The notes under the pieces are model-generated. The model ran no database searches. It was given only the letters and a program-made list of their open reading frames with translations, and was not told the origin of the DNA. Positions 1 through 53,935 of a DNA stretch of 53,935 bases are shown here, piece by piece. Source of the DNA: Candidatus Uhrbacteria bacterium RIFCSPHIGHO2_12_FULL_60_25. GTDB lineage: Bacteria > Patescibacteriota > Patescibacteriia > 2-12-FULL-60-25. The stretch is taken from positions 38,934 through 92,868 of the forward strand of contig MGEH01000004.1 of the NCBI GenBank assembly GCA_001791275.1, read 5' to 3'. The translations under genes were made by a program, and so were the position numbers. Every line of letters begins with the position of its first letter. The first letter of the stretch is position 1.

Positions 1-237
1 CGGCATGACGATATATGAATCCAAACGCACATGTTTGTAATGTTTTGGAACGTCTTTTAACGATTGTTTCGCGATATACCCAAACCGACTCAACACCATC
101 TTTCCATCAACGACGTCGCCGAAGACGCACTGTCTGTTTTTCACGCAAATCGTTATGAAATACCAACCCGGCACCGAATAATCGTAGTCGGGCATGCGGA
201 TTGATCTGCGGCCTCGGAATTCCCAGGTAAATGTCAT
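1..237 (-). mobile_element. Partial REP-associated tyrosine transposase (RAYT, Y1_Tnp/IS200-like), N-terminus only, cut by window edge
   Basis: My own translation of the reverse complement: MTFTWEFRGRRSIRMPDYDYSVPGWYFITICVKNRQCVFGDVVDGKMVLSRFGYIAKQSLKDVPKHYKHVRLDSYIVMP. It matches the RAYT N-terminal pattern RRSIRxxxYDYSxPGxYFITICxxNRxCxFGxxxxGxM...LDxxxxMP. Not in the ORF track because it has no stop inside the window. Confidence 0.85.
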
Positions 238-305
238 GCATATATATTCAGTCTCAAATAGATGTCGTCGCGTCAAGGCCTGTTTTTTCCGCTCCATTGC
301 GATAA

Positions 306-1556
306 GTGCTCAATTTCGATAGTCTTATGGTCATGTCGAAGGTCTCCACCGACGCGAACGCCATCAAGCGCTTCCTCACGCGTGGCGTTGAGAACGTGTA
401 CCCGAACCGCGATGCGGTCGAAGCGGCCTTGAAGTCCGGACGACGGCTTCGCGTGTACCTGGGCGTGGACCCCACGGGTCCGTCATTGCACCTTGGTCAC
501 GCCATCCCCATGCGGAAGTTGGCAGAACTCCAGGCGCTCGGTCACGAGGTCATTCTCTTGATCGGCGACTTTACGGCCATGATCGGGGACCCCACGGACA
601 AGTCGGCAACGCGGAAGCGTCTCACGCGTGCGGAAGTTCTCAAGAACGCGAAAGACTACCAGGGGCAAGCGTCGAACATTCTATCCTTCACGGGGAAAAA
701 TCCCGCGACGTTGAAATATAATTCGTCTTGGTTGGGCAAGATGTCGTTTGAGGACGTCTTGGAATTATCCGTGCACTTCACGATCCAGCAGCTTGGGGAA
801 CGCGACATGTTTCAGAACAGAACGAAGGAAGGCAAGCCGGTACACCTGAATGAATTTCTGTACCCGCTCATGCAGGCACAGGACTCGGTCGCGATGGATG
901 TCGACATGGAAGTCGGCGGCAACGATCAGACGTTCAACATGCTGGCCGGCCGCACGCTCATGAAAGCCGTGAAGGGGAAGGAGAAATTCGTGCTCACGAC
1001 CAAACTGCTCGTTGATCCGTCGGGCAAGAAGATGGGCAAGACCGAGGGGAACATGATCGCGCTCTCGGACAGCCCGGAAGACATGTACGGGAAGGTCATG
1101 AGCTGGACCGACGGGATGATCGTACCGGGGTTCGAACTGGTCACGGATGTTCCCGATGATGAGATTGAGTCCATGCGAAAGCAAATGTCTGCTGGTGCGA
1201 ATCCAATGCCGTTCAAACGTCAGCTCGCACGCGACGTCGTGAAGGCGTTCGCAGGGGAGAAAGCGGCCAAAGCGGCGGAGGCGCACTTTTCGAAGGTTCA
1301 TCAGGCACATGAGACTCCAGAGGAAATGCCGGAATATAGGGTCCGTGGGAAGCCTGTCCCGAGCGGAGTCGAGGGATGGTCCGTGGTGGATGCTCTTGTT
1401 GAGACACAACTCGTCTCGTCCAAGTCCGATGCGCGGCGCCAAGTCGAGCAAGGCGGCGTCAAAGTGGACGGGAAGGTCGTGAAGGACGTGAACGCCACGG
1501 TCAAGGCGGGAATGGTGATCCAGAAGGGGAAGAGACACTTTGTCCGATTGAGCTAA
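306..1556 (+). CDS. tyrS: Tyrosyl-tRNA synthetase
   Basis: HLGH motif (LHLGHAIPMRKL), KMGKTEGN loop, C-terminal S4-like domain; actual start may be an internal Met. Confidence 0.93.
   Translation: MLNFDSLMVMSKVSTDANAIKRFLTRGVENVYPNRDAVEAALKSGRRLRVYLGVDPTGPSLHLGHAIPMRKLAELQALGHEVILLIGDFTAMIGDPTDKSATRKRLTRAEVLKNAKDYQGQASNILSFTGKNPATLKYNSSWLGKMSFEDVLELSVHFTIQQLGERDMFQNRTKEGKPVHLNEFLYPLMQAQDSVAMDVDMEVGGNDQTFNMLAGRTLMKAVKGKEKFVLTTKLLVDPSGKKMGKTEGNMIALSDSPEDMYGKVMSWTDGMIVPGFELVTDVPDDEIESMRKQMSAGANPMPFKRQLARDVVKAFAGEKAAKAAEAHFSKVHQAHETPEEMPEYRVRGKPVPSGVEGWSVVDALVETQLVSSKSDARRQVEQGGVKVDGKVVKDVNATVKAGMVIQKGKRHFVRLS
1340..1386 (+). repeat. 47-bp repeat GGTCCGTGG...CCTGTCCCGAGCGGAGTCGAGGGAT...GGTCCGTGG inserted in frame in tyrS
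   Basis: Same arrangement and 38-bp spacing of the GGTCCGTGG direct repeats as at 39495-39541; encodes PVPSGVEGWSVV. Confidence 0.8.
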
Positions 1557-3398
1557 ATGCCAAGTTTTTGGTTGCATGTGAAGTCACACGTTGCGCAGCG
1601 CTTGACCAGCGCGAGCGGCGTGAAGGTGACCCCGGACGATCTCGTCGCGCCGCCGCGGCCGGAGTTGGGCGACCTGGCGTTCGGGTGCTTCAAAGTCGCG
1701 AAGACACTGGGAAAGAATCCGGCCGAAGCCGCCAAAGACGTGGTGGCGAAGTTCGGGTCCGCCGACCACCTCGTGGCGTCTGCCTCGGCCGACGGGCCGT
1801 TCGTGAACGTGACCTTGAATACCGGTGAGTTCATCCACCGCGTGATCCGGGACGTTGAGGCGGCGGGCGCTGCGTACGGGTCGACCGACGCGGGGAAGGG
1901 GAAGGCGCTCATGCTCGAGTACGCCCAGCCGAACACGCACAAAGAGATGCATGTCGGTCATCTTCGCAATCTCGTGCTCGGCGCATCGCTCGTCAAAATC
2001 CTCTCCCACGCCGGGTGGAAGGTGATTCCCGCGAGCTACCACGGCGACGTGGGCGCGCACGTGGCGAAATGCCTGTGGTGGTTCGTCGAAAAGTCGCGCG
2101 ACAACGGCGTCGGCACGACGTCTCCGGAATCAGAAACGAAAAAATCCAAAAAGAAAATCGTCGACGAGAAACGCAGCGCCGCCATGGGCCTGTCGGAGAA
2201 AGAAGTCGATGCCTTCCTCGCGGCCGTGCCGCGCGAGAAGAAGACAGGGAAGTACCTCGGCGAGATCTACACGCAGGCGTCGCGTGAAGTGGAGACGCAC
2301 GAGGAGAACAAGCACACCGTGTCCGCTGTCCAGAAGGCGCTCGAGAGCCACGATCCCATCTGGAACAAACTCTGGCTCGAGACGCGGCGCTGGTCGCTCG
2401 ATGAGTTCACGGAACTGTTCGACGAACTCGGGATCAAGATCGAACGGCAGTACCTCGAGTCCGAAGTCGTGGACGAAGGCCAGAAGATCGTTGACCAGCT
2501 TCTGACCAAGGGCGTCGCAAAGGTGAGCGAGGGCGCAGTCATCGTCGATTTGGAGGGAAAGAAGCTCGGGATGTTCCTCATCCGGAAGTCGGACGGCACG
2601 TCGCTCTACGCCACGAAAGACCTCGCGCTCGCGTACCTGAAACAGCGCGAATACCCGAAACTCGGGCGCTCCGTCCTGCTCGTGGATGGGCGACAATCCC
2701 TCTATTTCAAGCAGCTTTTTGAGACATTGAAGCTCATGGGGTACACGGTTCCGACCGAGCACGTCGGGTATGAGTTCGTCACGTTGAAGAGCGGCGCCAT
2801 GTCTTCACGCGAGGGGAACATCGTGACGTACCAGTCGTTCCGCGACGAGGTGTTGAAGAAGACGCGTGAGGAGACGGTGAAGCGTCACGCGGATTGGAAC
2901 GACGGCAAAGTGACATACACGAGTTGGGCGGTGGCCCTCGCCGGGATGAAATTTGGGATGCTCCGGCAGGACGCGGACAAGGTGTTCATGTTTGATCTTG
3001 ATGCCGCTCTCTCGTTCGAAGGTCAGACCGGGCCGTACGTGCAGTATACGATCGTCCGTCTCACGTCCATTTTGAAGAAGGCCGGGAACCCGTCGCTCGG
3101 TGGGGGCGATACGCCCGACTGCCGGATTCTGAAAGAGCCGACCGAGAAAGCGCTCGTGCTTTCTCTCGCGCGATTCAACGATGTCTTTCAGCGATCTGCA
3201 GACGACATGCGGCCGAACCGAATCGCAGAGTGGTGCATCGAGACGTCGCAACTTGCGAACGCATTTTATCGCGACGTAAAAGTCATCGGCGCGTCGGACG
3301 CGGAGCGCGATGCGCGACTCCGTCTCGTCTCCGCGGCGAAGGACGCGTTGACTGTAGGTCTCGATTTGCTCGGCATCCCCGTTCCGGAGGAGATGTAG
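1557..3398 (+). CDS. argS: Arginyl-tRNA synthetase
   Basis: Class I HxGH (HVGHLRNLVLGASLVKIL) and the typical C-terminal anticodon-binding domain. Confidence 0.93.
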   Translation: MPSFWLHVKSHVAQRLTSASGVKVTPDDLVAPPRPELGDLAFGCFKVAKTLGKNPAEAAKDVVAKFGSADHLVASASADGPFVNVTLNTGEFIHRVIRDVEAAGAAYGSTDAGKGKALMLEYAQPNTHKEMHVGHLRNLVLGASLVKILSHAGWKVIPASYHGDVGAHVAKCLWWFVEKSRDNGVGTTSPESETKKSKKKIVDEKRSAAMGLSEKEVDAFLAAVPREKKTGKYLGEIYTQASREVETHEENKHTVSAVQKALESHDPIWNKLWLETRRWSLDEFTELFDELGIKIERQYLESEVVDEGQKIVDQLLTKGVAKVSEGAVIVDLEGKKLGMFLIRKSDGTSLYATKDLALAYLKQREYPKLGRSVLLVDGRQSLYFKQLFETLKLMGYTVPTEHVGYEFVTLKSGAMSSREGNIVTYQSFRDEVLKKTREETVKRHADWNDGKVTYTSWAVALAGMKFGMLRQDADKVFMFDLDAALSFEGQTGPYVQYTIVRLTSILKKAGNPSLGGGDTPDCRILKEPTEKALVLSLARFNDVFQRSADDMRPNRIAEWCIETSQLANAFYRDVKVIGASDAERDARLRLVSAAKDALTVGLDLLGIPVPEEM

Positions 3399-3478
3399 GT
3401 AATGATTCATCACAGGGTTCTTTGGAACGACCCAATGGATTGACGTTGGAGTCGTTCTCATCGTACCGTAGGCGCACT

Positions 3479-3970
3479 ATGTCCATGTTTACGACCCAAA
3501 AACGCGCGGATAGCGCATCCCCCTACTATCCGTCGGATTCCCAGTCTTCGTCATCGAATACGGGAGCGAATAAGACGATCATTGCCCGAGGAGTGAAAGT
3601 GGAAGGCGACTTCATGAGCCAGGGCGACGTGGTGATCGAAGGAGAAGTTCACGGGAAGGTCGCGACGACCGGCACGCTCACGGTCGGGTCCGAGGCGGTG
3701 ATCAAAGCGGACGTGACCGCCGACGAAGCGATTATTTCCGGCTTGGTCGAAGGGAACCTCCATGTAAAGAAACAGGCCGTGCTCCACGCGAGCGCGAAAG
3801 TTAAAGGAGACCTCACGGTCGAACGCGCAACGATCGAGAGCGGTGCCGTGCTGGAAGGGAAGGTCCAGATCGGCCAGACCGCATCGGCGTCCGCGCCCGT
3901 GAGGACGAATCATCGGCCGGTCGCGAAATCCGTACCGACGCCGGCTGTCGAGATGGCAGCGGCGGAGTAA
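3479..3970 (+). CDS. Bactofilin-family protein (DUF583)
   Basis: GVKVEGDFMSQGDVVIEGEVHGKVATTGTLTVGSEAVIKADVTADEAIISGLVEGNL, a right-handed beta-helix bactofilin pattern; start at MSMFTTQ. Confidence 0.85.
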   Translation: MSMFTTQKRADSASPYYPSDSQSSSSNTGANKTIIARGVKVEGDFMSQGDVVIEGEVHGKVATTGTLTVGSEAVIKADVTADEAIISGLVEGNLHVKKQAVLHASAKVKGDLTVERATIESGAVLEGKVQIGQTASASAPVRTNHRPVAKSVPTPAVEMAAAE

Positions 3971-3973
3971 TAC

Positions 3974-4084
3974 GTCGGGAACCGGGAACCGGGAACCGGG
4001 AACGGGGAACCGGGAACGGGGAACCGGGAACCGGGAACCGCTCATATAAAAATAGTTCCCTGTTCCCGGATCCCGGTTCCCGTC
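3974..4084. repeat. Tandem heptamer (GGGAACC) hairpin
   Basis: GGGAACCGGGAACCGGGAACC... followed by ...GTTCCCGGATCCCGGTTCCCG; tandem array with an inverted partner. Confidence 0.85.
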
Positions 4085-4088
4085 AAGT

Positions 4089-4973
4089 ATGAACCGCCTC
4101 TACGCCTACCTGTACGACGATTTTTTGTCCGACAAGACGTACGAACGGGCGTTAGCGAACATTGAGACGCGCGCATCCGTCCTGGGGATCCAGGGGAGGG
4201 TCGCGCGTCTTGCGATTTTCCGCAGCGCGAAGGAACTCGTCGAAGGCCTGGTGCGCGAAGGCGCGGAAACGATCGTGGTCGTGGGGAACGACCGGACGCT
4301 CGAAAAGACCATGTGGTTTTTGCCGGATCTGCCCATCACGGTCGGCTTCCTGCCTGTGACCGAACCATCATCCATCGCGACCATGCTCGGGATTCCGGTC
4401 GGCGATACGGCGTGCGACGTTCTCGCCGCGCGACGTGTGGAAACGCTCGACGTCGGCAAGCTCGACGACCGGTACTTCCTCACGGAAGTGACGCTGGAAG
4501 CAACGAAAGCAACGGTGGACATCGAAGGACAGTATCGCGTGTCGCCCGACCGCGGCGGGTCCATCGCCATCCGGAACCTGGGGAACATGAACAAGGACGG
4601 GATCGCGAGCGCGGACGCGCGCGACGGGATGCTCGAAGTTGTCGTGAAGCCGCTTGACCCAGATGCCAAACGTGGGAACTTTTTGTTCCCAAAGCCTGCT
4701 CAACATCGTGAAGAGACCAAGGTCCTGCTCAAGAATGGTGCGATCCTTTCGGACGAACCCGTGGACGTAATTGTGGACGGCCATCGCATGAACGGGTTCA
4801 CGTTCCGGCTCGGCATCACGCCGAAGAAACTCAAGCTCATCACGGGGAGGAACAAGCGGCTTTCTCCCGCGGTGAATGACTTGTCGAAAGCGCCGGCCTT
4901 TGATACATTCACGCCCGCTCTGGAACGCGCCTGGTCAAATACGCACGGGTGGCGGAACTGGTATACGCGCTAG
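4089..4973 (+). CDS. Diacylglycerol kinase/LCB5-like lipid kinase domain protein
   Basis: DAGK_cat-like layout (AETIVVVGNDRTLEKTMWFLPDLPITVGFLPVTEPSSIATMLGIP) and the C-terminal domain typical of lipid/NAD-type kinases. Confidence 0.65.
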   Translation: MNRLYAYLYDDFLSDKTYERALANIETRASVLGIQGRVARLAIFRSAKELVEGLVREGAETIVVVGNDRTLEKTMWFLPDLPITVGFLPVTEPSSIATMLGIPVGDTACDVLAARRVETLDVGKLDDRYFLTEVTLEATKATVDIEGQYRVSPDRGGSIAIRNLGNMNKDGIASADARDGMLEVVVKPLDPDAKRGNFLFPKPAQHREETKVLLKNGAILSDEPVDVIVDGHRMNGFTFRLGITPKKLKLITGRNKRLSPAVNDLSKAPAFDTFTPALERAWSNTHGWRNWYTR

Positions 4974-5029
4974 CTTGAGGTGCTAGTGGGGGCAACCCCG
5001 TGGAGGTTCAAGTCCTCTCCCGTGCACCA
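4943..5029 (+). tRNA. tRNA-Leu(GAG)
   Basis: GCACGGG/CCCGTGC acceptor, anticodon loop TTGAGGT, long variable arm (GGGGGCAACCCCG), T-loop TTCAAGT, encoded CCA. Confidence 0.95.
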
Positions 5030-5032
5030 ACC

Positions 5033-5057
5033 TTTGCCCCGGCCTAAACGGCCGGGG
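5033..5057. terminator. Hairpin downstream of tRNA-Leu
   Basis: GCCCCGGCCtaaacGGCCGGGGC stem-loop. Confidence 0.6.
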
Positions 5058-5325
5058 CTTCGGTTGGCACAGCCATCGTATCAGGGAGAAGGTGTCGTTT
5101 TACAAAGGCGCATCCTGATCCAGATTTCAAATAGTGTTCGAATTGAGCCGCCTGTCTGATATTCGGAAACGCACAAAACCAAACCAGACCGTAGTTGCCG
5201 TTCTTTCTTGCCGTTGTCCGCGATATCTTCGAGTGATGCTCTTTGAGCCTGCGCCGCAGATCACGGGTCCACCCTTTATAGAGTGTACCGTCGAGACGAT
5301 GCTGGAGAATGTAGACGTAGATCAT
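5044..5325 (-). CDS. GIY-YIG domain small nuclease-like protein
   Basis: MIYVYILQHRLDGTLYKGWTRDLRRRLKEHHSKISRTTARK: GIY-YIG core (YVYIL / LYKGWT). Confidence 0.85.
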   Translation of the reverse strand: MIYVYILQHRLDGTLYKGWTRDLRRRLKEHHSKISRTTARKNGNYGLVWFCAFPNIRQAAQFEHYLKSGSGCAFVKRHLLPDTMAVPTEAPAV

Positions 5326-5371
5326 ACACTTTCATTCAGTACCACATTCCTTTTGGCCGTGCCATCCGAAG

Positions 5372-5398
5372 CCCCCCGCGGATGCGGGGGGCTTCGGA
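5372..5398. terminator. Hairpin downstream of tRNA-Val (minus strand)
   Basis: GAAGCCCCCCGCggatGCGGGGGGCTTC. Confidence 0.65.
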
Positions 5399-5475
5399 TG
5401 GTGGACGCTGTAGGACTCGAACCTACGACCTTCTCGGTGTAAACGAGACGCTCTAACCAACTGAGCTAAGCGTCC
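5399..5475 (-). tRNA. tRNA-Val(TAC)
   Basis: Reverse complement GGACGCTTAGCTCAGTTGGTTAGAGCGTCTCGTTTACACCGAGAAGGTCGTAGGTTCGAGTCCTACAGCGTCCACCA. Confidence 0.96.
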
Positions 5476-5585
5476 GATGGCACGCATCCTGACACATGTT
5501 GGAGCTCATGTCACCCGTTGACAGGCGGCGTTTTTGATACTTTCGTGAAGGGCCGGGTTTCGTTTTTGTCCGACCACGCGATACC

Positions 5586-6173
5586 GTGTTCGTCATGCAC
5601 GCGATCCTCGTCCACGGGTGGAAGGGCTGGCCGGAGAATGCCTGGTTCCCGTGGCTTCGTCGCGAGCTCGAGCGTCGCGGGTGGACGACCGAGGCGCTCG
5701 CCTTGCCGCGCCCCATCCTGCCGGACCGCCGCGAGTGGGTCCGGACGATCCGGAGCGCCATCACAGGATCGGACACGGTCCTCGTCGGCCACTCTCTCGG
5801 GTGTCTCGCCATCCTCTGGGCGCTCGATGAGCACGACGGTCCGCCGGTCGAACGCGTCGTCTGCGTCTCCGGCTTTGCCAGACCGTTCGTACCAATCCGG
5901 CAGTACCGCGAACAATGGTTCCCGCGCGATTTTGATTTCCAGGCTCTGAAGACGAAGGCGAAACACTGGTCCGTGATCCATGGATCGTTCGATCCGCTCG
6001 TCCCCGTGAACGAGGGGAGATGGCTCGCCGAACACCTCGGCGTCCCATTCACCCAGACGAAACGTTCCGGTCACCTGACTCAGGAAGAGCGTGCGTTCGA
6101 AGTTCCGGAGATTCTCGATGCGGTCCTGTCTCTCTTAGGGTGCGTTATCGACGCTGCGGCGCTCGACGGGTAG
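5586..6173 (+). CDS. Serine hydrolase, RBBP9/YdeN-like alpha/beta hydrolase
   Basis: HAILVHGWKG..., VLVGHSLGCLAILW nucleophile elbow, IHGSFDPLVPV. Confidence 0.8.
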   Translation: MFVMHAILVHGWKGWPENAWFPWLRRELERRGWTTEALALPRPILPDRREWVRTIRSAITGSDTVLVGHSLGCLAILWALDEHDGPPVERVVCVSGFARPFVPIRQYREQWFPRDFDFQALKTKAKHWSVIHGSFDPLVPVNEGRWLAEHLGVPFTQTKRSGHLTQEERAFEVPEILDAVLSLLGCVIDAAALDG

Positions 6174-6187
6174 TATTTCAGATATCT

Positions 6188-7006
6188 ATGCCACTCAGAG
6201 TTCTCGCCCTCGGGACCGGCAACTGTTCGAACGGGTACGCGCCACACACGGACCGGAAGCCGCCCGGATTCCTCGTGGACGCGGACGGCGTTCTGGTTCT
6301 CTTGGACTGTAGCGAAGGGATCCGTTATCGCCTTCAGGAGGCGGGGTATGAATACGGGCTTGTCCAGCATGTGGCGGTGACGCACGGCCACCCGGATCAC
6401 GCGTGCCTGCCGCAGTTCCTCCAGGCGAAGAGCTGCCGACGGCTGTGGGGGAAAGACCAGCCGGAGTTTGGCGTCTGCACCGTGTACATGCCGTCCAAGC
6501 TCGTGAAAGGGTTTCAGACGGTGTGGGACTGGCACCAGCCGGAGAATGACGGCAAGTACTGGCCGGAGTTCACGCCGCGATTCGTCGCCATGGGGCAGGG
6601 GAGCGCGGTCGGGATCGCGCCCGACGTCACGCTAAAGTCGTTCCCCGTGTACCACGGGTTCGGCAGGCACCCGGCCGTGGCCTACCGGCTTGAGACGCCG
6701 CACGGCGTTGTCGCGTACTCCGGGGACTCCGCGATTTGCGACGGGTTGGTCGAGGCGGCTCGGAACGCGGACCTCTTCATCTGTGAGCAGTCGTTCCGCA
6801 TCGGGTACAAGGACACGGCGCGATACGGCCACCTCACGCCGCGCGAAGTCGGAGAAGTCTGCAAACGCGCCGGCGCCGAGAAAGTCAGGCTGACTCATTA
6901 CGTCGGACTCGATAAGGCGTCGGACGTCCTTGAGGAAATCAAAAAAGGCGGGTTTAATGGAGACGTAAAACACGCGAAAGACGGGGAAGAATGGACGGTC
7001 GCGTAA
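6188..7006 (+). CDS. MBL-fold metal-dependent hydrolase (RNase Z-like)
   Basis: VTHGHPDHACLP (HxHxDH-like) and YSGDSAICDGLVEAARNADLFICEQSF. Confidence 0.8.
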   Translation: MPLRVLALGTGNCSNGYAPHTDRKPPGFLVDADGVLVLLDCSEGIRYRLQEAGYEYGLVQHVAVTHGHPDHACLPQFLQAKSCRRLWGKDQPEFGVCTVYMPSKLVKGFQTVWDWHQPENDGKYWPEFTPRFVAMGQGSAVGIAPDVTLKSFPVYHGFGRHPAVAYRLETPHGVVAYSGDSAICDGLVEAARNADLFICEQSFRIGYKDTARYGHLTPREVGEVCKRAGAEKVRLTHYVGLDKASDVLEEIKKGGFNGDVKHAKDGEEWTVA

Positions 7007-7165
7007 GCGCCTGTCCACAGGTGAGCCGCCCCCGTGTGGTACAATCCTTCCATACGGGGTTACCCCGTAAGAACTCAAGGGCAATGTTCTCGTTGCGTGA
7101 AAAAGTTGAAGCATAAGTTTTATTCATCATCGCGCCACCACGCGATGGTAATTTTCGTTTCTATT

Positions 7166-10100
7166 ATGAGGACTCCCCTCACGTTGGTCCGCGCAGCGCG
7201 CTCTATCATCCAGAGTGTCGTAGGTCGCGCAATTTCATTCACAATCGTTGCCTTCTCCATGCTCTCCGGGGCGGCACTGTTTGCCATCCCGGCGGCGCAC
7301 GCGGCGACGACCTGCCCCACGTCGGGAAATAACGTCACCATCGCGGCGGACTGCAGCTTCGATCCGGGGACGTATTCGTTTACAGGTACGTTCACCGTCA
7401 ACCCGGGCATCTTCGTGACCGCAGGTTTGGCCGCGTCACCTGGGCAGGTTGTCCTTCAATCGGACAACTTCTTGATAAACGGGGGCTACATCAATGCTAA
7501 TAGTATGGGCTATGCAGCCGGTGCCGGCCCAGCCGATGGCGCTGTTGGACAGGGCGGCGGCCACGGAGGTCAAGGCGGTTTCAATCCATCTTCCCCATAC
7601 GGTTCCATCACGCAACCGGTCACTCTCGGTTCGGGTACCGCCGCGGTAGGGGCCTCTCCGTCAGTACCGGGAGCCGGCGCGATTAAGCTCATCGCCACCG
7701 GAAGTGTGACGAACAACGGCAATATCACTGCGAGCGGCGAGTACCCCGGCGCCGGATGTTCACATAATGGCAGTGCCGGCGGCTCGATCTGGATCATCGC
7801 CACCACGGTCCAGGGGACCGGCGTCTTCAATGCGAACGGCGGTCCTGGCCACTCTTGCGGCAGTGGCATTATGAGCGGCGGGGGCGGCGGGCGCATCGCG
7901 ATCGAATGGAGCGTGGCAGGCACAGGCTTCCCGGTGCTCAATGCTCATGGCGGTTCCAGGACGTTCGGCGGACAGGCCGGTGGCGCTGGTACAATTTACT
8001 TGAAGGGCCCTGGCTCGACGTTCGGCAGTCTCACGATCGATAACGACACGTTGGGCGAAACCGGGGCCCAGACGCTGCTCGTCGCACCGTTGAGCCAGAC
8101 GTACGATAACCTCTCGGTAAAGAATTACGCCCTGTTCGACATTACGGCCGGGTATACGTTGACGGTCAATCCTGGAGGCTCGATCAGCGGTAATAGCAGC
8201 GCCTGGATCAATCTCGTAGGTCCCTCCAGCGTTCTGAACGCCCCGTCGGTCACGTCCGCGATCAGCGGCGTGAGTGTCTCGTGTACAGGCCAGCTCGGTG
8301 TGGTGAAGAACCTCACATACTCGGGAGGAACGTTTGATGACAATGACTGCAACTTCTCGGCCGGTCTCGACAACCTGACGATCGGCAGCGGCGGCACCTT
8401 CCGCCGCGGTGCCAGCACCACCCGCGTCGTGACGGGGAATATCACGGTCCAGAGCGGTGGCAACATCACGCACAAGGCGAACTTGACTTCGAAGCTTTAC
8501 ACGGCTGATTTTCAGGCCACGAACATCACGGTCAACGCTGGTGGCGCCATTCATGGCAACGGGCTCGGCTACAGATACAACAATGGTCCTGGCATGGGCA
8601 CCACTGGTGGTGCTGGCGGCAGCTACGGCGGTTATGGCGGCAATAACACCGTAAACGGCCCGTACGGCTCCATTACCCAGCCGTCGGACCTCGGTTCCAG
8701 CGGCTACACCAGTGTTGGAGTCTCCGGCGGCTTCGGCGGCGGCATGGTCAAGCTCGTGGCTTCAGGAACGCTCACCGTGAACGGTACCGTCGCCGCGGAC
8801 GGCGTAGGAACTGACGGTGGCGCTGGTTGTTCACGTAACGGCGGCTCCGGCGGTTCGGTCTGGGTCGATGCTGCGACGCTCGCCGGCACAGGCACGGTGA
8901 GCGCCATCGGCGGCGACGGCTACACCTGCGGCGCCGGTGATTTAAGCGGCGGGAGCGGTGGACGCATTGCCATCTACTACGGTGTGAGTACGGCCACACT
9001 CACTCGCACCGTCTACGGCGGCAGTCAAACCAACTATTACCCCATGTGGCAGGGCGGATCGGGGACCATCTTCGAGAAGGGTGCGAGCCAGTCTTTCGGA
9101 AACCTGACGGTTGACCGTGGAGCGCGCACCTTGGATGCGCCCACGCCGCTCGTCGCGCCGACCACACAGACGTATGACAGCATCGCTTCGAAGAACGGCG
9201 GTGTGCTCGATATCCCGAGCGGATACGCGGTAACGCTGAATACCGGCGGTACCATTGGCGGCGGCGGTGCCTCCCGCGGTTCGGTGAGGGTGAGCAGCGG
9301 CGCCACGCTGGCTCTGCCGGGACCGTCCTTCACGATGAACGACGGTCATGTCGTCGTCTACGGCACGCTCGCCAACGTGCAGAACCTGACTGTACAGAAC
9401 GGCAACCTCGACTATGTATCCGGCGCGTTTCCCGACCTGGTCAACGTGACCCTCGGTTCCGGTGGGAACTGGAGGTTTGCAACGACCGCGAATCTCAACC
9501 TTCCGGGTACGCTGACGATACAGAGCGGCGGCACCCTTACGCACTACAACAACACGAACACGCAGGCGTATACCGTCAATCTGACAGCAGCCAACGTGAA
9601 CGTGCAATCAGGCGGTTTGATTGATCTGAACGCCCGCGGCTATACCCAACAGAACGGACCGGGAGCGGGAGTTAATCTTGGATTCCCATTTGCTGTTGAT
9701 GGGTCCGGTGCTGGCCATGGTGGCGTGGGCGCTCCGGCGGGCAGCAGCCCGGGTGGCGGGACGTATGACTCCGCGTCGTCGCCTTCCCAATTGGGTTCCG
9801 GAGGCGGCAACGGTTACGGCCTCTACAGTGGTGGCACAGGCGGCGGCGCGACGAAGCTCACCGTTTCCGGGACACTTACCGTGAACGGGACCATCAGAGC
9901 GGATGCTGGCCCTGGCGGCCCCTATTATTATGTTTACTCTGGGGGCTCCGGCGGATCTCTCTGGATTGATACCGCCACGATCACCGGTAACGGGATGATC
10001 TCGGCGAAGGGTGGAGACAGCGGCTTCGGCGGCGGTTGCGGCGGCGGAGGACGGATCGCTATCTATTACTCCACCAACTCGTTCACGGGCGCAACGCCAT

Positions 10101-12796
10101 CGGTCGCGCAGGGCACGGGGCCAGGATGCGGTGCTGGCTCGCTCAACTTCGTGCCGTCCGGTGACGTCATTCCTCCGACCGTGAGCGCCGTCACTCCGAT
10201 CACTGCCGAAGTTGGTGTGAGCACGGCGTTCTCGGCCACGTACACGGATGCTGTGGGCGTCACGAGCTGTACCTTCTACGCCGATGGCGTGAGCCAGGGA
10301 GCGATGACGCTCGCCGGCCCGCCGACAAGCGGAACGGCCAGCAAGAACTACACCTACACGTCCACCGGGCCGCATACCGCCCAAGTGAAGTGCAGCGATG
10401 CCGCGACGAACGAGGGGACCGGTGCACTCACGACCATCACGGTCTCTGACACCGTGGCCCCGGATACCTCCATCATCTCGAACCCAACGGACCCGACGTC
10501 ACTGACCACGGCCACGTTCACCTTCACGGCGACGGAGCCAGGCTCCACCTTCGAGTGCAAGCTCGACGCAGGCGCCTTCGTCCCCGGATGCATGAGCGGG
10601 GTGAGCTACAGCGGCCTCGCCGACGGCAGCCACACCTTCCAGGTCCGTGCCACTGACCCGGCCAGCAACGTCGACCCGACACCCGCATCGTTCACCTGGA
10701 CCGTTGACACCATCGCTCCGGTCGTGGTCATCACTGCCCCAACGAACGGCACGCTCACGGCCGTGTCTCCGATTACGGTCGACTGGACCGTGGACGGCGT
10801 CCCCCAGGTCACCCTGACCTCTGAGGCTTTGGTCGAAGGCTTGAACACGATCACCCGTTCCGCGACGGACGCAGCCGGCAACACCGGCTCGGCCTCCGTG
10901 ACCGTGACGCTCGACACCATCGCTCCGGTCGTGGTCATCACGAACCCGGCGGATGGCACGCTCACGAACCAGACCTCGATTGCGGTCACCTGGACAGTGG
11001 ACGGCGTCCCCCAGATCACAGATCTCACCGCGACCCTGGCGAACGAAGGCGCGAACACGGTCACCCGCTCCGCGATGGACGCGGCCGGCAACACAGGCAC
11101 CGCCTCGATTACGGTGAACCGTGACACAATCGCCCCGGACACCACCATCGCCTCGTCACCGGCGAACCCGACGACATTGACCTCGGCCACGTTCACCTTC
11201 ACAGCGACCGAGCCTGGCTCCACTTTCGAGTGCAAGCTCGACGCAGGCGCCTTCGTCTCATGCGTGAGCGGGCAGACCTACAGCGGCCTCTCGTTGGGAA
11301 GTCACACCTTCCAGGTCCGCGCCATTGACCAGGTCGGCAACGTCGATGCGACTCCCGCGTCGTATACATGGACGATCACAGGGAGCACGATCTGCTCCTC
11401 GATTGCAGTGAATGGAGGGACGGTCAGTACCTGTATCACGAATCCTGACGGCTCGGCGACAGTGACGATGGTCGGTTCGCGAGGGAGGACCTACACGGTG
11501 ACGCTGCCCGCGGGCACGACACCGAAAGCGCCGAATGCGACGATCATCATTACGATTCAGGATAGAGCGAGTCGTCCGGCAATTCTCATTCAGGCTACGC
11601 TTCCGGCAGGACAGACCAAGACCGCACTCGTGCCAAGGCCGAGCGGACGAGCCGGCCGGACGGTGTGTATCAACGACACGGCGAACGCACAGCTCCTCGT
11701 GAATCCCCGGAGGTGCCCGGACGCGCCGGGTCAAAAGCTGATTAATCTGCCCGGCAATTCCGGCACGATCTCGACGACCTTGAACGATGCGGTCGTGAGG
11801 ACGATCGTGTACACACGGACCACGGTCACCGTGTCCGGACTCCTGCACAGTCTCGTTGAGTTCACCGGACATAAGGTGAAGTTCAACCGGCACCAAGTCG
11901 GCACAGGTTCGCATCCGCAAACCACGAAGGAGAAGGTCAATGGCGCGATCGTGAAGATCTTCGACCGGACCAGCGGCTCCTGCGGCGCATCGATCGGCTT
12001 CCAAAGCAACAAGTATGAGCAGATCTTCACCACATGCGCACCCGCGCTCTCGGACACGACCGACGAGGAAGGCGACCTGTGGCTCGATGATCTTGATGAT
12101 GGCAGTTGGTTCGCCATCTCGAAGGATCCCGTGACTCAAAAGTACGCCGGCGCCGCCTTCCGCGATTTCGACCCGGATCTCGACTACGAGCCGCTTCAAC
12201 TGATCGTCAGCGCAAATGGGAAGGTCTCTTCGGGAAAAACGACGACGATGAAAGGTTCGCTGCTCGACATCGTTGAACCCGAGAGCATCGAATGGGATAG
12301 CACTCAGGAGCTGTATCCGTTCGTTCTCGATGCGGTGGACGGCGACTGGGACATTACCGTCACGGTTACGCCGCCTGAGGGATTCACCGCCGATCATAGC
12401 TCTCTCTCCGATGCGGTAGAGAACTCCGTGGAGGCCCTGCAGTTCACGCTCACGGACGTGGGCAGCTGCTGGGAGTGCGGCACGGACGTCTCGTTCACGA
12501 TTAAGCACAAGGGCAAGACCATCAAGCGCACGAGCAAGATTCGGACGCCGATGACCGAAGCCTTTGCGATAAAGAAGGGCTTGAAGGTAAAAGACCTTGA
12601 AGCCAAAGGCGTTGTCATCACGAAGAAAGGCGAGGGCAAGAAGGCCTCGCTCGCGCCCCTCCGCGCAGCGACCCTCATTCCTGCCACTGTCTCAGCTCGA
12701 ACGACGATCGGGCCCAGGATGAAGACGCGGTCGCTCCGGTTGAGCGAAGCGATCGGCAGTCTCGTCCGGTCCCGATACACGCGCGCCCTTAGCTAA
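7166..12796 (+). CDS. Very large secreted/surface repeat protein (glycine-rich beta-helix-like modules plus Ig/Big-like modules)
   Basis: Signal peptide MRTPLTLVRAARSIIQ...AAHAA. Three ~350-aa modules with GPYGSITQP...LGSG..., GAGC(S)xNGGSGGSxWxDAxTxxGTG..., GGSGGRIAIYY. Then repeated DTTIxSxPxxPTxLTxATFTFTATEPGSTFECKLDAGAF and TIAPVVVITxPxxGTLT modules. Confidence 0.8.
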   Translation: MRTPLTLVRAARSIIQSVVGRAISFTIVAFSMLSGAALFAIPAAHAATTCPTSGNNVTIAADCSFDPGTYSFTGTFTVNPGIFVTAGLAASPGQVVLQSDNFLINGGYINANSMGYAAGAGPADGAVGQGGGHGGQGGFNPSSPYGSITQPVTLGSGTAAVGASPSVPGAGAIKLIATGSVTNNGNITASGEYPGAGCSHNGSAGGSIWIIATTVQGTGVFNANGGPGHSCGSGIMSGGGGGRIAIEWSVAGTGFPVLNAHGGSRTFGGQAGGAGTIYLKGPGSTFGSLTIDNDTLGETGAQTLLVAPLSQTYDNLSVKNYALFDITAGYTLTVNPGGSISGNSSAWINLVGPSSVLNAPSVTSAISGVSVSCTGQLGVVKNLTYSGGTFDDNDCNFSAGLDNLTIGSGGTFRRGASTTRVVTGNITVQSGGNITHKANLTSKLYTADFQATNITVNAGGAIHGNGLGYRYNNGPGMGTTGGAGGSYGGYGGNNTVNGPYGSITQPSDLGSSGYTSVGVSGGFGGGMVKLVASGTLTVNGTVAADGVGTDGGAGCSRNGGSGGSVWVDAATLAGTGTVSAIGGDGYTCGAGDLSGGSGGRIAIYYGVSTATLTRTVYGGSQTNYYPMWQGGSGTIFEKGASQSFGNLTVDRGARTLDAPTPLVAPTTQTYDSIASKNGGVLDIPSGYAVTLNTGGTIGGGGASRGSVRVSSGATLALPGPSFTMNDGHVVVYGTLANVQNLTVQNGNLDYVSGAFPDLVNVTLGSGGNWRFATTANLNLPGTLTIQSGGTLTHYNNTNTQAYTVNLTAANVNVQSGGLIDLNARGYTQQNGPGAGVNLGFPFAVDGSGAGHGGVGAPAGSSPGGGTYDSASSPSQLGSGGGNGYGLYSGGTGGGATKLTVSGTLTVNGTIRADAGPGGPYYYVYSGGSGGSLWIDTATITGNGMISAKGGDSGFGGGCGGGGRIAIYYSTNSFTGATPSVAQGTGPGCGAGSLNFVPSGDVIPPTVSAVTPITAEVGVSTAFSATYTDAVGVTSCTFYADGVSQGAMTLAGPPTSGTASKNYTYTSTGPHTAQVKCSDAATNEGTGALTTITVSDTVAPDTSIISNPTDPTSLTTATFTFTATEPGSTFECKLDAGAFVPGCMSGVSYSGLADGSHTFQVRATDPASNVDPTPASFTWTVDTIAPVVVITAPTNGTLTAVSPITVDWTVDGVPQVTLTSEALVEGLNTITRSATDAAGNTGSASVTVTLDTIAPVVVITNPADGTLTNQTSIAVTWTVDGVPQITDLTATLANEGANTVTRSAMDAAGNTGTASITVNRDTIAPDTTIASSPANPTTLTSATFTFTATEPGSTFECKLDAGAFVSCVSGQTYSGLSLGSHTFQVRAIDQVGNVDATPASYTWTITGSTICSSIAVNGGTVSTCITNPDGSATVTMVGSRGRTYTVTLPAGTTPKAPNATIIITIQDRASRPAILIQATLPAGQTKTALVPRPSGRAGRTVCINDTANAQLLVNPRRCPDAPGQKLINLPGNSGTISTTLNDAVVRTIVYTRTTVTVSGLLHSLVEFTGHKVKFNRHQVGTGSHPQTTKEKVNGAIVKIFDRTSGSCGASIGFQSNKYEQIFTTCAPALSDTTDEEGDLWLDDLDDGSWFAISKDPVTQKYAGAAFRDFDPDLDYEPLQLIVSANGKVSSGKTTTMKGSLLDIVEPESIEWDSTQELYPFVLDAVDGDWDITVTVTPPEGFTADHSSLSDAVENSVEALQFTLTDVGSCWECGTDVSFTIKHKGKTIKRTSKIRTPMTEAFAIKKGLKVKDLEAKGVVITKKGEGKKASLAPLRAATLIPATVSARTTIGPRMKTRSLRLSEAIGSLVRSRYTRALS

Positions 12797-12813
12797 GGTT
12801 GCACCACACGGTC

Positions 12814-12847
12814 CATGAAAGAGCGGACTTCGGTCCGCTCTTTCATG
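12814..12847 (+). terminator. Perfect 15-bp hairpin with UUCG tetraloop
   Basis: CATGAAAGAGCGGAC-TTCG-GTCCGCTCTTTCATG. Confidence 0.7.
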
Positions 12848-12881
12848 CATCGCATCGCTGATTGCGTGGTATCATGGTGCC

Positions 12882-13199
12882 ATGCGGCGCATCGTGTGCA
12901 TCTTTCTCTTCCTGGTTCAGGCGACGGCGTTCTCCGTGGTGCCGGTTGCCGCGCAGACGGCGCCGGATACGGGCGCGCTAGGAGAGCTGATCAAGTCCAG
13001 AATGACGCCGCCGCCGATCGGAGCTTTCGAACGGGACGAGAGCGTCCCCGTCGCGCCGTCGGCGACGGACTCGGAGCCATACGTCCTCGACCGCGACCTC
13101 ACGGGAGGGATCATGGCCGCAGGTGCAGCCCTGCTTTCGGCCATCGTGATCATTCTACTCGTCGCGATCGTCGCAAACTCGAAGCATCAGGGAGAATGA
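12882..13199 (+). CDS. Small secreted/membrane protein with signal peptide and C-terminal TM helix
   Basis: MRRIVCIFLFLVQATAFSVVPVAAQT ... GGIMAAGAALLSAIVIILLVAIVANS. Confidence 0.55.
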   Translation: MRRIVCIFLFLVQATAFSVVPVAAQTAPDTGALGELIKSRMTPPPIGAFERDESVPVAPSATDSEPYVLDRDLTGGIMAAGAALLSAIVIILLVAIVANSKHQGE

Positions 13200-13215
13200 G
13201 CTATACTGCATCCAT

Positions 13216-13479
13216 ATGAACCCCTTTCTGCGCATTGCCATCGGTCTCGGGATCCTGGCCGTGGGCGCGTTTTTCGTAATCCGCACCAGGAAATTCATCG
13301 AATTCTTCGGTCCCATCGAGTGGGCAGACGCCAAGCTCGGGGGCGGGGGAACCAATCTCATGTACAAGTTCATCGGGCTCATCCTGTGCTTCATCGGCAT
13401 TATCGTGGCAACGAATTTGTGGGACGCATTTCTGAACGCCACGCTGGGAGGTCTCTTCCCGAGAGCAGAACCCGAATAG
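13216..13479 (+). CDS. Small two-TM membrane protein
   Basis: Two hydrophobic segments; tightly packed with its neighbours. Confidence 0.6.
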   Translation: MNPFLRIAIGLGILAVGAFFVIRTRKFIEFFGPIEWADAKLGGGGTNLMYKFIGLILCFIGIIVATNLWDAFLNATLGGLFPRAEPE

Positions 13480-13482
13480 TCT

Positions 13483-14073
13483 ATGATCCTCCGTTCCGGC
13501 ACGGAGCTTATCAACCCCGAGAAGGTGCTTCTGCACGTCGGGATCCGTGAACGCATGCGCGTGGCGGATCTGGGGTGCGGTGCGCTCGGGCACTTCGTGT
13601 TTCCCGCCGCACAGATGGTCGGTCCAAAAGGTCTCATCTATGCCGTCGACATCCAGCGCGACGTGCTGGACCAGGTCGGCCGCCGCGCGAAGGATGAACG
13701 GCTCGAAAATATCATGCCCGTGTGGTCGGATATCGATGTGTACCGTGCCACGCACATCCCGGACGGCGAACTCGACCTCACCCTTCTCGTGAACAACCTG
13801 TTCCTGTCGCAGAATCGTCCGAACCTCGTGAAAGAAATGGCGCGCCTCACGAAGAAGGGCGGGAAAGCCGTCATCATCGAATGGAAGACCATCGCGACCC
13901 CGATCGGACCTCCGGTCGAGCAACGCGTCCCGAAAGAAGACGCAGTGAAGCTCATGGCGATCCCCGAGTTTTCATTCATCGAGGAGTTTGAAGCAGGGGA
14001 GTTGCACTACGGCCTGCTCTTCCAGAGGACGGATGCAGCGCTTTCGTTTGACACACCGGGGGCGATCAAGTAG
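13483..14073 (+). CDS. Class I SAM-dependent methyltransferase-like protein
   Basis: RMRVADLGCGALGHFVFPAAQMVGPKGLIYAVDIQ: motif I and acidic motif II. Confidence 0.8.
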   Translation: MILRSGTELINPEKVLLHVGIRERMRVADLGCGALGHFVFPAAQMVGPKGLIYAVDIQRDVLDQVGRRAKDERLENIMPVWSDIDVYRATHIPDGELDLTLLVNNLFLSQNRPNLVKEMARLTKKGGKAVIIEWKTIATPIGPPVEQRVPKEDAVKLMAIPEFSFIEEFEAGELHYGLLFQRTDAALSFDTPGAIK

Positions 14074-14093
14074 TTTCTGCGTCTGCAATAGGT

Positions 14094-14498
14094 ATGAATC
14101 CACTCCTGACGCCCCAGTACTGGTTTACGGTCAGTCCGGTTCCGTTCCAGCCATGGGCGGAACGGTTCATCCTGGTCGCGTTCGTGGCATGCGTGCTCTT
14201 CGGCATGATCGCCTGGATCATCGAGCTCAAAGGGAGGTTTTCGAAACCCATGAAGCGCGCGTACGAACGGGTCGCGTCGCTGCTCTTCTGGAGCGGGGTC
14301 GCCGGGTTGTTCCTCTGGGGGTTCTCCTACGAACGCATCCCCGTGTTGAGCATGCGGTTCTTCTACCTCTTCTGGCTCGCGTGGGTCCTGTGGGGGCTCT
14401 GGCGCGTCTACACGTACGTGTGGGTTGAGATCCCTGCGCAGGAGCGCCGCAACCGGGAACGTACAGAACGTGAAAAGTGGCTCCCGCGTCGGAAGTGA
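14094..14498 (+). CDS. Membrane protein, unknown function
   Basis: Hydrophobic helices; in frame between neighbours. Confidence 0.55.
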   Translation: MNPLLTPQYWFTVSPVPFQPWAERFILVAFVACVLFGMIAWIIELKGRFSKPMKRAYERVASLLFWSGVAGLFLWGFSYERIPVLSMRFFYLFWLAWVLWGLWRVYTYVWVEIPAQERRNRERTEREKWLPRRK

Positions 14499-14499
14499 C

Positions 14500-14859
14500 A
14501 TGACGCAGGAGAGACGCGACCTGGGCGCCCGCGGCGAAGACCTCGCTGCGGATTTTTTTGTGAAACGCGGATTCCGCGTCATTGCGAAAAACTGGCGGTG
14601 TCGCGCGGGCGAGATCGACCTCGTGGTTTTGAAGGGCGTGGACCTCCGTGTGATCGAAGTGAAGACCCGGAAGTCGCTCGGCGCCGGGTACCCGGAAGAG
14701 GCGGTCACGAACCGGAAGCTGGATCACATGGAAGCGGTCATCGTGGACTTTTTGGAACATCACCCCGGTTTGCCGGAAGACGTCCACTTCGACGTGCTCG
14801 CGATCGTGATCGCGCCGACCGGCGTTCCGTCATTCCGATACATTCCGGACATTGAGTGA
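14500..14859 (+). CDS. YraN-family (UPF0102) putative endonuclease-like protein
   Basis: LGARGEDLAADFFVKRGFRVIAKNWRCRAGEIDLVVLKG...IEVKTRKS. Confidence 0.9.
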   Translation: MTQERRDLGARGEDLAADFFVKRGFRVIAKNWRCRAGEIDLVVLKGVDLRVIEVKTRKSLGAGYPEEAVTNRKLDHMEAVIVDFLEHHPGLPEDVHFDVLAIVIAPTGVPSFRYIPDIE

Positions 14860-14870
14860 TTTTTTTGAGC

Positions 14871-15030
14871 GTCATTCCGACCGAGTCCCGCCGAAGGCGG
14901 GACGAGCGGAGGAGCCCCTTTCGAAAAGAAAACGCTCGGTACCGAAAGGGGTTCCTCCGCTACGTTCGGCCGTCGGACGGCCTCACTCCGGTCGGAATGA
15001 CCCGGAGAGAAAGGCCTCCGCTCGGGATGA
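14871..15030. repeat. REPIN-like inverted doublet
   Basis: GTCATTCCGACCGAG...GGAGGAGCCCCTTTCG / CGAAAGGGGTTCCTCCGC...GGCCGTCGGACGGCC...CGGTCGGAATGAC. Confidence 0.8.
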
Positions 15031-15044
15031 CATGGGGGAGGGGC

Positions 15045-15183
15045 TTGACGAGACTCGATTGTTGGGTTTCACTGTCTGGCGGCGGCACACCCTGTGGATC
15101 AGGGTCCGTCCCCCCTCCGTGCCCCTCAAATCCGGGGTGTGCCGCCGCTTCTCTCGCCCTCGCATGATTTGCGGGGGTTTCTT
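15045..15183 (+). ncRNA. Candidate small structured RNA with terminator
   Basis: 15-bp stem 15078-15092/15135-15149 (GGCGGCGGCACACCC / GGGTGTGCCGCCGCT), then terminator CCCTCGCA-tgatt-TGCGGGGG-TTTCTTTTT; weak TTGACG-N17-TTCACT upstream. No coding ORF explains it. Confidence 0.5.
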
Positions 15184-15184
15184 T

Positions 15185-16213
15185 TTATGCGATGAACATC
15201 GCATCGCCGAAGGAATAGAAACGGTATCCCTGCGCGATGGCATCGTCGTAGGCCTTCAGGATGAGATCTCGTCCGGCAAAGGAAGACACAAGCACGAGCA
15301 ACGTCGATTTTGGAAGATGGAAGTTCGTGATGAGCCCGTCTACGGTTTTGAACCGATAGCCGGGTGTGATGAATATGTTCGTCATCCCGTGGTCCGTGCC
15401 GCTCTCGAGCGCGCGGACCGTCGTAGTCCCGACGGCGATCACGCGGCCTCCGTCGCGTTTCGTCTGTGCCACGAGAGCCCGCGTCTCCTCCGGCACGTCG
15501 AACCATTCCTCATGCATCGCGTGCTCCTCGAGCGTGTCCGTCTTGATCGGACGGAACGTCCCGAGGCCGACGTGCAAGGTCACGGTCGCGAAGCGGATGC
15601 CGTTGTCTTTCAGAGACTGAATGAGTTCCGACGTGAAGTGGAATCCGGCGGTCGGAGCGGCGACGGAACCGGTCGTCTTCGCGTAGACCGTTTGATAGTC
15701 AGCGAGTGACACCGGCGTCCGTTCGACGTACGGAGGCGTCGGGATTTCGCCGACCGTGTCCGTCCATGCGAGGACGTCGTCTGCAGGCGCATGAAAGTCC
15801 ACCGTGACCGTACCGTCGTCCTGTTTCGAGATGACGTCACACGTCCGCCCGTCGGAGAAGGCGATGGTCGAGCCGATGGCGATTTTTCGTCCGGGTTTGG
15901 CGAGGGCGAGCCAGTGAGGGCCGTCTGGTCTCAAAAGGAACAACTCGACAGCCTGATCGGGGCGACGCACCGCGTCGCCCCTACCCGAGGCGCGACCATG
16001 GAGTCGCGCATTGAACACCCTGGACTCGTTCACGACGAGCAGGTCGCCGGGGCGGAGGAATGAGGCGATGTCGTAGAAGTGATGATGCGTCCACGTTCCG
16101 GTCGCGCGGTCCAAGACGAGCAACCGCGAATGGTCTCGCGGGCGCACGGGTTCCTGGGCGATCCGGTCCTGGGGCAGGTGGTAGTCGAAGTCAGACGTAC
16201 GCATACCGATCAT
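15185..16213 (-). CDS. queA: S-adenosylmethionine:tRNA ribosyltransferase-isomerase
   Basis: MRTSDFDYHLPQDRIAQEPVRPRDHSRLLVLDR...GDLLVVNESRVFNARL...PTAGFHFT...HVGLGTFRPI. Confidence 0.95.
   Translation of the reverse strand: MIGMRTSDFDYHLPQDRIAQEPVRPRDHSRLLVLDRATGTWTHHHFYDIASFLRPGDLLVVNESRVFNARLHGRASGRGDAVRRPDQAVELFLLRPDGPHWLALAKPGRKIAIGSTIAFSDGRTCDVISKQDDGTVTVDFHAPADDVLAWTDTVGEIPTPPYVERTPVSLADYQTVYAKTTGSVAAPTAGFHFTSELIQSLKDNGIRFATVTLHVGLGTFRPIKTDTLEEHAMHEEWFDVPEETRALVAQTKRDGGRVIAVGTTTVRALESGTDHGMTNIFITPGYRFKTVDGLITNFHLPKSTLLVLVSSFAGRDLILKAYDDAIAQGYRFYSFGDAMFIA
15957..15984. repeat. Palindromic repeat GGGGCGACGC-ACC-GCGTCGCCCCTAC in frame in queA
   Basis: Same family as 37430, 43937, 52153 and 52210. 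Confidence 0.8.
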
Positions 16214-16257
16214 CAGTCTTGCATATTTTACGGGACTTTGTTATCTTTCTGCGGCTT

Positions 16258-16569
16258 ATGAAGGCCGATACCCACCCAACGTATTTCCCGAGTGCCAAGG
16301 TCGTCTGCGCCTGCGGCAATGCGTTTAACGTGGGTTCGACCGTGAAGGAGCTCCACGTGGAGCTCTGCGCGAAGTGCCATCCGTTTTACACCGGGAAGCA
16401 GAAACTCGTGGACACGGCGCGCCGGGTGGAGAAGTTCACCGAGAAGGTTGCGGCCAAGGCCGCGAAGGCCGCGGTCGGAGGGAAGAAGCAGAAGACGGTG
16501 AAGCGCGCCGCGATGAAGGCCGCGAAGAAGGCGCAGAAGAAGCCGACGCGGTTGGACGAGACTCTTTAG
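16258..16569 (+). CDS. rpmE: 50S ribosomal protein L31 with Lys/Ala-rich C-terminal extension
   Basis: MKADTHPTYFPSAKVVCACGNAFNVGSTVKELHVELCAKCHPFYTGKQKLVDTARRVEKF. Confidence 0.95.
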   Translation: MKADTHPTYFPSAKVVCACGNAFNVGSTVKELHVELCAKCHPFYTGKQKLVDTARRVEKFTEKVAAKAAKAAVGGKKQKTVKRAAMKAAKKAQKKPTRLDETL

Positions 16570-16622
16570 ATGCGGGTTGGTGATAGACTCCCGTTCAGGG
16601 AGTCTTGTCATAGATAACGACC

Positions 16623-17699
16623 ATGATCACGTCTGAATTAACCAAAGCGCTCGAAGACGCGAAGACGCGTCTCGAATCGCTCGAGGCGAAGATTGTCGCA
16701 CCCGCGACGCTCAGCGACCAACGGAAGCTGCGCGAGGTTTCGCTTGCGTACAAGGCGACGCAACACGTCGTCCGGACGGGCGACGCATGGGCCACGCTCC
16801 TCGTGGCCAAGCGCGACGCGGACGTCGCGGCAGGGTCCGGGGACGCGGACATGCAGACCCTTGGTACGACCGAGCTTGCGCGGATCGAGCCGGAACTCGC
16901 GGCTGCGGTCGAAGCGTTTGAATTGGCGCTCATTCCGCCGGACGCGCACGACATGAACGACGTGATCGTCGAAATCCGCGCGGGTACGGGCGGGGACGAG
17001 GCGTCCATCTTCGCCGAGGACCTGTTCCGGATGATCGCGCGGTACGCGGAGAAGAAAGGATGGAAGACGGCGCTCGTGTCCGAGTCGCGGTCTGAAGCGG
17101 GCGGGTACAAGGAAGCAATCTTTACGGTCTCCGGAGAAGGCGCGTACGGTCGCTTGAAGTTCGAGAGCGGGGTCCACCGCGTGCAGCGCATTCCGGTCAC
17201 GGAAAAACAGGGGAGGATCCACACGTCCACGGCCACGGTCGCGGTGCTGCCTCAAGTCGAAGACACCGAAGTCGCGATCGACGCGAAGGACCTCCGCATT
17301 GACACGTTCTGCGCCGGCGGCAAGGGCGGACAGAGCGTCAATACGACGTATTCCGCGGTCCGCATCACGCACCTGCCGACCAATATCGTCGTGTCGTGTC
17401 AGGACGAGCGCTCACAGGTGCAAAACCGCGAACGCGCCATGCAGATCTTGCGTGCGCGCATTTGGGAGCACGAAGAGGCGAAGAAGCGCGCGACGATCGA
17501 GGCGAACCGCCGTTCGCAGATCGGCACGGGCGACCGGAGCGAGAAGATACGCACCTATAATTACCCGCAGGACCGCATCACGGACCACAGAATCAAGCAT
17601 TCGTGGCACAATATCCCGACGATCCTTGGCGGGGACCTGGACCAGGTGATTAATGCGGTGAAGAAGGGAAAAGTCGGAGACGACGACGAAAATGTCTAA
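16623..17699 (+). CDS. prfA: Peptide chain release factor 1
   Basis: GGQ motif ([24 protein letters not shown]), [22 protein letters not shown]. Confidence 0.93.
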
Positions 17700-17765
17700 T
17701 TTCTAATTTCTAATTTCTAAAATCTTATTTCGCGTAGCGAATTAGAAATTAGGAATTAGTAATTG
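17696..17765. repeat. Tandem heptamer (TAATTTC) hairpin
   Basis: CTAATTTCTAATTTCTAATTTCTAA ... TTAGAAATTAGGAATTAG; overlaps the prfA stop codon. Confidence 0.8.
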
Positions 17766-17800
17766 GTCATTCGACGACCAACGTAGGAGAATGCAAACGT

Positions 17801-18481
17801 ATGGATGCCATCATCATGTGCGCGGGACGCGGCACGCGAATGCGGCCGATCACCGACTCGATCCCGAAACCCCTTGTGCCCATTTTGGGCAAGGGGTCGC
17901 TCGAGCGGACGCTCGACATTCTGCCCCGCGAGGTGGACCGGGTGATCCTCGTGGTGGGCTACCGCGGCGACCAGATCCGCGATCGCATCGGCACGGAGTG
18001 GAAGGGGAAGAAGATTACATACCTCTCCCAGCAGCCGCTCGACGGAACCGGAGGGGCGCTCCGACAGGTCGAGCCGTACCTTGAGAGCGACCGGTTCCTC
18101 ATCATGAACGGGGACGATCTCTACTCGGCCGTTGACCTCGAAAAACTCGTCCAGTCCGAGCGAGGGGTACTCCTTTTGGAGACTCGTCTCGAGAAAGAAG
18201 AGGATGCGTGGACGAAAGACGAAAAAGGCCTTCTCACAAAGCTCCGCCGCATGCCGGCGGGGGAGCGTGGGCTCGTGAACATAGGCGCGTACTGTCTCGA
18301 CCGGAACTGGTACCGCACGAAACCCATCCAGGTGCCCGGAAAAGCGAACGAATGGAGTCTCCCGCACGCGCTCCTTGAACTCATCGCCATGGGCTCCCAC
18401 GTGTCTGCGGTCCCCGCGACCTGGTGGATGCCGGTCGGTACGCCCGCAGAACTTGCAGCCGCGGAAGCCGCGTTGCGTTAG
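17801..18481 (+). CDS. NDP-sugar pyrophosphorylase / nucleotidyltransferase
   Basis: MDAIIMCAGRGTRMRPITDSIPKPLVPILGKGSLERTLD: GxGTRxxP...K signature. Confidence 0.9.
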   Translation: MDAIIMCAGRGTRMRPITDSIPKPLVPILGKGSLERTLDILPREVDRVILVVGYRGDQIRDRIGTEWKGKKITYLSQQPLDGTGGALRQVEPYLESDRFLIMNGDDLYSAVDLEKLVQSERGVLLLETRLEKEEDAWTKDEKGLLTKLRRMPAGERGLVNIGAYCLDRNWYRTKPIQVPGKANEWSLPHALLELIAMGSHVSAVPATWWMPVGTPAELAAAEAALR

Positions 18482-18491
18482 TCAGGGCGGG

Positions 18492-18520
18492 TTGACATGA
18501 GGCCGATTTTCCGGTATGGT
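18492..18520 (+). promoter_or_regulatory. Promoter TTGACA-N17-TATGGT with an inverted repeat at the predicted start site (18530-18554)
   Basis: TTGACA 18492, TATGGT 18515; IR GTCACTGCGGACGGTCCGCACTGAC. Confidence 0.65.
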
Positions 18521-18581
18521 TGGATGTCTGTCACTGCGGACGGTCCGCACTGACGGAACAGAGACTTCGACGGAGGGACTC

Positions 18582-19358
18582 ATGCGACCTTTCAACAAGC
18601 TCATGACGGCATTTCTCCTCATCGGAGGGTGCGGAGGAGATCGGTTCGAAACCGTGCCGTTCCCTGATCCAGACGCCAATCCCGACGATTCCGGAAAATC
18701 GGATCATGGGAACGACGGGTTCGGTGGCCATGCCGGCGTCTCCGGCAGTGCAGGGTCGGCAGGACAAGCCGGCCTTGCGGGCGCTGCAGGCGAAGAAGCT
18801 GACGCGCGAGCCGATGCGGACGTCGACGCGGCCCAAGACGCGGACCACGACGTCGAACAAGACGTTGCGTGGGACGCGAAAGACTCGGGCACGGAGGACG
18901 TTGTGACGCCCATGGACGCCAAGGACGTGTACGCCCCGGATTCCGGAGACGCCGACGCATCGGACGGTTCCATCGAACCGGAATGCAAGGTCACCGGCAT
19001 ACGCGTCCGGATGGACGCGGTGAACGGGAAGACGATCGTCCAGGCCAATGCGGCCATTGGCGACGCATCATCGTTTACGGACGGCGTGTGCAAGGTCGCG
19101 GACGATCGCGACCCGTCGAACTCGTCCTTCGAGTGCTGCCTCTCGATCGAGCCCTCTGGCGTCGTGAAGCTGTGGCTCGACTTCGTGTTCTCGGACGGCA
19201 CGCACGCCTGCACAAGCACGGCCTCGGGTTGCAGTCCGCTCACGCAGTACTCGATCTGGTTCAACGGCACCCGGGTTCAGCAGCTGTATATTTCGAACAA
19301 CTACCTGCCGAACTGCATGTCACCCGGCTGCCAGTGGTACGTCTACACCGGGCCATAA
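18582..19358 (+). CDS. Putative lipoprotein with Gly/Ala- and Asp/Ala-rich linker
   Basis: Lipobox-like LIGGC after an N-terminal hydrophobic segment; GVSGSAGSAGQAGLAGAAGEEADARADADVDAAQDADHD linker; Cys-containing C-terminal domain. Confidence 0.65.
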   Translation: MRPFNKLMTAFLLIGGCGGDRFETVPFPDPDANPDDSGKSDHGNDGFGGHAGVSGSAGSAGQAGLAGAAGEEADARADADVDAAQDADHDVEQDVAWDAKDSGTEDVVTPMDAKDVYAPDSGDADASDGSIEPECKVTGIRVRMDAVNGKTIVQANAAIGDASSFTDGVCKVADDRDPSNSSFECCLSIEPSGVVKLWLDFVFSDGTHACTSTASGCSPLTQYSIWFNGTRVQQLYISNNYLPNCMSPGCQWYVYTGP

Positions 19359-19370
19359 GGGTCTTTTCCA

Positions 19371-19401
19371 CCCCCCGTCTCGCTTCTATGCGGGACGGGG
19401 G
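19371..19401 (+). terminator. Strong GC hairpin
   Basis: CCCCCGTCTCGC-ttctat-GCGGGACGGGGG. Confidence 0.7.
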
Positions 19402-19534
19402 TTGTCATTTTCCAGGGATTTTGTTATTCTCTCCGCGCTTAATCATCCCACATCGTATCCATCCAACGGTCGCGACTCCTGTCCCGCATTGCGGGGTTCA
19501 GCGACCGGGGTACGAGAGGAAATAAGGAGTATCT

Positions 19535-20299
19535 ATGCCACCTATCCCATCCCTCACGGACCTCCTCCAGGCGGGCGTCCACTTCGGCCACCAGACGGCC
19601 AAGTGGCACCCGAAGATGAAGAAGTACATCTTCGGCGAACGCCAGGGGATCCACATCATCAATTTGGAAGCGACGCAGCAGGCGCTCGAGCGCGCCGCCG
19701 CCTTCGCCAAACAGACCACGGCCCGTGGCGGCGTCGTCCTCTTCGTCGGAACGAAGAAGCAGGCGTCTGACCTCGTCCGAGCCGCTGCGACCGCGGCCTC
19801 CATGCCGTACGTGAACAAGCGCTGGCTCGGCGGCACGCTCACGAACTACGTGAACATGGCCCAGCTCCTCCGGAAGTACAAGGAACTGAAGCGGAAGCTC
19901 GAGAAGGGCGAACTCGGGAAGTACACGAAGTTCGAACAACAGAAATTCGCCGAACAGGTGGAAGTGTATGACGACAAGATCGGCGGGCTCGCCGACCTCA
20001 TGCGCATCCCGGACGCTGTTTTCATCTTGGACATCCGGAAGGACAAGACGGCGCTCGATGAAGCTCAGCGCCGCGGGGTCAAGATCATCGCCATTACGGA
20101 TACGAATGTGAACCCGACCGGCATCGAGTACCCGATCCCTGCGAACGACGACGCCGTGAAATCCATCGAACTTATCGCGAACCTCATCTCGGCTGCTTGC
20201 AAAGAAGGTCGTGACGAGTGGGAGAAAGCGCGGGCACGGCTTGGCGGGTCGCTCATGAATCAAAACGCTCCGACAGAAAAAGCAGCCGCATCACTATGA
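19535..20299 (+). CDS. rpsB: 30S ribosomal protein S2
   Basis: LLQAGVHFGHQTAKWHPKMKKYIFGERQGIHIINLEATQQAL. Confidence 0.96.
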   Translation: MPPIPSLTDLLQAGVHFGHQTAKWHPKMKKYIFGERQGIHIINLEATQQALERAAAFAKQTTARGGVVLFVGTKKQASDLVRAAATAASMPYVNKRWLGGTLTNYVNMAQLLRKYKELKRKLEKGELGKYTKFEQQKFAEQVEVYDDKIGGLADLMRIPDAVFILDIRKDKTALDEAQRRGVKIIAITDTNVNPTGIEYPIPANDDAVKSIELIANLISAACKEGRDEWEKARARLGGSLMNQNAPTEKAAASL

Positions 20300-20907
20300 T
20301 CGACGCAAAAATCGTCGCAGACCTTCGTGCCATGACAGGCGCTGGCATCGTCGAATGCAAGAAGGCGCTCGAAGAGGCGGGTGGCGACATGAAGAAGGCA
20401 GTCGACGTCCTCCGGAAGAGCGGAGCAGCCAAAGCCGCGAAGAAGTCCTCCGAGCGGCAGACGGCCGAAGGGGTCGTCCACGCGTACGTCCACTCGAACG
20501 AGAAAGTCGGCGCTCTGGTCGAACTGCAGTGTGAGACCGACTTCGTGGCGCGCACGCAGGATTTCAAGGACCTCGCGCACGACATCGCCATGCAGATCGC
20601 GGCGACCGACCCGGTCTGGGTATCTCCGGAGACGATCCCTGCAGGCGAAGTCGAGAAAGCGCGTGCGTCCTTCATGGCCGAACCGGACCTCGCGAAGAAG
20701 CCGGAAGACATCCGGGCGAAGATCGTGGAAGGGAAACTCGGCAAGTGGTACGCCGAGGTCACGCTTACCAAGCAGCTCTGGGTGAAAGACGACTCGAAGA
20801 CCATCGAACAGCTCGTGAACGAGAAGATCGCGACGATCGGGGAGAAGATCGTGATCGCGCGGTTCTGCCGGTTCCTACTGTCGGCCACGCCGTCCGTTCG
20901 TGAATAG
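20296..20907 (+). CDS. tsf: Elongation factor Ts
   Basis: VADLRAMTGAGIVECKKALEEAGGDMKKAVDVLRKSGAAKAAKK; overlaps the rpsB stop (ATGA). Confidence 0.95.
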   Translation: MIDAKIVADLRAMTGAGIVECKKALEEAGGDMKKAVDVLRKSGAAKAAKKSSERQTAEGVVHAYVHSNEKVGALVELQCETDFVARTQDFKDLAHDIAMQIAATDPVWVSPETIPAGEVEKARASFMAEPDLAKKPEDIRAKIVEGKLGKWYAEVTLTKQLWVKDDSKTIEQLVNEKIATIGEKIVIARFCRFLLSATPSVRE

Positions 20908-20914
20908 AGAAGGA

Positions 20915-20938
20915 CCCCGCCTCAGGCGGGGTTTTTCG
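20915..20938 (+). terminator. Intrinsic terminator after tsf
   Basis: ACCCCGCCTCAGGCGGGGTTTTTC. Confidence 0.85.
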
Positions 20939-20946
20939 ATACTGCG

Positions 20947-21522
20947 TCATCCCGAGCGTAGGGCCGTCCGACGGCCCGGAGCCGAGGGACAGTTTTCAGA
21001 CATCTAGATCTTCGTCTGATCGTGGCAGGAATAGCGTCAGATCAATCCAAGGCGGATTGAGCGACCCGATGAGTCGTTTTTTCTTCTCCCGTCTCCAGCC
21101 TTTGATCTGCTTTTCACGTTCAATTGCTTCTCCCGGCGTGTCATGGATTTCGAAATAGACTAATTTCGTGCACTGTTTTTCAGTTGTGAAGCCACGATTC
21201 AGTTTCATTCTATGCTGGACAACCCGATCGTAAAGATTATTCGTCACCCCGATATAGAGCACTCCGATGTCACTTGCCAGGATGTACACGTACATATAGT
21301 CAACCGGTGTCCTCATCCGTTCGATGAGTGATGCGAGATAGAGCTTGGAGGGCTCGTCGAGGAGGCCTAACGCATTTGAAAACTGTCCTTCGGCTTCGGG
21401 CCGTCGGACGGCCCTACGCTCAGGATGACACATGGGCGGGGCACTCGTCTGGGATGACGTTAATGTTCGCAAGGTCATATCTATTCAGTCTCAAACATAA
21501 AACCACACGTCAAGTGTGGATA
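20947..21522 (-). mobile_element. Composite element: GIY-YIG gene flanked by inverted REP-like repeats plus conserved 5' leader
   Basis: Left GTCATCCCGAGCGTAGGGCCGTCCGACGGCCCGGAGCCGAGGGACAGTTTTC; right, inverted, AACTGTCCTTCGGCTTCGGGCCGTCGGACGGCCCTACGCTCAGGATGACAC; leader TTGACG-N12-TTTGAGACTGAAT on the minus strand. Confidence 0.7.
20996..21295 (-). CDS. GIY-YIG nuclease family protein (frame open to an upstream ATG at 21478)
   Basis: MYVYILASDIGVLYIGVTNNLYDRVVQHRMKLNRGFTTEKQCTKLVYFEIHDTPGEAIEREKQIKGWRREKKKRLIGSLNPPWIDL. Confidence 0.93.
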   Translation of the reverse strand: MYVYILASDIGVLYIGVTNNLYDRVVQHRMKLNRGFTTEKQCTKLVYFEIHDTPGEAIEREKQIKGWRREKKKRLIGSLNPPWIDLTLFLPRSDEDLDV

Positions 21523-21585
21523 CGTGCTATACTCCCTGCACATCGAGGGGCTCTTTTTTATTCATCCCTCGCACTTTCTCTCTGT

Positions 21586-21783
21586 ATGCCGAAGTTCGTC
21601 AAACGTCTCAAGGACACATTGACGCCGCACATCTTCCACACCGTGTCCCAGCACCACAGCTGGCTCACCATCATCGGCGTGTCGTTCGCGCTCATGTCGC
21701 TCGGGTTTGCGCTCGTACTCGTCCGGCTCTACAGCCGCATCCTGGTCCTCGAGGCCGCGATCAACGTGTTGGCGTCGAAGTAA
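21586..21783 (+). CDS. Small single-TM protein
   Basis: MPKFVKRLKDTLTPHIFHTVSQHHSWLTIIGVSFALMSLGFALVLVRLYSRILVLEAAINVLASK; upstream TATACT -10-like element. Confidence 0.55.
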   Translation: MPKFVKRLKDTLTPHIFHTVSQHHSWLTIIGVSFALMSLGFALVLVRLYSRILVLEAAINVLASK

Positions 21784-21818
21784 CATACATGGGCCAGGGG
21801 TGCTACAATGCGCCCACT

Positions 21819-22823
21819 ATGCCCCGCATCGCCATCAATGGATTCGGCCGGATCGGCCGGAACACGTTCAAGGCCGGGTTTGGGAAACCCGGGTTCGACG
21901 TCGTGGCCGTGAACGACCTCACGGACGCAAAGACCCTCGCGCACCTCCTGAAACACGATTCCACGTACCACGCGTGGGACAAGAGTGTCTCATCTGACGC
22001 GACCAATCTCATCATCGAAGGGAAGAAGATCCCGGTTCTGGCCGAGAAAGACCCAACGAAGCTCCCGTGGGGAAAGATGAAGGTGGACGTGGTCCTCGAG
22101 TGCACGGGCCGCTTCACGTCGGAAGAAGGCGCGTCGCAACACCTGAAGGCCGGGGCCAAGCGCGCGATCATCTCCGCGCCGGCGAAGGGCGGGAATGTCC
22201 CGACCCACGTGATCGGCGTCAATGAAAAGGACGCAGGGAAGTCGAAGCTGATCAATAACGCGTCCTGCACCACGAACTGCATCGCGCCCGTGGCCGCCGT
22301 GATCCATGCCGCGTTCGGTGTCAAGAAAGCGATGATGACTACGATTCATTCCTATACCGCGGATCAAGTCTTGCAAGACGGACCCCACAAGGACCTGCGG
22401 CGCGCGCGGTCCGCCGGCCAGAATATCATCCCCACCACCACGGGCGCGGCAATCGCCACCACGGAGGTCATCCCGGAACTGAAAGGTCTCTTCGACGGCA
22501 TCTCCATCCGAGTTCCGACGGCATGCGTCTCGTTGGCCGACTTCACCTTCCTCGTGAAAAAGAAGACGACCAAGGAGGAGGTGAACAGCGTTTTGAAGAA
22601 AGCCGCGATGAGCCCCGCCTTCAAGGGGATCGTTGAGGTCACCGAGGAGGCTCTGGTGTCGTCGGATTTCGTCGGGAATCCCGCTTCGGCCATCGTGGAC
22701 CTTCCGTTCACCCAGGTGGTGGACGGGGACATGGTGAAGGTGCTCGCCTGGTACGATAATGAGTGGGCCTATTCGGTCCGACTTGCCGAAATTGCCGTGA
22801 TGGTCGGTCAGTCGCTGAAATGA
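21819..22823 (+). CDS. gap: Glyceraldehyde-3-phosphate dehydrogenase
   Basis: INGFGRIGRN, SASCTTNC-type active site (NNASCTTNCIAPV), WYDNEWAYS. Confidence 0.96.
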   Translation: MPRIAINGFGRIGRNTFKAGFGKPGFDVVAVNDLTDAKTLAHLLKHDSTYHAWDKSVSSDATNLIIEGKKIPVLAEKDPTKLPWGKMKVDVVLECTGRFTSEEGASQHLKAGAKRAIISAPAKGGNVPTHVIGVNEKDAGKSKLINNASCTTNCIAPVAAVIHAAFGVKKAMMTTIHSYTADQVLQDGPHKDLRRARSAGQNIIPTTTGAAIATTEVIPELKGLFDGISIRVPTACVSLADFTFLVKKKTTKEEVNSVLKKAAMSPAFKGIVEVTEEALVSSDFVGNPASAIVDLPFTQVVDGDMVKVLAWYDNEWAYSVRLAEIAVMVGQSLK

Positions 22824-24103
22824 CGATGAAATTGCGTCCACTCCCGCCCGGCAAAGACCTCGGCTGTCTCCGGATTTACGTCCGCGTGGATTGGAATATC
22901 CCGCACTCCGGTGAGATGGGCGAGGAAGAGTCGCTCAAGATCACGCGGTCGTATCCGCTTCTCTTCAATCTGCGGAAGCGGGGCGCGATCGTGTTCGTCC
23001 TCACGCACCTCGGGCGGCCGAAGGGTCGCGACAAGACGTATTCGACCAAACCGCTCGCGACGCTGGTCAAGGTTCATTCGGGTCTTCCCATAACGTTCAT
23101 GGACGTGGACCTGGCGAGCGACGCGGGCAGGAAGAAGTTTGCGCGGGATGTCGACGTCTACACACCTGGCGACGTCGTCCTACTTGAGAACGTTCGGTTC
23201 CAGGCGGGCGAAGAGACGAACGATCCGAAACTGGTCGCCGCGTACGCAAAACACGCTGACGCATTCGTGAACGACGCGTTCGCGTCGTGCCACCGGGCGC
23301 ACGCGTCCGTCACAGGACTCGCGAAGGCGCTCCCGTCATTCGCCGGGCCGGCGTTGCTTCAAGAAGTCTCGAAGGTCGGAAAGCTCCTCGAGAGACCGAA
23401 GCGGCCTTACCTTGCCTTCATTGGCGGGTCGAAATTGACGACTAAGTTACCGGTCATTCAGTCGCTTTTGAAGACGGCGGACAGGGTCTACGTCGGCGGC
23501 GCCATGGCGCACGCGTTTTTTACCGCAAAGCGGATGCCCATCGGCGCGTCGTACATCGAGAAAGAAGGCGTCTCCGACGCGAAGAAGATCATGGGCCATC
23601 CAAAGCTCGTCTTGCCTGGAGACGTCTGTGTCGCGAAGAAGCTCGCGCCGGGCGCGCGGCCGCGCTGCGTCGCCTTGTCCGCCGTGAAGAAACAGGACGT
23701 GATCGGCGACATCGGGACGGAAACCATGCGCGCATGGGCGAGCGATATCCGTACGGCGAAGACGATCGTGTGGAACGGTCCGGTCGGCGTGACGGAACTC
23801 CCGGCGTTCTCGCACGGCTCGCTCGTGCTCGGCCGCGCGATCGCCGCGAGGTCACGGGGGAAGACCTATGGCGTCGTCGGCGGCGGCGACACGCTTCCGG
23901 TCGTGGCGCGGACGGGGATGTCGGAGTACTTCGACTTCATTTCGACCGGCGGCGGCGCCATGCTCGAGTTCATCGCGACACGCGGGAAGCTCCCGGGTCT
24001 CTCTGTCTTATCCGGTACCCAGAAGAAGGGGATTCCAGCGGTCGTCCACTCAAAGAAGGAACACGGGTCCGCATGCGGTCCAACATCACGAAAGAAGTGC
24101 TAA
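22820..24103 (+). CDS. pgk: Phosphoglycerate kinase
   Basis: RVDWNIP, LTHLGRPKG, GDVVLLENVRF, IVWNGPVGVTE, GGGDTLPV; overlaps the gap stop. Confidence 0.95.
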   Translation: MTMKLRPLPPGKDLGCLRIYVRVDWNIPHSGEMGEEESLKITRSYPLLFNLRKRGAIVFVLTHLGRPKGRDKTYSTKPLATLVKVHSGLPITFMDVDLASDAGRKKFARDVDVYTPGDVVLLENVRFQAGEETNDPKLVAAYAKHADAFVNDAFASCHRAHASVTGLAKALPSFAGPALLQEVSKVGKLLERPKRPYLAFIGGSKLTTKLPVIQSLLKTADRVYVGGAMAHAFFTAKRMPIGASYIEKEGVSDAKKIMGHPKLVLPGDVCVAKKLAPGARPRCVALSAVKKQDVIGDIGTETMRAWASDIRTAKTIVWNGPVGVTELPAFSHGSLVLGRAIAARSRGKTYGVVGGGDTLPVVARTGMSEYFDFISTGGGAMLEFIATRGKLPGLSVLSGTQKKGIPAVVHSKKEHGSACGPTSRKKC

Positions 24104-24116
24104 TATTTTAACCCAT

Positions 24117-24869
24117 ATGAACCTCCCAAAATCTCTCGTCAGTCTCTTGAGCGTCCTCACGGTCGCTCTCACGGTCTTCGTCGGCATTAAAGCGTGGAAC
24201 GGGTACGCGGAGCATTACCGCATCGGCGTGGCCGTGCGCGACCGCGACACGATCACCGTGGGCGGCGAAGGCAAGGTCTCGACAAAACCCGACATCGCGC
24301 GCGTGAGCCTCGGCGTTCAGTCCGACGCGTCCACGGTCAATGCCGCTCAATCCGACAATACGAAGAAGATGAACGCGATTATTGACGCGGTCAAAGTTTT
24401 GGGCGTGGCCAAGGAAGACATTACGACCGAGAACTACAACATCTATCCGAGGACCGAGTGGAAGGACGGGCGCTCCTCGATCGTGGGGTACACAGTGAGC
24501 CAGAACGTGTCGTTGAAAGTCCGCGATCTCGACAAGGTCGGGGACGTGCTGGCCAAGGCCGGGGAACTGGGCGCGAACCAGGTGGGCGGCATCTCGTTTA
24601 CGATCGACGAACCGAAGCTCCTGCAAGACGAAGCGCGGCTCAAAGCCATCGCGGACGCTCGAAAGAAGGCGGACGTGTTGGTCGGCCAGCTCGGACTCAC
24701 GATCGTGAAGGTGGTGACCTTCTCGGAGTCCGGCGGGCCTACGCCGCCGCCAATGCCGTACTACGCCAAGTCGGCCGACATGGCCCTGGAAGCCGCGGCT
24801 CCGCCGCAAATCGAACCGGGCCAGCAGGACGTGGTCTCCAACGTGAGCGTGACGTTTGAGGTGCGGTGA
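24117..24869 (+). CDS. SIMPL-domain (DUF541) protein with N-terminal TM
   Basis: ITVGGEGKVSTKPDIARVSLGVQSDASTVNAAQSDNTKKMNAIIDAVKVLGV...EDITTENYNIYP. Confidence 0.9.
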   Translation: MNLPKSLVSLLSVLTVALTVFVGIKAWNGYAEHYRIGVAVRDRDTITVGGEGKVSTKPDIARVSLGVQSDASTVNAAQSDNTKKMNAIIDAVKVLGVAKEDITTENYNIYPRTEWKDGRSSIVGYTVSQNVSLKVRDLDKVGDVLAKAGELGANQVGGISFTIDEPKLLQDEARLKAIADARKKADVLVGQLGLTIVKVVTFSESGGPTPPPMPYYAKSADMALEAAAPPQIEPGQQDVVSNVSVTFEVR

Positions 24870-24875
24870 CGCCCG

Positions 24876-27434
24876 CTACAATCCAAAGAGTCCAATTTTA
24901 TCCAGGTTTTTTAAGGTGCTTTTTGATCGTGACCCGGCGAACACGTTTCTCACCATGAGTGCAATTTCATCCTCGAATCCTACTATTTGACCATCCACTA
25001 TGCGTTTTTTAAAAAGAACACGGTCGGTACTCTGAGAGACGGCAACCTGTTCACTTTCACGATCTTCAATACGAATGTTCGCCCTTTTCAGGCGTTCTTC
25101 AGCTTCCTGGGGTGATATATTCGGGAATGCCGCTTGCATTCTTCGTTCTATTTCGTCATGAAACCAGTCGTTGACAGCATGTATCGGTAAGAATTGATTG
25201 TTTAAAATGTACTGCTGTAACGCACGAATTGTTTCATTCGTTTTTGCATTTCTAGCGAGCAATTCGTTTACCGATTCCTGCTCTTCATGCGTTCCCGTCT
25301 CCGGCGTTTCAGCGGGCGTCGTGGTCTCTTCCACTTCCTCCGCCACGTCGAACGAGGGCCACGAGGTCCGCTCCGGGCCATGGCCGAAGATCGTTTCGAC
25401 TGTTGTGCGCGGTCCGGTCGTCTCGATCTTCGCGGCGGAAAGCTTCGGGGAGGTGATGCGGAATGCGGTCACTCTTCCTCCTGAACCGTAGTCCGGGTTT
25501 TGGTCCCACTTGTCGCCGGAGAAAAACCCGAACCGGTCGTGAAAGAGCTGATAGAGGAAGGCGCGTTCCGTGACGTCCGTGGACTGTGAGATGAATTCCT
25601 TCCAGATGTACTCGTCAAGCTCATACCTGTACCCTTCCCGTTGCCACTGGGTGATGATGTTGTCGAGTGAGCGGATGGAGAGTACTGATTGTTTCAAGAA
25701 GTAGGCTAGCGGCCGGTCCCGACCTTGCTTGAACATGGCATCCTGCACCTCATGGCCGGCGAAAAGATCCTGGGTCACGCGCGCGACCTTGGCGAGCTTC
25801 CAGAGCTGTGAAAGGGATCCGTCCGGCACCGTGATGTCGCCGTTCTTGTCCATGAGGCGTGAAACGAGGAGCGTGAAGAGTTCGTCTTTCGGATCCGCTT
25901 CCGTCACAGTACCGACTGTTTTCTGCGGCAGGTAGTCATACTCGAGCTTGTACAGACGCGAGAGTAGGGCAGGGTCCATGTCCTGGCGGTCCACGTATCG
26001 GTCGTCGCCCTGGTTCAGGTTGCCGGTCATGAGGATTCCGAACCCGGGCTTGATGGTGATCTTCCGACCCGAATCCTGCTGAACATCCACGGTCTCGCCC
26101 GGTCGGCGCGTGAGAATGTGGTTCAGGCTGATCAGGACCTCGTGTGGGATGGCGTTTACTTCATCAATGATGATGGGTCGGCCTTCGTCCATCGCCTTGT
26201 AGATGGGCCCCAGGAAGAAATCAGAAACTGTCCCGCCTTTCGCGTGTGTAAGATACGTCTGTAAGATACGGTCGTGTGCGAGGTGTTTTTCCTGGTCGGT
26301 CGCATTTTTATGATCGGCGACCCATGTATCGTACTTCCGCTCAACGTCGTTGATGAACGAATCCAGATCTTTTTTGTCAATCTTATCGATCGCGAGTATC
26401 TGGTGACCGTAGAGCTCGGCAAGTGACGTATGTTTCGAGCCGCAGATGACGAGCGCTTCCTTGCCGAGATACTTCTTCGCCACGTGCATGGCGAGTTCGG
26501 TTTTCCCGCTTCCGAGGTGGCCATAGATGAGCACGGGTTTTCCGGCTAGGATGTGAGTCACCACGTCGTCGGCTTTCTCCCTCACGTACGGCGTCTCGAC
26601 AATGCGCCCCCTCGTGAGCTGATGTCTGTACTCTTTTAATGCAGACAGGTGGATACCGTAGAACGCCTCCGGATTCGCGCCGGTCATTTTTTCGATCTCA
26701 TCCTTTTGAACCGCGATTTTTGATCGAATTTCGTTCAGGACCTCGAGCTGTGTGGCGGTCGGCGCGTCTTTGATTGATGCGAGTATGTGGACCTCTTCCT
26801 TCCGGTGTTCTGCGATGGTGCGCTGTACTATCCGATGTTCTCGGAGCGCTTTCGCGAGATTTTTTAACCGGAACCCTTTCAGTACGCGTTCTGCCGAGAG
26901 CGGATCACCGAGGATGCTTTCGGCTTCAAGTTCCAACTCGTTTTCGCGATCTTCGGCCGTCTGGAAAATAATTTGATCCGCAACATTTTCCATATTTTGG
27001 AGGATCTCGGTGCGCGTCTCGGGTTCCGATCGGGCTTTCCGTGGAACCCCGGTCAGCTTGTAGATTTCACGCGAGGCAGCCTTGGATTTCCGCATCGGAA
27101 CCTCGGCTTTCTGAACCGTCTCTTCGACCTCTTTCCACTCGTCCGCCGTGAGCAGCCTGCCTTGGCGTTTCACGATGGTCACGACGAGCTTCCCTTTCAT
27201 CGGGTCCCCGGGTTCCGTATCAGAGACCGCCTGGACCTGATACTTCACGTTTTCAACCGGCGTGATGGGGGAGTCCGGCGCGAGTTCCAGGCTTTTCATG
27301 TTCGCGCGCGACGACCGCCAGCCGATCAGCGTCCCATCCTTCTTTTTGATCGGTACGAACCGGACGTTATTAATAATGCCCTCTTGTTCGGGGCTCTTTG
27401 GCGCTTCCATGCGTAGTCCGGGAGGACGCGGCAT
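24876..27434 (-). CDS. MoxR-like AAA+ ATPase (AAA_5) with long N-terminal region
   Basis: Walker A GHLGSGKTE, Walker B RPIIIDEVNAIPHEVLISLNHIL, sensor GFGILMTGNLNQ. Minus-strand TGCTATACT at about 27446-27454; exact start Met uncertain (27434 or 27410). Confidence 0.85.
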   Translation of the reverse strand: MPRPPGLRMEAPKSPEQEGIINNVRFVPIKKKDGTLIGWRSSRANMKSLELAPDSPITPVENVKYQVQAVSDTEPGDPMKGKLVVTIVKRQGRLLTADEWKEVEETVQKAEVPMRKSKAASREIYKLTGVPRKARSEPETRTEILQNMENVADQIIFQTAEDRENELELEAESILGDPLSAERVLKGFRLKNLAKALREHRIVQRTIAEHRKEEVHILASIKDAPTATQLEVLNEIRSKIAVQKDEIEKMTGANPEAFYGIHLSALKEYRHQLTRGRIVETPYVREKADDVVTHILAGKPVLIYGHLGSGKTELAMHVAKKYLGKEALVICGSKHTSLAELYGHQILAIDKIDKKDLDSFINDVERKYDTWVADHKNATDQEKHLAHDRILQTYLTHAKGGTVSDFFLGPIYKAMDEGRPIIIDEVNAIPHEVLISLNHILTRRPGETVDVQQDSGRKITIKPGFGILMTGNLNQGDDRYVDRQDMDPALLSRLYKLEYDYLPQKTVGTVTEADPKDELFTLLVSRLMDKNGDITVPDGSLSQLWKLAKVARVTQDLFAGHEVQDAMFKQGRDRPLAYFLKQSVLSIRSLDNIITQWQREGYRYELDEYIWKEFISQSTDVTERAFLYQLFHDRFGFFSGDKWDQNPDYGSGGRVTAFRITSPKLSAAKIETTGPRTTVETIFGHGPERTSWPSFDVAEEVEETTTPAETPETGTHEEQESVNELLARNAKTNETIRALQQYILNNQFLPIHAVNDWFHDEIERRMQAAFPNISPQEAEERLKRANIRIEDRESEQVAVSQSTDRVLFKKRIVDGQIVGFEDEIALMVRNVFAGSRSKSTLKNLDKIGLFGL

Positions 27435-27558
27435 ATGTACGCCACAGTATAGCATTACCAAGAACGGTCAACCGCCACATTTTCTTGTATGTCCATGTGA
27501 TTGATGTGACTATTTTTGCTCAATGAAGCCATTTTTGCATGAGATGTCCTGCGAGGGC

Positions 27559-27587
27559 TTGACAGAATTATCAATCTGTGATATTCT
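27559..27587 (+). promoter_or_regulatory. Promoter P1 of RNA1: TTGACA-N17-TATTCT
   Basis: cTTGACAgAATtatCAATCTGTGATATTCTTcCCGGTC; nearly identical to P2. Confidence 0.85.
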
Positions 27588-27593
27588 TCCCGG

Positions 27594-28387
27594 TCCAGTT
27601 GGTTCACGCCTGCTGGTCAAGAAGGGTCTCACGACCAATCAATTCGAAGGTGCTGTGCCCCAGGTCAGCAATGACTCAAGGCCCATGCACGTTTGAGCCA
27701 CTGGACAGCCGGCGACGGTGGACAGTGGTCTGGTCGGGACGCGAGAACGTCCCTGATTCAGCCGGATACAGCTGCGGATGAATCCGGGTTAGCCACACCC
27801 TGATTCAACCGTCCGGAACGCGCGTTTAGCCACAACGTCGCGATTCAGCTGAAAGCGGGACTGTGCCAGATGTCCCTGCGTAAGACGGCCGCATATCTTT
27901 CCCGTCAAAACTCCCGGCCCAGGCGTAAAACCCTGGGCCCTTCACTCTCTCCGTGGGTTACAGCTCACTGTTCTCGTCTCGAGCCCAGTGAGGTGCAACC
28001 CGACGCTACGTGTCGGGGGAGGTCGGCTCCTCCAAAAGCAAATCGGCCAGGGTCATGTCTTATGGTCAGACCGACCACGATGACCCCCCTGGCCTCCACG
28101 CAGCTACGTACGCGATTGGTTAGCCACACCGATCCGTCCGTTGGTTCATTCCGTTAGCCATACGGAATGTAAACGCTGAAGCGGATCCTTCACATAGGGA
28201 TCCGACCCAATTCTCAAGAGCTCCTGATGTAAAAGTCAGTTGAAGCTCGAGAATGCGGGGGTCAAAAGCCGTCTCGGGGAAGACACCACCCCAAACCGAC
28301 TGGTGCTGACACCAAACGCCGTGCTGCAAGACATGGCGTGTCGGTCCAAGTTCTAACCCCCTCAGGCAACTGAGGGGGTTTTTCTTT
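27594..28387 (+). ncRNA. Large structured RNA 1 (~790 nt), four UUAGCCACA/UUAGCCAUA-loop hairpins
   Basis: Promoter upstream, intrinsic terminator at the 3' end, dense stable helices (e.g. GGCCCAGG/CCTGGGCC, GGCCAGGGTCA.../TGACC..CCTGGCC, CGGATCC/GGATCCG, CATTCCG/CGGAATG, CTCACTG/CAGTGAG), no credible ORF. Confidence 0.85.
28355..28387 (+). terminator. Terminator of RNA1
   Basis: AACCCCCTCAG-GCAA-CTGAGGGGGTTTTTCTTT. Confidence 0.92.
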
Positions 28388-28398
28388 GTCAGGGGGAC

Positions 28399-38802: not shown

Positions 38803-39435
38803 TCACTCCGTTCCTCGGAATGACAAATTTTTCTTGATGTCGAAATGTTTCATGAGATCGTCAATCTTCGCTTCCAGTTCCGCGACCGTCCCTTCGTTCG
38901 CGATGCGGACTTTCGCCCGTTTGATGACCTCCGGGATCGTGACTTCGGTGGGCGCGCGTTCCTCCATCATGAACTGTTCCCACGTGAGGAGCGATTCACC
39001 CGCTTTTTCGCCGCGACGCTTCATGCGGTCAAACCGAAGTTTGGGATCTGCGTCAATGGCGACAAGCACAAAATTGGGGAGCGGTTCGAGCGGGGCAACG
39101 TCGTCCACGCGGCGAATGCCGTCCACGATTGCGAGCGTGGCGCCGCCAGTCATGCCTGTCTCGAGTCCCTCGACTTCGCTCAGGACAGGCTCCGTCGAGA
39201 GAACCCCGCGCGCCACGGCGTAGGCGAGCGCATTTTCGCCGAACTCCTTCCGGAGGGCCACGGAGAGCTTGATCAAATTGTCCCGAGACTTCGGAATGGC
39301 GAGGATGTCGAGGACCTGTGACAGGTACTCGCTGAATTTAAAAATGCGTCCGCCGTAGCGTTTGCTCATGTACGAGGCGGCATGGCTTTTTCCCGAGCCG
39401 GCCGTGCCGACCAAGCCGATGATGAGGTGGGGCAT
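38803..39435 (-). CDS. P-loop AAA/(deoxy)nucleoside kinase-like protein
   Basis: IIGLVGTAGSGKSHAASYMSKRYGGRIFKFSEYLSQVLDI. Confidence 0.7.
   Translation of the reverse strand: MPHLIIGLVGTAGSGKSHAASYMSKRYGGRIFKFSEYLSQVLDILAIPKSRDNLIKLSVALRKEFGENALAYAVARGVLSTEPVLSEVEGLETGMTGGATLAIVDGIRRVDDVAPLEPLPNFVLVAIDADPKLRFDRMKRRGEKAGESLLTWEQFMMEERAPTEVTIPEVIKRAKVRIANEGTVAELEAKIDDLMKHFDIKKNLSFRGTE
39167..39189. repeat. CCCTCGACTTCGCTCAGGACAGG repeat in frame in the P-loop kinase gene
   Basis: Encodes PVLSEVEGLETG on the minus strand. Confidence 0.75.
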
Positions 39436-39438
39436 GTT

Positions 39439-40677
39439 CTAGTCCAAATCGTAGCGACCGAGATCATCCCATGCGGGTGGAGGGGAAACAATGTGGTCCG
39501 TGGAGAGCCTGCCCCGAGCGACGTCGAGGGGTGGTCCGTGGTCTGCGCCGGTCTTGAACCATTTGGAGAGGCGGGGGCCGGTCTGGCGCGCGTAGTTCGA
39601 CTTCAGGTCCTGGCCGTAGATCTTTTCCGGAGTCGCAAGCATGCGTTCGTAGGCCATGAGGCAGATGGGTTGGCCGTCGCGGAGCACGCTCTCGTGGCCA
39701 AATGCCTCCACTTCGAGGACCACGATATTGCCGCGTTCCTTGTCTTCCTCGTGCCAGCCGAAGCCGGGATCGAAGAATCCGGCGAAGTGCGCTCGGAACT
39801 CACCTTTCGAGGGGTCGTAGTTCGCCATCTCGGCCGCGAGATGCGGAGGGACGACGATGCGCTCCTTGGTTGCGAGGATGTAGAACGTCCCGGGCGTGAG
39901 CGTGAGCTCGCCGTTCCGCGGCTGGTAGATGGGTTCGAAGAACTCGCGCGGGTCATGGTCGTATTTCGCGGTGTCGAGTACGTTCCAGGCGCCCGGGTGC
40001 GATCGCCAGCCGATGACGTCGCCTGTCCAGCCGGCAGTGCCGGCGGGGCCGTCTTCGCCCACGAGATCAATCGTCATCGTCACGCCGTCCTGCACGATAT
40101 TTTCGTTCGACGCGATGGGGCGTCCGCGTCTGTCGCGAAGGAGACGGTGCTTGTCGTACGCGAACTGGTGGTCGAGCGCATTCAGTTTCGCTTCGCCGGA
40201 GAAAAAACGTATCTGGTTCACGCGATCGTCCGCGTGGAGGCGCACGGGGAAGCTCTTCGGCACGAGCTCGATCCAGAGCGAACCCGCGTAGCCCGCCGGG
40301 ATGTTGTCGAAGCGGGGCAGGCCGTCCGCAACGAGTCTCGCCCGCAGGTCAATGCGCCCGGACGACGACTTGTTGCTCACCGACGCATGGATCGACTTCG
40401 GCAGTTTCAGCGTCTCTTTGAGCTTGATGAGGTAGATGCCGCCGCGTTCGAGCGGCAGGTCCAGGTTCGCGGTGTAGAGCGCGCCGCGGGCGATGATGTC
40501 GCGGATCGGTTCTCCCGGCCGCGGCAGGTACGACCCCCGCATGCGGTACACTTCGTCCGTGATGGTCAGGTCCAAGCTCGACGGCTGGATTGCGTCGTCC
40601 GTCGCGCCCTCCACATACCCCGCCTGGAGCATGTCTTTCATCATCTGGTAGGGGAGCGCGCCGGGGCGGTTTGCCAT
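39439..40677 (-). CDS. dcd: 2'-deoxycytidine 5'-triphosphate deaminase (double-domain DCD)
   Basis: IQPSSLDLTITDEVYRMRGSYLP... and a second dUTPase-like domain (VPPHLAAEMANYDPSKGEFRAHFAGFFDPGFGW). Confidence 0.85.
   Translation of the reverse strand: MANRPGALPYQMMKDMLQAGYVEGATDDAIQPSSLDLTITDEVYRMRGSYLPRPGEPIRDIIARGALYTANLDLPLERGGIYLIKLKETLKLPKSIHASVSNKSSSGRIDLRARLVADGLPRFDNIPAGYAGSLWIELVPKSFPVRLHADDRVNQIRFFSGEAKLNALDHQFAYDKHRLLRDRRGRPIASNENIVQDGVTMTIDLVGEDGPAGTAGWTGDVIGWRSHPGAWNVLDTAKYDHDPREFFEPIYQPRNGELTLTPGTFYILATKERIVVPPHLAAEMANYDPSKGEFRAHFAGFFDPGFGWHEEDKERGNIVVLEVEAFGHESVLRDGQPICLMAYERMLATPEKIYGQDLKSNYARQTGPRLSKWFKTGADHGPPLDVARGRLSTDHIVSPPPAWDDLGRYDLD
39495..39541 (+). repeat. Second copy of the 47-bp GGTCCGTGG-bounded repeat, in the 3' part of dcd
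   Basis: GGTCCGTGGAGAGCCTGCCCCGAGCGACGTCGAGGGGTGGTCCGTGG. Confidence 0.8.
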
Positions 40678-40738
40678 AATCCGGCCTACCTTAACGGAAG
40701 AAATTCAAAAATCCAAATTCGAAGTTCGAAATTCAACA

Positions 40739-41428
40739 TTAAATTCCCGACACGTCTACCTTGATCCCCGGGCCCATGGTGGACGTCAGTGTCACGCTGT
40801 TGATGAACGTCCCTTTCGCCGTGGCGGGCTTGTTCTTCTTCAGGGCGTCGATCAGGATCGTGAAGTTCTCGAGGAGCGACGTCGCGTCCAAGGACGCCTT
40901 GCCGATCGCCTGGTGGATGTTGCCGGTCGCGTCGTTCTTGAAGGCGACCTTGCCGCGCTTCAGTTCCTCCACCATCTTCTTCACGTTCGGACTTACGGTC
41001 TCGGTCTTCGGGTTCGGCATGAGGCCTTTCGGACCCAGGATCTTCGCGACCTTGGCGAGTTTCGGCATCATGTCGGGAGTCGCCACGGCCACGTCGAAGT
41101 CGATCTTCTGGGTCTTCGCGATTTCATCAATGAGCTCCTCGCCGCCCACGAGGTCCGCGCCGGCGTCTTTCGCGTCCTTTTCTTTTTCACCCGTCACGAA
41201 GGCGGCCACGCGCTTGGTCTTCCCGATCGAGTGGGGGAACACGAGCGTGGAGCGCACGGACTGTTCGCTTTTTTTTACGTCAATGCCCAGGTTCACGTGG
41301 CACTCGACGGTGCTGTCGAACTTGGCGGACCCGGTCTTCTTCACGAGCTCAATCGCCTCGGCTGGGGCGTAGAGCTTCTTCGGATCAATGAGCTTTTTTA
41401 GCTCCTGGTAGCGCTTGGAACGCGGCAT
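40739..41428 (-). CDS. rplA: 50S ribosomal protein L1
   Basis: GPKGLMPNPKTETVSPNVKKMVEELKRGKVAFKNDATGNIHQAIGK. Confidence 0.97.
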   Translation of the reverse strand: MPRSKRYQELKKLIDPKKLYAPAEAIELVKKTGSAKFDSTVECHVNLGIDVKKSEQSVRSTLVFPHSIGKTKRVAAFVTGEKEKDAKDAGADLVGGEELIDEIAKTQKIDFDVAVATPDMMPKLAKVAKILGPKGLMPNPKTETVSPNVKKMVEELKRGKVAFKNDATGNIHQAIGKASLDATSLLENFTILIDALKKNKPATAKGTFINSVTLTSTMGPGIKVDVSGI

Positions 41429-41489
41429 AGGTCTTGTGTGGTGCAAACCCCCGTCTGACGGGGTCCCACGCTAAGGATTTAGTGGCGTG

Positions 41490-41528
41490 ATTCTAAACGA
41501 AACCCGCCTCGGGGTCAAGAGGCGGGTC
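41490..41528 (-). terminator. Terminator after the 160-aa membrane protein gene
   Basis: Minus strand GACCCGCCTC-ttgacccc-GAGGCGGGTTTCGTTT. Confidence 0.75.
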
Positions 41529-41535
41529 GTTCAGG

Positions 41536-42018
41536 CTACGGCGTGGTCCCGGTTGCGGTCGTGGGAGTGGGCGCCAGTTGCGCCTCGAGCTTTTGGATTT
41601 CCAGCAGCAAGTTGTCGTGCGCGGTCTTGAGCTCGGCCATCTGGGCATCGCGCGTTTGGTTCGCCTGGGCGAGGCCGTCGAGTTTGCCAGAGACCCCCTC
41701 AAGTTCCGTGTAGGTTTTGTCGCCCAGCGTCTTCATCTGGGATTGGACCACGTCGATGCGGAAGTAGAGGACTGTGAACCCGATGACCATGAGGATCGCA
41801 AGCACAACCGGCACCCATATCATAGGTTTCATTCCTTCGGCCCGCATTGGTTTGTCTTTCGGCGGCATGGCCGGTTTCGGCATCGGCCCGTTCGGAGACG
41901 TCCTCTCGACTCCGCTCGAGGCAGGCATGACCTTTGGCGGTTGGACCGGCGGCGGTGGCGTTGTGGGTTTGGGGGCGGACGGCAGTGGACCGAGCGCGCC
42001 CTGTGGTTGGTTGTCCAT
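41536..42018 (-). CDS. Pro-rich single-TM coiled-coil protein
   Basis: PPPPVQPPK... TM MIWVPVVLAILMVIGFTVLYF, then coiled-coil. Confidence 0.65.
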   Translation of the reverse strand: MDNQPQGALGPLPSAPKPTTPPPPVQPPKVMPASSGVERTSPNGPMPKPAMPPKDKPMRAEGMKPMIWVPVVLAILMVIGFTVLYFRIDVVQSQMKTLGDKTYTELEGVSGKLDGLAQANQTRDAQMAELKTAHDNLLLEIQKLEAQLAPTPTTATGTTP

Positions 42019-42080
42019 AGGCAGATATTATAGCACTCAAAACAAAAACCCTCGAGCTTCCTCGAAGGTCTTCGTGTCTG

Positions 42081-42503
42081 TCAGACGACGGTCAGTCCCA
42101 TCTGCTTGGCCGTGCCTTCAACCTGCCGCATGGCGGCTTCGACCGTAGCGCAATTCAAGTCAGGCAGTTTCTTTTCGGCGATCTCCCGGATCTGGGCCTT
42201 CGTGACCTTGCCCACCTTTTCCTGGAGCGGTTTGCCCGAGCCCTTCGTGATCCCGGCGGCCTTCTTCAGCATCTCGGCCACCGGCGCGATTTTCAGGATG
42301 AAGCTGTACGTGCGGTCTTCGTATACCGTCATGACGAGCGGCACCACCTCGCCGCGGCGTTGCGCCGTGGCGTCGTTGAATTTCTTGCAGAACTCGGCGA
42401 TGTTCAGCCCCTGGGGGCCGAGCGCCGTACCGACCGGAGGGGCCGGGGTGGCGGCACCACCGATGATTTGCAGCTTGATGATTGTCTTTACCTTTTTTGC
42501 CAT
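42081..42503 (-). CDS. rplK: 50S ribosomal protein L11
   Basis: [46 protein letters not shown]. Confidence 0.97.
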
Positions 42504-42509
42504 AGGGAT

Positions 42510-42577
42510 TGAGTGCTTGTGTGCATGAGTGCTTGTGTGCGCGAAATTTCCTCGCACTCAAGCACTCAAGCACTTTT
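42510..42577. repeat. GAGTGCTT tandem hairpin
   Basis: GAGTGCTTGTGTGCATGAGTGCTTG...CGCACTCAAGCACTCAAGCACTTTT. Confidence 0.8.
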
Positions 42578-42632
42578 AGTTCGTGTAAATGATGGACTCA
42601 TGAGAAGCGCACGAGCCCATGTTTTCACACGT

Positions 42633-43181
42633 CTATATTTTTTTCACCTGGGTGAAGTCGAGTTCCAACGGCGTCTCTCGTCCAAACATGGAGACGAGCA
42701 CCTTAACCTTCCCACGCGCGCCGTCAATCTCGATGACCTTTCCTTCGAATCCCTTGAATGGTCCGTCGCCGATGCGCACGGCCATGCCGGCTATGAGGTC
42801 AATCTCCACTTCCGGCGCTTCGCCCGCGCCTTTGCGCTTCAGGATCGCGTTCACTTCCGCTTCGGAGAGCGGGGTCGGGGTCGTCCCGGTTCCGATGAAC
42901 CCGGTCACGTTCGGCGTGTTACGCACCACGTACCACGAGTCGTCCGTCACCGTCATCTCCACGAGCACATACCCTGGGAATATCTTTTCTTCCACGACTT
43001 TCCGTTTCCCGTTCTTGATCTTGATCTTCTTTTCCGTTGGCACGAGCACGTTGAAGATCTTGTCGCCCATGCCGAGCGTGGCCACGCGCGTGCGTAGGTT
43101 CTCGGCTACGTTCTCCTCGTACCCGGAGTAGGTGTGGATGGCGTACCAGCGGCGTCCGTACTGGACTGTCTGCTTAGGCAT
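42633..43181 (-). CDS. nusG: Transcription termination/antitermination protein NusG
   Basis: RRWYAIHTYSGYEENVAENLRTRV...FPGYVLVEMTVTDDSWYVVRNTPNVTGFIG...KGFEGKVIEIDGARGKVKVLVSMFGRETPLELDF. Confidence 0.96.
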   Translation of the reverse strand: MPKQTVQYGRRWYAIHTYSGYEENVAENLRTRVATLGMGDKIFNVLVPTEKKIKIKNGKRKVVEEKIFPGYVLVEMTVTDDSWYVVRNTPNVTGFIGTGTTPTPLSEAEVNAILKRKGAGEAPEVEIDLIAGMAVRIGDGPFKGFEGKVIEIDGARGKVKVLVSMFGRETPLELDFTQVKKI

Positions 43182-43196
43182 AGGTCGTACAGAGCG

Positions 43197-43559
43197 TTAC
43201 GGCTTTGGAGACTCAATCGGCGGGAGTTGGAGTCCGCCCTCGTCAGGGGCAGGCGCAGGGGATGAACCGGCAGGTTGCGCTTCAACTTGGATGGGCGTGG
43301 GCGTCCCTTCGATTTGCGGCGTCACGTCCGGCGTGACGGGCTGCTCCGTCTCGACCGCGTTCTTCCGCGAGAGCGCGATCGTCACGGCGCGCGACAGTCC
43401 GAAGTCGAGCGCGGCGAAGAACACGGCGAGCGCCGCCGACGCCACGATGACGAGCAGCGAGTAGCGGATCGTCATCTGGCGCGACGGCCAGGTGACCTTC
43501 TTCAGTTCGCCGATCGAACTTCGCAGGTAGTCGCGGATCGAGGTGATGGGGTTGGACAT
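43197..43559 (-). CDS. secE: SecE with Pro-rich C-terminal extension
   Basis: YLRSSIGELKKVTWPSRQMTIRYSLLVIVASAALAVFFAALDFGLSRAV. Confidence 0.9.
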   Translation of the reverse strand: MSNPITSIRDYLRSSIGELKKVTWPSRQMTIRYSLLVIVASAALAVFFAALDFGLSRAVTIALSRKNAVETEQPVTPDVTPQIEGTPTPIQVEAQPAGSSPAPAPDEGGLQLPPIESPKP

Positions 43560-43665
43560 TGTGTTGCAGGACGTCTGGACGTCAGATCGTCGGGTCTTAA
43601 AAACCCCGGCAGGGGTTTGGTATGCAGAGGATACCAGGGGTTGGGGAGGATTGCAAGGGACAGTC

Positions 43666-45702
<2,037 letters not shown>

Positions 45703-45734
45703 TTAAAGGTTAATCAAGACTGATACAAGAGAGC

Positions 45735-45794
45735 AAAAGTGCTTGAGTGCTTGAGTGCGAGAAGCTCCATGCACTTAAGCACTCAAGCACTTTT
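45735..45794. repeat. AGTGCTTG tandem hairpin
   Basis: AAAAGTGCTTGAGTGCTTGAGTGCG...GCACTTAAGCACTCAAGCACTTTT. Confidence 0.85.
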
Positions 45795-45819
45795 CTCCCG
45801 TGCTATCATAGTCGCATCC

Positions 45820-46698
45820 ATGGCTGAAAATCGCATCGGAGGAGGGTTCACGGAGGGCGAGCTCAAGTTCGCCAATGTGTACGTGCGCCATCGCATCCTG
45901 TTACGTCAGATCGGGTACGGGTCGCTCATCGGCATGAACGTCATCCTCTGGAGCGTGGCGCTCTGGGGGTTGCTCGATGCGTACGCCATTTCATACCCGC
46001 GCGAGTCGCGCATCTCGAGCGAGATCGCCCAGAACCAGTTCATCGCGACCCAGCTCCAGAGCAACCGCCCGCAGAGCATCCAGGCGTCGGCCGTGAGCGT
46101 CTTCCAGGGGACGGACGACCGTCTCGATTTCGTCGTCCAAGTCTCAAACGGCAACAAAGACTGGTGGGCGGAGTACACGTACCGGTTCAACGTGAGCGGC
46201 GAGATCACGCCCGCGCGGAGCGGGTTCATTCTTCCCGGGGAACAGACGTACCTTGGGGAGTTCGGATTCAAGCCGGCGACGAAAGGCTCGCGGAGCGGGA
46301 TCCTCACGGTCGACAATATCCGGTGGCACCGCGTGGACCCGGCCGTCGCCGGGAACGATTACGCGGCGTGGGCCACGCGTCGGTACGCATTTGAGGCTCG
46401 CAACGCGTCGTACGTGTCGAACTTGGAATTAGCCGGTAAAAAATATTCGCGGACGTCGTTCACGCTTGTGAATCCCACGGCGTACGGATACTGGAATGTG
46501 AAACTGTATGTGGTCCTGAAACGCGCGCAGACACCCGTCGCCGCCACGTCCATCACGCTCGAACGCGTGAAGGCGGGGGAGTCGCGCGCCGTGAACATCG
46601 ATTGGTTCGACCGATTGCCCGGCGCCATCTCCGACACGGAAGTCGTTGCGGTCGTGAATTTGCTCGATTCAAGCAGTTACTTGCCCTCGTCTCCATAA
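45820..46698 (+). CDS. Membrane-anchored protein with extracytoplasmic domain
   Basis: TM YGSLIGMNVILWSVALWGLLDAYAI then a soluble domain. Confidence 0.6.
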   Translation: MAENRIGGGFTEGELKFANVYVRHRILLRQIGYGSLIGMNVILWSVALWGLLDAYAISYPRESRISSEIAQNQFIATQLQSNRPQSIQASAVSVFQGTDDRLDFVVQVSNGNKDWWAEYTYRFNVSGEITPARSGFILPGEQTYLGEFGFKPATKGSRSGILTVDNIRWHRVDPAVAGNDYAAWATRRYAFEARNASYVSNLELAGKKYSRTSFTLVNPTAYGYWNVKLYVVLKRAQTPVAATSITLERVKAGESRAVNIDWFDRLPGAISDTEVVAVVNLLDSSSYLPSSP

Positions 46699-46717
46699 GG
46701 AAGGTACAACGGAGCGC

Positions 46718-47818
46718 ATGCGCTGGACCCACACATTCGTCCGACTGGACTGGGTGATGCTGCTCACCGTCCTGACCCTCATTTCGGTCGGGCTCGTGGT
46801 GATGTACGGCATCGGCATCTCGCGTCCCGAATCAAGCTTGTTCCTGTTCCAGAAGCAGCTCGTCGGGGCGGCGATCGGCGTCGTCATCATCGTGGGCATG
46901 GGATTCCTCGATTACCGCCAGCTGCGCGGCCTCGCGATTCCGATCTACGGGATCGGGGCGGCTCTGCTTACGTCCGTCCTCGTCTTCGGCCAGACGATCC
47001 GCGGCACCAAGGGATGGTTCGTGCTCGGAGGACTGTCGTTCCAGCCCGTCGAGGTCGCGAAGCTCTGCCTTATCGTGTTCCTCGCGTCGTACCTGTCGCG
47101 TTACGTCCACCGATCCATCCCGTGGCAGGCGCTCGCGGGGAGCTTCCTTGCGACCGCGCTCTATGCGATCCTCGTCCTTCTCCAGCCGGACTTCGGGTCG
47201 GCCATGGTGATGGTGGCGGTGTGGGCCGCGCTCGTCCTCTTCGTGGGGGTCTCGTGGCGGAACGCTGTCGTCTTGGTCCTGCTCGGCTCGGTCATCGCCG
47301 GGTTCGCCTGGTCATTTCTCCTGAAGCCGTACCAGCGCACGCGGTTCCTCGCGTTCGCGAATCCCGCGCTCGATCTGCGCGGCGCCGGCTACAACGTCAC
47401 CCAGGCGCAGATCGCGATCGGGAGCGGCTGGTTCTTAGGCAAAGGGGTGGGGGAAGGGTCGCAGGCGCGATTGCGGTTCCTTCCGGAAGCAGCGACGGAT
47501 TTCACGTTCGCCGTCGTCGGCGAAGAGCTCGGATTCGTGGGAATCACGTTCGTCCTCGGGCTCATGGGCTTACTCTTTTACCGTTTCACCCGTATCGCCA
47601 CGGAAGCGGAAGATGACTTCGCCGCGCTCGTCATCCTCGGGATCGGCGCCCTCTTCCTGGTCCACGTGACCGTGAATGCGGGGATGAACCTGGGCGTGAT
47701 GCCCGTGACCGGCATCCCGTTCCCGTTCCTGTCCGCCGCCACGTCATTTCTCCTCGCCATGGCGCTCGCGCTCGGCATCGCGGAGAGCGTGGCGGTGCGT
47801 AGGAGAACGCTTGCTTGA
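46718..47818 (+). CDS. rodA: SEDS-family peptidoglycan glycosyltransferase RodA/FtsW
   Basis: RGTKGWFVLGGLSFQPVEVAKLCLIVFLA...GKGVGEGSQARLRFLPEAATDFTFAVVGEELGFVG...GVMPVTGIPFPFLS. Confidence 0.93.
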   Translation: MRWTHTFVRLDWVMLLTVLTLISVGLVVMYGIGISRPESSLFLFQKQLVGAAIGVVIIVGMGFLDYRQLRGLAIPIYGIGAALLTSVLVFGQTIRGTKGWFVLGGLSFQPVEVAKLCLIVFLASYLSRYVHRSIPWQALAGSFLATALYAILVLLQPDFGSAMVMVAVWAALVLFVGVSWRNAVVLVLLGSVIAGFAWSFLLKPYQRTRFLAFANPALDLRGAGYNVTQAQIAIGSGWFLGKGVGEGSQARLRFLPEAATDFTFAVVGEELGFVGITFVLGLMGLLFYRFTRIATEAEDDFAALVILGIGALFLVHVTVNAGMNLGVMPVTGIPFPFLSAATSFLLAMALALGIAESVAVRRRTLA

Positions 47819-47916
47819 TGGATTACGAATTACGAATCTCCTACGAATATACAAAAATACGAAATCATTTTCGTACATTCGTATATTCGTAGGAGATTCG
47901 TAATTCGTAATCCATC
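47817..47916. repeat. Hairpin A, 36-bp arms, GATTACGA-type heptamers
   Basis: GATGGATTACGAATTACGAATCTCCTACGAATATAC / GTATATTCGTAGGAGATTCGTAATTCGTAATCCATC. Confidence 0.95.
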
Positions 47917-47958
47917 GTAATTTGTAACCATTCTCTGCGCTTGCTATAGTCCGTATGT

Positions 47959-48285
47959 ATGAGCACCCCCTCCGCGCCGAAGATCCTCGCCCACTGTCCG
48001 CTATGCCAGACGGCGTATGAGGATCGCGCGATCCGGCTCCTCGGGGCGCAGGGAGCGTCCCGGATGTTTCATTTGACGTGCGCGTCCTGCCGCCACGCGG
48101 TGCTCGCCGTCATTCTTGAGAATCAACATGGCATCAGTTCCGTCGGTCTCGTGACGGATATGGAGGCGCAGGACGCGCTCCGTATGCACGACGTGGCGCC
48201 CATCACGGCGAACGACTGTGTGGCCGCGCACGAGGTCCTCGAATCGAAAAGCCGAGAGGTGGTGCAAAAGTTACTTCAAACCTGA
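47959..48285 (+). CDS. Zinc-ribbon-like small protein, copy 1
   Basis: CPLCQ...CASC Cys pairs; identical to copy 2. Confidence 0.75.
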   Translation: MSTPSAPKILAHCPLCQTAYEDRAIRLLGAQGASRMFHLTCASCRHAVLAVILENQHGISSVGLVTDMEAQDALRMHDVAPITANDCVAAHEVLESKSREVVQKLLQT

Positions 48286-48384
48286 TGGATTACGAATTAC
48301 GAATCTCCTACGAATATACGAATCTACGAAATTGAATTCGTAATTTAGTATATTCGTAGGAGATTCGTAATTCGTAATCCATCG
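48284..48384. repeat. Hairpin B
   Basis: Same arms as A, interior identical to C. Confidence 0.95.
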
Positions 48385-48425
48385 TAATTTGTAACCATTC
48401 TCTGCGCTTGCTATAGTCCGTATGT

Positions 48426-48752
48426 ATGAGCACCCCCTCCGCGCCGAAGATCCTCGCCCACTGTCCGCTATGCCAGACGGCGTATGAGGATCGCGCGATC
48501 CGGCTCCTCGGGGCGCAGGGAGCGTCCCGGATGTTTCATTTGACGTGCGCGTCCTGCCGCCACGCGGTGCTCGCCGTCATTCTTGAGAATCAACATGGCA
48601 TCAGTTCCGTCGGTCTCGTGACGGATATGGAGGCGCAGGACGCGCTCCGTATGCACGACGTGGCGCCCATCACGGCGAACGACTGTGTGGCCGCGCACGA
48701 GGTCCTCGAATCGAAAAGCCGAGAGGTGGTGCAAAAGTTACTTCAAACCTGA
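48426..48752 (+). CDS. Zinc-ribbon-like small protein, copy 2 (identical)
   Basis: Identical sequence at a 467-bp offset. Confidence 0.75.
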   Translation: MSTPSAPKILAHCPLCQTAYEDRAIRLLGAQGASRMFHLTCASCRHAVLAVILENQHGISSVGLVTDMEAQDALRMHDVAPITANDCVAAHEVLESKSREVVQKLLQT

Positions 48753-48848
48753 TGGATTACGAATTACGAATCTCCTACGAATATACGAATCTACGAAATT
48801 GAATTCGTAATTTAGTATATTCGTAGGAGATTCGTAATTCGTAATCCA
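48751..48848. repeat. Hairpin C
   Basis: Same arms and interior as B. Confidence 0.95.
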
Positions 48849-48853
48849 ATGCT

Positions 48854-48882
48854 TGACAGTCTCGCCGGTTTTTCGTACCCTC
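48854..48882 (+). promoter_or_regulatory. Promoter TTGACA-N17-TACCCT before the L25 gene
   Basis: gcTTGACAgtctcgccggtttttcgTACCCT. Confidence 0.55.
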
Positions 48883-48894
48883 CTGCCACTGAAT

Positions 48895-49638
48895 ATGGAG
48901 TCCCTCACCATCACCGCGTCGTCCCGCACGAAGCTGGGCCGCCAGGCCACGCAGGTCCGCGCGTCGAATGAGATCCCGGCCGTGATCTACGGCCACGGGG
49001 TTCCTGCGCGCGCCCTCTCCATTCCGTTTCCGGAGTTCCGGAAGGTCTACGCGAAGGCCGGCTCTTCGAGTCTCGTGGATGTGGCGATCGACACGCAGGC
49101 GCCGGTCAAAGCCATCATCAAGGACGTGCAGCTCCACCACCTCACCATGCAGCCGATCCATATCGACTTCCACCAGGTTCGCATGGACGAGAAGATGCAT
49201 GCGACGGTGCCCCTGAAGTACGCGGGAGAATCCGAAGCCGTGAAGGCGCTCGGCGGGACGCTCGTGAAGACCATGGATGCGGTGGAGGTACAGTGCCTCC
49301 CGGCAGACCTCCCTCACGAAATTCAGGCGGACATCTCATCGCTGAAATCGTTCGACGATTCGATTACCGTGGCGGATCTCGTCCTGCCAAAGGGCGTCTT
49401 GGTCCTTACCGACGCGCGCCAGACGATTGCGACCGTCGAAGCTCCGCTCACGGAAGAGCAGTTGAAGAAACTCGAAGAGTCCCAGCTCGGTGACGTGACG
49501 GCCGTGAAGAGCGAAGCGGAACTCAAGAAGGCGGAAGCGGACGCAAAGGCTCTGGCGGAAGGGGAAGCTCCTGCGGCCGGCGCGGCCGTGAAACCCGGGG
49601 CAGCTCCTGCGGCGAAACCGGAGAACGCGAAGAAGTAA
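48895..49638 (+). CDS. rplY: 50S ribosomal protein L25/general stress protein Ctc
   Basis: RTKLGRQATQVRASNEIPAVIYGHGVPARALSIPFPEFRKVYAKAGSSSLVDV. Confidence 0.93.
   Translation: MESLTITASSRTKLGRQATQVRASNEIPAVIYGHGVPARALSIPFPEFRKVYAKAGSSSLVDVAIDTQAPVKAIIKDVQLHHLTMQPIHIDFHQVRMDEKMHATVPLKYAGESEAVKALGGTLVKTMDAVEVQCLPADLPHEIQADISSLKSFDDSITVADLVLPKGVLVLTDARQTIATVEAPLTEEQLKKLEESQLGDVTAVKSEAELKKAEADAKALAEGEAPAAGAAVKPGAAPAAKPENAKK

Positions 49639-53935: not shown

Follow-up and report, generated by a model that had tools for sequence, protein, structure and literature searches.

A short leader that precedes several mobile-type genes in this genome is probably a promoter class dedicated to natural transformation and single-strand DNA processing in the Uhrbacteria family, one that is also carried by mobile single genes. 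In its own genome the leader consists of TTGAC, 18 bases, nACTGAAT and an ATG 4 to 8 bases further on; this architecture, the spacing, the set of genes that follow and the lineage-specific form of the second box are read directly from the genomes. We propose that the promoter would keep an ordinary −35 box (TTGAC) and ordinary spacing, with TATAAT replaced by a lineage-specific −10 box, which in the window's genus is nACTGAAT and in other genera is GGCAGCNGTA or GGAACGTGGT. It would drive dprA, comFC and recQ as well as RAYT, GIY-YIG, four-helix-bundle, DUF559, ORF6N and PemK-like genes, and these would be switched on jointly by a factor that reads the −10 box, probably a competence-induced protein, either an alternative sigma factor or a sigma accessory factor. 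Competence is our best guess for the inducing condition, because DprA and ComFC are core components of DNA uptake (com) across Patescibacteria and natural transformation has been proven in Saccharibacteria (PMC10633639). Mobile genes and DNA-uptake genes have this promoter in common, and its key sequence differs among genera in step across all of them; this suggests that the mobile genes are timed to DNA uptake.

The window (the whole stretch of 53,935 nucleotides that was analysed) contains three exact matches to the 13-mer TTTGAGACTGAAT, all on the minus strand (246-258, 21483-21495 and 33672-33684; features in Table 1). A genome-wide search allowing at most one mismatch gives seven matches, versus none for a reversed-pattern control. 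The initial annotation had noted that the 40-mers at 21483-21522 and 33672-33711 agree at 39 of 40 positions, and they do; the identity is a copy effect, since both belong to one GIY-YIG element. It had also placed TTGACG-N12-TTTGAGACTGAAT before the RAYT gene, and there the spacing is indeed identical to that of the other two window copies; translation of this gene probably begins at the second ATG (235-237), which follows the box by 8 bases. The leader precedes a GIY-YIG gene, as had been stated, at 21483; at 33672 an internal-deletion derivative follows instead. A CCACAC/GTGTGG hairpin described with these leaders is intact at the 21483 copy, but is disrupted in the 33672 copy (GTGTAG) and at L001 (GTGGGG), and RAYT leaders are without it; we rejected it as the conserved unit because it is intact in few copies.

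Two window genes exceed the PF01541 cut-off (20996-21478 and 5044-5325). The first of these starts 4 bases after the box, and its frame crosses one palindrome before reaching the nuclease domain (amino acids 62-133). The remnant at 33362 has no Pfam match and fails PF01541. The 79-residue fragment at the edge of the window has no Pfam or NCBIfam match, and is called a putative RAYT by its resemblance to L010 and L246, full-length homologues that match NF047646 with E-values of 3e-17 and 4e-15 (62.9 and 55.9 bits; the curated cut-off is 80). An Rfam search of the window and the dprA loci returned only tRNAs. Other repeats are also present in the window. A 467-nucleotide tandem duplication (47816-48848) holds a 108-residue ORF twice (47959-48285 and 48426-48752), the two copies lying between three 100-nucleotide palindromes GATGGATTACGAATTACGAATC..., and an octamer, TGAGTGCT, is repeated in tandem and inverted in intergenic DNA (42502-42577, 45728-45794 and 50766-50823).

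Table 1. Features of the window, and sites of the leader in its own genome
Feature	Position	Strand	Basis
−35 box TTGAC of partial RAYT gene	272..276	-	sequence, spacing
−10-position box GAGACTGAAT of RAYT gene	246..255	-	motif search
Partial putative RAYT gene, 79 aa in window	1..237	-	start ATG 8 bases after box
TACTGAAT box before second GIY-YIG gene (5044-5325), without clear TTGAC, degenerate	5334..5341	-	score 8.5
TATCCACA, DnaA-box-like (TTATNCACA) element adjoining −35	21515..21522	-	
−35 box TTGAC of GIY-YIG gene	21509..21513	-	
−10-position box GAGACTGAAT of GIY-YIG gene	21483..21492	-	
GIY-YIG gene, 160 aa	20996..21478	-	PF01541, E 5e-16
REP-like palindrome, element's upstream copy	21377..21432	.	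93% complementary to 20943-20998
REP-like palindrome, inverted downstream copy	20943..20998	.	
TTATCCACA, DnaA-box-like element	33704..33712	-	
−35 box TTGAC of GIY-YIG element remnant	33698..33702	-	
−10-position box GAGACTGAAT of remnant	33672..33681	-	
Internal-deletion derivative of GIY-YIG element	33362..33667	-	frame from ATG 4 bases after box
Own-genome sites, GIY-YIG	C4, C6, C18		
Own-genome sites, GIY-YIG element remnant	C4 (twice), C15		
Own-genome sites, RAYT	C4, C9, C27		
Own-genome site, RAYT remnant	C2		
Own-genome site, four-helix-bundle (IVP)	C36		
Own-genome site, comFC	C28		

The unit that is conserved is shorter and more general than the leader first described: TTGAC-N18-nAC[T/G/C][G/A]AAT with an ATG 4 to 8 bases further on, the spacer being unrelated among unrelated genes. 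The pattern TTGAC-N18-NACNRAAT-N3..8-ATG gives 13 rows in the window's own genome, corresponding to 12 distinct sites, versus none in the reversed control. Three congeneric genomes have 3, 1 and 5 matches, and eleven genomes from other genera have one between them; the reversed controls match nowhere in the genus and once overall. Ordinary promoters of the genus are visible as TTGAC-N18-TAnnWT, 35 times versus 4 for the reversed pattern; hence only the −10 box is unusual, and the −35 box and its distance from the −10 box are those of the host's ordinary promoters, TTGAC-N18 occurring in both classes. In standard promoter geometry an ATG 4 bases after the box is at +1, which would imply a leaderless mRNA, and we infer that transcription begins at the ATG or only a few bases away and yields mostly leaderless messages. 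The initial annotation had offered a common promoter or a common end recognised in mobility. There is good support for its first option: the two boxes keep a fixed spacing, that of ordinary promoters in this genome, unrelated genes have the boxes in common but not the spacer, and the predicted start of transcription is close to the ATG.

Within its own genome, 11 of the 12 sites are located before RAYT, GIY-YIG or four-helix-bundle (IVP) genes or their remnants, and one before comFC. Near-matches precede a PIF1-like helicase gene (G000, L048; one extra spacing base), one more IVP gene (with TTGCA) and a gene that starts with GTG and encodes a 143-residue protein of no recognised role. PIF1-like helicase genes were also seen just downstream of the GIY-YIG gene at L109 (G015) and L095 (G031). 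Congeneric genomes have the site before IVP, GIY-YIG and RAYT genes. When 817 kb from two genomes were scanned with a matrix, 14 sites with an ATG reached a score of 11 or more (control, 0); the majority are at GIY-YIG, RAYT or IVP genes or remnants, one is at comFC and one at a tyrosine recombinase gene. A general promoter type, as the initial annotation had recognised, should be found just as often upstream of housekeeping genes; in those 817 kb, not one ribosomal, metabolic or other core gene had a good site at its start codon. The genes downstream of the motif are of mobile type, as first described, and also non-mobile, chiefly for DNA uptake and recombination, which had not been foreseen.

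Since dprA of the window's own genus is without the box, the competence link in this genus rests on comFC of G000 and on the shared architecture. Apparent sites upstream of dprA in the genus, with scores of 19 to 21, were rejected because they fall within the coding sequence of the preceding gene (AMRDWIE). The comFC gene of G003 likewise has no box. In G001 (L011, G001:C8) the box is followed by a palindrome-flanked GIY-YIG gene and then by comFC, an order that may reflect insertion of the GIY-YIG element into the promoter region of comFC. A hairpin of ~75 nucleotides with the loop GGGCTGGAGGGG lies upstream of dprA in four of four genomes of the genus (L151, L156, L338 and L155). Its predicted stems hold despite sequence differences and it has no Rfam match; it is possibly an attenuator or other cis-regulatory RNA.

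The same gene classes in other genera follow TTGAC-N16-GGCAGCNGTA or TTGAC-N16-GGAACGTGGT. GGCAGCNGTA was found at the second-box position upstream of the same gene families, and GGAACGTGGT upstream of dprA in G005 and G014. Searching 41 genomes of the family in full with the box and ATG (or GTG) alone provides an independent test of the −35 box. Among 42 distinct matches to GGCAGCNGTA-ATG in the 41 genomes, TTGA[C/A] lies 16 bases upstream in 24 and 17 bases upstream in three, and at any other of 29 offsets three times in total. For GGAACGTGGT it lies at 16 bases in 9 of 28 matches and at no other offset up to 30. (A search for GACKGAAT-ATG without the −35 box is too loose outside the window's genus.) Box type is confined to its own lineage in samples from four genomes; G014 has DprA, RAYT, IVP and DUF559 genes all under GGAACGTGGT.

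These sites stand before conserved genes of DNA uptake and recombination. GGCAGCNGTA or GGAACGTGGT precedes dprA in eight genomes (G005, G007, G013, G014, G015, G025, G031 and G034), and the site is found before comFC in two (G000, with its own box, and G004) and before recQ in two (G004 and G024). In G015, G031 and G034, dprA starts ~120 bases after the box. Four DprA proteins that were checked score above the TIGR00732 cut-off and one RecQ above that of TIGR00614; two ComFC proteins match TIGR00201 below its cut-off. Sites with a −35 box in other genera also precede GIY-YIG, RAYT, IVP, DUF559, ORF6N, NYN and PemK-like genes, as well as a few members with no known DNA link (predicted proteins of 283 residues in G005 and 333 residues in G014, and one coiled-coil protein). 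No comEC or pilus gene was recognised among the exact-box whole-genome matches. Scanned with TTGAC-N16-GGCAGCGGTA-N5-ATG, 85,488 species genomes gave 23 matches, 15 in the Uhrbacteria family and eight elsewhere. All 15 family matches, many of which come from genomes already searched and so are not fully independent, precede DprA, RecQ, GIY-YIG, RAYT, ORF6N or PemK genes; the eight outside the family equal our own estimate of chance (~8) and none precedes such a gene. Viral contigs had no match to the window's motif, and their matches to GGCAGCGGTA were discounted as lying inside long reading frames.

Transcription from these sites, the leaderless start, its timing and a trans-acting reader of −10 that coordinates the genes are what we infer from the pattern as a whole. 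Two candidate readers, RpoD and one ECF sigma, occur in every box-bearing genome tested, and no other sigma factor does; no patchy ECF sigma is common to all of these genomes. The shared ECF gene lies in an operon with a gene for a putative DUF5667 protein. We do not accept this universal ECF sigma as a proven reader, its own promoter being ordinary-looking. Its region 4 helix is conserved and its region 2.4 differs in the window's genus, a pattern that fits a reader role but that relatedness alone could give. RpoD may instead read these promoters with the help of a lineage-specific protein bound at the −10 region, a reading that differs from ours in the reader only, with the promoter the same. 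This has a real chance of being correct, if clearly short of an even one: the −35 box and spacing are identical to those of ordinary promoters, and the ECF distribution just described agrees with it, but activators rarely replace a −10 element, and the A at −11 of the 17-base spacer is kept in all three box types, as sigma region 2 needs.

It is unlikely, though worth weighing, that the sites form a general alternative promoter, for stress or SOS for example, in which case dprA, comFC, recQ and the mobile genes would be only one portion of a wider regulon. Some of the genes have no obvious role in DNA processes, and RecQ and the PIF1-like helicases would suit repair as well as competence. The sequence TTATNCACA, which we take to be the DnaA-box consensus, occurs 0 to 3 bases before the −35 box at ~10 of 59 sites, four of these being copies of one element, with 0.03 expected from background. 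It adjoins the −35 box in unrelated genes (L001, L003-L005, L007, L030, L198, L200, L009 and L020) and could tie the promoters to replication state. Against such a broad regulon, dprA and comFC are found with the site in more than one genus, the matches include no recognised uvr or lexA gene, and the UvrC upstream regions that were examined are without the box.

The other option of the initial annotation, in which a transposase recognises the leader as the end of a single mobile element family and that family acquires various genes (RAYT, GIY-YIG and others), now appears very improbable. In its favour, GIY-YIG genes are situated in units flanked by inverted REP-like palindromes (20943-21522 and 33360-33711 in the window, and L001, L005 and L006), four copies have ~40 bp around the leader in common, and deletion copies keep it: the copy at 33672 has lost ~200 bp with the nuclease domain and retains its ends, L006 is another deletion copy, and L001 is reduced to leader and palindromes. 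RAYTs, too, are transposases, and the elements lie between inverted palindromes. However, the site is not confined to the element and its boundary. A transposon end is unlikely because unrelated genes that are not mobile have the site too; dprA, comFC and recQ largely refute it, and four-helix-bundle, DUF559, ORF6N and PemK genes also carry it. The spacer is unrelated in different genes, the −10 box follows the host lineage and not the element, and L006 retains the element with a different −35 box and spacer. Two side observations concern the element itself: the same palindrome recurs at 36152-36209 and 53852-53911, and internal-deletion copies that retain their ends resemble non-autonomous elements. 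Lastly, it is hardly credible that the likeness is due to chance or marks a promoter type in general use in this genome: loose-box patterns do give scattered matches in nearly all genomes, but the 13 rows (12 distinct sites) face a control of 0, the spacing count is 27 versus 3, and ordinary promoters have TAnnWT.

Many mobile single genes of these bacteria may travel with their own competence promoter and be expressed only when single-stranded DNA enters, and −10 specificity may have switched at least twice in one family, in host and mobile genes together. We offer this tentatively, its chances being a little below even. It would explain the abundance of single RAYT, GIY-YIG and four-helix-bundle genes in such small cells, would tie mobile DNA to DNA uptake, and would show the speed with which the −10 box can change across the whole gene set of one promoter class. 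With a sequence signature for the regulon, genomes alone would suffice to test it. The literature searched, which covers part of the field, contained no account of how natural transformation is regulated in Patescibacteria, no report of this promoter class there, and no promoter common to RAYTs, other gene families and competence genes.

The nearest known system is the ComX regulon of Streptococcus, in which late-competence promoters carry the −10-type box TMCGAATA near the transcription start of dprA, comEC, ssbB, coiA, radC and other genes, and in which an IS630 transposase and pseudogenes derived from a gene annotated as a recombination-promoting nuclease or transposase are also ComX-regulated (PMC6560143). 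The likeness lies in a dedicated −10-type box at dprA and in the inclusion of mobile-type genes. The Streptococcus motif has an upstream T-rich stretch, whereas the Uhrbacteria sites have a fixed TTGAC −35 box at ordinary spacing; their boxes are nACTGAAT, GGCAGCNGTA and GGAACGTGGT with TTGAC, not TMCGAATA with a T-rich stretch, and no ComX homologue was identified. Moreover, the Uhrbacteria −10 sequence varies with genus, the set is dominated by mobile genes, and the starts look leaderless. RAYT and REP/REPIN systems are similar in that putative RAYTs related to NF047646 are present here and inverted palindrome pairs flank the GIY-YIG elements; they differ in that the Uhrbacteria promoter is common to RAYTs, other families and competence genes. 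Ordinary RpoD promoters of the same genome share TTGAC and the spacing, and differ in having TAnnWT where these have nACTGAAT, usually with an ATG within 4 to 8 bases.
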